Below, one piece after another: positions 1 through 56,167 of a stretch of 56,167 nt of DNA (its first letter is position 1; each line of letters begins with the position of its first letter). Source of the DNA: Burkholderiales bacterium (GTDB lineage Bacteria; Pseudomonadota; Gammaproteobacteria; Burkholderiales; Burkholderiaceae_E). Both the position numbers and the translations under genes were made by a program. The notes beneath the pieces are model-generated. The model ran no database searches. It worked only from the letters and a program-made list of their open reading frames with translations, and was not told the DNA's origin. The stretch is from the NCBI GenBank assembly GCA_003818495.1, contig RPRK01000010.1, positions 1-56,167 of the forward strand, read 5' to 3'.

Positions 1-197
1 AGCAGGGTGCTCTTGCCCATGCCGTTGTGGCCGACGATGCCGATCGCCTCGCCTTCGCGCAGCGTGAGCGAGATGCCGTGCAGCACGGGCACGTGGCCGT
101 AGCCCGCGTGCAGACCGGACACCTCGAGCACCGCATCGCGGCGCGCGGCGTCTTCGGGGGCGGCCGCGGTCACGGGGAGGATCGGCCCGGCGTTCAT
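1..197 (-). CDS. Branched-chain amino acid/urea-type ABC transporter ATPase (LivF/UrtE class), N-terminal fragment
   Basis: Only the first 65 or so residues lie in the window; the gene runs off the left edge. The ATG is at 197 and overlaps the stop of the preceding ATPase gene as ATGA, so translation is probably coupled. After a short Ala/Pro-rich leader the protein reads LEVSGLHAGYGHVPVLHGIS and then GHNGMGKST, a Walker A motif in the form common to LivF/UrtE proteins. It should be the second cytoplasmic ATPase of the importer encoded by the genes to its right. The signature and Walker B motifs are outside the window. The class is clear; the substrate is not. Confidence 0.85.
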   Translation of the reverse strand, partial: MNAGPILPVTAAAPEDAARRDAVLEVSGLHAGYGHVPVLHGISLTLREGEAIGIVGHNGMGKSTL

Positions 198-919
198 GCG
201 GCTCGGCTCCCGATGTAGACCTCACGGACCTTGGCGTCCGAGAGCACGGCCTCGGCGGGTCCTTCGATGAGGATCGAACCCTGGTGGAAGACGGTGACGA
301 GGCTGTCGAGCATCCGGACGAAGTGCATGTCGTGATCCACGACGACGACCGCCGCCGTCTGGTTGATCCGGCGGATCGCGCCGACCAGCCGCTCGAGCTC
401 GGCGCCCGTCAGACCTGCGGCGGGTTCGTCGAGCAGCACCAGCCAGGGGCGCTGGGCGAGCACCATGCCGAGCTCGACCATCTGTCTCTGGCCGTGGCCG
501 AGCTCGCCGACGCTGCGGCGCGCGATCGGACCGAGCTCGAGTTCGCCCACGACTTCCTCGACCGCACCGTCGGCACCCGCCTTGCCGTGGATGCGGCGGG
601 CCGACAGCCACAGGTTCTCGAGGACGGTCAGCCCGTTCATCACCGAGGGCACCTGCGTCTTGATGCCGACGCCGAGCCGCACGATCCGATAGGGCCGCCA
701 ACCGGTGACGTCCTGACCCCGCACCAGCACGCGGCCGCCGTCGTGGCCCGGGTCGAGCTGGCCCGTCAGGCACTTGAAGAAGGTGCTCTTGCCGGCACCG
801 TTGGGGCCGATCAGGCAGCGCAGCTCGCGCTCCCGCAGCGTGAAGCTCACGTGGTTGACGGCGACCACCCCGCCGAACCGCATCGACAGGTCGCGGGTCT
901 CGACGACGGGTTCGCTCAC
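194..919 (-). CDS. ABC transporter ATPase, LivG/UrtD class
   Basis: A 241-residue cytoplasmic ATPase of the branched-chain amino acid/urea importer family. Walker A GPNGAGKST lies at residues 38-46, a degenerate signature LGHGQRQ near 140-146 (UrtD proteins also depart from LSGGQ here), and Walker B LVLLDEP near 160-166. The GTG start at 919 overlaps the permease stop as GTGA. An open frame in the same phase continues upstream to about 1942, but that part lies inside the permease gene and is not real protein. The gene is fourth in a receptor-permease-permease-ATPase-ATPase operon, the same order as urtABCDE. Confidence 0.9.
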   Translation of the reverse strand: MSEPVVETRDLSMRFGGVVAVNHVSFTLRERELRCLIGPNGAGKSTFFKCLTGQLDPGHDGGRVLVRGQDVTGWRPYRIVRLGVGIKTQVPSVMNGLTVLENLWLSARRIHGKAGADGAVEEVVGELELGPIARRSVGELGHGQRQMVELGMVLAQRPWLVLLDEPAAGLTGAELERLVGAIRRINQTAAVVVVDHDMHFVRMLDSLVTVFHQGSILIEGPAEAVLSDAKVREVYIGSRAA

Positions 920-1995
920 GACGCGCTCCCCGCGCCGTCGCCCGGGGTGGCGGGCACGGCGACCGTCCGACGCTTGCGACCGGAGGCCTGTCCGCGTCGG
1001 CTCGCCACCGATCGCTCGCGCCGGCTGCGCCAGCCGGCGACGGTCGGCACGATGCCCTTCGGGATCAGCAGGACGACGATCACCATGATGGCGCCGAGCA
1101 CCAGCGAATTGTCGATGAGCGTCTGCTGGCCGAGCATCAGCTTGAGCAGCGTCAGGGCCGCCGCGCCCATCATCGGGCCGATCAGCGTGCCGAGTCCGCC
1201 GGCGATCACCCAGACGATCATCTCGGCCGACATGCCGAGCGCGAACACCCCCGGCGTGACGATCTCGGCCCACATCGCGAAGAAGGCGCCCGACAGGCCG
1301 GCCATGCCGGCGCCGATGGTGAACACCGCGGTCTTGTGGGCAGGCACGTCGTAGCCGAGCAGCTCGACGCGCAGCTCGTTCTCGCGGATGCCCACCAGCG
1401 TGCGGCCGAACGCCGTCGACAGGATCCAGCGGCACAGCAGGTAGCACAGCGCCAGACAGACCGCGATCACGTAGTAGAACGGGACACCGAAGATCTGCGC
1501 GCTCGGGTCCCCGGGCACGTTGAGGATCTGGAAGCCCGGGATGCCGTTGAAGCCGCCGAGCCGGGCGTCGCCGATCTTGTAGGCGTCGCCCGCGGTCGCG
1601 TTCATGAACTTGAAGAGAATGAGGCTGACGACCAGCGTGATCACGCCCAGGTACACGTCGCCGATGCGCCCCCAGAACATCATCGCGCCGATCACCGCCG
1701 CCAGCAGCGCGGGGACCACGATCGACAGCAGCAGCGGCACCGTGCTCTCGCCGAAGTTCACCGCGGCGATCGCGTAGGTGTAGGCACCCAGGCCGAAGTA
1801 GGCCGCGTGTCCGAAGCTGAGGATGCCCGCATAGCCCCACATGAGCGCCAGCGACAGGCCGGCGAGCGCCGTGATCGCCATCAGGGACAGCGTGTGCGTG
1901 TCGTCGAACACCAGCGGCAGCACCGCCATCACGACGACCCACGCGATGAACCAGCCCCAGCGGATCCGCCCTGCGGACGGCGCGTCGTGGATCAT
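916..1995 (-). CDS. ABC transporter inner-membrane permease, LivM/UrtC class
   Basis: A 359-residue polytopic membrane protein with many hydrophobic helices and the family motif GLSLALMWGYAGILSFGHAA near residues 45-65, the LivM/UrtC hallmark. It ends in a basic, Arg/Ser/Ala-rich cytoplasmic tail of about 40 residues. The ATG at 1995 overlaps the stop of the upstream permease gene as ATGA, and its own TGA overlaps the next GTG, so the operon is tightly coupled. It should form the translocation pore with the neighbouring LivH/UrtB-type permease. No urease genes are in the window, so a urea assignment cannot be settled. Confidence 0.9.
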   Translation of the reverse strand: MIHDAPSAGRIRWGWFIAWVVVMAVLPLVFDDTHTLSLMAITALAGLSLALMWGYAGILSFGHAAYFGLGAYTYAIAAVNFGESTVPLLLSIVVPALLAAVIGAMMFWGRIGDVYLGVITLVVSLILFKFMNATAGDAYKIGDARLGGFNGIPGFQILNVPGDPSAQIFGVPFYYVIAVCLALCYLLCRWILSTAFGRTLVGIRENELRVELLGYDVPAHKTAVFTIGAGMAGLSGAFFAMWAEIVTPGVFALGMSAEMIVWVIAGGLGTLIGPMMGAAALTLLKLMLGQQTLIDNSLVLGAIMVIVVLLIPKGIVPTVAGWRSRRERSVASRRGQASGRKRRTVAVPATPGDGAGSAS

Positions 1996-2858
1996 GTCGA
2001 GTTCCGGAAGAACCGCCCGGTGATGCCCTGGGGCATGAGGCGCAGCAGCACGATGGCCAGCGCGAGCATCGCGATCTCGCCGATGACCGGCGTGGAGGCG
2101 AACGAGACGATCTGGTTGACCGCGCCGAACATCACCGCCGACGACAGCGTGCCCGACAGCACCGCCGCACCGCCGGTGATGACGGTGATGAAGGTCTTGG
2201 CGATGTAGGCGCCGCCCGAGGACGGCAGCAGCCCGGTCAGCGGCGCGAGCGCGCCGCCCGCCAGGCCCGCGAGTGCGGCACCGACCGCGAAGGTGGTCAT
2301 GTAGACCTTCTTCGGGTCGTAGCCCAGCGCCGACGCCACCTCGGGGTTCTGCATCGCGCCGCGCGCGATCAGCCCGAGGCGCGTGTGGCGCAGCACCACC
2401 CACATCCCGATCATCACCACCGCGGCCAGCGCGATGATGAACAGGTTGTAGCCGCCCATCTGGTAGGCGCCGAGCGTGTAGCCGGGGATCGGCGTCGGCA
2501 CGCCGACCGCCGAGCTGCCGAAGATGAGCGTGACGATGCCCACCAGCAGCAGCGACAGACCCCAGGTCGCGAGCATCGTGTCGATCATCCGTCCGTACAG
2601 GTGCCGGATGACCAGCCGCTCGATGATCAGGCCGATGAGCCCGACCACGATGGGCGCGATGATCAGCATCGCGACGTAGACGTTGATGCCCGCCTGCACG
2701 CAGGCGAGCGTCGTGTAGCCGCCGAGCATCACGAACTCGCCATGGGCGAGGTTGATGACGCGCATCATCCCGAACACGACCGCCAGCCCCGCGCTCGCGA
2801 GCGCGAGGAAGGCGATCATGTAGACGATCTCCAGGAAGACGACGCCGGCGTAGTCCAC
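1992..2858 (-). CDS. ABC transporter inner-membrane permease, LivH/UrtB class
   Basis: A 288-residue membrane protein with about eight hydrophobic segments. The N-terminal motif MRVINLAHGEFVMLGGY (about 32-48) is the LivH/UrtB signature. A loop with GLIARGAMQNPEVASALGYD (about 165-185) matches the ATPase-contacting loop of the family. The start lies 13 nt after the stop of the receptor gene, and the stop overlaps the next ATG. It is the first permease of a five-gene importer that also includes the receptor and two ATPases. Membrane role is certain from sequence; substrate is inferred only from the receptor family. Confidence 0.92.
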   Translation of the reverse strand: MDYAGVVFLEIVYMIAFLALASAGLAVVFGMMRVINLAHGEFVMLGGYTTLACVQAGINVYVAMLIIAPIVVGLIGLIIERLVIRHLYGRMIDTMLATWGLSLLLVGIVTLIFGSSAVGVPTPIPGYTLGAYQMGGYNLFIIALAAVVMIGMWVVLRHTRLGLIARGAMQNPEVASALGYDPKKVYMTTFAVGAALAGLAGGALAPLTGLLPSSGGAYIAKTFITVITGGAAVLSGTLSSAVMFGAVNQIVSFASTPVIGEIAMLALAIVLLRLMPQGITGRFFRNST

Positions 2859-2871
2859 GTCGCGCGCTCCG

Positions 2872-4095
2872 TCAGACCTTGACCTCGAACTGCTTGTTCT
2901 CGGCCGGGTTCTTGATCAGGTCGCAGGACTGCGCGGTGTCGGACGGCGGACGCTGCTTCGAGGTCTCGAGGATGGTCAGCTTCTGGCCCTTGACCTCCAT
3001 CAGATGGATGTCGAGCGACGCATGGTGCGTCTTCGGATCCATCGCGACGCGACCGGTCGGGCCGTCGATGGCCACGCCCGACTCGAGCGCCTTGAGCATC
3101 GCGTCACGTCCGAGCGAGCCCGACTTCTTGACGCCCTCGGCCCACAGCATGATGCCCTGGTACTGCGACACGGCGATCTCGTGGACGATCTTCGTGTCGC
3201 CGAAGCGCTTGGCCCACTTGGCGAGGAAGTCCTTGTTCGAGGCCGACTGCGCCTCCTGGCTGTAGTTCCCGGCGATCAGGATGCCGTCGCCCTCGGCCGG
3301 CGACAGCGCGAGGTGCTCGTTGCCGACACCGAAGGTGGTCGAGGCGAGCGGGATCTTCTTGTTCATGCCCGAGGACGCCCACTGCCGGTAGAACGACATG
3401 TGCGCGCCACCGACCAGCGCCGACACCACCCAATTCGGGCCCGCCTGCTGGATCTTGGCGATCGTCGAGCCGAAGTCGGACACGTCGAGCGGGAAGAAGC
3501 CGGTATCCGCCACCGAGCCGCCGCGCAGCTTCACGTAGTGCTGGAGCCACTTCGCGGTGATCTGGCCGTAGTTGTAGTCGGCCGCGAGGATGTAGACCTT
3601 CTTGCCCCACTTCTTCGTGGCATGGTCGACGATCGGCTCCACCGCCTGACCCGGCGTGGTGCCGGTGACGAAGCAGTTGCGGTCGCAGACGCCGCCCTCG
3701 TACAGCACGTTGTAGAAGTACATCGTGTTGCCGCGGCGGAACGTCTGACGGATCGCCTCGCGGGATGCCGAGGTGATGCCGCCGTGCACGACGTCGACCT
3801 TGTCGTCCCGCACCAGCTGCTGGGCGAACTTCGTGTAGAGCGCGATGTCCGACTGGGTGTCGTACTGGATCGCCTGCACCTTGCGGCCGAGCAGGCCGCC
3901 GGCGGCGTTGATCTCCTCGACCGCGAGGGTCGTGGCCATGACCATCGGCTTGCCGTAGATGTCGAGGTTGCCCGAGTTGTCGAGCACGGAGCCGAGCTTG
4001 ATCGGCCCGGTCTGGGACCGGACGATCGACGGGGCGCCTGCGATCAGGCCGGCTGAGCCGGTGGCGGCGATGAAGTTGCGACGCGAGATGGCCAT
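2872..4095 (-). CDS. Periplasmic substrate-binding protein, UrtA/AmiC-type (Peripla_BP_5)
   Basis: A 407-residue receptor of a Liv/Urt-type importer. The N-terminus carries a twin-arginine-like signal (SRRNFIAATGSAGLIAG), suggesting Tat export. The mature part reads PIKLGSVLDNSGNLDIYGKP, the usual start of this fold, and it contains the segment YNVLYEGGVCDRN, resembling the YEG segment of UrtA and AmiC. A GGGAG ribosome site lies just upstream of the ATG. It is the first gene of the operon that continues leftward through two permeases and two ATPases. Its family binds urea, short amides or branched-chain amino acids; which one here cannot be told. The downstream AmiC-like protein shares the LYEGG segment. 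Confidence 0.88.
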   Translation of the reverse strand: MAISRRNFIAATGSAGLIAGAPSIVRSQTGPIKLGSVLDNSGNLDIYGKPMVMATTLAVEEINAAGGLLGRKVQAIQYDTQSDIALYTKFAQQLVRDDKVDVVHGGITSASREAIRQTFRRGNTMYFYNVLYEGGVCDRNCFVTGTTPGQAVEPIVDHATKKWGKKVYILAADYNYGQITAKWLQHYVKLRGGSVADTGFFPLDVSDFGSTIAKIQQAGPNWVVSALVGGAHMSFYRQWASSGMNKKIPLASTTFGVGNEHLALSPAEGDGILIAGNYSQEAQSASNKDFLAKWAKRFGDTKIVHEIAVSQYQGIMLWAEGVKKSGSLGRDAMLKALESGVAIDGPTGRVAMDPKTHHASLDIHLMEVKGQKLTILETSKQRPPSDTAQSCDLIKNPAENKQFEVKV

Positions 4096-4182
4096 GCGGA
4101 TCTCCCGATGGAGAGGGGTGGGAACGACGAAGGGACGATGCGGCCGGGGACGGCCCGGCGCCGGACGGACGGGGTGGGCGCC

Positions 4183-5799
4183 TCAGCTCCCGCCGGCCCC
4201 GCCCCGCGGAGCGGGCGGCTGCGTCGCCGATCCGACCGCGGACGAGAAGTCCACGCCGATCTGATCGCCGATGCTCTTGAGGGCCGGCAGCTGCAGCGCC
4301 ATGCCGAGGATGCTGTCCATGACCTGGTTCACCGGCGGCTTGCCGCCGGCATCGATCGTGTTGCCGCCACCGCCACCGCCGCCGGTGGAGCCGCCGAAGC
4401 CGGTGATCTGGTGGATGCGGATGCTGTCGATCTTCTCGGCCGGCTTCATCATCTGCGACACGATCTCGGGCAGGCGATCCAGGCGGTACTGCTCGAGTTC
4501 GTGATGCATCAGGGCTTCGGAGCGCGAGTTCTTGGCGGCGATGACCGCGCGCGCGCCTTCCGACTCGGCGAGCAGCTTGAGCCGCTCCGCCTCCGCCAGG
4601 GTGCGGGTGGCCTCGGCCTCCGCCTTGGCCTTGCGGATCAGGACGGACGTCTCGGTGACGGCATTCGCCTCGGCGACTTCACCGGCCTCCACCACACGCT
4701 TCATGGCGATCTCGCGCGAGCGGTCCGCGACCGCGCGCTCGCGATCGGTCTGGACCTTCTCCTGCGCGAGGATCACCTCGATGCGGGCCAGTTCGGCGAG
4801 CGCCTGGGCCCGCGCCTCGTCGGCATGCTTGGCGGCCAGCGCGATGGCGCTGTCGGCCTTGCGCATCTCCGAACCGAGCTGCGCCTCGATCTCGAGGCGC
4901 CGCAGCTCCCGGCCCTTCTCGATCTCGGCGGCCCGGGTGTCTCGCTCGCGAGCGATGCGCGCCGCCTCCGAGGCGACCGTCGAGGCCTCGCGCGCACTCG
5001 CCGCCTCGGCATCGCTGGTGGCCCGCACCTTGTCGAGATCGAGCCGCTGCTTGATCTGCGCCTGCTCCTCCTCGCGCCCGAGCTCGAGCCGCTGCTTGGT
5101 GGCGGCGAGCTGCGTCTGGCGGACGGAGATATCGGCGTCCGCCTCGATCTCGGCCCGCTTCTTCTTGTTGACCGCGATGATCTCCGCGAGCCGGCGCATG
5201 CCCACCGCGTTGAAGGCGTTGTTCTCGTCGAGGGCGGCGAACGCGGCCTGATCCAGGCGCGTCAGGGACACCGAGTCGAGCTGCAGGCCTGCGTGGGAGA
5301 GGTTCTCGCCGAGCAGCGCGCCGACCTTGCGGACGAACTCGCCGCGCTTCTCGTGCAGCGAGTCCATCGTCTGCTCCGCGGCCACCGCCTGCACCGCATC
5401 GACGAACCGGCCCTCGAGCAGGTTGCGGATGCCGTCGGGGTTGAAGGCCCGCGCACCCAGCGCCTGGGCCGCCGTCGCGATGCCTTCGACGCTGGGCTGC
5501 ACGCGGACGTAGAACTCGAGTTCCGCGTCGACGCGCATCCGGTCTTCGGTGATCAGCGACTTCTCGCCGGTGCGGCGGACCTCGATGCGGATGGTCCGCA
5601 TGTTGATCTCGTCGACCTTGTGCAGGAACGGCAGCGACAGGCAGCCGCCCGAGATGACGATCCGCTGGCCGCCGAAACCGGTGCGGATCAGCGCGACGTC
5701 ACGGGAGGACTTCCGGTAGAAGCGGTTGAGGAAGACGACCGCGATCGCAATGACCACGATCGCGACGACGATGCCCAACAACCAAGCCAGCAGGACCAT
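4183..5799 (-). CDS. Flotillin-like SPFH-domain membrane protein
   Basis: 538 residues. A single hydrophobic helix at about 4-26 is followed by an SPFH/band-7 domain (about 30-200) and a long Ala/Glu/Arg-rich coiled coil (about 200-430), with a glycine-rich stretch near 470 and a Gly-rich C-terminus. This matches bacterial flotillins (FloT/YqiK), which oligomerise in the inner membrane and organise microdomains. A GGGCGAGGG ribosome site precedes the ATG. The gene has its own promoter (5835-5864) with a dyad immediately upstream, and it ends 87 bp before the ABC receptor gene on the same strand, so read-through into the importer operon is possible. No yqiJ-type (NfeD) partner is adjacent. Confidence 0.9.
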   Translation of the reverse strand: MVLLAWLLGIVVAIVVIAIAVVFLNRFYRKSSRDVALIRTGFGGQRIVISGGCLSLPFLHKVDEINMRTIRIEVRRTGEKSLITEDRMRVDAELEFYVRVQPSVEGIATAAQALGARAFNPDGIRNLLEGRFVDAVQAVAAEQTMDSLHEKRGEFVRKVGALLGENLSHAGLQLDSVSLTRLDQAAFAALDENNAFNAVGMRRLAEIIAVNKKKRAEIEADADISVRQTQLAATKQRLELGREEEQAQIKQRLDLDKVRATSDAEAASAREASTVASEAARIARERDTRAAEIEKGRELRRLEIEAQLGSEMRKADSAIALAAKHADEARAQALAELARIEVILAQEKVQTDRERAVADRSREIAMKRVVEAGEVAEANAVTETSVLIRKAKAEAEATRTLAEAERLKLLAESEGARAVIAAKNSRSEALMHHELEQYRLDRLPEIVSQMMKPAEKIDSIRIHQITGFGGSTGGGGGGGNTIDAGGKPPVNQVMDSILGMALQLPALKSIGDQIGVDFSSAVGSATQPPAPRGGAGGS

Positions 5800-5834
5800 G
5801 CACCCTCGCCCACGGTAGGAGGAACCACGGGTCG

Positions 5835-5864
5835 AGTATCGTCAGCCGATATTTTCCATGTCAA
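5835..5864 (-). promoter_or_regulatory. Sigma70-type promoter of the flotillin gene
   Basis: On the minus strand a perfect TTGACA (5859-5864) is followed after 18 bp by GATACT (5835-5840). Transcription would start near 5828, about 28 nt before the flotillin ATG. This AT-rich patch stands out in the GC-rich background. Confidence 0.65.
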
Positions 5865-5869
5865 GGATT

Positions 5870-5888
5870 TTGTTTTCCACGGAAACAA
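5870..5888. promoter_or_regulatory. Imperfect dyad just upstream of the flotillin -35 box
   Basis: TTGTTTTCC-AC-GGAAACAA: the arms are complementary apart from one extra T in the left arm. It ends five bases before the TTGACA of the flotillin promoter, a position typical of activator sites. The protein that binds it is unknown. Confidence 0.4.
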
Positions 5889-5960
5889 TCGACCTGCATC
5901 GATGCATGAAGTGGAGCGCCGATCGGCAGACCGGAGGGTCGACGGTCACGGCGGGGCGTC

Positions 5961-5999
5961 GCGGGACGTATTCGCGGGACGTATTCGCGGGACGTATTG
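5961..5999. repeat. Three tandem copies of a 13-bp unit
   Basis: The unit GCGGGACGTATTC is repeated three times without interruption (last base G in the third copy). It lies in the 242-bp spacer between the flotillin promoter and the 3' end of the marR gene. Nothing else in that spacer looks coding. Confidence 0.85.
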
Positions 6000-6041
6000 G
6001 CGGGCAGGCAGACGACGGCACGAAGGTGCCGGCGGGGAGTC

Positions 6042-6491
6042 TCAGGCGCCGGGGTGGCGCAGGAATTCCTCGAGCAGCCGGCGCAGCTCGCGGCCGCGCT
6101 CGTCGCCCAGACGGGTCTCGAGATCGTGTCGGGTCCGGCGAACGCGATGGCGCAGCAGCCGGTGCTTCTCGAGACCGATGTCGGAGATGTAGACCAGCAC
6201 GCGGCGCTGGTCGACGGGATCCTGGGCGCGCTGCACGAGCGCGCTGCCGACCATGCGATCGATCAGCTTCGAGAGGGCCGGCAGCTTCATCTCGACCTCG
6301 TCGGCCAGCACCGACATGGTCAGGCCGCGCCCATCGGCGAGTCGCTCGAGGACGCGCCACTGCTCGACCGGCAGGCCCTCGGGACCGAGGACCCGCTCCA
6401 GGTCGGCCGAGGCCCGGCGGCTCGCCTCTGACAGGAGAGCGGCCAGGGATGGTGCATCGTCCGCACCGGATCTGCGCCTGATCGAAGACAT
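6042..6491 (-). CDS. MarR-family transcriptional regulator
   Basis: 149 residues, the usual MarR length, with a winged-helix core: LPVEQWRVLERLADGRGLTMSVLADEV (helices), MKLPALSKLIDRMVGSALVQRA (recognition helix), then DQRRVLVYISDIG (wing). MarR proteins bind DNA as dimers and are usually released by small ligands. The ATG sits six bases downstream of a TAGAAT -10 box, so the mRNA may be leaderless; a perfect 14-bp palindrome lies between the promoter elements, a likely autoregulatory operator. The gene is divergent from the AmiC-like gene at 6681, which it may also control. Confidence 0.9.
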   Translation of the reverse strand: MSSIRRRSGADDAPSLAALLSEASRRASADLERVLGPEGLPVEQWRVLERLADGRGLTMSVLADEVEMKLPALSKLIDRMVGSALVQRAQDPVDQRRVLVYISDIGLEKHRLLRHRVRRTRHDLETRLGDERGRELRRLLEEFLRHPGA

Positions 6492-6526
6492 TCGCGCATT
6501 CTAGGGGCACGGCCGTGCCGAATCCA
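6492..6526 (-). promoter_or_regulatory. marR promoter with internal palindrome (candidate operator)
   Basis: On the minus strand TAGAAT (6498-6503) ends six bases before the marR ATG. The spacer contains the perfect palindrome GGCACGGCCGTGCC (6506-6519). The -35 region (TGGATT, 6521-6526) is weak. A dimer bound to the palindrome would block RNA polymerase, consistent with autorepression by the MarR protein. Confidence 0.5.
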
Positions 6527-6680
6527 GCGCCGGACGACACGCGGACAAGGTGGAACGCCGCGTGCTTGTAAGACCCCTGAACTGCTGCATCGCATCGTGA
6601 CGGCCGATCCCGGGTCGGTGAACATGTCATCCGACCGTCAGCATCGTGCGCGGCAGGCTTCGCAGGGATCGAGATTCCCC

Positions 6681-7847
6681 ATGATTCGTGACTCGACCGG
6701 CCCGATCGCCCCCACGGGCGTGACCCTACTGCCCGCACGGCGCAGACTCGGGCTGCGCACGGGCGGGCCGCATCGCCCCCTGCGGGATGCCGGACGGATC
6801 GGCGGGGGGCTCGATCCCGAGCCGTACCGGCTCGCACTGTGCGTGCCGACCTCGGGAACCGCCGGACTCTGGGGGGCGTCCAGCCTGGCCTGCGCGCGCC
6901 TCGCCGTCGAGCAGTGGAATCGGGAAGGCGGCGTGCGCGGTCGCGAAGTCCGGCTGCACCTGATCGATGCCAGCGACGAGTCGGACACGGTCGAGGACGA
7001 CCTCGGCGCGCTCGCGGCCACCACCGGCATCGATGCCATCGTCGGCATGCACACCAGCTCGGTCCGGGAGCGGATCACGACCGCGGGTGCGCTCGGGGTG
7101 CCGTTCGTCTACACGCCACTCTACGAGGGCGGCTCGCTTCCCGACGGAGTCCATGCGATCGGCGAGACCCCGGCGATGCAGCTGCTACCGCCACTCGACT
7201 GGATGATCGAGCGCTGGAACCTGTCGCGCTGGTTCCTGGCGGGAAACGACTACCTCTGGCCGCGGCGCACGCATGCCCTCGCCCGGCGCCGGCTCGTCGA
7301 GCGCGGCTGCTCGGTGGTGGGCAATGCCTTCGTGCCGCTGGGCCACTGCGACCATGACCGCCTCATCGATGCGATCCGTGCGAGCGGCGCGCAGGCCGTG
7401 CTGCTGTCGATGGTGGGGCAGGACGCGATCGACTTCGGCCGCGCGTTCCGGGACAGCGGACTCGCCGAGCGCATGCCGCGGCTGGGCTGCGCGATCGAGG
7501 AGAACGGCCTGCTGGCGATGGGCGCCGACTGCAGCGAGGGGCTGTTCGTCGCGTCCGGCTACTTCGCCGGACTGCCCACCGACCGCAACGGGGCCTTCCG
7601 AGAGCGCTACTGGACCCGTTTCGGCGAGCGGGCACCGGTGCTGAACGCACTCGGGCAGTCGACCTGGGAGGGGGTGACCTTTCTGCGGGGCCTGCTGGAC
7701 GGCAGCCGCCATCCCGACGGCAGCGTTCGCTACGACTCGGTGCGCGGCACGCGGTGGCGCTCGAACGAGCACAAGGCGACCCCCATCTACCTGGCGGCGG
7801 CCGAAGGGCTGGGGTTCGGCATCGTGCGCACGTTCTCGCCGACCTGA
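6681..7847 (+). CDS. AmiC-like ligand-binding protein without signal peptide
   Basis: 388 residues from the ATG at 6681, close to AmiC length; in-frame starts also exist at 6597 (GTG) and 6624, so the N-terminus is uncertain. From about residue 50 it has the periplasmic-binding-protein fold of the AmiC/UrtA group: YRLALCVPTSGTAGLWGASS, then FVYTPLYEGGS, matching the LYEGG segment of the receptor at 2872-4095. None of the possible N-termini has a hydrophobic export signal, so it is predicted to be cytoplasmic. In Pseudomonas, cytoplasmic AmiC is an amide sensor that restrains the antiterminator AmiR; no AmiR-like gene is visible here. It is divergent from a MarR regulator. A sensing role is inference. 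Confidence 0.75.
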   Translation: MIRDSTGPIAPTGVTLLPARRRLGLRTGGPHRPLRDAGRIGGGLDPEPYRLALCVPTSGTAGLWGASSLACARLAVEQWNREGGVRGREVRLHLIDASDESDTVEDDLGALAATTGIDAIVGMHTSSVRERITTAGALGVPFVYTPLYEGGSLPDGVHAIGETPAMQLLPPLDWMIERWNLSRWFLAGNDYLWPRRTHALARRRLVERGCSVVGNAFVPLGHCDHDRLIDAIRASGAQAVLLSMVGQDAIDFGRAFRDSGLAERMPRLGCAIEENGLLAMGADCSEGLFVASGYFAGLPTDRNGAFRERYWTRFGERAPVLNALGQSTWEGVTFLRGLLDGSRHPDGSVRYDSVRGTRWRSNEHKATPIYLAAAEGLGFGIVRTFSPT

Positions 7848-7857
7848 GCCGGCCGAA

Positions 7858-8970
7858 TCATCCCTGGGCGCCGAGCTCCACGGCGCGCGCACGGCGCTCG
7901 ACCAGCAGCTTGTCGCGCCGGACCGAAGCCTCCGCGTCGAGTGCCAGCGTCGGCCAGCCCGACACCTGCCGCTCCACCAGACCCGCCAGGCCGTCGATGA
8001 AGGCCGGCGCGCCGTTCAGGCATTCGATGTACCGGAACGACTCGCCCCCCGCGTGCAGGAAGGCCTCCTTCGCCTCCATCGCGATCTCCTCGAGGGTCTC
8101 GAGGCAGTCGGCGACGAAGCCCGGACAGACCGCATCGATGCGACGAACGCCTTCGCCGGCAAGCCGCTCGAGCGTCGGCTCGGTGTAGGGCTGCAGCCAC
8201 TGCGCCTTGCCGAAGCGCGACTGGAAGGTGACGACCCAGTCCTTGCGCTCGAGGCCGAGCCGTTCCGCGAGCCGGCGGGCGGTCGCATGGCATTCGCAAT
8301 GGTACGGATCGCCCAGATCGAGCGACCGGCGCGGTACGCCGTGAAAGCTCATGAGGAGCCGTTCGCCGCGCCCGTTGCGTGCCCAGGACTCGCGCACCTG
8401 CGTCGCAAGCGCCTCGATGTAGCCCTCGTCGACATGGAAGTTCCGGACCCAGCGCACTTCGGGCAGATTGCGCCAGCCGGCGAGCACGCGATGCACCTCG
8501 TCGAAGACCGTCGCGGTGGTCGAGGCCGAATACTGCGGATACATCGGCAGCACCAGCAGGCGCGTCACGTTGCGCTCGCGCAGTCCGTCTAGGACCGACG
8601 CGATCGACGGCTCGCCGTAGCGCATCGCGAGCGCCACCTCGATGTCGTGCCCCCGCTCCCCCAGCGCACCGCGAAGCAGCTTCGCCTGGCGCACCGAATG
8701 CACCATCAGCGGCGAACCCTCGTCGGTCCAGACACTGGCGTACTTCTTCGCCGACTTGGCCGGCCGGGTGTTGAGGATGATGCCGTGGAGGATCGGCCAC
8801 CAGAGCAGCCGGGGAATCTCGACCACCCGCGGATCGCCGAGAAACTGCGCAAGATAGGGGCGCAACGCCGCCGCGGTCGGCGCGGCGGGCGTGCCGAGCT
8901 GGACGACCAGCACGGCCGTGCGGGGCCGTGTCGCGTGGTCGAAGGCGGGCGGAGGGGAGGTGCGGGGCAT
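7858..8970 (-). CDS. hemH: Ferrochelatase
   Basis: 370 residues. It inserts ferrous iron into protoporphyrin IX, the last step of protoheme synthesis, at the inner face of the membrane. Visible family features are VLVVQLGTPAAPT at the N-terminus, LPMYPQYSASTT in the centre, the SFHG motif with the catalytic His at about 210, and FRYIECLN near the C-terminus. The ATG at 8970 was preferred to an upstream in-frame start at 8988. It is convergent with the AmiC-like gene, leaving 10 bp. In related betaproteobacteria hemH usually lies beside hrcA; here a sugar ABC operon lies between them. Confidence 0.96.
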   Translation of the reverse strand: MPRTSPPPAFDHATRPRTAVLVVQLGTPAAPTAAALRPYLAQFLGDPRVVEIPRLLWWPILHGIILNTRPAKSAKKYASVWTDEGSPLMVHSVRQAKLLRGALGERGHDIEVALAMRYGEPSIASVLDGLRERNVTRLLVLPMYPQYSASTTATVFDEVHRVLAGWRNLPEVRWVRNFHVDEGYIEALATQVRESWARNGRGERLLMSFHGVPRRSLDLGDPYHCECHATARRLAERLGLERKDWVVTFQSRFGKAQWLQPYTEPTLERLAGEGVRRIDAVCPGFVADCLETLEEIAMEAKEAFLHAGGESFRYIECLNGAPAFIDGLAGLVERQVSGWPTLALDAEASVRRDKLLVERRARAVELGAQG

Positions 8971-9066
8971 AACCGCACAGTCTACCAAGCCCGGCCCGGG
9001 GTCTCCCCAATAGGCGATCTGCGCCGCCGCCCACTCACCCCATGCCGGCGTCCCCGCCCTGCTCCC

Positions 9067-9942
9067 CTACTCCTTGACCGCGCCCGTCATCCCTGCGACG
9101 TAGTACTCGACGAAGAACGAATAGAAGATCGCGACCGGCAGGGAGCCGAGCAGCGCGCCGGCCATCAGCGGCCCCCAGTGGTAGACATCGCCCTCGACCA
9201 GTTCGGTGACCACCGCCACCGGCACCGTCTTGATCTCGGAGTCGGACACGAAGGTCAGCGCGTAGATGAACTCGTTCCAGGACAGGGTGAACGCGAAGAT
9301 CCCCGCCGAGATCAGGCCGGGCACCGCGAGCGGCAGGATGATCTTGACCAGGATCTCCCAGCGCGAGGCGCCGTCGATCAGCGCACATTCCTCGAGTTCG
9401 TACGGGATCGAGCGGAAGTAGCCCATCAGCAGCCAGGTGCAGAACGGAATCAGGAAGGTCGGATAGGTGAACACCAGCGCCCAGCGGGTGTTGAAGAGCC
9501 CGAGGTTCTGCAGCACGATCGCCAGCGGGATGAACAGGATCGAGGGCGGGATCAGGTAGGCGAGGAAGATCCCGAGACCGGTCGCCCGCGAGCCCTTGAA
9601 GCGCAGCCGCTCGATCGCGTAGGCCGCCAGCACCGCGGCGAACAGCGACACCAGCGTCGCGATCACCGACACCAGCATGGTGTTCATCAGCCAGGCGGGG
9701 TACTCGGTGTCGAACAGCAGCTTCTTGAAGTGCGCCAGCGTCGGGCTCGACACCCAGAACGGGTTGCCGTCGCGCGCGAGCAGTTCCTCGTTCGGCTTGA
9801 ACGCGGTGATCCCCATCCAGTAGAAGGGAAACAGCAGCACGAACAGGAACAGCGCGATCGGGATGTAGGTCGTCATCCAGCGTCGGCCGGACGTCTGCAG
9901 GAAATCCATCCCCTGCGAATCGGTTGCGTCGTCCTTGCTCAC
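9067..9942 (-). CDS. Sugar ABC transporter permease, MalG-like
   Basis: 291 residues with about six membrane segments and the EAA loop ELEECALIDGASRWEILVKI, which contacts the ATPase. FPFYWMGITAFKPNEEL near the N-terminus is typical of MalG-type (CUT1) permeases. The GTG start at 9942 overlaps the stop of the upstream permease gene (GTGA); the same open frame extends much further upstream but there it is a shadow of that gene. It is the last gene of a MalK-receptor-MalF-MalG operon. The substrate is probably an oligosaccharide or polyol; sequence does not decide. Confidence 0.9.
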   Translation of the reverse strand: MSKDDATDSQGMDFLQTSGRRWMTTYIPIALFLFVLLFPFYWMGITAFKPNEELLARDGNPFWVSSPTLAHFKKLLFDTEYPAWLMNTMLVSVIATLVSLFAAVLAAYAIERLRFKGSRATGLGIFLAYLIPPSILFIPLAIVLQNLGLFNTRWALVFTYPTFLIPFCTWLLMGYFRSIPYELEECALIDGASRWEILVKIILPLAVPGLISAGIFAFTLSWNEFIYALTFVSDSEIKTVPVAVVTELVEGDVYHWGPLMAGALLGSLPVAIFYSFFVEYYVAGMTGAVKE

Positions 9943-10898
9943 TTGTCGCCTCCCTGCTGCCAGGCCCGACGCTGCAAGCCGAAGTACGAGAACATGATCG
10001 CGCCCAGAAGGAAGGGCACCATCGCCGTCGCGATCGCCGCGCCCTCGCCGATCGCACCACCCGAGATGCCGCGCTGGAAGGCCAGCGTCGCCATCAGGTG
10101 CGTCGAGTTCAGCGGACCGCCGCGCGTCAGCACGTAGATCAGCTGGAAGTCGGTGAAGGTGAACAGCACCGAGAACGTCATCACGACCGCGATGATCGGG
10201 GTCAGCAGCGGCAGCGTGACGTTGCGGAACTGCTGCCAGGGCGTCGCGCCGTCGATCGCCGCCGCCTCGTACAGCGAGGGCGAGATCGTCTGCAGGCCGG
10301 CCAGCAGCGAGATCGCGACGAACGGGATGCCGCGCCAGACGTTGGCGGCGATCGTCGAGAAGCGCGCGTTCCACGGATCCCCGAGGAAGTCGATGTAGCC
10401 GTCGATCAGGCCCAGCTTCACCAGGATCCAGCTGACGATCGAGAACTGGGAGTCGAAGATCCACCAGAACGCGATCGCCGAGAGTGCGGTCGGCACGATC
10501 CAGGGCAGCAGCACGATCGCACGCAGCAGCGTGGTGTGCTTGAGGCGCTGGTTCATCAGGATCGCCAGCCACAGCCCGAGCACGAACTTCAGGATGCTGG
10601 CGATGAAGGTGTAGAAGAGCGTGTTGAACAGCGCCAGGCGCGTGACGCTGTCGCCGAACAGGAACTCGTAGTTCTCGAGGCCGACGAACACGCCGGCGCG
10701 ACCGATCTTCGCGTCGGTGAAGCCCAGCCAGACCCCGAGCCCGAGCGGATAGGTGAGGAACAGGAGCAGCAGCACTCCCGCCGGCACCATGAAGACCAGG
10801 CCCAGGGCGTTCCGGTTGTTCTGGAGCCGCTCCAGCATCGACATCTGTGGCCGCGCCGGGGCTGTGGCACCGGGGGCGGTCTGCACGCGCTGGTGCAT
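9939..10898 (-). CDS. Sugar ABC transporter permease, MalF-like
   Basis: 319 residues, six predicted membrane helices, with the EAA loop LYEAAAIDGATPWQQFRNVT near residues 210-230. The N-terminus has the usual short cytoplasmic leader before the first helix (ALGLVFMVPAGVLLLLFLTY). It pairs with the MalG-like permease through a 4-nt overlap. Between it and the receptor gene upstream lie strong hairpins (10988-11054), which could reduce permease expression relative to the receptor, as in other binding-protein operons. Confidence 0.92.
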   Translation of the reverse strand: MHQRVQTAPGATAPARPQMSMLERLQNNRNALGLVFMVPAGVLLLLFLTYPLGLGVWLGFTDAKIGRAGVFVGLENYEFLFGDSVTRLALFNTLFYTFIASILKFVLGLWLAILMNQRLKHTTLLRAIVLLPWIVPTALSAIAFWWIFDSQFSIVSWILVKLGLIDGYIDFLGDPWNARFSTIAANVWRGIPFVAISLLAGLQTISPSLYEAAAIDGATPWQQFRNVTLPLLTPIIAVVMTFSVLFTFTDFQLIYVLTRGGPLNSTHLMATLAFQRGISGGAIGEGAAIATAMVPFLLGAIMFSYFGLQRRAWQQGGDK

Positions 10899-10987
10899 GG
10901 TGGGGGGTTCTCCGAGTCAGGCAGGTGAAGCGAGAGAAGCGGCGAGGCGGTGCTCGACCCGATGAGGTGCCGCGGGTCCGCGGGCTC

Positions 10988-11054
10988 GGGCCGGCAAGCA
11001 TGCCGGCCCGACCTGACCGGGCGGCGAGCAGTGCTCGCCGAAACCCCCGGTCAG
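10988..11054. other. Stacked intercistronic hairpins between receptor and permease genes
   Basis: Three perfect inverted repeats: GGGCCGGCA/TGCCGGCCC (10988-10996/11001-11009), CGGCGAGC/GCTCGCCG (11022-11029/11033-11040), and an outer pair CTGACCGGG/CCCGGTCAG (11013-11021/11046-11054) that encloses the second and includes the receptor stop codon. No T-run follows on either strand, so an mRNA-stabilising or attenuating role is more likely than simple termination. Confidence 0.75.
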
Positions 11055-12376
11055 ACCTTGTAGTACCGCTCGGCGCGCTTCTGCGCGCGCTCGGCTGCCT
11101 CTTTGGGGGTCTTGGACCCGGTAGCCGCCTCGGCAACCATGTTGGCCATGATGAAGTCGGCAAGCGCTCCGGCCGACGCGTAACCGAGCTTGCCCGCAAA
11201 ACCGGCCGGACGCATGTTCTTGGTCGCGTCGCGGAACGGCGTGTGCTTCGGATCGACCGTCCAGATCGGGGTCTTCTCGTAGGCACGCAGCGGCTGCGAG
11301 ATGTAGCCGCCCGCCCCCGTCAGCCATGCGTCGAACTGCCCCTGCTCCATCATGAAGCGCAGGAACTCCTTCGCGGCCTTGGGGTACTTCGTGTACTTCA
11401 TGACCATCTGGTTGAAGAACAGGTGGAACTCGGTCGGTTTGCCGACCGGACCGATCGGAAACTGCGAGTGCTGGATGTCCGCGGCGAGCTCCTTGAGTTT
11501 CGGATCGTTGGAGTTCTTCGCCGCGTAGTAGATCGAGATGCCGTTGTTGGTGGCGCTGACCTGCCCGTCGAGGAACGCCTTGTTGTTGTTCGGGTCGAGC
11601 CACGACAGCGTGCCGGGAACGAAGCTGCCGTACAGCTCCTTTGCGTACTCGAGCGCCTTGATCGTCTCGGGGCTGTCGATCACCACCTTGTTGTTCTTGT
11701 CGACCATCTGGCCGCCGAACGCCCACACCAGCCAAGAGGTCCAGCCGCTGTCGCCGGTGGCATTTCCCAGCGCCATGCCTCCCGGCGTCCCCTTGTCCTT
11801 CAGCGCCTTGAACATCTTCAGGAAGCCGTCGGTGTCCTTCGGGAAGGCGTCGAAGCCAGCGGCCTTCAGCTGGCTCTCGCGATAGACCATCATCGCGCCG
11901 GCCGTGCCGAGCGGGACGCCGATCCACTTCTTGCCGTCGGGGCGCAGGTAGGCTTCGCAGCCTTCGTACCAGCCGCCGTACTTCTTGCCGAGGTACTCGC
12001 ACAGGTCGGTGACGTCGACCAGCTTGTCGGGGTAGAGATTCGCGTCGTCGTTGGTCGACAGGATGATGTCCGGCCCGCTGCCGACGTTGGCCGCGACAGC
12101 CGCTTTCGGACGCACGTCCTCCCAGCCTTCGTTGTCCACGCGGACCTCGATGCCGGTCTTCTCGGTGAACTTCTTGACGTTCGCCATGTAGGCGTCGATG
12201 TCGCCCTGGACGAACCGGCTCCATCGCAGCACGCGCAGCTTGGCGCCCTTCTCGGGCACGTTGTTCCAGGTGGCCTGGGCATGGATCGCAGGCGCGCCCA
12301 TCATCGCGCCCGCGCCGATCGCGGCGCCGGAGCCGGCCTTGAGCAGGGTACGGCGGGGATTGTCTCGAGTCGTCAT
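11051..12376 (-). CDS. Sugar ABC transporter substrate-binding protein (family 1)
   Basis: 441 residues from an ATG preceded by a strong AGGGAAGGAG ribosome site; a longer in-frame start at 12436 lacks one. The N-terminus NPRRTLLKAGSGAAIGAGA fits a twin-arginine signal, with cleavage probable after AIHAQA. The mature protein has the MalE-type fold: LRVLRWSRFVQGD, then GPDIILSTNDD and a late AKEFLRFMMEQGQFDAWL. It delivers a sugar-like ligand to the two permeases encoded downstream. The stop codon lies in the arm of an intercistronic hairpin. Confidence 0.9.
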   Translation of the reverse strand: MTTRDNPRRTLLKAGSGAAIGAGAMMGAPAIHAQATWNNVPEKGAKLRVLRWSRFVQGDIDAYMANVKKFTEKTGIEVRVDNEGWEDVRPKAAVAANVGSGPDIILSTNDDANLYPDKLVDVTDLCEYLGKKYGGWYEGCEAYLRPDGKKWIGVPLGTAGAMMVYRESQLKAAGFDAFPKDTDGFLKMFKALKDKGTPGGMALGNATGDSGWTSWLVWAFGGQMVDKNNKVVIDSPETIKALEYAKELYGSFVPGTLSWLDPNNNKAFLDGQVSATNNGISIYYAAKNSNDPKLKELAADIQHSQFPIGPVGKPTEFHLFFNQMVMKYTKYPKAAKEFLRFMMEQGQFDAWLTGAGGYISQPLRAYEKTPIWTVDPKHTPFRDATKNMRPAGFAGKLGYASAGALADFIMANMVAEAATGSKTPKEAAERAQKRAERYYKV

Positions 12377-12451
12377 CGTAGGTCTCCTTCCCTCTTGGGT
12401 GGGGTGCCGGGTCGCAGCCCGGCCGGTCCGGCGCACCGGCGCCGGCCGCGA

Positions 12452-13510
<1,059 letters not shown>

Positions 13511-13595
13511 AGTCTGAGTCTCCTCGATGGATGCCGCGTCGGAATCGCGAGGCACCTCGGTTCTCGCCGGGCGGTAGGCCCGCGCCGGGAGCGCA

Positions 13596-13626
13596 ATGCT
13601 ACATCCATTCCGAAGGGCGCGGTCAA
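13596..13626 (-). promoter_or_regulatory. Candidate promoter of the sugar ABC operon
   Basis: On the minus strand TTGACC (13621-13626) and TAGCAT (13596-13601) are separated by 19 bp, somewhat long for sigma70. Transcription would start near 13589, leaving about 79 nt before the malK-like start. It lies in the 153-bp gap downstream of hrcA. Confidence 0.4.
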
Positions 13627-13663
13627 CCGGGGCGGTCGGCCACGCGCATCGGCTCGCCGGTCT

Positions 13664-14680
13664 TCACCCGTGACTCAATGCACTCGAGACGAGTTTGGCG
13701 GTGATGTCGACGATCGGGATCACCCGCTCGTAGGCCATCCGGGTCGGGCCGATGACCCCGAGCGTGCCCACGATCCTGCCGTCCGCGCCGTAGGGCGCGA
13801 CCACGAACGACAGCTCGTCCATGGGCACCAGCTGCGACTCGCCGCCGATGAAGATCTGCACCCCCTCGGCGTGGCTGCTCGCGTCGAGCAGCTGCACCAG
13901 ACCGGTCTTCTGCTCGAAGAGTCCGAACAGCTGGCGCAGGCGATCCATGTTGTCGGACAGCTCGTGGACGGCGACGAGGTTGCGCTCGCCGCTGATCATC
14001 AGCGTCTCGGCCTTCTCGGCGGCGGCCTCGTTGCCGGCGGCGACCGCCTTGTGCAGCAGGCCGGTGATGTCGTCGCGAAGGCTCGTCAGTTCGTGCTGGA
14101 GCCGCTGGCGGATGGTCTCGAAATCCTGGCCCGCGAAGTGCAGGTTGATGTAGTTCGAGGCCTCCGTGAGTTCGCTGTGCGAGTACTCGCGGTCGGCATG
14201 CAGGATCCGGTTCTGGACGTCGCCCTCGGGCGTGACGATGATCAGCAGCACGCGCTTGTCGGCGAGGCGCAGGAACTCGACCTGCTTGAAGCTCGAGCTG
14301 CGCCGCGGCGTCATCACGATGCCGGCGAACTGGGTGAGGTTCGACAGCAGGTGCGCGGCCTGGGTCAGCACGCGCTGCGGCTCGTCGGCGAGGATCTTGC
14401 CGTGCAGGCGCTCGGCGTGCTCGACCTCGAGCGGCTGGACGGTGATGAGACGGTCGACGAACAGGCGGTAGCCACGCGGCGTGGGGATCCGGCCGGCCGA
14501 GGTGTGGGGGCTGGTGATCAGGCCGAGGTCTTCGAGGTCGGCCATCACGTTGCGCACGGTCGCGGGCGACAGGTCGAGCCCCGAATAGCGCGAGAGCGTC
14601 CGAGAACCGACCGGTTGGCCGTCGGCGATGTACCGCTCGATGAGGGTCTTGAGGAGAGTCCTAGCGCGCGGGTCCAGCAT
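13664..14680 (-). CDS. hrcA: Heat-inducible transcription repressor HrcA
   Basis: 338 residues, the usual length. The N-terminal winged helix is clear ([31 protein letters not shown] then [19 protein letters not shown]), as is the family segment [19 protein letters not shown]. HrcA binds CIRCE elements upstream of chaperonin genes and needs GroEL for activity. I looked for a CIRCE repeat (TTAGCACTC-N9-GAGTGCTAA) in its own upstream region and saw none. The gene is divergent from nadK and followed, in the same direction, by a sugar ABC operon and then hemH. Confidence 0.97.
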
Positions 14681-14829
14681 GGGTGGGATTTATAGACCGA
14701 ATCGCAGGCGTTGCCAACGGCGCCGACCCGAAGGCTGCCGGACGGCGGGCCGTGGAACCGATGCCGCCCCCACTTCGGGCCTAGGCCTTCGGCGGCGAGG
14801 TGGTGCGCAAACTGTGGTGAAATGGCGCC

Positions 14830-15720
14830 ATGTCCCCCCCGTTCAAGACGATCGCGCTGTTCGGCAAGCAGCAGTCCGACGGCACGGCCCAGACGCTGGG
14901 CGAGATCGGTGCCTTCCTCGACCAGCGGGGCCTGCGCGTGCTGTTCGAGGCCGGGATCGCGGGCACGCTCGGTCTGGGCGCGCTGCCGACTGCGGATATC
15001 CACGAGATCGGCGAGTCCGCCGACCTGGCCGTCATCGTCGGCGGCGACGGCACGATGCTCGGCATCGCCCGCGAACTGGCCCCCCACGGCGTGCCGCTGG
15101 TGGGCATCAACCACGGGCGGCTCGGCTTCATCACCGACATCCCGCTGCTGCAGTGGTCCGATGCCCTCGGTGCCGTGCTCGACGGTCACTACGAGGCCGA
15201 GGACCGCTCGATCCTGCAGGCCCGGGTGACCCGAGACGGCAGCGTGGTCTTCGAGGCCAGCGCGGTCAACGACGTCGTGGTCAGCCGCAGTTCCCGGGCC
15301 GGGATGATCGACGTTCAGGTCCACGTCGACGGGCTCTACATGTACAGCCAGCGCGCCGACGGCCTGATCGTCGCGACGCCCACGGGCTCCACCGCGTACG
15401 CGCTGTCGTGCGCCGGGCCGATCCTCCATCCGTCGCTGGACGGACTGGTGCTGGTGCCGGTCGCGCCCCAGGCGCTGTCGAACCGTCCGATCGTGCTGCC
15501 CTCCTCGTCGGTGATCAGCATGAGCGTCGCCGACGGCCGCGAACCGCGGCTCAACTGCGACATGCAGACCTTCGTCGACCTGCAGATCGGCGACGTGATC
15601 GAAGTGAGGCGCGCCCCCTACAGCGCGCGCTTCCTCCACCCGAGCGGCTACAGCTACTACGCGACGCTGCGCTCCAAGCTGAACTGGCACGAGATGCCGA
15701 GCCTCGCTCCGCGCTCCTGA
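14830..15720 (+). CDS. nadK: NAD kinase
   Basis: 296 residues. It phosphorylates NAD to NADP. The GGDGTM motif lies at 71-76, followed by the second conserved block NDVVVSRSSRAGMIDVQVHV and then DGLIVATPTGSTAYALSCAGPILHP, the nucleotide-binding core. No good ribosome site precedes the ATG; a weak TGAAAT six bases upstream echoes the leaderless geometry seen elsewhere in this window. The stop is seven bases before recN, so the two are co-transcribed, an arrangement common in proteobacteria. Confidence 0.97.
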   Translation: MSPPFKTIALFGKQQSDGTAQTLGEIGAFLDQRGLRVLFEAGIAGTLGLGALPTADIHEIGESADLAVIVGGDGTMLGIARELAPHGVPLVGINHGRLGFITDIPLLQWSDALGAVLDGHYEAEDRSILQARVTRDGSVVFEASAVNDVVVSRSSRAGMIDVQVHVDGLYMYSQRADGLIVATPTGSTAYALSCAGPILHPSLDGLVLVPVAPQALSNRPIVLPSSSVISMSVADGREPRLNCDMQTFVDLQIGDVIEVRRAPYSARFLHPSGYSYYATLRSKLNWHEMPSLAPRS

Positions 15721-15727
15721 CCCCGCG

Positions 15728-17371
15728 ATGCTCACCGCACTGCGTCTGCGCGACTTCGTCATCGTCGAAGCCGTCGAACTGGACTTCGGCCCCGGCTTCA
15801 CCGTGCTCTCGGGCGAGACCGGAGCCGGCAAGTCGATCCTGATCGATGCACTCGGGCTCGCCACCGGCACGCGAGCCGACCCGGGCGTGGTCCGCGAGGG
15901 CGCGGGCCGCGCCGACATCGTGGCCGAGTTCACCACCGATGCCCGCCTCGACGCCTGGCTCGCGGAGCGCGACCTGTCGGGTGACCCGGGTCTCGTGCTG
16001 CTGCGCCGCGTGGTCGAGGCCGACGGCCGCTCGCGCGCACTCGTCAACGGCCACCCGGCCACGGTCGCGCAGCTGCGCGACATCGGCGAGCGGCTCGTCG
16101 AAGTCCACGGACAGCATGCCTCGCAGTCGCTGCTCCGTCCCGACGGGCAGCGCGGGCTGCTCGACCGCTTCGCCGACGTGTCGGCCGAGCTCGCGGCGGT
16201 CGCCCAGGTCCACGCGGCCTGGCGCGCGCTCGAACGCGACCTGGAGCGCGCCCGCGGCAGCGCGCGCGAGCTGTCCCTCGAGCGGGAGCGGCTGCAGTGG
16301 CAGGTCGACGAGCTCGCAGGGGTCGCGCCGCTGCCGGGAGAGTGGGACGAGCTGGCCGGCGAGCAGAAGCGCCTCGCGCACGCCGCCACGCTGATCGAAG
16401 GCGCACGCGGGCTGGCGGACACGCTGGCCGACGGCGACGAGGCCATCGCCGATCGCCTGCAGGCGGTCCATCAGAAGCTCAAGGCACTCGCCGCGGTCGA
16501 TGCCACCCTGGCCCCGGTGCTCGAGATGATCGAGACGGCGGCGATCCAGGCCGGCGAGGCCGGCTCGACGCTGTCGGCCTACGCCGACCGGGTCGATCTC
16601 GACCCCGAGCGGCTGGCAGCGATCGAGGCCCGGACCGGTGTGCTGTTCGCCGCCGGCCGCAAGTTCAAGCTCCCGCCGGAGCGGCTCGCCGACGAGTACG
16701 CGACGCTGCGGGCCCGGCTCGCGGATGCGGCACAGGCACAGGACGTCGACGCGCTGTCGCAACGCGTCGATGCGGCGCGCGCCGAGTTCGACCGGCTGGC
16801 CGCCGCGCTGTCGCGCAAGCGGGCCGTGGCGGCCAAGGCGCTGTCGGCGGGCGTATCGGAGCGGATCGGGCGACTCGGCATGCAGGGCGGGCGGCTCGAC
16901 ATCGCGATCGAGCGCGGCGAGCCGGCCGTCCACGGCATCGATCGGGTCGAGTTCCGGGTCGCAGGTCATGCCGGTGCCACGCCACGCGCGCTCGGCAAGG
17001 TCGCGTCGGGCGGCGAGCTGTCGCGGATCAGCCTCGCCATCAGCGAGCTCGCGGCACAGGCGAATCCGGTCGCGACCCTGATCTTCGACGAGGCCGACTC
17101 CGGCGTCGGCGGTGGCGTCGCCGAAGTGATCGGCGAGCTGATGCGCCGACTGGGCGAGACGCGGCAGGTGCTCTGCGTCACGCACCTGCCCCAGGTCGCC
17201 GCCAAGGCCAACCAGCATTTCTCGGTGGCCAAGCGTCAGGTCGACGCGCGCACCACCAGCCTCATCGAACGGCTCGACCGCGGCCGCCGCGTCGAGGAGA
17301 TCGCGAGGATGCTCGGTGGCATCGAGATCACCGCGACCACCCGCAAGCACGCCCGGGAACTGCTGGGCTGA
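15728..17371 (+). CDS. recN: DNA repair protein RecN
   Basis: 547 residues, an SMC-like ATPase for double-strand-break repair. Walker A GETGAGKS at 29-36, the segment VEVHGQHASQSLL typical of RecN, a central coiled coil, then the C-terminal half with GKVASGGELSRISLAI (signature), TLIFDEADSGVGG (Walker B) and CVTHLPQVAAKANQHF. It follows nadK by seven bases. No LexA-type box was noticed upstream, so SOS control, if present, would act on the shared promoter. Confidence 0.97.
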   Translation: MLTALRLRDFVIVEAVELDFGPGFTVLSGETGAGKSILIDALGLATGTRADPGVVREGAGRADIVAEFTTDARLDAWLAERDLSGDPGLVLLRRVVEADGRSRALVNGHPATVAQLRDIGERLVEVHGQHASQSLLRPDGQRGLLDRFADVSAELAAVAQVHAAWRALERDLERARGSARELSLERERLQWQVDELAGVAPLPGEWDELAGEQKRLAHAATLIEGARGLADTLADGDEAIADRLQAVHQKLKALAAVDATLAPVLEMIETAAIQAGEAGSTLSAYADRVDLDPERLAAIEARTGVLFAAGRKFKLPPERLADEYATLRARLADAAQAQDVDALSQRVDAARAEFDRLAAALSRKRAVAAKALSAGVSERIGRLGMQGGRLDIAIERGEPAVHGIDRVEFRVAGHAGATPRALGKVASGGELSRISLAISELAAQANPVATLIFDEADSGVGGGVAEVIGELMRRLGETRQVLCVTHLPQVAAKANQHFSVAKRQVDARTTSLIERLDRGRRVEEIARMLGGIEITATTRKHARELLG

Positions 17372-17461
17372 GCAACGGCTGGGCTGAGCGACGACCCGGC
17401 CGAGCGCCGCGCCGCGCCGCGATCCGCCGCGGCACGCACATCGAACGGCCGGCGCGCGTCC

Positions 17462-18199
17462 TCAGGAGAGCTTGAGCCAGTCCGGGCCGGGCAGTTCGTT
17501 GAAGACCTTCTTCAGACCCTGGCTCCAGCCCTGACGGATCGACGCGAAGTAGCGGTCGTCGGCGTCCACCCGATGCCGGAAGGTCACCCGCAGCGCATCG
17601 GTCTTGACCAGCGCCACGTCGAGCGGCAGGCCGACGGAGAGATTCGAGCGCATCGTCGAGTCGAACGAAACGAGCGCGCACTTGAGCGCCTCGGCCATCG
17701 TCGTCTGGGGCTTCACGACGCGGTCGATGATCGGCTTGCCGTACTTGCTCTCGCCGATCTGGAAGAACGCCGTGTCCTCGGTCGCCTCGATGAAGTTGCC
17801 TTCGGGGTAGACCAGGAACAGGCGCGGCCGCTCGCCGGCGATCTGGCCGCCGATGAGGAAGTTGCAGCTGAAGTCGACGCTCGCCTGCTGGGGCTGGCGG
17901 GCACCGTGATACGAGATCACCTGGCTGACGGTCTCGCCGAGCAGGGCGGCGCAGTCGAACAGGCTGTCCGCCGACATCAGGTTCGGCGCGTCGGTGCCGA
18001 TCGCCTTGCGCAGCGTGCTGACGACCGTCTGGGTGGTCGCCAGGTTCCCGGAGTTCAGCAGCACCAGCACCCGATCGCCCGGTGCCTCGAGCACGGTCAT
18101 CTTCGAGAACGTCGAGACGTGGTCGACACCGGCGTTGGTTCGGGAGTCGGACGCGAACAGCAAGCCCTCGTCGAGGGCCATCGCAACACAGTAGGTCAT
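17462..18199 (-). CDS. Anbu, proteasome-like peptidase
   Basis: 245 residues of the Ntn-hydrolase fold. It begins MTYCVAMALDEGLLFASDSRTNAGVD, the Anbu (ancestral beta subunit) hallmark; removal of Met would expose the catalytic Thr. Anbu forms ring or helical assemblies related to HslV and the proteasome, and its substrate is unknown. It is the last gene of a cluster with an ATP-grasp enzyme, an alpha-E protein and a transglutaminase, a neighbourhood seen with Anbu in many bacteria. A 155-bp gap separates it from the transglutaminase gene, so it may have its own promoter. Confidence 0.93.
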   Translation of the reverse strand: MTYCVAMALDEGLLFASDSRTNAGVDHVSTFSKMTVLEAPGDRVLVLLNSGNLATTQTVVSTLRKAIGTDAPNLMSADSLFDCAALLGETVSQVISYHGARQPQQASVDFSCNFLIGGQIAGERPRLFLVYPEGNFIEATEDTAFFQIGESKYGKPIIDRVVKPQTTMAEALKCALVSFDSTMRSNLSVGLPLDVALVKTDALRVTFRHRVDADDRYFASIRQGWSQGLKKVFNELPGPDWLKLS

Positions 18200-18330
18200 G
18201 GCGGGAGGCGCGGCAGCGATGCGGCCGGTGCCGCCGGCGGCGGCGCGGCGGGCGCGTGCCGATCATACCGCCCGACCGTGGCCGGTTCGGGGCCGGCTTC
18301 GACGACGGGCGCGGAACGGCGGGCCGGCGG

Positions 18331-18350
18331 CGCCCGGCGGCGCCCGGCGG
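18331..18350. repeat. 10-bp direct repeat between transglutaminase and Anbu genes
   Basis: Two perfect copies of CGCCCGGCGG in tandem, just after the end of the transglutaminase gene in its direction of transcription. The stretch is very GC-rich and can fold. The rest of the 155-bp spacer shows no clear promoter or gene. Confidence 0.7.
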
Positions 18351-18354
18351 CGAC

Positions 18355-19209
18355 TCACTGGACCTGAGTCTGGCCCTGGGTCTGGCTCTGGCTCTGGGAC
18401 TGGGACTGGGACTGGCCCTGATGCTGAGCTTCGACACGGGCCGAGGTGTGCAACTCCTCCTCCCCGCCGCCCAGACGGACGCCTCTCACCGGGCAGGCAT
18501 CGAGGTAGTCGAGACCGACCGCGAGCTTGAGGTGCGCCTCGCCGGCCTTGCCCGCATTGCTGACGTCGAACGCGATCCACCGGTTGGACAGCCATGCTTC
18601 CGCCCAGGCGTGACTCGCGACGGTCTGCCGATCGGTGGTGTAGACGTAGCCGCTGACGTAGCGGGCAGGAATGCCGAGTTCGCGGCAGCAGGCGACGAAC
18701 ACGTGAGCGTGGTCCTGGCAGACCCCGCGACCGGCCGCGAAGCCCTGCGCCGCGGTCGTGTCGACCGAGGTATGGCCCTTCTCGTAGGGCATGCGCTCGA
18801 TCAGCGCATGCATCAGATCGGTCACGCCCATCAGCGGCCGCGACTTCACCATGGCACGCAGCGGGCCGATGAACGCGCGGATCGCGTCGTCCGCGGCGGT
18901 GAGCGGCGTGTCGCGCAGGAACACCCGCGGATTGATGCGCCCGGCGGGCTCGCCGTCATCGGTCTCGTCGACCTCGACCCGCCCGCGCGCGATCAGCCGG
19001 ATCTCCTGATGGGGGGCATCGAGCGTCAGGATGTGGGTCAGGTTGTCGAAGGCATCGGTCATGGTGACCGCAGGCACGGGCAGCTCGACCTTCCACTCGA
19101 TCACGCGCTGGCGCGGCGTCGCCGCCGGGCTCAGGCGGATGTACTGGGTGCTGCGCGCGACCTCGGTCGCGTAGCGGTACACCGTTGAATGCCATACCGA
19201 CAGCAGCAT
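18355..19209 (-). CDS. Transglutaminase-like cysteine peptidase of the Anbu cluster
   Basis: 284 residues. An N-terminal beta-rich domain (about 1-100, beginning MLLSVWHSTVYRYATEVARS) precedes the transglutaminase core with the triad Cys164 (GRGVCQDHAHVF), His200 (SHAWAEAWL) and Asp215 (AFDVSN). No signal peptide is seen, so it should act in the cytoplasm. The last 22 residues or so are almost only Gln, Ser, Gly and Thr, coded by a hexanucleotide-like repeat. It starts one base after the alpha-E gene stop. Members may cleave or form isopeptide-type bonds; the real reaction is unknown. Confidence 0.92.
   Translation of the reverse strand: MLLSVWHSTVYRYATEVARSTQYIRLSPAATPRQRVIEWKVELPVPAVTMTDAFDNLTHILTLDAPHQEIRLIARGRVEVDETDDGEPAGRINPRVFLRDTPLTAADDAIRAFIGPLRAMVKSRPLMGVTDLMHALIERMPYEKGHTSVDTTAAQGFAAGRGVCQDHAHVFVACCRELGIPARYVSGYVYTTDRQTVASHAWAEAWLSNRWIAFDVSNAGKAGEAHLKLAVGLDYLDACPVRGVRLGGGEEELHTSARVEAQHQGQSQSQSQSQSQTQGQTQVQ
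18370..18417. repeat. CTGGG(A/T) hexanucleotide repeat coding a Gln/Ser tail
   Basis: Degenerate six-base units (CTGGGT, CTGGCT, CTGGGA) repeat about eight times. They encode the Ser-Gln dipeptide run at the C-terminus of the transglutaminase-like protein on the minus strand. Such runs are prone to slippage, and a change by whole units keeps the frame. Confidence 0.75.
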
Positions 19210-19210
19210 C

Positions 19211-20140
19211 TCACTTCATCTCCATGTAGGCGGCCTGGACCGCCTCGCCGAGCCGGATGTTGTTCTTGAGGAAACGCTCGAGGAAGGCGTCGAGCCCCAC
19301 CCCGTAGACGTCCTCCAGCTCGCCGTGCTCGAGCAGCGCGAGGATGTGGGCGGCGAGTCGGCGCGCGGCCCGTGCCGGGGCCTGGGGGAGTTCCGCCAGG
19401 TTGCGGACCACCTCGTCGAAGCAGAAGCGCAGCGACCGCGGCAGGGAGGGATCGAAGATCAGCAGCTCGGCGACGCGGCGGGCGTCGATCGCGTCGCGAT
19501 AGATGTCGCGATAGGCCTCCAGCGAGCTCACCGAGCGCAGCACCGCGCTCAGCCGGTAGTAGTCGGTGAGGCCGTCGCCGCCCGCCTCGGCGGCCTGGCG
19601 CGCCTGCTTGACCGACAGGATCCGGGCGGTGTTGTCGGCACGCTCGAGGAAGGTGCCGAGGCGGATGAACTGATAGGGCTGGTCGCGGCGGATCGTGGCG
19701 AAGGTGATGCCGCGGAACAGATGCGAACGCTCCTTGACCCAGTCGAAGAACGCCGCGTCGACGGGCTCCGCGCCGCCCTGGCGCTTGGCGGACAGCTGCA
19801 GCCACGTGTCGTTGATGTTCTCCCACATCTCGGAGGTGATCGAACCTCGCACGGCGCGTGCGTTCTCCCGGCTCGCCTCGAGGCAGTTGACGATCGACGA
19901 CGGGTTGTCGGGGCTCCATGCCAGGTAGCGCGCGACGTGCTCGGGGGTGAGCGGCATGCCGGTCGCACCGAACGCTTCGAGCGTGTCGGTGATGATCAGC
20001 GGCTCGCTCGCGGCGCGCTCGTCGCCGGCGCCGGAGAGCAGTGCCAGCGAGGCACCGACATCGAGGATGCGCGCCATGTTCTCGGCGCGCTCGAGGTAGC
20101 GGGACAGCCAGTAGAGGTGCGAGGCGACACGGGACAGCAT
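19211..20140 (-). CDS. Alpha-E domain protein (DUF403) of the Anbu cluster
   Basis: 309 residues, almost wholly alpha-helical, beginning MLSRVASHLYWLSRYLERAENMARILDV, which is diagnostic of the alpha-E family. The second half repeats the helical pattern with RLGTFLERADNTARIL. The ATG at 20140 was chosen over a longer frame that lies within the ATP-grasp gene. It sits 14 bp after the ATP-grasp gene and one base before the transglutaminase gene. The domain is found with circularly permuted ATP-grasp enzymes, sometimes fused to them, and is thought to act with them; its biochemical role is not known. Confidence 0.94.
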   Translation of the reverse strand: MLSRVASHLYWLSRYLERAENMARILDVGASLALLSGAGDERAASEPLIITDTLEAFGATGMPLTPEHVARYLAWSPDNPSSIVNCLEASRENARAVRGSITSEMWENINDTWLQLSAKRQGGAEPVDAAFFDWVKERSHLFRGITFATIRRDQPYQFIRLGTFLERADNTARILSVKQARQAAEAGGDGLTDYYRLSAVLRSVSSLEAYRDIYRDAIDARRVAELLIFDPSLPRSLRFCFDEVVRNLAELPQAPARAARRLAAHILALLEHGELEDVYGVGLDAFLERFLKNNIRLGEAVQAAYMEMK

Positions 20141-20154
20141 CTCGTCGCTCCTCC

Positions 20155-21642
20155 TCAGGCACCGGTCGACGCGGTGGCGTCGCCGTCCGGGTCGGCGTCG
20201 CCGCCGACGTCGACGACCCAGGTGTCCTTGGTGCCCCCGCCCTGGGACGAGTTCACCACGAGCGAACCCCGTCGCAGCGCGACGCGGGTCAGCCCGCCCG
20301 GGACGATCTTGGTCTCGCGACCGACCAGCACGAACGGGCGCAGGTCGATGTGGCGAGGCGCGACGCCCTCCTCGACGAAGGTCGGGCAGGACGACAGCGC
20401 GAGCGTGGGCTGCGCGATGTAGTTCCCGGGGTTCGCGATCAGCACCCGACGGAACGCCTCGATCTCGGCCTTGCTGCTGGTCGGCCCGACCAGCATGCCG
20501 TAGCCGCCGGCACCGTGGACCTCCTTGACGACCAGCTCGTCGAGGCGCGACAGCACGTGGGCGAGGTCGTCGGGCTTGCGGCACTGCCAGGTGGGGACGT
20601 TCTTCAGGATCGGCTCTTCGCCGAGGTAGAAGCGGACCATCTCCGGTACGTACGGGTAGATCGACTTGTCGTCGGCGACCCCGGTGCCCACCGCATTGCA
20701 GATCACGACGTTGCCCAGGCGGTAGGCAGCGAGCAGGCCCGGCACGCCGAGCATCGAATCGGGGCGGAACGCGAGCGGATCGAGGAAGTCGGCGTCGAGG
20801 CGGCGGTAGATCACGTCGACGCGCTTCGGGCCGTCGGTGGTCCGCATGAACACGCACGCGTCCTTCACGAACAGATCCTGGCCTTCGACGAGTTCCACGC
20901 CCATCTGCTGCGCGAGGAACGCATGTTCGAAGTAGGCGCTGTTGAAGCGACCCGGCGTCAGCAGCACCACCGTCGGCGAGTCGATCTCGGCGGCGGCGCG
21001 CAGGGTCTGCAGCAGCAGCGCCGGATAGTGCTCGACCGGGCGCACGTGATAGCGGCGGAAGAGGTCGGGGAACAGCCGCATCATCATCTTGCGGTTGCTC
21101 AGCATGTACGACACGCCGGAGGGCACCCGCAGATTGTCCTCGAGCACGTAGTAGCTGCCGTCCCCATGGCGCACGATGTCGACGCCGACGATGTGCGCAT
21201 AGACGTCGCGAGGCACCTTGGTGCCGATCATCGCGACCGCGAACTGGTCGTTGGCGACGATCTGGTCTTCGGGGATCAGCCCGGCCTTGAGGATCTCCTG
21301 GCCGTGATAGATGTCCGCGAGGAACCGGTTGATCGCGGTCACCCGCTGCACGAGGCCCTTCTCGAGCCGCTCCCACTCGTCGGCGGCGATGATCCGCGGC
21401 ACCACGTCCGAGGGGATCAGCCGCTCGGTGCCGCCCTCCTCGCCGTAGACCGAGAACGTGATGCCGATCCGCCGGAAGATCAGGTCGGCCTCGGCACGCT
21501 TGCCGGCCATCTGCTCGGGCGACATCGACGCCAGCCAGTCCGCGTACGCGGCATAGTGGGCGCGCGGCACGAGGCCGGCATCCAGCATCTCGTCGAACAC
21601 GCCCGGGGGCGGCGGGAGGGGAGTCAGGGCGGATGCACTCAT
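20155..21642 (-). CDS. Circularly permuted ATP-grasp protein of the Anbu cluster
   Basis: 495 residues. The N-terminal part has SVYGEEGGTERLIPSDVVPRII, the centre DGSYYVLEDNLRVPSGVSYML (ATP/metal-binding segment), then VVLLTPGRFNSAYFEHAFLA and, near the C-terminus, VVKEVHGAGGYGMLVGP and NYIAQPTLALSS, as in the DUF404/DUF407 ATP-grasp family. ATP-grasp enzymes join a carboxylate to an amine using ATP, so a peptide- or amide-forming reaction is expected. It is the first gene of the alpha-E/transglutaminase/Anbu cluster; a TAAGGT sequence six bases before the ATG may be its -10 box. Upstream is fur, on the same strand. Confidence 0.93.
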   Translation of the reverse strand: MSASALTPLPPPPGVFDEMLDAGLVPRAHYAAYADWLASMSPEQMAGKRAEADLIFRRIGITFSVYGEEGGTERLIPSDVVPRIIAADEWERLEKGLVQRVTAINRFLADIYHGQEILKAGLIPEDQIVANDQFAVAMIGTKVPRDVYAHIVGVDIVRHGDGSYYVLEDNLRVPSGVSYMLSNRKMMMRLFPDLFRRYHVRPVEHYPALLLQTLRAAAEIDSPTVVLLTPGRFNSAYFEHAFLAQQMGVELVEGQDLFVKDACVFMRTTDGPKRVDVIYRRLDADFLDPLAFRPDSMLGVPGLLAAYRLGNVVICNAVGTGVADDKSIYPYVPEMVRFYLGEEPILKNVPTWQCRKPDDLAHVLSRLDELVVKEVHGAGGYGMLVGPTSSKAEIEAFRRVLIANPGNYIAQPTLALSSCPTFVEEGVAPRHIDLRPFVLVGRETKIVPGGLTRVALRRGSLVVNSSQGGGTKDTWVVDVGGDADPDGDATASTGA

Positions 21643-21701
21643 GACCCTACCTTAGCAATAACCATGCCGTCCGAATAGCCGTCGACGGACCCGAACCGGC
21701 C

Positions 21702-22130
21702 TCATCCCCGATGGGGACAGTCGGTCTTCGTGCAGTTGGCGTACAGCGCGAGCGCATGGTCCTGCAGTGCGAAACCGCGCTCCTGCGCGACGAGATGCTG
21801 GCGACGCTCGATCTCGGCATCGAAGAACTCCTCGACGCGCCCGCATTGCAGGCAGACGAGGTGGTCGTGGTGCTGGCCCTCGTCGAGCTCGTAGATCGCC
21901 TTGCCGGACTCGAAATTGCTGCGCTTGAGGATGCCCGCCTGCTCGAACTGGGTCAGCACGCGGTAGACCGTGGCCAGACCGATGTCCTGCTGCTCGGCGA
22001 GCAGCTCACGGTAGACGTCCTCGGCACTCATGTGCCGATGCAGACGCCGGTCCTGGAAAATTTCCAGGATCTTGAGCCTGGGCAGCGTCGCCTTCAGGCC
22101 CATGCTCTTCAGTTCGTTCGGTGTCGGCAC
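21702..22130 (-). CDS. fur: Ferric uptake regulator Fur
   Basis: 142 residues. A winged helix ([31 protein letters not shown]) is followed by metal ligands: HHDH at 87-90, Cys93/Cys96 (CLQC) and Cys133/Cys138 near the C-terminus. Fur represses iron-uptake genes when loaded with iron. The GTG start at 22130 has AGGAG eight bases before it. It is divergent from bamE-dapB, the standard betaproteobacterial order, and lies a few kb from a tonB-exbB-exbD set that such a regulator often controls, though I saw no convincing Fur box there. Confidence 0.97.
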
Positions 22131-22235
22131 CGAGAGGCTCCTGAAGCGTCGCGAAGACGGGGTGGGCGCACGGCAGCCCGGGCCACGCGAACGCGTATCA
22201 TAACGGCTTTGACGGCCCTACCTCCGCGCCCGCCC

Positions 22236-22664
22236 ATGCCCCAATCGCGGCCATTGCGCCTCGCCCTGCTCGCCTTCGGTTCGGTCACGCTCGCGGCGGC
22301 GACCGCCGGCTGCGCCTCGTCGGACCGCAGCAGCAGCGGGCTGTTCGCGCCCTATCGGATCGACGTGCCGCAGGGCAACTACGTCGACCAGACGATGCTC
22401 GGTCAGGTGAAGGAAGGCATGTCGCGGGACCAGGTGCGCTTCGCGCTCGGCACGCCGCTGCTGGTCGATCCGTTCCGCCCCGACCGCTGGGACTACGTGT
22501 TCCGCTTCCAGCACCCGAGCGGCGAGGCCGACCTGCGCCGTGCCACGGTGTTCTTCGCGGAAGGCCGGGTGGCGCGCATCGAGGCGGATGCGCTGCCGGC
22601 TTCGGACGAGGGCTCCGATCCCGCGCTGCCGGGCTACCGGCGCAAGCAGGGGCGCTTCCGATGA
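22236..22664 (+). CDS. bamE: Outer-membrane assembly lipoprotein BamE
   Basis: 142 residues. A lipoprotein signal ([18 protein letters not shown]) ends in a lipobox with Cys at about 26. The mature part shows the SmpA/OmlA fold with [16 protein letters not shown] and [18 protein letters not shown], followed by DRWDYVFRF. BamE is a small subunit of the BAM complex that folds beta-barrel proteins in the outer membrane. The ATG at 22236 was chosen because the hydrophobic signal follows; the longer open frame upstream is antisense to fur. Its stop overlaps the dapB start as ATGA. Confidence 0.95.
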
Positions 22665-23479
22665 CCCTGCGCGTCGCGATCGCCGGCGCGTCGGGTCGGA
22701 TGGGGCGGATGCTGATCGAAGCGGTGCTCGACGCGCCCGACACTGAGCTGGTCGGAGCGCTCGACGTCGTCGGCTCGCCGGGTCTCGGCCGCGATGCGGG
22801 CGAATCGCTCGGCAGACCGACGGGCGTGGCCATCACGGCGAGCTTCGCCGAGGCACTCGGCATGGCCGACGTGCTGATCGACTTCACGCGACCCGAGGGC
22901 ACGCTCCATCACGTTCGGGAGTGTGCGGCGCGTCACGTGCGGATGGTCATCGGCACGACGGGGTTCGACGATGCGGGGCACCGGGAGATCGAGGCGGCGG
23001 CCGCGCGGATCGGAGTCGTCTTCGCCCCGAACATGAGCGTCGGCGTGAACGTGACGTTCCGGCTGCTCGAGGTCGCCGCGGCGCTCCTGCGCGACGGCTA
23101 CGACATCGAGGTCATCGAATCGCACCATCGGCACAAGGTCGACGCGCCTTCGGGAACGGCCCTCGGCATGGGCCGTGCGATCGCGGGGGCACTCGGCCGC
23201 GATCTCGACGAACTCGCCACCTGGACCCGCCACGGCATCACCGGCGAACGCGAGCCCGGCACGATCGGGTTCTCCGTGGTCCGCGGTGGCGACATCGTGG
23301 GCGACCATACCGTGCTGTTCGCCGGTACCGGCGAGCGCATCGAGATCACCCACCGGTCCGGGAGCCGCGCCACGTACGCGCAAGGCGCCCTGCGGGCCTG
23401 CCGATTCCTGGCCACGCGTGGCGCCGGCCTGTTCGACATGCAGGACGTGCTCGGGCTGCGGGGCGACACCGCCGCCTGA
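22661..23479 (+). CDS. dapB: 4-hydroxy-tetrahydrodipicolinate reductase
   Basis: 272 residues. It performs the NAD(P)H-dependent reduction in the lysine/meso-diaminopimelate pathway. The dinucleotide-binding motif GASGRMGR lies at 9-16, IGTTGF near 98-102, the SVGVN segment near 126-130, and the catalytic block [15 protein letters not shown] at about 153-167 with His155/His156 and Lys159. The start overlaps the bamE stop by four bases, so the two are translationally coupled. Confidence 0.97.
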
Positions 23480-23559
23480 TTCCGGGCTCGGACAGCGTCG
23501 GCGATCCGTCGACGCATCGGGATGACCGTCGCGACCTCGCCGGCACCGTTGGCCGAACT

Positions 23560-23583
23560 CGCGATCACGCGATCACGCGATCA
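23560..23583. repeat. Three tandem copies of CGCGATCA
   Basis: A perfect 8-bp unit repeated three times in the 289-bp gap between dapB and the CAP-domain gene. I see no gene in that gap. Apart from this repeat and a 15-bp palindrome at 23720-23734 it shows nothing distinctive. Confidence 0.85.
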
Positions 23584-23719
23584 GACCGACCGCTTCCGCC
23601 CTGTTCCCGTCGCGACCGCTCGTATGCGCGCATCGACCGCCGGTCCCGCGGCGCGACACGCTCATCGGCGGCGGCTCGCCGGCGCCTCGTTGCACCGATA
23701 CAACGTCGTCCCATCACCA

Positions 23720-23734
23720 CACCTGGTCCAGGTG
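23720..23734. promoter_or_regulatory. Perfect 15-bp palindrome upstream of the CAP-domain gene
   Basis: CACCTGG-T-CCAGGTG, perfectly symmetric around one central base, ends 34 bp before the CAP-domain start codon. Position and symmetry suit an operator, but no promoter boxes could be fixed around it. Confidence 0.4.
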
Positions 23735-23768
23735 CCCGGCCCCCGGCCGAGCCGGACGACTCGAACGG

Positions 23769-24335
23769 ATGCGACTCGACGGATCAATGCGGGCACTCTG
23801 CGCGGCGGGCGCACTCGGCGTCGCCCTCGCGACGGCAGCCGTCCCGGTCCGCGCCGACGATGCGCCGGACGAGACGCTCCGCGCGCTGGCCGATCTGGTG
23901 CTCAACGGCGTCCGTGAGCAGATCGCGGACTGCGAAGGCCGGCCTCGCGTGCTCGCGCTCGCCGGGCCGGGCACCGCGGCCCTGGCGAATCCACGCCCGC
24001 CGCTGCGCTGGAATCCGCAGCTCGGCGAGGCCGCCGCGCGGCACGGCGATGCGATGGCCCGCACCCGGCTGTTCGACCACGTCGGCGCCGATGGATCGAC
24101 GGTGCGCGAGCGCGTGGACGCGACCGGCTATCGCTGGCAGGTGATCGGCGAGAACCTGGCCGCCGGGCATCCGCGCCTCGAGGAGGCGGTGGTCGGCTGG
24201 CTGCGAAGCCGCAGCCACTGTGCCGCCCTGCTCGACCCGCGCTTCACCGAGTTCGGCCTCGCGCGGACCGAATCGACCAGCCCCAACGACGCCTACGGCA
24301 CGTACTGGACCCTGGTGCTCGGCCGGCCGCGCTGA
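23769..24335 (+). CDS. Secreted CAP/SCP-domain protein
   Basis: 188 residues. A signal peptide is likely (ALCAAGALGVALATAAVPVRA, cleavage before DD). The CAP fold is visible: LRWNPQLGEAAARHGDAMARTRLFDHVGADG, then RWQVIGENLAAG and VVGWLRSRSHCAALLDPRFTEFGLA. The His of FDHVG and the Glu of GENLA are the usual cavity residues. Bacterial CAP proteins of the YkwD type are exported, with function mostly unknown. An in-frame ATG at 23787 would give a more compact signal peptide and may be the true start. It precedes tonB on the same strand by 124 bp. Confidence 0.88.
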   Translation: MRLDGSMRALCAAGALGVALATAAVPVRADDAPDETLRALADLVLNGVREQIADCEGRPRVLALAGPGTAALANPRPPLRWNPQLGEAAARHGDAMARTRLFDHVGADGSTVRERVDATGYRWQVIGENLAAGHPRLEEAVVGWLRSRSHCAALLDPRFTEFGLARTESTSPNDAYGTYWTLVLGRPR

Positions 24336-24447
24336 GCCAACCGAAGCGCCGACGCATCCCGCACGCGGCCCGCCGTCGCACCGGGATGGCGCGCCGTGCG
24401 CCATCCGGAGGCGTTTCGCCCGCTGCAGTCGCCATCGGGCCGCCGAC

Positions 24448-24462
24448 TATAATCCGCACATG
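24448..24462 (+). promoter_or_regulatory. tonB -10 box placed for leaderless transcription
   Basis: A perfect TATAAT (24448-24453) ends six bases before the tonB ATG, which puts the expected transcription start on the A of the start codon. No Shine-Dalgarno sequence lies between. The -35 region (GCAGTC, 24425-24430) is weak, so an activator may be needed. Confidence 0.55.
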
Positions 24463-25353
24463 GATGCGCGCCGCGTCACCGCTGCGGCCGGCGCGGTGGG
24501 GATCCACGCACTGGTCGGAATCGCGATGCTCGGCCTCTCGGGCACCGCCCAGCCGCTGCGTCCGGCACCTGCCGAGCCCGTGTCGGCACGACTGATCGAG
24601 CAGCAGCCCGTTCGGGCGGTCAGCCCACCGCCCCAGGTCCCGAAACAAGTGCTCAGCGAGGCACGCGCGCCGCAGCGGGTGGCCAGGGCCAACGAGCCGC
24701 CGCCCCGGGCGACGCCCCCCGTACGCGCTACGCCCTCCATGCAGACGCAGCGCCCCGTGGCGACGCCTTCCACGCAGACGCCGCGCCCCGTGGCGACGCC
24801 TTCGCCGCCCCGGGAGGCTGCGCCACCGTCTCCGATGCCGGAGCCGACACCTCCCGGCCCGACGCGGTCGCCCCTCGCCGCAGCACCCGATGCGCCGGCG
24901 AGCGCGAGCGCGCCGGCCGGCATCGCGCCGACGCCGGCGCCGGCGCCCGCGCCGGCTGCGGTTGCGGCGCCGCCGTCGGGCGGTCCGACTGCCCCACCGC
25001 CTGCGGCCTCGCCGTCCGGATCCGGACCGGCGAGTGCGACGGCGGGCGCCTCCGATGCGGCCCGGCGCATCGGGCCGCGGGTCGATGCGAGCTGGTCGGG
25101 CAATGCAGCGCCGCCCTACCCGGCCGTTGCGAGGAGAATGGGAGAGCAGGGCGAGGTCAGGCTCGACGTGCACGTCGGGGCCGACGGCGCGGTGATCGAC
25201 GTGCAGGTGCGGGCGTCGAGCGGCTCGCCCGCGCTCGATCGCGCCGCGATCGACACCGTCAGACGGTGGCGCTTCCGCCCGGCCACGGTCGATGGGCAGG
25301 CGGTGGCCGAGTGGTACCGCGACTGGAAGTGGGTCTTCAGACTCGAAGGATAG
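24460..25353 (+). CDS. tonB: TonB-like energy transducer
   Basis: 297 residues. A single N-terminal membrane anchor (about 5-24) is followed by a long Pro/Ala/Ser-rich periplasmic linker (about 30-205) and the TonB C-terminal domain (about 215-297: YPAVARRMGEQGEVRLDVHV and SSGSPALDRAAIDTVRRWRF). The linker contains two copies of an 11-residue TQ(R/T)PRPVATPS-like unit encoded by 33-bp direct repeats (24741-24806). It couples the proton motive force, through ExbB-ExbD encoded next, to outer-membrane receptors. The anchor lacks an obvious SHLS-type motif but has the His of GIHALVG. No receptor gene is in the window. Confidence 0.9.
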   Translation: MDARRVTAAAGAVGIHALVGIAMLGLSGTAQPLRPAPAEPVSARLIEQQPVRAVSPPPQVPKQVLSEARAPQRVARANEPPPRATPPVRATPSMQTQRPVATPSTQTPRPVATPSPPREAAPPSPMPEPTPPGPTRSPLAAAPDAPASASAPAGIAPTPAPAPAPAAVAAPPSGGPTAPPPAASPSGSGPASATAGASDAARRIGPRVDASWSGNAAPPYPAVARRMGEQGEVRLDVHVGADGAVIDVQVRASSGSPALDRAAIDTVRRWRFRPATVDGQAVAEWYRDWKWVFRLEG

Positions 25354-25355
25354 GC

Positions 25356-26099
25356 ATGGACAACCGTCCCCTCGGATTGATGCATTTCTGGCAGGCAGGC
25401 GATGCGGTCACGCATACGGTGGCGTGGCTGCTGCTCGCGATGTCGATCGCCAGCTGGTACTTCATTCTCGCCAAGGCCTGGTCGGCCTGGCGGATGCGGC
25501 GCAGCGCGCGGGCCGCGCTCGAGCGCTTCTGGTCGGCCGGTACGCTCGACGAGGCCGTCGAGACGCTCGCCCGCGACGACCGCGAGCGGGTGTTCGCGCC
25601 GATGGCCGACAAGGCGCGACGCGCCGCCCGCATGCAGGGGGACGGGACGCTCGCGGGCGCGGTCGATCGCGACGAACTGGTCACGCGCGTGCTGCGCCAG
25701 GAGATGACGCAGACCTCCTCGCGGCTCGAGTCGGGCCTGACCTTCCTTGCCTCGGTGGGGAGCACCGCGCCCTTCGTCGGCCTGTTCGGCACTGTCTGGG
25801 GCATCTACCACGCGCTGCTGGGCATCGCCGGCAGCGGCCAGGTGCTGATCGACCAGGTCGCGGGTCCGGTCGGCGAGGCACTGGTGATGACCGCGGCCGG
25901 GCTCGCCGTCGCGATTCCCGCGGTCCTCGCCTACAACGCGTTCACGCGCATCAACCGCGTGGTGCTGGCCGAGCTCGACGGCTTCGCCCACGACCTCCTC
26001 GCGCTGGTCACCCACGGGCGTCGGATCGATCGCGGCGACGGCGACGCCTTGCGCGCCGCCCTGCCGGCGACGGAGTCGATGCAGACGGTCGGTCGCTGA
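25356..26099 (+). CDS. exbB: ExbB/TolQ-family proton channel subunit
   Basis: 247 residues with three membrane segments: about 18-38 (TVAWLLLAMSIASWYFILAK), and two after a cytoplasmic loop (TAPFVGLFGTVWGIYHALLG and EALVMTAAGLAVAIPAVLAY). GSTAPFVGLFGTVWG is the family hallmark. It forms the pentameric channel around ExbD and drives TonB. The ATG lies two bases after the tonB stop. ExbB rather than TolQ is preferred because tonB precedes and no tolA/tolB follows. Confidence 0.93.
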   Translation: MDNRPLGLMHFWQAGDAVTHTVAWLLLAMSIASWYFILAKAWSAWRMRRSARAALERFWSAGTLDEAVETLARDDRERVFAPMADKARRAARMQGDGTLAGAVDRDELVTRVLRQEMTQTSSRLESGLTFLASVGSTAPFVGLFGTVWGIYHALLGIAGSGQVLIDQVAGPVGEALVMTAAGLAVAIPAVLAYNAFTRINRVVLAELDGFAHDLLALVTHGRRIDRGDGDALRAALPATESMQTVGR

Positions 26100-26113
26100 G
26101 CCGGATCGGAAAC

Positions 26114-26147
26114 GGGGACGGGGACGGAGACGGGGACGGAGAAGGAC
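26114..26147 (+). repeat. GGGGAC/GGAGAC repeat carrying the exbD ribosome-binding site
   Basis: Five six-base purine-rich units (GGGGAC, GGGGAC, GGAGAC, GGGGAC, GGAGAA) followed by GGAC fill the space between exbB and the exbD ATG. Several units resemble Shine-Dalgarno cores; GGAG of the last unit is best placed. Confidence 0.8.
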
Positions 26148-26579
26148 ATGGCATTCGGCGGATTCGACTCGAAGGACGGCCCGATGCGGCCGATGGCCGA
26201 GATCAACACCACGCCGCTGGTCGACGTGATGCTGGTGCTGCTGGTCATCTTCATCATCACCGCGCCGCTGCTCACGCACGCGATCCGGCTCGACCTGCCG
26301 AGCGCGCAGGCGCCGGTCTCGGCCGAGACCCCCGAGACGGTCACGGTCTCGATCGACGGGAAGGAAGCGCTCTTCTGGAACGACACGCCGCTGGCCGACG
26401 CGGATGCGCTGCGCGAGCGGCTCGCGCAGCTCGCGCAGCGTTCCCCGCAGCCGGAGCTGCACCTGCGCGCAGACCAGCAGGTTCGCTATCAGCGGATCGC
26501 CGAAGTGATGTCGGCCGCCCAGCAGGCCGGCGTGACGAAGATCGGCTTCGTGACGGATCCCAGACCGGGCCCGCGCTGA
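26148..26579 (+). CDS. exbD: ExbD/TolR-family proton channel subunit
   Basis: 143 residues: a short cytoplasmic N-terminus, one membrane helix containing the proton-carrying Asp26 (NTTPLVDVMLVLLVIFIIT), and a periplasmic domain of about 90 residues with the family motif DQQVRYQRIAEVMSAAQQAG. It completes the tonB-exbB-exbD operon and is convergent with the TldE-like gene, leaving 55 bp. Confidence 0.94.
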   Translation: MAFGGFDSKDGPMRPMAEINTTPLVDVMLVLLVIFIITAPLLTHAIRLDLPSAQAPVSAETPETVTVSIDGKEALFWNDTPLADADALRERLAQLAQRSPQPELHLRADQQVRYQRIAEVMSAAQQAGVTKIGFVTDPRPGPR

Positions 26580-26634
26580 GCGGTCTCGGACAGCCCGCCG
26601 CGGGGTTCGCCAGCGCTGGTCGTACCGCGGGCGC

Positions 26635-27978
26635 CTAGAGCGCGAAGCGCAGTGCCGACACCAGTGCGGACGGAGCCTCCAGGCCGCCGGTCGCACGGCT
26701 GTCCCAGGTATCGGTCGACGGCATCCGCAGCGGCGTATCGCCGAGCGCCTCGAGCGCATCGCCCAGCACCCGGTGCACGGCGTCGTCGAAGCGCATCGCC
26801 TCGATCGGGCCGACCGGCTCGCCGTCCTCGACCCAGAGGCTCGCGAAGCGCGTCATGCCGGTGACCCGGCCGGCGGCCCGGTCGGACCAGTTGAGGTACC
26901 ACAGGTTGGAGACCGACACGCCGGTGCCGAGTCGGGCGAGCGCCTCGTCGGCGCGCAGGGTTCCGGGTGCGACGCGCAGCGACTCCGGCGACTCGTGATC
27001 GGACGCCGCGTTCGACGAGAGACCGAACTCGCGCGCGGTACGCGGCGACGCCAGGGTGTCGACGAGCCGGCCGCGTTCGATGAGCGGCACGCGTCGCGGG
27101 CGTGGATAGCCGTCGGACTGGAACGCGGGTGCGAAGCCCGCGTCGAGGTCCTCGACGACCGACAGCAGCGGCGACATCGACACCTCGCCCCGCGCGAGCC
27201 GGCCGAGCGGAGACTGTCCGGTGCGGTGGGCACGGGCCGAGAAACCGCCCCAGCCGAACATCTCGAGCAGGTCACCGAGCGCGCGGGGCGCGAGCAGGAC
27301 GCGGTAGTCGCCCGGCGCGAGACGGCGGACCGGGCGTGCGAGCACGGATGCATCGGCGCGGGATCGGCCGATGGCCGCTGCGACGGCTGCGGCATCGAGC
27401 GCCGGCCCCGACCAGCCGGCCTTGACCGCCCGGCGCGTGCCGGCATCGTCGGGCAGGTGGATCGACCAGTCGAACGCGAGGCTGTCACGCCGGTACCACT
27501 GCCGACTGCCGGCCGAGCTGCAGAACCCTCGTGCCACCGGCCCCGCCGCGCAGAATCCGACGAGGTCGGCATCACCCGCCGCCTGCGCCACGAGGTCGAC
27601 GAAGGCCGCGCGATCGAACACGGCGTCCGGCGCATCGTCGTCCGAGACGACCGGCGAACGGTTCACGTCGAGCAGCGGATCGGGCTCGGAGGCGGCGACC
27701 GCGGCGCGCAGGTCGACCACGGCTTCGGCGATCCTCGCGGCCACGCCATCCCGGCCCGTTCCGAGCCCCGGCAGCGTCACCGCGCAGCCCGCCTGCCGAT
27801 CGCCGTCGATCAGGCGGAGCCGGGCCACCGCACGCTCGAGACGGCCGGCCTGGCGCACCCTGGCGTGGTTGAACCGGACGAACTCGGAGGCCTCGGCCTC
27901 GAGCGTGGCGACGAGCAGTTCACCGGGGCGCGCCTGCGCCTCGAGGACCTCGGCGAGGGTGTCGAACAGACGGCGCAC
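26635..27978 (-). CDS. TldE/PmbA-like protein
   Basis: 447 residues. It has the modulator-of-gyrase fold without the zinc-binding HExxH: an N-terminal domain ending around 110, then a C-terminal barrel with FGWGGFSARAHRTGQSPLG and FSARAHRTG-type loops, and SNLWYLNWSDRAAGRVTGMT near the end. In E. coli the TldE partner shapes the chamber in which TldD cleaves unfolded peptides such as microcin B17 leader or CcdA. The GTG at 27978 lies two bases after the TldD stop, so the two are coupled. The sequence is diverged from classical PmbA, so this is probably a second, paralogous TldD/E type. Confidence 0.83.
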   Translation of the reverse strand: MRRLFDTLAEVLEAQARPGELLVATLEAEASEFVRFNHARVRQAGRLERAVARLRLIDGDRQAGCAVTLPGLGTGRDGVAARIAEAVVDLRAAVAASEPDPLLDVNRSPVVSDDDAPDAVFDRAAFVDLVAQAAGDADLVGFCAAGPVARGFCSSAGSRQWYRRDSLAFDWSIHLPDDAGTRRAVKAGWSGPALDAAAVAAAIGRSRADASVLARPVRRLAPGDYRVLLAPRALGDLLEMFGWGGFSARAHRTGQSPLGRLARGEVSMSPLLSVVEDLDAGFAPAFQSDGYPRPRRVPLIERGRLVDTLASPRTAREFGLSSNAASDHESPESLRVAPGTLRADEALARLGTGVSVSNLWYLNWSDRAAGRVTGMTRFASLWVEDGEPVGPIEAMRFDDAVHRVLGDALEALGDTPLRMPSTDTWDSRATGGLEAPSALVSALRFAL

Positions 27979-27980
27979 CG

Positions 27981-29459
27981 TCAGCTTCCCCCGCCGAACA
28001 CGTCGACGCCGCGGAACAGGCAAGGCGGCGATGCATGGCCCACGCGGACCACCTGTCCCGGCTCGCCCTTGCCGCAGAAGGGCGTGCCGTGCACCTCGAC
28101 GCTGGCTGCGTCGCCGACGGCGGCAAGACTGCGCCAGAACGTCGCGGACACGCCGCGATAGCCCGGGTTGCGCACCACGGTCGTCAGTCGGCCATCCTCG
28201 ATCAGCTGCCCCCACTCGCAGCCGAACTGGAACTTGTTGCGGGCGTCGTCGATGGACCACGACACGTTGGTGCGCATGAGGACGCCGCGCTCGACCGAAG
28301 CCACCATCCCGTCGAAGGGCGTGGTGCCCGGCTCGACGTTGAGGTTCGCCATGCGGTCGATCGCCGGGCGGTGCCAGCCGACCGCGCGCGCATTCGCGGT
28401 GCCCTCGAGCGGCACGCCGAGCGCGGCCGAGCGCGCGCGCGACAGCTTGCCGCCGAGCGGGCGCTGCAGGATGCCGCCGCGGATCAGCCAGACCTTTCGC
28501 GCCGCCTCGCCTTCGTCGTCCGCCGCATACCCGGCGAGCTCGCCGGGCACGCCCGGATCGAAGCTCACGTCGAGCAGCGGCGAACCGTATGCGTAGCGGC
28601 CGAACATGTCGAGCGACACGAAGCTGCCGCCCGCGAAATTGCGCTCGTCGCCGAGGATGCGGTCGAGCTCGAGCGGATGGCCGATCGACTCGTGGATCTG
28701 CAGCATCATCTGATCGGGCATCAGCAGCAGGTCGCGTGCGCCCGTCGGACACTCGGGCGCGGCGAGCAGCACCAGCGCCTCCCGGGCGATCCGCTCGCCC
28801 CCGCCCTCGAGACCGCTCGCCCGGATGACCTCGAAGCCGCCCTGCCGGCAGAACCCGTTGTACTGCCCGCCGAGCGAGCGCGTCTGCGAGACGGCGCCTT
28901 CGGCAGCCGTGACCTCGAGGTTGGGCTCGACGATCCGCACCGACTCGTGCGAGCGCAGGTCGCCATCGACCCACAGCCACTGCGTGCGCCGCACGAGTCG
29001 CAGTTGGGCCGACCAGGACACGATGCGCGGGTCGATCCGCATCGCCGCGGACTCCGCCCGCAGCAGCGCGATCAGCGCCGGACGATCGGGCATCGGCTCG
29101 CCGGGCGCCGCCCCCGAGGTCGGCAGCGGTCCCGCCTCGGGCAGCGTCCGCAGGTCGAGTCCGTCGAACACGCCGTGACGCTCGACCGTCGCCGCCCAGT
29201 CGTCGGCGATCGAGGCGGCACGGGCGAGGCCGTCGGCCGACAGGTCCGCGCTCGCGCAGTAGCCGACACCGCCGCGGCGCCAGACGGTGACCATGGCGCC
29301 GCGATCACGCGAGAGTTCGATCGGCGAGACGATCGAGCGGCGCACCATCAGCCGCTCGGCGTCATCCTCGACGATCCGGACCGTGACCCGCGAACCGGGC
29401 GACGGCGGGGCGGGCAACGCCGCCCCTGACTGCTCGGAGTGTTCGCGCGCCAAGGCCAT
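27981..29459 (-). CDS. TldD-like zinc metallopeptidase
   Basis: 492 residues. The zinc-binding helix reads QIHESIGHPLELDR with His256, Glu257 and His261; a late Cys in FQFGCEWGQLIEDG supplies the likely third ligand. TldD works as a heterodimer with TldE; the partner gene follows by two bases. The N-terminus is about 25 residues longer than the conserved fold and contains no signal peptide, so it acts in the cytoplasm. It starts 18 bp after the ParA-like gene on the same strand, suggesting a three-gene operon. Neither a toxin-antitoxin pair nor a RiPP precursor was seen nearby. Confidence 0.87.
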   Translation of the reverse strand: MALAREHSEQSGAALPAPPSPGSRVTVRIVEDDAERLMVRRSIVSPIELSRDRGAMVTVWRRGGVGYCASADLSADGLARAASIADDWAATVERHGVFDGLDLRTLPEAGPLPTSGAAPGEPMPDRPALIALLRAESAAMRIDPRIVSWSAQLRLVRRTQWLWVDGDLRSHESVRIVEPNLEVTAAEGAVSQTRSLGGQYNGFCRQGGFEVIRASGLEGGGERIAREALVLLAAPECPTGARDLLLMPDQMMLQIHESIGHPLELDRILGDERNFAGGSFVSLDMFGRYAYGSPLLDVSFDPGVPGELAGYAADDEGEAARKVWLIRGGILQRPLGGKLSRARSAALGVPLEGTANARAVGWHRPAIDRMANLNVEPGTTPFDGMVASVERGVLMRTNVSWSIDDARNKFQFGCEWGQLIEDGRLTTVVRNPGYRGVSATFWRSLAAVGDAASVEVHGTPFCGKGEPGQVVRVGHASPPCLFRGVDVFGGGS

Positions 29460-29477
29460 GCTCGGACGCGGCGAGCG

Positions 29478-30104
29478 TCAGTGCGTGTTCAGCCAGCCCA
29501 CCAGCGACTGCCAGGTCGCACGGTCCTGCTTGACGGTGCTGGCCGGCACGTCGAACAGCGACAGGCCGTGCGCGGCGAGATGGACGTAGTTCTGCGTGTC
29601 GCGCAGGTAGCCGGCCACCGGCACGCCGATCTGCGTCACGAAACGCCCCAGCTCCTCGGCCGCACGGGTGCGCGGGTCGATGCGCATGCCCACGATCGCG
29701 ACCTTGTCGGCGAGGCGGCGACCGCGACCGTACTCGGCCTTGAGCTCCTGGAGGAAGTCGCGGGTGGCGAGGATGTCGAACATCGACGGCTGGAGCGGCA
29801 CCAGCACCTTGTCGGCGATGCGCACCACCTCGGCGAGGCGCTTGCGGTCGATCTGCGCGGGCGTGTCGAGCACGACGTGCGTCACGCCGCGAGGCGGACG
29901 GGCGACGCTGCCGTCGATGTCCCAGTTGCGGATCCGTGCGGCGGCCTCCGGGCGCAGGTCGAGCCACGCACGGGCCGAGGCCTGGCGATCCACGTCGCCG
30001 AGCATCACCGGCGTGCTGTCCGCGGCGTAGTAGCCGGCGATGTTCGTGGCGAGTGTCGTCTTGCCGACACCACCCTTGGGATTCACGACTGCGATCACTG
30101 GCAT
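29478..30104 (-). CDS. Orphan ParA/MinD-type ATPase
   Basis: 208 residues from the ATG at 30104, where the protein begins MPVIAVVNPKGGVGKTTLAT; a longer frame to 30224 adds an unlikely basic leader. The deviant Walker A KGGVGKTT is at about 10-17, GDVDRQASARAWLD follows, and HVVLDTPAQIDRKRL is the switch region. No ParB gene or parS-like repeats are adjacent, so it is more likely to position a cellular cargo than a plasmid. A TACAAT at 30171-30176 on this strand may be its -10 box, giving a leader of about 60 nt. It probably heads an operon with the TldD/E pair. Confidence 0.88.
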   Translation of the reverse strand: MPVIAVVNPKGGVGKTTLATNIAGYYAADSTPVMLGDVDRQASARAWLDLRPEAAARIRNWDIDGSVARPPRGVTHVVLDTPAQIDRKRLAEVVRIADKVLVPLQPSMFDILATRDFLQELKAEYGRGRRLADKVAIVGMRIDPRTRAAEELGRFVTQIGVPVAGYLRDTQNYVHLAAHGLSLFDVPASTVKQDRATWQSLVGWLNTH

Positions 30105-30266
30105 CTTCGGGAAGGCTCCGTAGGCGTGCGTTCTCCGCACGGGTGCGCGACGTTGGACCGACAACCCGTGATTGTAGCGACGAAGCGGTCGGGCGTCGTC
30201 GGCGGGATCGTCGATCCGTGGCACGCACGCACGCTCGCCCGCATGCGCGACGTCGCCCTCCCGCGG

Positions 30267-32582
30267 CTAGCGGATCGCGTCCAGGACGATCGATGCGGTG
30301 AGCAGCTCGGGCAGCACGCGCGGGCGCGGCTCGCCGGGGCGCAGCACGAGGTACAGCGGCACGCCGTTGCGGCCGTGTCGGGCGAGCGCGGCGGTAATCG
30401 CGGGATCGCGCTGAGTCCAGTCGGCCCGCAGCGCCACGACGCCGCGCTCGCGCATCGCGGAGGTCACGGCCTCGCGCTCGAGCACCAGCTTCTTGTTCGC
30501 CTGGCAACTGACGCACCACGCGGCGGTGAAGTCGACGAAGACGGTTCGCCCATCGGCGAGCGCACGCTCGACGGCCGACTCGGACCAGGCCGCCCATTCG
30601 ACCGTGTCGGACCCGGCCGAGCCGACGCGCGGTCCGGACGCGGTGGCCGCGGTGGCGGGGGAAGGGGCCGACTCGTCGAACAGAGGCCGCATCAGCGCCC
30701 CCACGACGAGCAGCGAGGCGATCACGAGCACGGACGCGACCGCGCCGCGCCGCGGCGTGCCGTTCATCCAGCGCCCCCAGGCCCAGGCGGCGGTGGCGAT
30801 CGCGATCGCCGCGAACAGCAGTCGGAGCATCGCGTCGGCGCCGGCCTGCTGCACCAGCACCCAGGCGAGCCACGCCGCGGTCGCGTACATCGGGAAGGCG
30901 AGCACCTCGCGCAGCGTCTGCATCCAGCGCCCGGGCCGCGGCAGCCGGCGGACCCACCCCGGCATCAGCCCGAGCACCAGATACGGCGCGGCCATGCCCG
31001 CACCGATCGCCGTGAAGACGGCCATCGTGAACGCGGCCGGCTGGGCCAGCGTGAAGCCGAGCGCCGAGCCCATGAACGGCGCGGTGCACGGCGTGGCCAC
31101 CAGGACCGCGAGCACGCCTGCGCCGAACGAACCCGCGGTCGACGTCCCGCCGACCCCGCCGAGCCGCGTGAGCGCCATGCCGAACTCGAACACCCCCGAG
31201 AAGTTGAGTCCGACCGCGACGAACAGCAGGGCCATCGCCGCGACGAAGGCCGGTGACTGCAGCTGGAACCCCCATCCGACCGATTCGCCCGCCGCCCGCA
31301 GGCCGAGCATCAGCCCGGCGAGCAGCCAGAACGACACGAGCACGCCGGCCGCGAACGCGAACGCACCGCGTCGCATCGCGACGCGCGCGCCCCGTGCGTC
31401 GCCCGACGCCTGCGCGAACCCGAGCACCTTCAGGCCGACGACGGGGAAGACGCAGGGCATCAGGTTCAGGATCGCGCCGCCGAGCACACCGAACAGCAGC
31501 GCGAGGGCGAGGCTCGCGTCGACGGACTCGGCCGGGCCGTCCGTTCCCGACGCCGAGGACCCTGCAGGAGCGTTCTGCGAGCCCGCCAGGAGCGACCCGC
31601 CGGACTTCGACAGGCCGGCCGGCTGGGCCGCCACCGAGACCTGGGTACCGGTCGCGGCCGGTCCGGATGTGATCGGGGCGCGCAGCTCGAAGGGGCGGCC
31701 GTCGACCAGCAGCAGACCGTCGACCGTCCCCGGGACCGTTGCGCCGTCGGCCAGTTCGAGATCCAGTCGCCAGCCGGCGGCCGTCGTCGACAGCGTCTGC
31801 GGCGCGGGCGCCGACACCACGCCCTCGGCATACGGGAAGAACTCGGCGCGCCCGACGGTCGCGCCGGCCGTGGGTGACCCGAAGACGAGCGCCAGCCCCC
31901 TGCCCTCTCGGTGGGCGGCGCCAGCCACCGGCGCCGCCGGGTCCGGCGTGCGGGCGGCCATCTGGTCGAACAGCGCCGCATGGCGCGAACGGGCGGGCTC
32001 GGCCCCACCGGCCACGGCGAGCGGCAGCTCGAGCGCCAGCCGCGCCTCGCCCGGGATGCAGACGTCCTTGCAGACGAGCCATTGGGCGGCCGCTTCGATC
32101 CGCATCCGCGGGCCGGCCGCATCGCGGGGCACGTCGACCGCGAACGGCAGCACCACCTCGTCTTCGTAGCCATAGTTGGCGAGGGGCCCCACCCAGAGCC
32201 GGACGGGGGCGGGCCAGCGGATCGCCTCGAAGCGGGTCCCGGGCGGACCCGAGGGCTCGACCTGCGTGGCCAGCCCCGAATCGCCCGGATTGCGCCAGTA
32301 GGTGTGCCAGTGAGGATCGTGCCGGATGCGCAGCCCGAGGACCACACGCTCACCGGGACGGACCGCCGCGCGTTCGGCGACGAGCTCGACCTCGACGGCA
32401 TCGACGCGCTGGACGCCGGTTCGCGCCTCCGTGGCGGATGCGACGGGCGGTGCCGGCGCCTGGGCCGCGGCGAGCCCGGCAGCCGCCAGCCAGATCAGCC
32501 CGATGCCGAACGCCGCCGCCCGACGCATCGCCCGCGCGATCGGGCCGGCCGGTTCGTTGCGGTGCAGCGCGTGCGCGTCCAT
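30267..32582 (-). CDS. dsbD: Protein-disulfide reductase DsbD family
   Basis: 771 residues. A signal peptide precedes an N-terminal periplasmic domain with the redox pair in WLVCKDVCIPGEA; then comes an eight-helix membrane domain with the two channel cysteines in NLMPCVFPVVG and VATPCTAPFMG; and a C-terminal thioredoxin-like domain with CVSC at about 690-693 (AAWCVSCQANKK). It carries electrons from cytoplasmic thioredoxin to periplasmic thiol proteins such as those used in cytochrome c maturation. A start at the in-frame ATG 18 codons in (MRRAAAFGIGL) is also possible and gives a tidier signal peptide. It is divergent from the ZapB-like gene. Confidence 0.92.
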   Translation of the reverse strand: MDAHALHRNEPAGPIARAMRRAAAFGIGLIWLAAAGLAAAQAPAPPVASATEARTGVQRVDAVEVELVAERAAVRPGERVVLGLRIRHDPHWHTYWRNPGDSGLATQVEPSGPPGTRFEAIRWPAPVRLWVGPLANYGYEDEVVLPFAVDVPRDAAGPRMRIEAAAQWLVCKDVCIPGEARLALELPLAVAGGAEPARSRHAALFDQMAARTPDPAAPVAGAAHREGRGLALVFGSPTAGATVGRAEFFPYAEGVVSAPAPQTLSTTAAGWRLDLELADGATVPGTVDGLLLVDGRPFELRAPITSGPAATGTQVSVAAQPAGLSKSGGSLLAGSQNAPAGSSASGTDGPAESVDASLALALLFGVLGGAILNLMPCVFPVVGLKVLGFAQASGDARGARVAMRRGAFAFAAGVLVSFWLLAGLMLGLRAAGESVGWGFQLQSPAFVAAMALLFVAVGLNFSGVFEFGMALTRLGGVGGTSTAGSFGAGVLAVLVATPCTAPFMGSALGFTLAQPAAFTMAVFTAIGAGMAAPYLVLGLMPGWVRRLPRPGRWMQTLREVLAFPMYATAAWLAWVLVQQAGADAMLRLLFAAIAIATAAWAWGRWMNGTPRRGAVASVLVIASLLVVGALMRPLFDESAPSPATAATASGPRVGSAGSDTVEWAAWSESAVERALADGRTVFVDFTAAWCVSCQANKKLVLEREAVTSAMRERGVVALRADWTQRDPAITAALARHGRNGVPLYLVLRPGEPRPRVLPELLTASIVLDAIR

Positions 32583-32642
32583 GCGCCGATGCTACCCGAT
32601 CCGCCCTGGCCGCCCGTCGCGTCCGACAGCTCGGCCGTCGGC

Positions 32643-32671
32643 TTGACCCTGTGGGGGCGAATCCCTACCAT
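32643..32671 (+). promoter_or_regulatory. Promoter of the zapB-like/zapA pair
   Basis: TTGACC (32643-32648) and TACCAT (32666-32671) with an ideal 17-bp spacer. The -10 box ends seven bases before the ATG of the ZapB-like gene, so the transcript is expected to begin at or one base before the start codon. Confidence 0.65.
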
Positions 32672-32678
32672 CGGCCGC

Positions 32679-32900
32679 ATGGAAGAAGAACTGCAGGCGC
32701 TGCAGGAGCGCATCGAGCGCCTGCTCCAGGGAGCCCGCCGGCTCGCCGACGAGAACCGTCGGCTGCAGGCCGAGCTGATCGAATCGCGCGACGCGCGCGT
32801 GCGCCTCGAGCGTCGGATGGGCGAGGCGCGCAGCCGCGTCGAGGCGGCCCTCTCCCGGCTGCCCGCCTTCGCGGACGATGTCCGCGACGCCGCCCACTGA
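32679..32900 (+). CDS. Small ZapB-like coiled-coil protein
   Basis: 73 residues. Almost the whole protein is a heptad-patterned coiled coil: LQALQERIERLLQGARRLAD then ENRRLQAELIESRD and VRLERRMGEARSRVEAALS. It resembles the TIGR02449/ZapB-like family encoded just before zapA in many proteobacteria, where ZapB cross-links ZapA on the FtsZ ring. No ribosome site is present; the promoter geometry suggests a leaderless start. It overlaps or abuts zapA. Identification rests on size, coiled-coil pattern and position. Confidence 0.75.
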   Translation: MEEELQALQERIERLLQGARRLADENRRLQAELIESRDARVRLERRMGEARSRVEAALSRLPAFADDVRDAAH

Positions 32901-33210
32901 CATGGAGCAGATCGACGTCCGCATCCTCGACCGGGACTACCGTCTCGCCGTACCCGCCGAGGAGAAGGACCGACTGCTCGATGCGGTGCGGGTGGTCGAC
33001 GAGAAGATGCGCTCGATCCGCGACGCCGGACGCGTGGCGGGACTCGATCGCATCGCGGTGATGGCGGCGCTGCAGCTCGCGCACGACCTGCTCGGGACGC
33101 GTGACGCGGCCGATGCCGAGGCTGCGCCCGCTGCGGAGACCGCACGCCGCATCCGCAAGATGACCGAGGACCTCGACGCCGAGCTGCGTCGGCAGGACTC
33201 GCTGTTCTAG
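32878..33210 (+). CDS. zapA: Cell division protein ZapA
   Basis: 110 residues. The N-terminal domain reads QIDVRILDRDYRLAVPAEEKDRLLDAVRVVDEKM, and the middle GLDRIAVMAALQLAHDLL is the conserved ZapA helix, followed by a C-terminal coiled coil. ZapA binds FtsZ filaments and stabilises the Z-ring. The ATG at 32878 overlaps the ZapB-like gene by 23 bases; an in-frame ATG at 32902, one base after that gene's stop, gives 102 residues and is equally credible. Position just upstream of 6S RNA is the conserved proteobacterial arrangement. Confidence 0.92.
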   Translation: MSATPPTDMEQIDVRILDRDYRLAVPAEEKDRLLDAVRVVDEKMRSIRDAGRVAGLDRIAVMAALQLAHDLLGTRDAADAEAAPAAETARRIRKMTEDLDAELRRQDSLF

Positions 33211-33306
33211 CCGCGCCGCGTCGCGCGCGGGCAGCACCCCGGACGGCGCTGATCCATCGGTCGTAGGTCTTCGGCATGGATGCATCGGCCGATCGTCGGC
33301 CGAGCT

Positions 33307-33334
33307 TTGTACCTCGCGTCGCGCGACGTACAAT
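33307..33334 (+). promoter_or_regulatory. Promoter of 6S RNA
   Basis: TTGTAC (33307-33312) and TACAAT (33329-33334), 16 bp apart. Transcription would begin near 33341, just before the first arm of the predicted 6S closing stem. Confidence 0.6.
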
Positions 33335-33340
33335 CGGTTC

Positions 33341-33493
33341 ACCCTGCGGTGTTCGCTTAGGCCATACATTCCTTGAACCAATGCGAAAGCACCCAGGTCG
33401 CGGGTCTAGTAGCGCGTCACTGTTGCGATCGTCCCTAGTCGGACGAACCTGATGTGATGCCACTCGCGGCCGCCCTGAACTTCATTGTTCAGG
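33341..33493 (+). ncRNA. ssrS: 6S RNA
   Basis: Lies directly after zapA and before an EVE-domain gene, where betaproteobacteria carry 6S RNA. The 5' part has CCCTGCGGTGTTCGC and then CATTCCTTGAACC, a 6S-like block. CCTGCGGTG (33343-33351) can pair with CACTCGCGG (33461-33469) to make the closing stem with one bulged U on each side; CAGGT/ACCTG and TCGTCC/GGACGA stems (the last closing a six-base loop at about 33429-33446) build the inner arm. 6S RNA binds sigma70 RNA polymerase in stationary phase. The 3' end is uncertain: about 33470 from the closing stem, or 33493 if the CCTGAAC/GTTCAGG hairpin belongs to it. At 130-153 nt it is shorter than the E. coli RNA. Confidence 0.7.
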
Positions 33494-33531
33494 ATGCTGG
33501 TCGACCGGCACAGGCGGGGTCTCTCATTCAC

Positions 33532-33557
33532 GGCGCGCGCTCCACGGAGCGCGCGCC
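33532..33557. other. Perfect 12-bp GC-rich hairpin downstream of 6S RNA
   Basis: GGCGCGCGCTCC-AC-GGAGCGCGCGCC; the arms are fully complementary, although the innermost pairs must open because the loop is only two bases. No T-run follows. It lies in the 213-bp gap between 6S RNA and the EVE gene, which otherwise shows nothing. It could stop or protect the 3' end of a transcript. Confidence 0.7.
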
Positions 33558-33706
33558 CCACCCTACGGCGCAGTCCGCATCCCGGACCGGCCGCCGAGCC
33601 ACTGCGGCACGGCGCGGCCCCGAGCCTGCCAGGCCCCGCCGCCCGGGCCTCGCCCCTCCGGATCCGCTCTCCGCGCTCCCCGGCTCCACCCGCGCCGCCC
33701 CTTGCC

Positions 33707-34183
<477 letters not shown>

Positions 34184-34200
34184 CGCCCCGGGACGCTCCG

Positions 34201-35007
34201 ATGGACCCCATGCTGATCGCGGCATTGCTGGTGCTGGGCGCATTCACCGGGCTGGCCGCCGGGCTGCTCGGCATCGGCGGCGGAATGCTGATGGTGCCGT
34301 TCATGTCGATGGTGCTCGACGCCGTCGGCGTGCCGCACGACGAGGTGGTCAAGGTCGCGATCGCGACCTCGCTCACCACGATCGTCTTCACCTCGGTGTC
34401 GAGCGTCCGCGCGCACCAGCGGCGCGGTGTGGTCCGCTGGGACATCGTCCGCGCGCTGGCGCCCGGGATCCTCGTCGGCTCGCTGCTCGCCGCGCAGGTC
34501 GCGCACGCCGTGCCCGGCCGGGCGCTCGCCGCGTTCTTCGGCCTGTTCATCGGCTGGTCGGCGCTGCGCATGCTCTCGAGCCGCCCGCCCGCGCCCGACC
34601 GGGACCTGCCGGGCGCCCCCGGAATGTTCGCGGCCGGCGGTGTCATCGGCGCACTGTCGGCGCTGCTCGGGGCGGGCGGCGCCTTCATGACCATCCCCTA
34701 CCTCGTGCGTCGCAACGTGCCGCTGATCGGAGCCGTGGCCAGCAGCGCGGCCTGCGGCTTCCCGATCGCCCTGGCGGGTGCGGCAGGCTATGCGTGGGCG
34801 GGCCGTCACGTCGCGCTGCCGGGCGGCACGCTCGGCTACGTGTACCTCCCCGCCCTCGCCTGCGTATCGGCGGCCAGCGTGCTGACCGCACCGCTGGGCG
34901 CACGCCTCGCGCATGCCCTACCGGTGCGCACGCTCAGGCGGATCTTCGCCGGACTGCTGTCGGCACTCGCGACCTACATGCTCTGGCGAGCGGTCCGCGG
35001 CGCCTGA
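34201..35007 (+). CDS. TauE/SafE-family membrane permease
   Basis: 268 residues with about eight hydrophobic helices. The family signature GLAAGLLGIGGGMLMVPFM lies at 16-34 and is repeated in the second half as GALSALLGAGGAFMTIPYL. TauE/SafE (TSUP) proteins export or import sulfur-containing or carboxylate anions such as sulfite, sulfoacetate or thiosulfate. It is convergent with the malonate module, 33 bp away, and follows the EVE gene on its own strand. The substrate cannot be told from sequence. Confidence 0.9.
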   Translation: MDPMLIAALLVLGAFTGLAAGLLGIGGGMLMVPFMSMVLDAVGVPHDEVVKVAIATSLTTIVFTSVSSVRAHQRRGVVRWDIVRALAPGILVGSLLAAQVAHAVPGRALAAFFGLFIGWSALRMLSSRPPAPDRDLPGAPGMFAAGGVIGALSALLGAGGAFMTIPYLVRRNVPLIGAVASSAACGFPIALAGAAGYAWAGRHVALPGGTLGYVYLPALACVSAASVLTAPLGARLAHALPVRTLRRIFAGLLSALATYMLWRAVRGA

Positions 35008-35040
35008 GCCGAGGACGCGGACCGTCTGGCCGTAGCGCGT

Positions 35041-36549
<1,509 letters not shown>

Positions 36550-36586
36550 GGAGGCGCCGTCGAGGGCAGTGGCGTGATGCCGCGGT

Positions 36587-37579
36587 TCAGTCCAGCTTGG
36601 CGCCCGAAGCCTTGACGGCCTGCGCCCACTTCGAGATCTCGGCCGTGACGAACTGCTGCATGACCTCGGGTGTCTGGCCGCCCGCCTCGGCGCCGAGCGC
36701 GTTCCAGGTGTCCTTGAGCTCGGTGCCCGCCAGCGCCCGGGCGACTTCCTGCTGCATGCGCACGACGATGTCGCGCGGCGTGCCGGCCGGGGCCCAGAGC
36801 GCATACCAGGTGCGGGCGTCGTAGCCCTTGACGCCGGTTTCGGCCAGCGTCGGCACGTCGGGCAGCGCGAACGAGCGCGTGTTGCTGGTGACGGCGAGCG
36901 GCACGAGCTTGCCGGCCTTGATGTGAGGCATGGCGCTGCCCAGACCGTCGAACATCAGGTCGACCTGGCCGGCGAGCAGGTCCTGCAGCGCCGGCCCCGC
37001 GCCCCGGTACGGGATGTGCGTCATGAACGTGCGGGTCAGGGTCTTGTAGAGCTCGACCGTCAGGTGGTGCGAGGTGCCGTTGCCCGCCGAACCGTAGTTG
37101 AGCTTGCCCGGATTGGCCTTGAGGTACTTGAAGAACGCGTCGTAGGTCTTGACCGGCACCCGCTGCGGATTGACGACGAGCACGTTCGGCACGTAGGACA
37201 GCACCGTGACCGGCACCAGGTCCTTCTGGAGGTCGTATCCGAGCTTGGGGTAGATGCTCGTGGCGATGGCGTGGTGGATCGCGCCGACCAGGAAGGTGTA
37301 GCCGTCCGGCGCCGACTTCGCGGCGAGTTCTGCGCCGAGGGTCCCGCCGGCGCCGCCGCGGTTGTCGATCAGGATCGGCTGCCCGAGCTGCGCGGTCAGC
37401 ACCTTCGACAGGGGTCGCGCGAAGGCGTCGGTGCCGCCTCCCGGCGGGAACGGCACGATCAGCCGGATCGGCTTGTTCGGCCAGCCGGTCTGCGCGAAGG
37501 CCGTCGCGGGGGACAGGGCGGCGGCAGCCGCGCAGGCGAGCAGCCCGCGTCGGCGCGCGGGGCGGAAGGTCTGGGTCAT
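36587..37579 (-). CDS. Bug-family tripartite tricarboxylate receptor
   Basis: 330 residues. A cleavable signal (ARRRGLLACAAAAALSPATAFAQ) is followed by WPNKPIRLIVPFPPGGGTDA, the Bug hallmark, and ENRGGAGG-like IDNRGGAGGTLGAELAA. Bug proteins are periplasmic receptors for carboxylates; only some work with TctA/TctB membrane proteins, and none are encoded here. Placed between malonyl-CoA decarboxylase and malonyl-CoA synthetase (19 and 37 bp gaps), malonate or a related diacid is a reasonable guess for the ligand. Confidence 0.92.
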   Translation of the reverse strand: MTQTFRPARRRGLLACAAAAALSPATAFAQTGWPNKPIRLIVPFPPGGGTDAFARPLSKVLTAQLGQPILIDNRGGAGGTLGAELAAKSAPDGYTFLVGAIHHAIATSIYPKLGYDLQKDLVPVTVLSYVPNVLVVNPQRVPVKTYDAFFKYLKANPGKLNYGSAGNGTSHHLTVELYKTLTRTFMTHIPYRGAGPALQDLLAGQVDLMFDGLGSAMPHIKAGKLVPLAVTSNTRSFALPDVPTLAETGVKGYDARTWYALWAPAGTPRDIVVRMQQEVARALAGTELKDTWNALGAEAGGQTPEVMQQFVTAEISKWAQAVKASGAKLD

Positions 37580-37598
37580 CGGTCGTCTCCGGTGTCGT

Positions 37599-38933
37599 TC
37601 ACATCAGGGAGAGGACCGCGCGTGCCGCCGCGACCTCGCCATGCATGAACTTTTCATGGTTGGCCTCGATCTCGTCGAGATCGTACAGGTAGTTGACCAT
37701 CATCCCGAACGATTGCTTCAGGCCCTTTCGGGACAGGTCGCCGGCGGCATTGATCCGCTGCAGACGCGCGCCGTTGTTCAGATGGAAACGCCCGACCGGG
37801 TCGGCTTCGGGCGCCTCGGTCGCCGTCCGGTGAACGAGGTAGTGCGCGCACAGCGCCGAGAGCGCCGCGCGGTCGGCCGCATCGTCGGCGGGCGCGACCG
37901 GCACGCCGCCGCCGGGCAGCGGCAGCAGGCCGGACAGGTCGGCTCCATGCCGGGCGCGCAAGCCGGCGAGGGCCTCCTGGAGTTCCCGCCGGTTCGCGGA
38001 CCGCATCCGCGGCGCCCCGAGCGACGCCGCCTCGACGCGGGTCAGCCAGCCCGCGAAGCCCGGGATCGGCGAGAGCGTGCAGAACGTGCGCAGTTTCGGG
38101 AACTCCGCCTGCAGCCGCTCGGCGACCTGCTTGATCAGGAAGTTGCCGAGGTTGATGCCCCGCAGCCCGGGCTGGCAGTTCGAGATCGAATAGAACACCG
38201 CGACCTTGAAGGTGCCCGGGTCCACCGTCGAGGGAACGGTGCGGTCGAGGAGCGGCGCGATCGCCCCGGGCATCGCCGGCAGCAGCGCGATCTCGACGAA
38301 GATCAGCGGCTCGTCGGGCAGCACCGGATGGAAGAACGCGAAGCAGCGCCGATCGGGCTCGAGCCGGCGGCGCAGGTCGCTCCAGCCGTCGATCTCGTGG
38401 ACCGCCTCGTGGTGGATGATCCGCTCGAGCAGCGCCGCGGGCGAACTCCAGTCGACCTGGACGAGCTTCAGGAACCCGGGGTTGAACCACGACGACAGCA
38501 GGTGCTGGAAGTCGGCGTCGACGGCCTTCAGCGACCGGTCCTGGCGGAGCCGGTCGAGCAGCCGGGAGCGCATCTGGACGATGCTCGCGGTGCCCCCGTC
38601 GGCCCGGTTGAGCCTGCGCAGCAGTTCCTGTCGAGGCGGCTCGGCCGCCCGCGCGAGCTTCACCAGGTTGTCCGGCGAGCGGCTCACCGCGTAGTTCTCG
38701 GCGAGCCTGAGCACCTCGCCCGGATCCGGGTCGAAATCGGCGGCGAGCACCTTGAAGAACCGGTGCATGCCTTCGGCGTCCAGGCGGCGCCAGCGCTCGA
38801 TCGCCGCGCCCGCCAGCGCCCGGCTGTTCGATTCGCCGCGCTCGGTCAGCAGCTGCCTGCAGGCGTGGGCGAGCTTCCACACGTCGTCGCGGTCGGCACT
38901 GTCGCGTCTGAGGGTCCGGATCACGTCGAGCAT
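37599..38933 (-). CDS. Malonyl-CoA decarboxylase
   Basis: 444 residues. It converts malonyl-CoA to acetyl-CoA and CO2. The all-helical N-terminal domain is followed by the acetyltransferase-like catalytic domain with FYSISNCQPGLRGINLGNFLIKQV and, near the C-terminus, RFHLNNGARLQRINAAGDLSRKGLKQS with MVNYLYDL, the most conserved family block. The ATG at 38933 has GGAGCGAGG five bases upstream and was preferred to an in-frame upstream start at 38972. With the synthetase it gives a malonate to acetyl-CoA route. Confidence 0.95.
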   Translation of the reverse strand: MLDVIRTLRRDSADRDDVWKLAHACRQLLTERGESNSRALAGAAIERWRRLDAEGMHRFFKVLAADFDPDPGEVLRLAENYAVSRSPDNLVKLARAAEPPRQELLRRLNRADGGTASIVQMRSRLLDRLRQDRSLKAVDADFQHLLSSWFNPGFLKLVQVDWSSPAALLERIIHHEAVHEIDGWSDLRRRLEPDRRCFAFFHPVLPDEPLIFVEIALLPAMPGAIAPLLDRTVPSTVDPGTFKVAVFYSISNCQPGLRGINLGNFLIKQVAERLQAEFPKLRTFCTLSPIPGFAGWLTRVEAASLGAPRMRSANRRELQEALAGLRARHGADLSGLLPLPGGGVPVAPADDAADRAALSALCAHYLVHRTATEAPEADPVGRFHLNNGARLQRINAAGDLSRKGLKQSFGMMVNYLYDLDEIEANHEKFMHGEVAAARAVLSLM

Positions 38934-38987
38934 CGTCGCCTCGCTCCGAGGAAGTGGGGCGGTCGCGGGCACCCTGCCCGCCCGCCG

Positions 38988-39737
38988 TCAGCCGAGCAGC
39001 AGGCCACCGTCGACCGGGATCGTCTGGCCGATCACATAGGCCGACAGCGGCGACGCGAGGAACAGCGCGACCCCTGCCATGTCCTGCGGCGTGCCGAGCC
39101 GTCCGAGCGGGATGCGCTGCAGCGCACCGGCGAGCCGATTCGGATCCTTCGTGGTGACCTCGGTCATCTTGGTGGCGACGAAGCCGGGCGCGATCCCGTT
39201 GACGCGCACGCCGTCCGCGGCCCAGGCGTCGCCCAGCGTCCGGACCAGGCCGACCGCGCCGGCCTTGGATGCCGCGTACGCCGGGTTGCCGCGGGTCGCA
39301 TGGAAGGCGGCGGTCGAGCTGACGACGATCGCGCTGCCGGACGCGGCCTTGAGCTTCGCGTGGAAGGCCATGCAGCAGGCCATCACGCTGGTCAGGTTCA
39401 CGTCGAGGACCGAGCGGAAGCCGGGCATCGCGTACTCGCCACGGCGGTATCTGACGATGCCCTGCGACAGCACCAGGACGTCGAGTCCGGTCACGGCCTC
39501 TGCCGCCCGGGCGACCGCGGCGTCGTCCGCGACGTCCACCTGCGCATAGTCGAGCCCCGAGAGGTCCGAGCCGGGCTCGTCCGAATAGTCGGCCGCCGCC
39601 GTGCGGGTGCCCCAGACGGCGACGGTCGCGCCCCGCGCCAGGAAGGCACGGGCGATGCCGTTGCCGATGCCGGACGAGCCGCCCACGACGAGGACGCGGC
39701 GGCCGGTGAAGTCGAGGGGATCGAACGGATCGGACAT
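38988..39737 (-). CDS. Short-chain dehydrogenase/reductase
   Basis: 249 residues, a classical SDR: cofactor motif VVGGSSGIGNGIA at 17-29, Ser141 and Tyr154-x3-Lys158 (NPAYAASKAG) as the catalytic set, PGFVATKMTEVT after it, and VDGGLLLG at the C-terminus. The G-S-S-G-I-G motif and small size fit 3-oxoacyl-ACP-reductase-like or polyol dehydrogenases. It is the first gene of the malonate operon in transcription order, 54 bp before malonyl-CoA decarboxylase, and 73 bp after lgt. Substrate unknown; a link with malonate is only positional. Confidence 0.9.
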   Translation of the reverse strand: MSDPFDPLDFTGRRVLVVGGSSGIGNGIARAFLARGATVAVWGTRTAAADYSDEPGSDLSGLDYAQVDVADDAAVARAAEAVTGLDVLVLSQGIVRYRRGEYAMPGFRSVLDVNLTSVMACCMAFHAKLKAASGSAIVVSSTAAFHATRGNPAYAASKAGAVGLVRTLGDAWAADGVRVNGIAPGFVATKMTEVTTKDPNRLAGALQRIPLGRLGTPQDMAGVALFLASPLSAYVIGQTIPVDGGLLLG

Positions 39738-39810
39738 GGTGTCGGGGACAGTCGGAGGGCGTCGAAACGGCGCGGGTCGGCGCGGGTCGGTCGGGTCGGC
39801 CGGCGCGAGG

Positions 39811-40629
39811 TCAGCGGTCCGCCGGCGGCACCGCGACGTGCGCCGGCGGCGCGCTGCGCAGCATCAGCCACAGACCCGCCGCCACCATCGGCAGCGACAG
39901 CAGCTGGCCCATCGTCAGGCCGCCCGCGAGCAGCCCGAGGAAGGCATCGGGTTCCCGGGCGAACTCGGCGAGGAACCTCAGCAGGCCATAGCCGATCAGG
40001 AACAGGCCCGAGACACGTCCGATCGGCCGAGGCCGCGACGAGAACCACCACACCACCGCGAACAGCAGCAGCCCCTCTCCGGCGAACTGGTAGAGCTGCG
40101 ACGGATGCCGCGGCACGGTGGTGCCGGACTGCGGGAAGACCATCGCCCACGGCAGGTCGGTGGCCCGGCCCCAGAGCTCGCCGTTGATGAAGTTCCCCAT
40201 CCGGCCGGTGGCCAGCCCGATCGGGACCAGCGGCGCGACGAAGTCCATCAGCGTCAGGAACGGCAGTCCGCGTCGGCGCGCGAACCATGCGCACGCCACC
40301 AGCACGCCCACCAGCCCGCCGTGGAAGGACATGCCGCCCTGCCAGACCGCGAGGATCTCGAGCGGATGCTGCAGGTAGTAGGCCGGCTTGTAGAAGAGGA
40401 CGTAGCCCAGGCGACCGCCGAGCACGACGCCGAGCACGCCGTGGAAGAGCAGGTCCTCGACGTCGGAGGGCCGCAGGCCGGTTCCCGGCCCGTAGTGGGT
40501 GCGGCTCACCCGCCATCGGCCGAGCAGGTAGAACGCACCGAAGGCCACGAGATACATCAGCCCGTACCAGCGGATGGCCAGCGGACCGAGTTGCAGCGCG
40601 ATCGGATCGAAATCGGGATGGGTCAGCAT
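39811..40629 (-). CDS. lgt: Prolipoprotein diacylglyceryl transferase
   Basis: 272 residues, seven hydrophobic helices. The Lgt signature [24 protein letters not shown] lies near 142-165, with the conserved [11 protein letters not shown] near 97-107 and RHPSQLYQ near 174. It transfers diacylglycerol from phosphatidylglycerol to the lipobox Cys of prolipoproteins such as BamE encoded in this window, in the inner membrane. Short GGTCGG repeats fill part of the gap to the SDR gene. Confidence 0.97.
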
Positions 40630-40725
40630 CGACGAGGGCGCGTCGGACGCGCCCGGCGCAGGGGCACGGGACGCCGCATTGTCACACGACTCGCGGGCGG
40701 GCCCGTGCGCCGCCCGACGCCGCGC

Positions 40726-43590
40726 TCAGGCGTCGGCCGGGTGATCCTGGCGCACCCTGTCCGGCGGGCCGCCGAGCGCGTCGATGACGCGCGCGACGTC
40801 GAGCGGTTTGACCCAGTAGTCGTCGAACCCCAGCGCCCGCGCCCGTGCGATGCTCTCGCCATTGGCATCCGCCGACACGAGGACGATCCTCAGGTCCGCC
40901 CACCGCGGATCCAGCTTGAGGCGCCGCTGGACCTCGAGCCCGTCGATCCCGGGCAGGTCATGGTCGAGCAGCAGGAGATCGGGATCGAAGCCGGCGATCG
41001 TCTCGAGCGCCTCCTCCCCGCTCTCGACGACCTCCATCGTCACGCCGTCCACCTGCCGCGCGATCTGCGCCATCAGCAGGCCGTTGAGCCGGTTGTCCTC
41101 GACGTACATCACCCGGCGCGGGGGCCTCTGCGGCGGCGGCCGCAAGGGCTCGACGGTCGGCTGGCGCGCGGCGGGCTCGGGCGCGAAGGCCGGTGCGGCG
41201 GGCAGGTGCACGGTGAAGCGGGTCCCGCGCCCGGGCTCGCTGTCGACGACGATCGAGCCGCCCATCGCCTGGGTCAGCCCCTGCGCGATCGACAGCCCGA
41301 GTCCGAGCCCCTCGGGATGCGCGCCTTCTGCATGCGCGAGCCGCTCGAAGGGCCGGAACACCCGGGACACCTCGTCGGGCGTGAGGCCCGGCCCGGTGTC
41401 GATCACCGAGATCTGCGCGAATCCGTCGCCGGGGTCCCCCTCGGCCTCGAGGCGCACCCGCCCCTGCGGCCGGTTGTACTTGACCGCGTTGGAGGCGAGG
41501 TTCAGGAGGATCTGGCGCAGCCGCGTCGCATCGGCCATCACCCTCAGGCCCTCGGGAACCCGGCCGCCCTCGAGCGCGATGCCGTGTCCGGCCGCCTGCG
41601 GCGCGATCATCCGAAGGCAGTCTCGCACGACGGCCGCGACCGGAACAGGTTCGCTGCGGATGGAGAGCCGGCCGGCCTCGACCTGAGACATGTCGAGCAG
41701 GTCGTCCAGGAGGGCCGCGAGGTGTTCGCTCGCCGTGACGACGTGACCGACCATGGTCTGCCGCGAGGACGCGCCCTCTCCCGCCTCGCGCTGCATCACC
41801 TGGGCGAGTCCGCGGATCGCGTTGAGCGGCGTCCGCAGTTCATGACCGACCCGCGAGAGGAACTCCGACTTGGCGCGGTTCGCGAGTTCGGCCGCCGACT
41901 TCAGCCGCTCGGCCTCCTCGGCCCGGCGCAGCGCCGTGACGTCGCGACGCACCGCGACGAGCCGCCGCGGCCGCTCGGGCGTGGCGGTCTCCAGCGCGAC
42001 CGCGATCGACAGCCGGCGCGGCTCGACGGGCACGTCGATCGACACCTCCTCGCGCAGCACCGCGAGGCGCCCCTCCCAGACGGCCCGAAGTCCCCGTCGC
42101 AACCGCTCCCGATCGGTCTCGACGACGCGTGCGAGCCAGTCGTCGACCACTCCCGAGAGCCGCGGCACCGGATCGCCCGCAGGGGCCTCGCCGACCATGC
42201 GGAAGGCGCCCGTGTCGAGATCGGCCTCCCAGATCGTGAGCCCGGCGGCCGACAGCGCGAGCGTCAGACGGTGCGCGCCGTCCATGGCGGCCCGATGTTC
42301 CGCGCGGATCGCGGTGACGTCGGGCCCGGTGGTGACGCAGCTGCCGTCCGACAGCACCACGTCGCGCAGCAGGTAGTCGCGACCGGCACGCCGCACCTCG
42401 ATGGGACCCGGTCGGGTGCCCCGCCGTACGGTCCGTTCCGCCAGCCACTCCGCTTCGCGGCCCAGCGCGTTCTCGATCACGCCCTGGTCGAGGTGCTGCA
42501 TGACCAGATCGTCCCAGCGCTCCGGCAGCGGCTTGTCGCCGAGCTGGTTCAGCACCCGCCAGCGCGCATTCGCGAGCACGATCCGACCACCCGGGTCGGT
42601 CATCACGAACGGCTCGTCGATCGCCTCGATCGCCTCCGCGAGCCTGCGGTCCGCCAGGGCGGCCAGCCGCGCGGCGGCATGCGCCGCGGTCTCGTCTCGG
42701 GACACGCCGCGATACCCGACGAAGCCGCCGTCGGCGTCCCGGACCGGCACGCCGCTCTTGACGATCACCCTCGAGCCGTCGATGCCGTCGCGGCGGACGT
42801 GCAGGCCGCGGAACGGCGCGTGGGCCCGGATCGCAGCGAGCGCGCGCGCGTTGTGCTCGCGCACCTCCGTGCCGTCGTCGAGGAGGCCTTCGATCATCAG
42901 GTGGCCACGGTAGGCGGCCGCCTGCACGCCGAGCACCCGCTCGACGTTGTCCGAGACCCACGAGACCCGCAGCCCCGCGGTCTCCCACAGCCAGTCGCCC
43001 GAGGAGACCAGGAAGTCGGCGAGCCTCGCGTGAGCGAGCGCCCCCGCGGCCGAGCCCTCGTGACGCAGCAGCTGGTCGACGACCAGCCCGGCGATCCGCT
43101 CGAGCGCCGAGCGATCGCGCGCGGACAGGCTGCGCGGCCGGCTGTCGATCACGCACAGCGTGCCCACCGACCGGCCGTGCACCCGCAGCGGCACGCCGGC
43201 ATAGAAGCGGATGAACGGGTCTCCCCGGACCAGCGGATTGGCCTCGAACCGCGGATCGGCCAGCGCATCCTCGACCAGGAACAGGCCGTCCTGGGCGATC
43301 GCATGGGCACAGAACGCGTCCTCGCGCGGCGTCTGGCACGCCGACATGCCGACCCGGGACTTGAACCACTGCCGGGTACGGTCGACGAGGCTGACGAGCG
43401 CGATCGGGGTGTCGAGCACGTCCGCGGCCAGCCGCGTCAGCTGATCGAACGCCGGATCCGCAGCGGTGTCCAGAATGCCGAGCCCTCGCAGCACTGCGAG
43501 GCGTTCGGCTTCGTCGGACGGGATCGGCGGGAGCACGGCGAGGGCGCGATCGGGAACGGGATGGTTCGGAAGGTGACCGGACTCTGACAC
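40726..43590 (-). CDS. Hybrid sensor histidine kinase (GAF-PAS-HisKA-HATPase-REC)
   Basis: 954 residues from the GTG at 43590; an in-frame GTG at 43716 would add 42 atypical residues. No membrane helices are seen, so it is cytoplasmic. Order: GAF (about 40-175, beginning EAERLAVLRGLGILDTAADP), PAS-like modules (about 190-300, 315-425 and 435-555), HisKA with His583 (VGHELRTPLNAIRG), HATPase (NLASNAVKYN near 697-706, DTGPGLTPDE, GLGLGLSIAQ), and a C-terminal receiver with Asp876 (LLLLDHDLPGIDG) and Lys in WVKPLD. The receiver may pass the phosphate to an Hpt protein; no separate regulator gene is adjacent. The signal is unknown. Confidence 0.9.
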   Translation of the reverse strand: MSESGHLPNHPVPDRALAVLPPIPSDEAERLAVLRGLGILDTAADPAFDQLTRLAADVLDTPIALVSLVDRTRQWFKSRVGMSACQTPREDAFCAHAIAQDGLFLVEDALADPRFEANPLVRGDPFIRFYAGVPLRVHGRSVGTLCVIDSRPRSLSARDRSALERIAGLVVDQLLRHEGSAAGALAHARLADFLVSSGDWLWETAGLRVSWVSDNVERVLGVQAAAYRGHLMIEGLLDDGTEVREHNARALAAIRAHAPFRGLHVRRDGIDGSRVIVKSGVPVRDADGGFVGYRGVSRDETAAHAAARLAALADRRLAEAIEAIDEPFVMTDPGGRIVLANARWRVLNQLGDKPLPERWDDLVMQHLDQGVIENALGREAEWLAERTVRRGTRPGPIEVRRAGRDYLLRDVVLSDGSCVTTGPDVTAIRAEHRAAMDGAHRLTLALSAAGLTIWEADLDTGAFRMVGEAPAGDPVPRLSGVVDDWLARVVETDRERLRRGLRAVWEGRLAVLREEVSIDVPVEPRRLSIAVALETATPERPRRLVAVRRDVTALRRAEEAERLKSAAELANRAKSEFLSRVGHELRTPLNAIRGLAQVMQREAGEGASSRQTMVGHVVTASEHLAALLDDLLDMSQVEAGRLSIRSEPVPVAAVVRDCLRMIAPQAAGHGIALEGGRVPEGLRVMADATRLRQILLNLASNAVKYNRPQGRVRLEAEGDPGDGFAQISVIDTGPGLTPDEVSRVFRPFERLAHAEGAHPEGLGLGLSIAQGLTQAMGGSIVVDSEPGRGTRFTVHLPAAPAFAPEPAARQPTVEPLRPPPQRPPRRVMYVEDNRLNGLLMAQIARQVDGVTMEVVESGEEALETIAGFDPDLLLLDHDLPGIDGLEVQRRLKLDPRWADLRIVLVSADANGESIARARALGFDDYWVKPLDVARVIDALGGPPDRVRQDHPADA

Positions 43591-43725
43591 GGCCGAGCTG
43601 CCAAGGGAATGACTCGCCCGCCGGACTTGTGGGCAATCAGCCCATTCGTGCGGGTTTTCCGAGGGGGGCACGGCAGGAACCGCGAGGGCCGGTCGACCTC
43701 CGGAGCGAGTCACCACGGCTGCGCG

Positions 43726-44658
43726 TCACCCCGCGTCCGCCCAATGGGCCACGAACCGTGCGAGCGCCGGCGACGGGTCGTCCGCGCGCCAGGCGAGGCC
43801 GACCTCGATGCGGGCCGCGCGACCGGCCGGTGCCCGGTAGACGACGCCCTTGCGCTGCAGGTTGCGCAGGCTGGCAGGCACCACTGCCATGCCCAGTCCG
43901 GCGGCGACCAGGCTGACGATGGTCTGCATCTGGATCGCCTCCTGGCCGATCACCGGCGTCAGACCCGCTCGCGCGAACAGGCCCAGGATCTCGTCGTGCA
44001 GCGCGGGCGCCTTGTCCCGGGGGAACAGCAGCAGCGGCAGGTCGGCGACGCTGGCGAGGCGAAGCGGCCGGCCGGCCGCGCCCCGCGCCCCCGGATGCGC
44101 GGCCGGGAGCGCGAGCAGCAGCGGCTCTCGAAGCACCCGCCGCCACGCCAGGCCGCGATGGGGAACCGGCGGCAGGGCGAACCCCGCATCGAGTTCGCCA
44201 TCGCGCAGCGCGTCGAACTGGGCATCGCTGGTCATCTCCCGCAGCACGAGCCCGATGCCGGGGTGCCGCAGTCGGAACTCGCGCACGCCGCCGGGCAGGA
44301 AGCTGTACTCGGCGGGCGTGACGAATCCGATCCGCAGCGCGCCGACCTCCCCGCGTGCGGTCGCCCTCACCCGGCCGAGCATGTCGGCGAAGCGCGGGAA
44401 GAACGCGTCGAGCTCGCGCGCGAGCGCCGCGCCCGCGGGCGTCGGCACGACACCGTCCCGGCGGCGCTCGAGGAGCGTCACCCCGAGCCGGGCCTCGAGC
44501 CCTCGCACCGACACCGACAGCGGCGGCTGGGACATCGACAGCCGGGCCGCCGCCCGGCCGACATGCCCCTCGTCGACGACCGTCCGGAAGTAACCGAGCG
44601 CGCGCAGGTCGATGCCCTGCAGGTCGGGCGGAAGCTGGGGCAGCGATACTCTTTTCAT
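43726..44658 (-). CDS. LysR-family transcriptional regulator
   Basis: 310 residues. The HTH lies at about 15-75 ([38 protein letters not shown]), followed by the periplasmic-binding-like effector domain ([18 protein letters not shown] onward). It is divergent from ilvD, and a dyad covering its own start codon (44657-44682) fits a LysR site. A role in controlling ilvD and itself is likely from this arrangement; the effector is unknown. Confidence 0.93.
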
Positions 44659-44682
44659 ATGGGAGCAGTGTCTTCCCAATAT
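44657..44682. promoter_or_regulatory. LysR-type dyad between lysR and ilvD
   Basis: ATATGGGA (44657-44664) and TCCCAATAT (44674-44682) form an inverted repeat that overlaps the lysR start codon and ends at the -35 of the ilvD promoter. LysR sites are usually interrupted dyads of this type. TAAAAT (44681-44686, minus strand) may be the lysR -10 box, so the regulator could repress itself while touching ilvD's polymerase site. Confidence 0.55.
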
Positions 44683-44711
44683 TTTACGTTCCGGTCCGGG
44701 CGACGTACCAT
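44683..44711 (+). promoter_or_regulatory. ilvD promoter
   Basis: TTTACG (44683-44688) and TACCAT (44706-44711) with a 17-bp spacer; predicted start near 44718, about 48 nt before the ilvD ATG. The -35 box abuts the LysR-type dyad, the usual place for an activator. Confidence 0.5.
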
Positions 44712-44765
44712 CGGCCCCCTCCGCGCCTGCCCGGGCGCCACGACCCAACGAACCGGAGACCCGCG

Positions 44766-46451
44766 ATGACCGCGAACCGCCGCTCCCGCAACATCACCGA
44801 AGGCGTCGCCCGCGCCCCGAACCGTTCGATGTACTACGCGATGGGCTACCAGAAGTCCGACTTCGCGAATCCGATGATCGGCATCGCCAACGGGCACTCG
44901 ACGATCACCCCCTGCAATTCCGGCCTGCAGCCGCTGGCCGACGCAGCCGTGGCAGCGGTCAAGGCGGCGGGCGGCAACCCGCAGACCTTCGGCACGCCGA
45001 CGATCTCCGACGGCATGTCGATGGGCACCGAGGGCATGAAGTACTCGCTGATCTCGCGCGAGGTCATCGCCGATTGCGTCGAGACCGCCGTGCAGGGCCA
45101 GTGGATGGACGGCGTGCTGGTGCTGGGCGGCTGCGACAAGAACATGCCCGGTGGCATGATCGGCATCGTCCGCGCGAACGTGCCGGCGATCTACGTCTAC
45201 GGCGGCACGATCAAGCCCGGCCACTGGAAGGGCAAGGACCTGACGATCGTCTCGATCTTCGAGGCCGTCGGCGAGTTCTCGCGAGGCCGGATGAGCGAGG
45301 AGGACTTCGAGGGCATCGAGAAGAACTCGGTCCCGGGCACCGGCTCCTGCGGCGGCATGTACACCGCCAACACCATGTCCTCGTCCTTCGAGGCGCTGGG
45401 CATGAGCCTGCTCGGTTCCTCGACGATGGCCAATCCGGACGCCGAGAAGCTCGACTCCACCGCCGAGTCCGCGCGCGTGCTGGTCGAGGCGGTGCGCAAG
45501 AACCTTCGCCCGCTCGACATCGTCACGAAGAAGTCGATCGAGAACGCCGTCGCGCTGATCATGGCCACCGGCGGCTCGACCAATGCGGTGCTGCACTACC
45601 TGGCGATCGCGCACTCGGCCGGAATCGACTGGACCATCGACGACTTCGAGCGCATGCGCAAGCGCGTGCCCGTGATCTGCGACCTCAAGCCGTCGGGGCA
45701 GTATGTCGCCACCGACCTGCACGCCGCCGGCGGCATCCCGCAGGTGATGAAGCTGCTGCTCGACGCCGGTCTGATGCATGGCGACTGCATGACCATCACC
45801 GGGCGCACCATCGCCGAGGAACTCGCGAACGTCCCGTCGGTGCCGCGTGCGGACCAGAAGGTGATCTTCCCGATCGACAAGGCGCTGTACGAGCACGGGC
45901 ACCTCGCGATCCTCAAGGGCAACCTGTCGCCCGAGGGCGCGGTCGCCAAGATCACCGGCCTGAAGAACCCGGTCCTGACCGGCCCGGCGCGCGTCTTCGA
46001 CGACGAGCAATCGGCGCTCGCCGCGATCATGGGCGACAAGATCAAGGCCGGCGACGTGCTGGTCCTGCGTTACCTCGGCCCCAAGGGCGCGCCGGGCATG
46101 CCCGAGATGCTCGCACCGACCTCCGCCATCATCGGCGCGGGTCTGGGCGAGTCGGTCGCGCTGATCACGGACGGGCGGTTCTCGGGCGGCACCTGGGGCA
46201 TGGTGGTCGGCCACGTCGCGCCGGAGGCGGCCGCCGGAGGCCTGATCGGGCTGGTTCAGGAAGGGGATCCGATCACCGTCGACGCCTACAAGCTGCTGCT
46301 GCAGCTGGACGTCGACGAGGCCGAGATCGCGCGGCGCCGTGCGCAGTGGAAGGCCCCCGCGCCGCGCTACACACGGGGCGTCCTGGCGAAGTTCGCGAAG
46401 CTCGCCTCGAGCGCGAGCCGCGGCGCGGTCACCGACGCCTTCGACGACTGA
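44766..46451 (+). CDS. ilvD: Dihydroxy-acid dehydratase
   Basis: 561 residues, the short IlvD form typical of Burkholderiales and cyanobacteria. It dehydrates dihydroxy acids in the valine/leucine/isoleucine pathway with an iron-sulfur cluster. The cluster ligands are visible as Cys in [10 protein letters not shown] (about 57), [10 protein letters not shown] and [15 protein letters not shown], and the catalytic region as [19 protein letters not shown] near the C-terminus. GGAG seven bases upstream supports the ATG at 44766. Divergent from a LysR gene that probably controls it. Confidence 0.97.
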
Positions 46452-46456
46452 CGGAC

Positions 46457-46486
46457 CCGGGCGGCCGCCTTCCGACGACCGCCCGG
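46457..46486. terminator. Stem-loop after ilvD
   Basis: CCGGGCGG (46457-46464) pairs with CCGCCCGG (46479-46486) across a 14-base loop, five bases after the ilvD stop. No T-run follows, so it is not a classical Rho-independent terminator. Confidence 0.35.
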
Positions 46487-46539
46487 CGACCGAGACGCCG
46501 CCGCTCCGGCCTGCTCCAGGGTCGTCCGGGGTGGCGGCC

Positions 46540-46779
46540 TCAGCGCCGGGGAGGCGCCTTCTGGGGGAACTGCGCGGCGACGCGCTCCTTGCGCCGCTTC
46601 TCCCATTCCGCCGCCTCGATCTGGCGCTTGTCCTGACCGAAGATCCGCTCGAAGGTCTCGAACCAGGCGAAGCACAGCACCAGGGGCGCCAGCACCCACC
46701 ACCACGACAGGTCCGCGAACGGACCGACCTCGAGCCACCGCAGCAGCACGAGCAGCACGCCGATCCAGAGAAGAGGCAT
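46540..46779 (-). CDS. Small Trp-rich membrane protein (TIGR04438-like)
   Basis: 79 residues. Two hydrophobic segments (LLWIGVLLVLLRWL and WWWVLAPLVLCFAWF) flank a short polar loop with PFADLSWWW, and the tail is highly basic (DKRQIEAAEWEKRRKERVAA). The size, the Trp cluster and the basic tail match the small Trp-rich protein family known almost only from Burkholderiales, of unknown function. TTGACC (46859-46864) and TGGCAT (46836-46841), 17 bp apart on the minus strand, may be its promoter. Convergent with ilvD. Confidence 0.85.
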   Translation of the reverse strand: MPLLWIGVLLVLLRWLEVGPFADLSWWWVLAPLVLCFAWFETFERIFGQDKRQIEAAEWEKRRKERVAAQFPQKAPPRR

Positions 46780-46952
46780 CGCGTCGATTCCAGGGGCGAA
46801 ACCCGCAGCGTCGTCGACCGGCGCGGCCCGCGTCCATGCCAGGCGGCCGGGCGGCCCGGGTCAACGCACGAACGGACGGAACCGTTAGAATCGGAGGGCC
46901 CCAGGGCCGACGCCCGTCCCCCCGCCCATCATCGCACTACCCCGGAGATCGA

Positions 46953-47267
46953 ATGAACCGCACTCTGCTCGTCACCCTGTCGTCGGTCGCCGCGCTGCTG
47001 GCCGTCGCGCCTGCGCACGCCAGCCTCGACCTGGCCAAGGCGAAGAACTGCACCGCCTGCCACGCCGTCGACAAGAAGCTGATCGGGCCTTCGTACAAGG
47101 ACGTGGCCGCCAAGTACGCCACCGACAAGGACGGCCCGGCCAAGCTGGCCAAGAAGGTGCGCGAGGGCGGCGTGGGTGCCTGGGGTCAGATCCCGATGCC
47201 CGCGAACCCGCAGGTCAACGCCGACGAGGCCGCCGCGCTGGTCAAGTGGATCCTCACCCAGAAATAA
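46953..47267 (+). CDS. Small class I cytochrome c (c551/c552 type)
   Basis: 104 residues with a clear signal peptide (MNRTLLVTLSSVAALLAVAPAHA). The heme motif CTACH is at 33-37, and Met82 in GQIPMPANP is the likely sixth ligand, followed by the C-terminal helix AAALVKWILTQK. It is a periplasmic electron carrier of the cytochrome c551/c552 type. CGGAG lies just before the ATG, a TAGAAT at 46886-46891 may be the -10 box, and a Rho-independent terminator follows, so it is a single-gene unit. Confidence 0.95.
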   Translation: MNRTLLVTLSSVAALLAVAPAHASLDLAKAKNCTACHAVDKKLIGPSYKDVAAKYATDKDGPAKLAKKVREGGVGAWGQIPMPANPQVNADEAAALVKWILTQK

Positions 47268-47287
47268 GCCGGCCTCGCCTCACCCGG

Positions 47288-47312
47288 ACGGGCGCCTGCG
47301 GGCGCCCGTTTG
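47288..47312 (+). terminator. Rho-independent terminator of the cytochrome c gene
   Basis: ACGGGCGCC (47288-47296) and GGCGCCCGT (47301-47309) form a 9-bp stem with a four-base loop, followed by a short TTTG. The T-run is weak but the stem is strong and lies 20 bp after the stop codon. Confidence 0.65.
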
Positions 47313-47416
47313 CATTTGTGCAACAGGGGTCGGTCGGCCTCGCCGTCCGTCCGCGGACAGGTTCCGTCGATCCCGGACGCATGCGGGCGCAGGGCATCGG
47401 GGGCTAGATTTGCATG

Positions 47417-47529
47417 GCGGACCCGGTCGACGCGACCTTCCGGACCCGCCAGTCTCCTCTCCAGCCCGTACAGATTTCTTCCTCCCTGGCTGGTTTGCCC
47501 CGGACCGAGTTCCGGGGCTTCTTTTTTTT
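47417..47529 (+). ncRNA. Candidate small RNA with CU-rich anti-Shine-Dalgarno loop
   Basis: The 328-bp gap between the cytochrome gene and livH holds a canonical terminator (47497-47529) that is not placed to end the cytochrome transcript, which has its own. A TAGATT at 47405-47410 could be a -10 box, giving an RNA of about 113 nt. Inside it CCAGCC (47461-47466) pairs with GGCTGG (47488-47493), exposing a loop with TTTCTTCCTCCCT (47475-47487), complementary to ribosome-binding sites; a second CU-rich tract lies at 47453-47462. The -35 region is poor. It could instead be a leader that attenuates livHMGF. Confidence 0.4.
47497..47529 (+). terminator. Strong Rho-independent terminator upstream of livH
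   Basis: GCCCCGGA (47497-47504) and TCCGGGGC (47511-47518) form a perfect 8-bp stem with a six-base loop, followed by TTC and eight T residues. It is the clearest intrinsic terminator in the window. It lies 67 bp before livH; a TAGAAT at 47559-47564 downstream may be the livH -10 box. Confidence 0.85.
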
Positions 47530-47595
47530 GCGGCGTATCGCAGCCCCGGCGAAGCAAGTAGAATCCGGCGATTTTTGGAAGCCGGACCGCGCCCG

Positions 47596-48525
47596 ATGGA
47601 CTTCGACATCCTGCTGCAGCAGATCCTGAACGGCCTGGTCCTCGGCAGCGTCTATGCGCTGGTCGCCCTCGGCTACACGATGGTCTACGGCATCCTGCAG
47701 CTGATCAACTTCGCCCACGGCGACGTGCTCATGGTCGGTGCGATGGTCGGCGTCACCGTCGCCGGACTGCTCGCCAACTCCGGGTTCCCCGGACCGGCCG
47801 TGCTGATCATCGCGCTGGCATGCGCGATCCCGGTCTGCGTGCTGCTCTCGCTGTTCGTCGAGCGGGTCGCCTACCGTCCGCTGCGCAACGCCCCTCGCCT
47901 CGCGCCGCTGATCACCGCGATCGGTGTCTCGATCGTGATCCAGACCGTCGCGATGATCATCTGGAAGCCGAACCCGATCGTGTTCCCCGACCTGCTGCCG
48001 ACGACGCCGATCGAGATCGGCGGGGCGCTGCTCGCGCCCAAGCAGGCGCTGATCCTGGTCGTGTCGGCGGTGATGATGATCGGCCTGATGCTGCTGGTGA
48101 ATCGCACGAAGCTCGGCAGGGCGATGCGGGCGACCGCCGAGAACCCCCGGATCGCCGGTCTGATGGGCGTGAACTCGAACCAGGTGATCGCCGCGACCTT
48201 CGCCATCGGAGCCTCGCTCGCGGCGGTCGCCGGCGTGCTGGTCGCGATGAACTACAACATCGCGCAGTTCAGCATGGGCTTCATCCCGGGGCTCAAGGCG
48301 TTCACCGCGGCAGTGCTCGGCGGCATCGGGAACCTCGCGGGCGCCGTGGTCGGCGGCCTGCTCCTCGGCATCATCGAGAGCCTCGGTGCAGGCTACATCG
48401 GCGACATCACCGGTGGCTTCCTCGGCAGCCACTACCAGGACATCTTCGCGTTCGTCGTGCTGATCGTGGTGCTGGTGTTCCGACCGTCCGGCATCATGGG
48501 CGAACGCGTCGCCGACCGGGCCTGA
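47596..48525 (+). CDS. livH: Branched-chain amino acid ABC permease LivH
   Basis: 309 residues, about eight membrane helices. LGYTMVYGILQLINFAHGDVLMVG (about 25-48) is the LivH signature, and a loop with LGRAMRATAENPRIAGLMGVN contacts the ATPase. The ATG at 47596 was chosen because the hydrophobic N-terminus MDFDILLQQILNGLVLGSVY follows; the longer frame upstream crosses the terminator. First gene of livHMGF. No receptor gene (livJ/livK) is adjacent, so the binding protein must be encoded elsewhere. Confidence 0.95.
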   Translation: MDFDILLQQILNGLVLGSVYALVALGYTMVYGILQLINFAHGDVLMVGAMVGVTVAGLLANSGFPGPAVLIIALACAIPVCVLLSLFVERVAYRPLRNAPRLAPLITAIGVSIVIQTVAMIIWKPNPIVFPDLLPTTPIEIGGALLAPKQALILVVSAVMMIGLMLLVNRTKLGRAMRATAENPRIAGLMGVNSNQVIAATFAIGASLAAVAGVLVAMNYNIAQFSMGFIPGLKAFTAAVLGGIGNLAGAVVGGLLLGIIESLGAGYIGDITGGFLGSHYQDIFAFVVLIVVLVFRPSGIMGERVADRA

Positions 48526-48553
48526 GCCCCGCCCTCTCGAAAGAACCCTCCAG

Positions 48554-49798
48554 ATGGCCGCTTCGCACGCCTCCTTCTTCCCGTCCTTCAAGGACAACCC
48601 GGTCGCCGCGTACGCCTCGGCGCTGATCGTCGCGATCGGGCTCGCGGTGCTGCCTTTCGTGGTCGGCAGCCAGGGCAACGCCTGGGTGCGGATCCTCGAT
48701 TTCGCGCTGCTCTACGTGATGCTCGCACTCGGGCTGAACATCGTCGTGGGCTACGCCGGACTGCTGGACCTGGGCTACGTCGCGTTCTACGCGGTCGGCG
48801 CCTACATGTACGCGCTGCTCGCCTCGCCCCACCTGGCGGAGAACTTCGAGTTCATCCAGCAGATGTTCCCGGACGGCCTGCACAATTCGATCTGGCTGGT
48901 GGTGCCACTGGGGGCTGCGATCGCGGCGCTGTTCGGCGTGATGCTGGGCGCGCCGACGCTGCGGCTGCGCGGCGACTACCTCGCGATCGTCACGCTCGGG
49001 TTCGGCGAGATCGTCCGGATCTTCATGAACAACCTGAACTCGCCGGTGAACATCACCAACGGGCCGCAGGGCATCAGCAACATCGATCCGATCTCGTTGG
49101 GCGGGATGAGCCTGGGCAAGACGCAGACGATCCTCGGCATCACGATGCCGTCGGTCTACCTGTACTACTACCTGTTCCTCGCGCTCGCGATCGTGATCAT
49201 CGTGCTGACGATCCGCCTGCAGGACTCGCGGCTCGGACGGGCGTGGATGGCCATCCGCGAGGACGAGATCGCGGCCAAGGCGATGGGCATCAACACCCGC
49301 AACGTCAAGCTGCTGGCGTTCGCGATGGGTGCCTCGTTCGGCGGCGTGGCCGGGGCGATGTTCTCGGCCTTCCAGGGCTTCGTCTCGCCCGAGAGCTTCA
49401 CCCTCATGGAGTCGATCGTCATCGTCGCGATGGTCGTGCTCGGCGGCATGGGACACGTGCCGGGCGTGATCCTCGGCGCGATCCTGCTGTACGCGATCCC
49501 GGAGGTCCTGCGCTACGTCGCCAAGCCGGTGCAGGAGGCCGTCTTCGGTCACGAGGTCGTCGCGCCCGAGGCCTTGCGCATGCTGCTGTTCGGCCTGGCG
49601 ATGGTCGTCGTGATGCTGTATCGCCCCGAAGGCCTGTGGCCGGCGCCCAGGCATGGAGCGAAGCGGCTTGCCGGAAAGGACGAGGGCGGTGGCGGTGGCG
49701 GTGGCGCCGGTCTGACATCGCCCTCGGCCGATCCGTCCCCCGTCGGCGGCGCAGTCGCGGCCGCGGCGTCCGACGCGAAGATCGGAGGGGTGCGATGA
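48554..49798 (+). CDS. livM: Branched-chain amino acid ABC permease LivM
   Basis: 414 residues. The membrane domain has LALGLNIVVGYAGLLDLGYVAFYAVGA (family signature) and the ATPase-contact loop LGRAWMAIREDEIAAKAMGIN. After the last helix an unusual tail of about 45 residues follows: a run of seven glycines, then Ser/Pro/Ala-rich sequence ending DAKIGGVR. The tail is coded by GGTGGC repeats and is not part of the conserved fold. The gene lies 28 bp after livH and overlaps livG as ATGA. Confidence 0.94.
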   Translation: MAASHASFFPSFKDNPVAAYASALIVAIGLAVLPFVVGSQGNAWVRILDFALLYVMLALGLNIVVGYAGLLDLGYVAFYAVGAYMYALLASPHLAENFEFIQQMFPDGLHNSIWLVVPLGAAIAALFGVMLGAPTLRLRGDYLAIVTLGFGEIVRIFMNNLNSPVNITNGPQGISNIDPISLGGMSLGKTQTILGITMPSVYLYYYLFLALAIVIIVLTIRLQDSRLGRAWMAIREDEIAAKAMGINTRNVKLLAFAMGASFGGVAGAMFSAFQGFVSPESFTLMESIVIVAMVVLGGMGHVPGVILGAILLYAIPEVLRYVAKPVQEAVFGHEVVAPEALRMLLFGLAMVVVMLYRPEGLWPAPRHGAKRLAGKDEGGGGGGGAGLTSPSADPSPVGGAVAAAASDAKIGGVR

Positions 49799-50610
49799 GC
49801 GCGGTGCAGTCGAGTCCCGGCACCCGACCCGCGGCCGGCGGCACGACGCCGCTGCTCGCAGTCGAGGGCGTCAACAAGCGCTTCGGCGGTCTGCAGGCGC
49901 TGTCCGACGTCGGCGTGCGCATCGAACGCGGACAGATCTACGGGCTGATCGGACCGAACGGCGCGGGCAAGACCACGTTCTTCAACGTGATCACCGGCCT
50001 GTACACGCCGGACTCGGGGAGCTTCACGCTCGACGGCACCCCGTACGAGCCGACCGCCGTGCACAAGGTCGCCGAGGCCGGCATCGCGCGCACGTTCCAG
50101 AACATCCGGCTGTTCGCCGAGATGACGGTGCTCGAGAACGTGATGGTCGGCCGCCACATCCGCACGAACTGCGGCGCCTGGGCGGCGATGCTGCGGCTGC
50201 CGGTGCAGCGCCGGGAAGAGGCCGCGATCCGGGAACGGGCGACGGCGCTGCTCGACTACGTCGGCATCGGCCGCTTCGCCGACTACCAGTCGCGCACCCT
50301 GTCCTACGGTGACCAGCGACGGCTCGAGATCGCGCGCGCACTGGCCACCGATCCGAAGCTGCTCGCCCTCGACGAGCCGGCCGCCGGCATGAACGCGACC
50401 GAGAAGGTGGCGCTGCGGGGGCTGCTCGAGCAGATCCGCGACGACGGCAAGACCATCCTGCTGATCGAGCACGACGTGAAGCTGGTGATGGGCCTGTGCG
50501 ACCGCGTGACCGTGCTCGACTACGGCAAGGTGATCGCGCAGGGACTTCCCGCCGACGTCCAGCGCGACAAGGCGGTCATCGAGGCGTACCTGGGAGCGGG
50601 TCATGACTGA
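49795..50610 (+). CDS. livG: Branched-chain amino acid ABC ATPase LivG
   Basis: 271 residues. Walker A GLIGPNGAGKTTFFN near 50-64, GIARTFQNIRLFAEMTVLENVMVG with the Q-loop, signature LSYGDQRRLEIARAL, Walker B LLALDEPAAGMNATE and the H-loop LLIEHDVKLVM. The extra sequence between Q-loop and signature is typical of LivG. The ATG overlaps the livM stop, and the end overlaps livF by eight bases. Confidence 0.95.
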   Translation: MSAVQSSPGTRPAAGGTTPLLAVEGVNKRFGGLQALSDVGVRIERGQIYGLIGPNGAGKTTFFNVITGLYTPDSGSFTLDGTPYEPTAVHKVAEAGIARTFQNIRLFAEMTVLENVMVGRHIRTNCGAWAAMLRLPVQRREEAAIRERATALLDYVGIGRFADYQSRTLSYGDQRRLEIARALATDPKLLALDEPAAGMNATEKVALRGLLEQIRDDGKTILLIEHDVKLVMGLCDRVTVLDYGKVIAQGLPADVQRDKAVIEAYLGAGHD

Positions 50611-51325
50611 GACCGTGCTGTCGGTCAAGGGCCTGAAGGTCGCCTACGGCGGCATCCAGGCGGTCAAGGGCGTGGACCTGGAGGTCCGCTCGGGCGAGCT
50701 GATCGCGCTGATCGGGGCGAACGGCGCCGGCAAGACCACCACGATGAAGGCGATCACCGGCACGCTGCAGCCGGCCGCGGGCGAGATCGCCTACTACGGC
50801 CGCTCGATCAAGGGCCAGGGTTCGTATCAGCTGGTCGGTCAGGGGCTGGCGATGGTGCCCGAAGGCCGCGGCGTGTTCGCGCGGATGACCATCGTCGAGA
50901 ACCTGCTGATGGGGGCGTACACCCGCGACGACAAGGCACAGATCCAGGCCGACATCGACCGCATGTTCGCCACCTTCCCCAGGCTCAAGGAACGTGCGCA
51001 GCAGCTCGCCGGCACGATGTCCGGAGGGGAGCAGCAGATGCTCGCGATGGCACGCGCGCTGATGAGCCGTCCCAAGCTGCTGCTGCTCGACGAGCCCAGC
51101 ATGGGCCTGTCGCCGATCATGGTCGAGAAGATCTTCGAGGTGATCCGCTCGGTCCACGCGCAGGGGACGACGCTGCTGCTGGTCGAGCAGAACGCCAAGC
51201 TCGCGCTGATGGCCGCGGACCGCGCCTACGTCATGGACTCGGGCCTGATCACGATGACCGACGAGGCCAAGCGCATGCTCAGCGATCCTCGCGTGCGGGC
51301 CGCCTATCTCGGCGAGGCACACTGA
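50603..51325 (+). CDS. livF: Branched-chain amino acid ABC ATPase LivF
   Basis: 240 residues. GYG-like start LKVAYGGIQAVKGVDLEV, Walker A LIGANGAGKTTTMK, the LivF-specific GLAMVPEGRGVFARMTIVENL, signature MSGGEQQMLAMARAL and Walker B LLLLDEPSMGLSP. It ends the livHMGF operon; a stem-loop follows directly. Compared with the importer at the left edge of the window, this one has more canonical motifs and is the more certain branched-chain amino acid system. Confidence 0.96.
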   Translation: MTETVLSVKGLKVAYGGIQAVKGVDLEVRSGELIALIGANGAGKTTTMKAITGTLQPAAGEIAYYGRSIKGQGSYQLVGQGLAMVPEGRGVFARMTIVENLLMGAYTRDDKAQIQADIDRMFATFPRLKERAQQLAGTMSGGEQQMLAMARALMSRPKLLLLDEPSMGLSPIMVEKIFEVIRSVHAQGTTLLLVEQNAKLALMAADRAYVMDSGLITMTDEAKRMLSDPRVRAAYLGEAH

Positions 51326-51350
51326 GGGGACGGCCCCGCGGGGCCGCCCC
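51326..51350. terminator. GC-rich stem-loop after livF
   Basis: GGGG(A)CGGCCCC pairs with GGGGCCGCCCC through about eleven base pairs with one bulged A, immediately after the livF stop and 24 bp before the end of the convergent DUF4242 gene. There is no T-run. It could end or protect transcripts from both sides. Confidence 0.45.
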
Positions 51351-51374
51351 GACGGACCGCTTGACCGACGGGCC

Positions 51375-51647
51375 TCAGACGGTGTCGGGCGACATCCGGG
51401 CGACTTCCACCAGCCGTTCGTAGGGCATGCCCGCACGCTCGTTGAGATCGACCACCGCCTCGCGCGTCGGTGCCTCGAAATAGCAGTGGGTCTGAGACGT
51501 CTCGGGCAGGAAGAAGCTCTGCAGCCAGCGCACGTCGCACCCCTCGGTCTGCATGCCGACCGCGCAGGACTTGATCCGGGCACCGGCGCCCTTGAGGGCG
51601 TCCTGGGTCAGGTCGGGGAGGTGGCGGATGGCGACGTACAGAGGCAT
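51375..51647 (-). CDS. DUF4242-family small protein
   Basis: 90 residues, a single ferredoxin-like fold: MPLYVAIRHLPDLTQDALKGA, then VRWLQSFFLPETSQTHCYFEAPTREAVVDLNERAG. This matches the DUF4242 family, one member of which (from Streptomyces) binds nickel; the aromatic and Cys/His residues in THCYFEAP are the conserved part. No signal peptide. It is convergent with livF and lies 46 bp after the Clp-N/HTH gene on the same strand. Function unknown. Confidence 0.82.
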   Translation of the reverse strand: MPLYVAIRHLPDLTQDALKGAGARIKSCAVGMQTEGCDVRWLQSFFLPETSQTHCYFEAPTREAVVDLNERAGMPYERLVEVARMSPDTV

Positions 51648-51693
51648 GGCTCGGAACTCCGGATGCAGGCCTGCCGGTGATCGGCCCGCCTGA

Positions 51694-52428
51694 TCAGGAT
51701 TCTACCGGCGCTCCGGCCTGCGGATGCCGCCGCGCGGGAATCGGATGGTCGAGGGCGTGCAGCAGCGCCAGGAGCGCGGCCAGGTCCTCGCGGCGGATGC
51801 GGACGGTCAGATGGTCACCGGGGACGCGGAACGCGGGCAGCTTGCCGGCCCGCACGTAGCCGCGCAGGACATCCAGGGACACGCCCAGTGCACGCGCCGC
51901 CTCCTCCTGGGGGACCAGCTCCTCGAGCCCGACCAGCGGCGGGGGCGGCGCCGGGCGCGACGGCACGTGCGGCCGGCGCGGCGGCGCGATGGACGAGAGC
52001 AGCCGTCGCCAGCCGGTGGGATCGATGCCGTGCTGCACGGCGATGCGGGCGAAGGTGGGAATCGAGTGATCGCCGAGCGCCACCAGGAGGTGGATCGGCG
52101 CGATCCTGACCTCGCCGTCGGCGCGCGCGACGCGTGCCGCGCGCTCGAAGGCCGCCGCCGCGGCCGGCGTGTAGCGGGGCCTGACCCGGACGTCCACGTC
52201 GGGCAGGTCGAAGCACGGCTCGAGCTCGGAGAGATCGATCATCCGCTCGCCGAGGTCGACCATGCCGAAACGTGCGATCGACAGCAGCATGCCGGCGAGC
52301 AGGTCGTCCGGTTCGACCCAGGCGGCGCCTCGGGCCCGCGCACGCTCGATCGCCTGGGTGGTGCCCACCAGGACGCGATCGGGGTCGTGAAGCCAGGCAG
52401 CGAGGGTCAAGTCGAAGGGGAGCGACAC
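51694..52428 (-). CDS. Clp N-terminal-like domain fused to an excisionase-type helix-turn-helix
   Basis: 244 residues. The first half has two Clp-N-like helical repeats: RVLVGTTQAIERARARGAAW with EPDDLLAGMLLSIARFG, and YTPAAAAAFERAARVARADG with IAPIHLLVALGDHSIPTFARIAVQHGID. After a Pro-rich linker (about 147-162) comes an excisionase/MerR-like DNA-binding segment, VPQEEAARALGVSLDVLRGYVRAGKLPAFRVPGDH and VRIRREDLAALL. There is no ATPase domain. The GTG start at 52428 lies close behind a promoter that resembles a heat-shock promoter. A regulator that senses proteins or partners of the Clp system is plausible but unproven. Confidence 0.8.
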   Translation of the reverse strand: MSLPFDLTLAAWLHDPDRVLVGTTQAIERARARGAAWVEPDDLLAGMLLSIARFGMVDLGERMIDLSELEPCFDLPDVDVRVRPRYTPAAAAAFERAARVARADGEVRIAPIHLLVALGDHSIPTFARIAVQHGIDPTGWRRLLSSIAPPRRPHVPSRPAPPPPLVGLEELVPQEEAARALGVSLDVLRGYVRAGKLPAFRVPGDHLTVRIRREDLAALLALLHALDHPIPARRHPQAGAPVES

Positions 52429-52441
52429 AAAGATTCACAGA

Positions 52442-52470
52442 CAATGGGCAAAATACCCACGCCTGTCAAG
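52442..52470 (-). promoter_or_regulatory. Promoter of the Clp-N/HTH gene, sigma32-like
   Basis: On the minus strand CTTGAC (52465-52470) and GCCCATTG (52442-52449) are 15 bp apart, resembling the heat-shock pattern CTTGAA-N13-15-CCCCATnT. The same sequence can be read as sigma70: TTGACA, 17 bp, CATTGT. Either way transcription starts about 6-7 bases before the GTG. Confidence 0.45.
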
Positions 52471-52586
52471 CTTGTGCGATGCCCGTCGTCGGGAACGCCC
52501 CACGCGATGACCGACGCCCGCCGGGGCCGCCCTGTCCGGGACGCCCCGCGGCTGGAGGGACTGCCGCAGGCCCTGCCGCGCCCGCT

Positions 52587-53633
52587 TCAGCCGGCCGCGG
52601 CGGGCGAGTCTGCAGCGGTCGTGAACGCGTCCGCGAAGAACTCGTCTTCGGGCAGCCCGCAGCGGGCGGTGAAGTCGGCCTTCGCGGAGTCGACGACGAT
52701 CGGTGCGCCGCAGGCGTAGACCTGGAAGGCCGACAGGTCGGGGAAGTCTTCCATGACCGCGCGATGGACGAATCCGCCGCGCCCGCTCCAGCCGTCCTCG
52801 GGCAGCGGATCGGACACCACCGGCACGTAGCGGAAATGAGGCATTTCCGCCGCCCAGCGCTCGCACAGCTCATGTCGATACAGGTCCTGCGGCCGGCGCC
52901 CGCCCCAGTACAGCGTCATCGGGCGGGTGATGCCCTTGTGGCTGGCGTGCTCGACGATCGCCTTGATCGGGGCGAAGCCGGTGCCGCTCGCGACGAGGAC
53001 GATCGGCTTGACGCTGTCCTCGCGCAGGAAGAAGGTCCCCATCGGCCCTTCGAAGCGCAGGATGTCGCGCTCCTTGACCGCCGGCTGCACCGCGCCGAAG
53101 AGCGGGTCGGTGAACTTGCCGCCGGGCATGTGGCGGATGTGCAGTTCCACCTGGTCGGCGGCGTGCGGCGCGCCGGCCATGGAGTAGCTGCGGCGCGTCC
53201 CGTCCTTGAGGATCAGTTCGACGTACTGCCCGGCCAGGTACTGCAGGCGTTCGTTGGCCGGCAGCTGCAGGCGCACGACGACCACGTCCGGAGCCGCGCG
53301 CTCGATCGACGCGACCCGGCAGGGCATCTTGCGGATCGGCACGTCGCCGGCCGCCGCGATCACCCGGGCCTCGATCGTCAGATCGCCCGTCGCCTTCGCG
53401 CAGCACAGCAGCGCGAACCCGCGCTCGGCGTCTTCCGGCTTCAGGGCGGCCGGCTGGTGAGGCCCCTGGTGGATCGAGCCTTCGACGACCTTCGACCTGC
53501 AGGAGCCGCAGGCGCCGTTCTTGCAGCCGTACGGAAGCACGACGCCTTGCCTCAGACCGGCCTCGAGCACGGTCTCGTCGGGCTCGACCGCGAACTGCTT
53601 GCCGCTGGGCATGACGGTGACGGTGAATGTCAT
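52587..53633 (-). CDS. Ferredoxin/flavin reductase, CDP-6-deoxy-delta-3,4-glucoseen reductase-like
   Basis: 348 residues. An N-terminal plant-type [2Fe-2S] domain has Cys37, Cys42, Cys45 and a Cys pair at 77/78 (PYGCKNGACGSCRSK; FALLCCAKA). It is followed by an FAD-binding barrel (RRSYSMAGAP) and an NAD(P)-binding domain (LVASGTGFAPIKAIVEH; VYACGAP). It moves electrons from NAD(P)H through FAD to the iron-sulfur cluster. Betaproteobacteria often carry such a protein named for AscD, but without deoxysugar genes nearby; none are seen here, so the name should not be read as the substrate. Its ATG is 16 bp from the divergent epimerase ATG. Confidence 0.88.
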   Translation of the reverse strand: MTFTVTVMPSGKQFAVEPDETVLEAGLRQGVVLPYGCKNGACGSCRSKVVEGSIHQGPHQPAALKPEDAERGFALLCCAKATGDLTIEARVIAAAGDVPIRKMPCRVASIERAAPDVVVVRLQLPANERLQYLAGQYVELILKDGTRRSYSMAGAPHAADQVELHIRHMPGGKFTDPLFGAVQPAVKERDILRFEGPMGTFFLREDSVKPIVLVASGTGFAPIKAIVEHASHKGITRPMTLYWGGRRPQDLYRHELCERWAAEMPHFRYVPVVSDPLPEDGWSGRGGFVHRAVMEDFPDLSAFQVYACGAPIVVDSAKADFTARCGLPEDEFFADAFTTAADSPAAAG

Positions 53634-53637
53634 CTCG

Positions 53638-53652
53638 TAGAATCGCCGGATG
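53638..53652 (+). promoter_or_regulatory. Epimerase-gene -10 box placed for leaderless transcription
   Basis: TAGAAT (53638-53643) ends six bases before the ATG at 53650, so the expected transcription start is the start codon itself. No ribosome site intervenes. The -35 region lies inside the divergent reductase gene and is weak. On the other strand a GATAAT at 53669-53674 could serve the reductase gene. Confidence 0.5.
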
Positions 53653-54600
53653 GGGACGCGAAGGCCGCATTATCGCTCACTGCCGCGGCGCTTCCGGCGA
53701 CCGGCGGTGCTCGTGCTCGGCTGCGGCGACGTCGGACTGCGATTCGCGCGCGCCCAGGCGCATCGCATGCGCGTCATCGGCGTCGTGCGGCGCGCAGAGG
53801 CCGCCGATGCGGTGCGGGCCGCCGGTGCGGTGCCGATCCGAGCCGACCTCGACGACCGTCGCACCCTGCGCCGGCTGGCTGGCCTGGCGCCCCGCGTGCT
53901 CCACAGCGCCCCGCCGCCTGGAGAGGGACGCGACGATCCGCGCACCCGGCGGGCACTCGCGGCACTGCATGCGGCGCGCATCTGGGTCTACTTCAGCACC
54001 ACCGGCGTCTATGGCGACTGCGGCGGTGCGTCCTTCGACGAGACCCGCGCGGTGGCCCCGCGCAACGATCGCGCGGTCCGGCGCGTGGCCGCCGAGCGCC
54101 GGCTGCGGCGGCGGGCCGCCACCGGTGCGATCCGCGTCACGGTGCTGCGCGTGCCGGGCATCTACGCGGCCGAGCGCCTGCCGATCGAGCGGCTGCAGCG
54201 GGGCACGCCGGCCCTGCTGGACGCGGACGACGTCCATACCAACCACATCCATGCCGACGACCTCGCCCGCATCGCATCCGTCACGATGTGGCGCGGCCGT
54301 TCGCAGCGCACGGTGCACGCCGTCGACGACACGACGATGAAGATGGGGCAGTACTTCGATGCGGTCGCGAAGGCGTTCGACCTGCCGCGCCCTCCCCGCC
54401 TGAGCCGCGAGACGCTCCGTGCTGCGGTCTCCCCGGTGCTCTGGAGCTTCATGTCGGAGTCGCGCCGGCTGGACAACCGTCGCCTGCGCCGCGAGTTGCG
54501 CGTCCGTCTGCGCTGGCCGACGGTCGATACGTTCCTGCGGGCGCACGGCACCTCCCGCGGCCCGGGCGGCGCACCCTCGGCAGGGTCGCCCGTGCTATGA
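53650..54600 (+). CDS. NAD-dependent epimerase/dehydratase-like protein (extended SDR)
   Basis: 316 residues. The cofactor motif is VLVLGCGDVGLRFAR near 21-35; the active-site region reads WVYFSTTGVYGDCGGASFDETR (the YxxxK pair of classical SDRs is not present), and VLRVPGIYAAERLPIERL follows. This is the YeeZ-like group of extended SDRs, whose reaction is unknown. The N- and C-terminal tails are Arg/Pro- and Gly-rich. It ends 48 bp before tRNA-Thr, on the same strand. Confidence 0.85.
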   Translation: MGTRRPHYRSLPRRFRRPAVLVLGCGDVGLRFARAQAHRMRVIGVVRRAEAADAVRAAGAVPIRADLDDRRTLRRLAGLAPRVLHSAPPPGEGRDDPRTRRALAALHAARIWVYFSTTGVYGDCGGASFDETRAVAPRNDRAVRRVAAERRLRRRAATGAIRVTVLRVPGIYAAERLPIERLQRGTPALLDADDVHTNHIHADDLARIASVTMWRGRSQRTVHAVDDTTMKMGQYFDAVAKAFDLPRPPRLSRETLRAAVSPVLWSFMSESRRLDNRRLRRELRVRLRWPTVDTFLRAHGTSRGPGGAPSAGSPVL

Positions 54601-54648
54601 TGAAAGGCTCTGCTCGGAGAAGCGGCGATGGCCGTGGAACCGACGCAC

Positions 54649-54724
<76 letters not shown>

Positions 54725-54738
54725 GGATCCATGGCACG

Positions 54739-54763
54739 AACGGCCCCTCGCGGGCCGTTCTGC
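54739..54763 (+). terminator. Rho-independent terminator after tRNA-Thr
   Basis: AACGGCCC (54739-54746) and GGGCCGTT (54752-54759) with a five-base loop, then CTGCTTTT. It lies 14 bases after the CCA end and should terminate the tRNA transcript. Confidence 0.8.
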
Positions 54764-54779
54764 TTTTCCGGAGCCGGCG

Positions 54780-55298
54780 CTAGAGCCGAAGGTCGCGGGT
54801 GTTCTGACGCCCCCCGCGCTCGATGGCGCCGCGCATCGCGCCGATCGCGGTCTGCGAGCCGGCGAGGGAGAAGCGCAGGACCCGGAAGGCATCGCCGTCG
54901 ATCGGGAACGCAATGCCGATCCGCTTCGAGCCTCGCACCAGGGTGTCGATCTGATCGAAATTCTCGAACGCGTACCGGAACAGCGGACGGCCTTCGGCAT
55001 TGCGGCCGTCGAGCGCACCGCGGCAGACCAGCGTGACCGCGTCGGCGCCGCCCTCGCCGTTGGCCACCGCGGGATAGCGTGCGCCGTCCCGGCACGAGGC
55101 CGTGAACGCGACGAGGTACGTGCAGCTGCGGTCCTGCGGATCGCACCACTGCCCGAAGACATTGCCGCTGTCGTTGACGGTCGCCGCGTAGAAGCTCTTC
55201 TGCGCGTCATGGATCCAGTCGCCTGACGCCTGGGCCTGAACGGTCCAGGGCAACGCCGCGGCAGCAAGCGCCGCAAGCGCGCGAATCGGTCGGTGCAT
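54780..55298 (-). CDS. Exported protein of unknown function
   Basis: 172 residues with a clear signal peptide (IRALAALAAAALPWTVQAQA). The mature protein begins SGDWIHDAQKSFYAATVNDSGNVFGQWCDPQDRSCTYLVAF and contains four Cys, which could form two periplasmic disulfides. Later segments are FRYAFENFDQIDTLVRGSKRIGIAFPIDG and FSLAGSQTAIGAMRGAIERGG. I do not recognise the family; the pattern of a response value computed from a Cys-rich small beta protein resembles the invasion-associated (IalB-like) group only vaguely. It is a single gene convergent with tRNA-Thr. Confidence 0.8.
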   Translation of the reverse strand: MHRPIRALAALAAAALPWTVQAQASGDWIHDAQKSFYAATVNDSGNVFGQWCDPQDRSCTYLVAFTASCRDGARYPAVANGEGGADAVTLVCRGALDGRNAEGRPLFRYAFENFDQIDTLVRGSKRIGIAFPIDGDAFRVLRFSLAGSQTAIGAMRGAIERGGRQNTRDLRL

Positions 55299-55466
55299 CG
55301 CCTTCTCCGATGATCACGAGGGGGCGTGCGTCGTGCCGCGGCCCATGGCACCGGAGTATCGCGAGGCCTCCCGCGCCCCGTGACGGCCCTGCCGGCTCGC
55401 CGGCCGGCCACGGCCGCCGCACGGCCGGTGCGCAGCGCCCGCCTCCGGGCCCCCCGGGCGCCCGGC

Positions 55467-56167
55467 TCAGGTGCCCGAGAGTCCCTTGGGCAGCGGGAAC
55501 TGCACATGCTCCTCGATGCCCTCGAGCGCCTGCACTCGATTGACGCCGAGCTCGCGCAGGCGCGCCACCAGGGCCTGGACCAGCAGTTCGGGGGCCGATG
55601 CGCCCGCGGTCACGCCGATGCGGCGCCGGCCGGTCAGCCAGGCCGGATCGAGTTCGGCCGCCGAACCGATCAGGCGGGCCTCGCAGCCCATCTTCTCGGC
55701 CACCTCGCGCAGCCGGTTGCTGTTCGAGCTGCTCGGGCTGCCGACGACCAGCACCAGATCGCACTGCGGCGCCATGAACTTGACGGCGTCCTGGCGGTTC
55801 TGGGTCGCGTAGCAGATGTCCTGCTTCTTCGGCTCGGCGATGGCCGGGAAGCGGCGCTTGAGCGCCTCGATCACCACGCGGCAATCGTCGACCGACAGCG
55901 TCGTCTGGGTGACGTAGGCGAGCCGCTGGGAGTCGGCGACCCGCAGCCCCTCGACGTCCTCGGCGGTCTCGACGAGATGGATGCCGTCGTCGGCCTGGCC
56001 CATCGTGCCCTCGACCTCCGGATGGCCGGCGTGGCCGATCATCACCACCTCGCGCCCCTCGCGCCGCATCTTCGAGACCTCGACGTGGACCTTGGTGACC
56101 AGCGGGCAGGTCGCGTCGAACACCCGCAGGCCGCGCTGCTCGGCCTCGTCGCGGACCGTGCGCGAGA
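55467..56167 (-). CDS. ispH: 4-hydroxy-3-methylbut-2-enyl diphosphate reductase, C-terminal part
   Basis: About 233 residues are in the window; the N-terminus runs off the right edge. IspH makes isopentenyl and dimethylallyl diphosphate in the last step of the non-mevalonate pathway, using a [4Fe-4S] cluster. Two of the three cluster cysteines are visible ([13 protein letters not shown] and [11 protein letters not shown]), with [14 protein letters not shown] and SSSNSNRL as substrate-binding blocks and [10 protein letters not shown] near the end. The first Cys would lie beyond the edge. An apparent start at 56123 is an internal Val codon, not the real start. Confidence 0.96.

What the first reader, a model, noticed from the sequence alone, without database searches (positions are those of the whole stretch)
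17462..21642. Complete Anbu cluster: ATP-grasp, alpha-E, transglutaminase and proteasome-like peptidase
Seen: four same-strand genes, with gaps of 14, 1 and 155 bp, encode a circularly permuted ATP-grasp enzyme, an alpha-E protein, a transglutaminase-like cysteine peptidase with an intact Cys/His/Asp triad, and Anbu with the Thr at position 2 retained. Known: these families occur together in many bacteria, and comparative work has proposed a peptide-synthesis or protein-modification system, but no substrate is established. Inference: the ATP-grasp enzyme would form an amide-linked peptide or tag, the transglutaminase trim or transfer it, and Anbu degrade tagged material. The cluster is a candidate bacterial tagging system analogous in logic to pupylation.
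Basis: partly seen in the sequence, partly recalled or inferred. Interest (0 to 1): 0.8.

Follow-up and report, generated by a model that had tools for sequence, protein, structure and literature searches.

The report
Nitrogen-starvation operon with proteasome-like peptidase
Four neighbouring bacterial genes form the known "Anbu operon", whose job has been a puzzle; its switch in this and many related genomes looks like the one cells use when they run short of nitrogen, which says when to look for its function.

Summary
Four minus-strand genes (17462-21642; gaps 14, 1 and 155 bp) encode a circularly permuted ATP-grasp, alpha-E, a transglutaminase-like peptidase and Anbu, with catalytic residues intact. 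This is the published Anbu operon: a new member of a known kind. The proposed tagging role is an old hypothesis, only partly supported: neither Pup nor its ligase was found in the genome, no gap in the operon exceeds 155 bp, no neighbouring family recurs, and sister species lack the transglutaminase.

What the tools add is regulation. A sigma-54 (-24/-12) element lies just upstream of the ATP-grasp gene (21654-21669). Such elements precede 73 of 141 related ATP-grasp genes, against 21 of 1025 other genes with intergenic DNA upstream. In this genome the pattern occurs 16 times; 8 of the other 15 sites precede amide hydrolases or importers of kinds used for nitrogen compounds. A second ATP-grasp/alpha-E cluster also carries one. 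Papers report nitrogen control of this operon in Pseudomonas putida and of a similar cluster (no Anbu named) in Burkholderia cenocepacia.

Best reading: a nitrogen-starvation amide-recycling system, probably on short peptides; the substrate is unknown.

The parts
20155..21642 (-). Circularly permuted ATP-grasp ligase, first gene of the operon
   Evidence: PF14403 556 bits, PF04174 516 bits; 3n6x 726 bits; E168, N170, R172 and K373 invariant in 68 of 68 type-1 sequences
19211..20140 (-). Alpha-E protein, all-helical tandem duplication with an ER motif in each half
   Evidence: PF04168 310 bits; AlphaFold2 pLDDT 92, pTM 0.91; N half against C half hhalign probability 99%, E 3e-17 for the one comparison
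18355..19209 (-). Transglutaminase-like cysteine peptidase, triad C164/H200/D215, Gln/Ser-rich variable tail
   Evidence: PF08379 and PF01841; triad tallies; tail differs among close relatives
17462..18199 (-). Anbu proteasome-like peptidase, Anbu-1 type, Thr directly after the start Met
   Evidence: 5loy 316 bits; T2, D18, K33; S1-pocket positions T21, F31, N49, L53, T56 fit the Anbu-1 description of PMC5666114
21654..21669 (-). Sigma-54 (-24/-12) promoter-like element CGGCATGGTTATTGCT, upstream of the ATP-grasp gene
   Evidence: exact match to YGGCAYGNNNNTTGCW; 10 of 12 consensus positions; kept in same-genus relatives while flanking DNA diverges; enrichment; one of 16 genome sites
18200..18354 (-). 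155-bp gap between transglutaminase and Anbu; possible place of a separate Anbu promoter
   Evidence: sequence; no sigma-70-like match found; separate constitutive expression known only from P. putida (PMC8050072)

Best explanation
This is an Anbu operon that belongs to the cell's sigma-54 nitrogen-starvation regulon. When good nitrogen is scarce, RNA polymerase with sigma-54, most likely driven by NtrC, transcribes the operon from the element at 21654-21669. The ATP-grasp enzyme, with alpha-E as its partner, spends ATP to make an amide bond, most likely joining an amino acid or amine to a short peptide. The transglutaminase-like enzyme and Anbu then open amide bonds in such conjugates or in short peptides, so that nitrogen is held or released as needed. 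Shown here by computation: the gene set, the intact active sites, the promoter element and its wide conservation, and the company it keeps in this genome. Shown by others in other species: nitrogen-dependent expression (P. putida; B. cenocepacia for a cluster in which no Anbu is named) and phosphate release from ATP by one such ATP-grasp protein. Inferred: that NtrC is the activator here, the ligation product, the roles of alpha-E and the transglutaminase, and that the substrates are short peptides rather than folded proteins (no unfoldase or Pup-like tag seen).
For: Sigma-54 element scoring at least 10 of 12 within 200 bp upstream: 23 of 67 type-1 ATP-grasp genes in the first locus set against 0.86% of 5820 random windows, and 51 of 75 in a second, partly overlapping set against 1.38% of 5600; upstream of alpha-E 0 of 71 and 0 of 79. 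Against real genes: 73 of 141 (42 of 92 with Anbu nearby, 31 of 49 without) versus 21 of 1025 other genes with more than 50 bp of intergenic DNA upstream. After dereplication below 70% protein identity: 16 of 33, binomial p 8e-19. NtrC-like sites gather 60-80 bp upstream of the -24 element; 19 of 63 dereplicated loci that have the element have one at 55-95 bp. The genome has two sigma-54 DNA-binding-domain genes and an NtrC (627 bits). The pattern occurs 16 times in 5.34 Mb against 4 for the reversed control. Of the other 15 sites, 8 precede an allophanate hydrolase, a dihydropyrimidinase, an amidase, three NMT1-type and one Bmp-type and one peptide-type ABC binding protein; two more flank a PHA depolymerase/GST pair. 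PMC5491218 (passages) lists dihydropyrimidinase, urea carboxylase, dipeptide and nitrate transporters, PHB depolymerase with a GST, and a DUF404/407, DUF403, transglutaminase cluster as NtrC/sigma-54 targets. PMC8050072 section 8: PP_2688 and PP_2685 log2 change 3.99 and 4.44 on nitrate versus ammonium; PP_2688 promoter 3.7-fold on nitrogen depletion. PMC6376114 (passages): orthophosphate release by the Y. bercovieri ATP-grasp.
Against: No recognisable NtrC site upstream of the window's own operon. The element sits so close to the annotated ATG (11 bp between TTGCT and ATG) that the transcript would be leaderless unless translation starts further in, for example at codon 15 or 19. In PMC7801951 (passages) the P. 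putida genes PP_2686-2688 were still induced by nitrogen limitation in an rpoN mutant (14-20 fold), and Anbu PP_2685 hardly changed in wild type (1.12), in conflict with PMC8050072. The PP_2685 promoter was nitrogen-agnostic. PMC5666114 section 14 cites work in which expression of the operon did not change under various conditions, and argues for protein degradation rather than peptide synthesis. About half of type-1 ATP-grasp genes lack a scored element (68 of 141), type-2 ATP-grasp genes have none (0 of 7 and 0 of 5), and Anbu genes that are first or alone mostly lack one (1 of 33). Of the other 15 sites, 5 precede genes without an evident nitrogen link (two TRAP DctP, OsmC, YbiB, an unnamed protein), one of the 8 counted (Bmp) has its site inside the preceding gene about 320 bp upstream, and the amidase begins about 410 bp downstream. 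No activity of the four proteins together has been measured in what I read.
Confidence: 0.45

Rival explanations
1. Pupylation-like protein tagging: ATP-grasp plus alpha-E attach an amino acid or peptide to proteins, the transglutaminase edits it, and Anbu degrades the tagged proteins (first reader; earlier Iyer 2009 and Valas and Bourne 2008 as cited in PMC6376114).
For: Ligase and proteasome homologue in one operon; starvation control fits; bacterial proteasomes support survival under nutrient starvation (PMC6466877, abstract start); Anbu occurs almost only with alpha-E (101 of 102 genomes).
Against: Neither Pup nor Pup ligase found; no recurrent family among 81 immediate neighbours, so no linked tag or unfoldase seen; no measured peptidase activity and no specific interaction detected among the operon proteins (PMC6376114); Anbu not found in 55 of 156 alpha-E genomes.
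Confidence: 0.2
2. Amine salvage: the ATP-grasp makes a peptide-amine or glutamyl-amine conjugate, as glutathionylspermidine synthetase and the gamma-glutamyl putrescine route do (recalled), and the hydrolases release it; no protein or general peptide is involved.
For: Nearest solved structure is titled putative glutathionylspermidine synthase (3n6x); part of the promoter's company is small-molecule nitrogen scavenging.
Against: Profile comparison with E. coli Gss found no significant match (hhalign probability 0.2%); no Pfam family, so no oxidase, transporter or transaminase family, is found in more than 4 of 81 immediate neighbours; a ring-forming proteasome homologue is an odd choice for a small conjugate.
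Confidence: 0.25
3. Two modules that merely share an operon: the ATP-grasp/alpha-E/transglutaminase set modifies peptides, while Anbu is an independent housekeeping or stress peptidase.
For: Anbu stands outside a family chain in 28 of 95 loci (some at contig ends); a second, Anbu-2-like gene in this genome sits only with a transglutaminase (L007); constitutive P. putida Anbu promoter.
Against: Anbu without alpha-E anywhere in the genome is rare (1 of 102); 45 of 95 loci keep the same order.
Confidence: 0.2

Closest known systems
Anbu operon of Pseudomonas aeruginosa, P. putida (PP_2685-2688) and Yersinia bercovieri
   Same: Same four families, conserved order as described in PMC6376114; catalytic residues kept; Anbu-1 type S1 pocket; nitrogen-regulated in P. 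putida
   Different: No difference in kind found; here the ATP-grasp gene follows a Fur-family gene and the element lies very near its ATG
NtrC/sigma-54 cluster I35_5080-83 of Burkholderia cenocepacia H111
   Same: DUF404/407, DUF403 and transglutaminase proteins; sigma-54 control
   Different: It has a large transglutaminase protein and no Anbu is named (the word proteasome does not occur in the main text); NtrC dependence was measured there, not here
Cluster 2 in the same genome (G000:C14, L005): large transglutaminase, fused ATP-grasp/alpha-E, transglutaminase
   Same: Same families and a sigma-54 element before the large transglutaminase (11 of 12)
   Different: No Anbu found beside it; ATP-grasp positions E168, N170, R172 replaced
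Pup-proteasome system of Actinobacteria
   Same: Logic of ligase plus proteasome homologue; link to starvation
   Different: Neither Pup nor Pup ligase found; no ATPase seen beside the operon; ATP-grasp rather than the glutamine-synthetase-like ligase (fold of the latter recalled)
Glutathionylspermidine synthetase/amidase (E. coli Gss)
   Same: ATP-dependent amide synthesis paired with an amidase
   Different: No significant profile match; one fused protein; no Anbu or alpha-E in it

Membership tests
Anbu operon | Four genes ATP-grasp, alpha-E, transglutaminase, Anbu in this order on one strand | tested here: met
Anbu operon | Anbu without propeptide, Thr after Met, with Asp17 and Lys32/33 (mature numbering) | tested here: met
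   T2, D18, K33 in the window; T2 in 91 of 92 aligned N-termini of 95 genes, one Ser, three cut or unaligned
Anbu operon | Full-length similarity to solved Anbu including the C-terminal extension | tested here: met
   residues 2-241 of 245 aligned to 5loy 1-239
Anbu operon | Open-ring dodecamer | not testable with these tools
   needs purification; known from PMC5666114
Anbu-1 subtype | S1 pocket T20, F30, polar 48, L52, S/T55 (mature numbering) | tested here: met
   T, F, N, L, T in the window; N at mature position 48 is shared by 16 of 95, T and S are commoner
Sigma-54 nitrogen regulon | GG-N10-GC type -24/-12 element upstream of the first gene | tested here: met
   21654-21669; family enrichment
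Sigma-54 nitrogen regulon | Recognisable NtrC site upstream | tested here: not met
   no site of 9 of 10 or better in the window's upstream 400 bp; present at 55-95 bp from the element in 19 of 63 dereplicated loci
Sigma-54 nitrogen regulon | Induction under nitrogen limitation | not testable with these tools
   reported only in P. putida and B. cenocepacia in what I read
Pupylation | Pup and Pup ligase in the genome | tested here: not met
   PF05639 and PF03136 not found in G000 (97% complete), both found in the control C. glutamicum
Pupylation | AAA+ ATPase or tag gene in or beside the operon | tested here: not met
   window neighbours are Fur, RecN, NAD kinase, HrcA; gaps 14, 1, 155 bp; no family in more than 4 of 81 immediate neighbours of 41 clusters
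Glutathionylspermidine synthetase | Sequence-profile match to a characterised enzyme | tested here: inconclusive
   no significant hhalign match to E. coli Gss; a fold comparison of the ATP-grasp could not be run

The most novel reading that the evidence does not exclude
The Anbu operon and the unlinked fused ATP-grasp/alpha-E cluster of the same genome form one two-locus, sigma-54-controlled starvation system that marks peptides or proteins with amide-linked amino acids and then recycles them: a Gram-negative counterpart of pupylation that needs no protein tag, with the second cluster supplying the transglutaminase where the first has lost it.
Probability: 0.15. Interest if true: 0.85.

Novelty: new member of a known kind. 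Interest (0 to 1): 0.42.

Why it matters
Anbu has been known since 2008 (PMC5666114) and in the papers I read has no substrate and no measured peptidase activity. Wide conservation of a sigma-54 element, and the operon's place among nitrogen-scavenging genes in this genome, give one growth condition and one testable purpose, and may explain why assays on purified parts found nothing. Finding the substrate would reveal either a new bacterial tagging route or a new nitrogen-salvage pathway.

Tried and rejected

Unresolved: ATP-grasp structure prediction and Foldseek's own PDB search could not be run because the machine was busy.

Not in print: searches in the held open-access library (listings; passages or sections of eight of the papers) showed nitrogen control in P. 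putida and B. cenocepacia but no survey of sigma-54 elements across Anbu operons. Hervas 2009 and Iyer 2009 are not held and Hervas 2008 and Valas and Bourne 2008 are known to me only as cited. I recall, from no call, that the Pfam text for Alpha-E mentions tandem duplication and inactive ATP-grasp partners, so those two notes may not be new.
Full report
The observation. The window holds, on the minus strand, ATP-grasp 20155-21642, alpha-E 19211-20140, transglutaminase-like 18355-19209 and Anbu 17462-18199, with gaps of 14, 1 and 155 bp. Alpha-E has no solved relative by sequence at a meaningful E-value. The neighbours are a Fur-family gene upstream and RecN, NAD kinase and HrcA beyond Anbu; they look like ordinary housekeeping genes.

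The genome. The window lies in G000, a draft of 5.34 Mb in 572 contigs, 97.2% complete, 5.7% contaminated. Among the nearest named relatives of its alpha-E are betaproteobacterial assemblies (the very nearest, L101, is titled only uncultured bacterium), so I infer a betaproteobacterium. The genome also has HslV, a second alpha-E in a fused ATP-grasp/alpha-E gene with two transglutaminases beside it, and a divergent second Anbu with 34% identity followed by another transglutaminase. The same-genus genomes G009 and G011 also have such a divergent Anbu, so contamination is an unlikely source; four such genes (L007-L010) have Ile and two Arg at S1-pocket positions, as PMC5666114 describes for Anbu-2.

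How fixed the set is. I fetched loci around 95 Anbu genes (not a random sample: mostly one per genus, plus close relatives). Forty-five have ATP-grasp, alpha-E, transglutaminase, Anbu in order (same strand, gaps up to 900 bp); 28 have Anbu outside any family chain (some at contig ends or with the cluster elsewhere); 8 have ATP-grasp, alpha-E, Anbu without transglutaminase; the remaining 14 are other orders or cut clusters. In several of those 14 the partner is the large transglutaminase of cluster 2. In 299 genomes of the phylum, 102 have Anbu and 156 alpha-E (I take the two draws to be the same genomes, as the listed handles agree), 101 both (Fisher p 1.6e-37, not corrected for descent). Thus Anbu nearly always comes with alpha-E in the genome, but not the reverse. 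In the same genus, G002, G004, G006, G008 and G010 have the operon without transglutaminase (G004 is cut at a contig end) and only distant transglutaminases in the genome; their other three genes, where whole, are 77-87% identical to the window's (L014-L017). G001 and G003 also gave no close transglutaminase, but their loci are cut. A small tree is compatible with one loss. G025 gave no transglutaminase match at all with this query.

Active sites. Anbu Thr2 is kept in 91 of 92 N-termini that could be aligned (three genes are cut or misaligned; one has Ser). The transglutaminase triad is kept in 77-78 of 80 sequences, cluster-2 ones included. In type-1 ATP-grasps E168, N170 and R172 are invariant (68 of 68); in the eight type-2 sequences that cover the region all three are replaced (ten were scored as type 2, of which one is a cut fragment and one, L099, a cut type-1 sequence, both set aside). 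By the general logic of ATP-grasp enzymes these may be metal and substrate ligands; that is inference.

Alpha-E. The predicted structure is confident (pLDDT 92, pTM 0.91) and wholly helical. The two halves match each other as profiles (hhalign probability 99%, E 3e-17 for the one comparison), each with an ER-A-E/D-N motif. A comparison with solved structures gave no clear relative.

Regulation, the new evidence. I scored the sigma-54 consensus TGGCACG-N4-TTGCW with fixed GG and GC. In the first locus set 23 of 67 type-1 ATP-grasp genes have at least 10 of 12 positions in the 200 bp upstream, against 0.86% of 5820 random windows from the same loci; alpha-E 0 of 71, internal Anbu 0 of 59, type-2 ATP-grasp 0 of 7. 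In a second set, loci found through alpha-E in named genomes, it is 51 of 75 against 1.38% of 5600; alpha-E 0 of 79, all Anbu 0 of 35, type-2 ATP-grasp 0 of 5. Against other called genes with more than 50 bp of upstream intergenic DNA the contrast is 73 of 141 versus 21 of 1025. It survives dereplication (16 of 33 below 70% identity). The two sets overlap in part (L101 appears to be the same contig as L019), which dereplication removes. Among same-genus relatives the element is kept with a changing N4 spacer and, in L014, L015 and L094, a start codon about 50 bp further away.

NtrC. Among 63 dereplicated loci with the element, sites resembling GCACC-N5-GGTGC (9 of 10 or better) pile up 60-80 bp upstream of it; 19 have one at 55-95 bp. 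As a plain count in 400 bp such sites are only a little above background (12 of 67 against 11% of 1940 windows, looser spacing); it is the position that is striking. The window itself has none. The genome encodes sigma-54 and NtrC.

The company in this genome. The pattern YGGCAYGNNNNTTGCW occurs 16 times in 5.34 Mb, the reversed control 4 times. I looked at all 15 others. Eight precede: allophanate hydrolase; dihydropyrimidinase; an amidase whose gene begins about 410 bp downstream; three NMT1-type binding proteins (a family with nitrate, taurine and similar importers; recalled); a Bmp-type binding protein, with the site inside the preceding gene about 320 bp away; a peptide-type binding protein. 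Two lie back to back before a PHA depolymerase and a GST. Five precede genes without an evident nitrogen link: two TRAP DctP proteins, OsmC, YbiB and one protein without a Pfam match. PMC5491218 (passages) lists dihydropyrimidinase, urea carboxylase, dipeptide and nitrate transporters, the PHB depolymerase with a GST, and a DUF404/407, DUF403, transglutaminase cluster as NtrC/sigma-54 targets in B. cenocepacia. I made no statistical test of this functional bias. Of 31 large transglutaminase genes, whether first in their operon or not, 9 carry the element, including the one that heads cluster 2 in this genome.

Published expression. P. putida: PMC8050072 (section 8 read whole, other passages) gives log2 changes of 3.99 for PP_2688 and 4.44 for PP_2685, a nitrogen-responsive PP_2688 promoter and a nitrogen-agnostic PP_2685 promoter. 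PMC7801951 (passages) gives 11-15 fold for PP_2686-2688 but 1.12 for PP_2685 in wild type, and still 14-20 fold in an rpoN mutant, which speaks against strict sigma-54 dependence there. PMC3597751 (passages) found DUF403/404/407 and Bact_transglu_N associated with urea-metabolism domains in marine metagenomes.

Mechanism. The ATP-grasp of Y. bercovieri releases phosphate from ATP, and Anbu showed no peptidase activity (PMC6376114, passages; also PMC5666114 section 13), though P. aeruginosa Anbu binds epoxomicin through Thr1; the authors of PMC5666114 favour protein degradation over peptide synthesis (section 14). I commit to an amide-recycling role under nitrogen starvation, more likely on short peptides or peptide conjugates than on folded proteins, because no unfoldase and no Pup-like tag was seen. 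The regulatory part I hold at about 0.85, the chemical part at about 0.45-0.5.

Verdict. The useful addition is the wide, computed link to the nitrogen-starvation regulon, known before from two species in what I could read.

Noticed in passing
G000:C51, L007:2026-3612: A second, divergent Anbu (34% identity; Ile and two Arg at S1-pocket positions as in Anbu-2) directly followed by a transglutaminase with another N-terminal domain; no ATP-grasp or alpha-E found beside it.
   Followed up: partly
G000:C14, L005:8394-15316: Cluster 2: large transglutaminase (about 1200 aa), fused ATP-grasp/alpha-E and a transglutaminase, with its own sigma-54 element TGGCACGCCGCTTGCG.
   Followed up: partly
L005, L026, L027, L032, L077, L078, L088, L089: Type-2 ATP-grasps replace the invariant E, N and R of the Anbu-operon type (E-D-N-x-R), mostly by x-D-R-T-Q, which suggests changed or lost ATP chemistry.
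   Followed up: partly
L014, L015, L016, L017, L094: Same-genus genomes have lost the transglutaminase from the operon but keep ATP-grasp, alpha-E and Anbu.
   Followed up: yes
L021:8077-9367: In G017 Anbu alone remains next to the Fur-family gene, with RecN on the same contig, as if the other three genes were deleted; an ATP-grasp, alpha-E, Anbu, large transglutaminase set lies elsewhere in that genome (L024).
   Followed up: no
L047:8060-8788: An Anbu with Ser instead of Thr after the start Met (MSYC).
   Followed up: no
window 18355-18430: Gln/Ser-rich repeat tail of the transglutaminase, encoded by a short DNA repeat; length varies among close relatives.
   Followed up: partly
L184-L198: Fifteen further sigma-54-like sites in this genome, 8 before amide hydrolases or importers of kinds used for nitrogen compounds: a first sketch of its nitrogen regulon.
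   Followed up: partly
window 19211-20140: Alpha-E is a tandem duplication; both halves carry an ER-A-E/D-N motif.
   Followed up: yes
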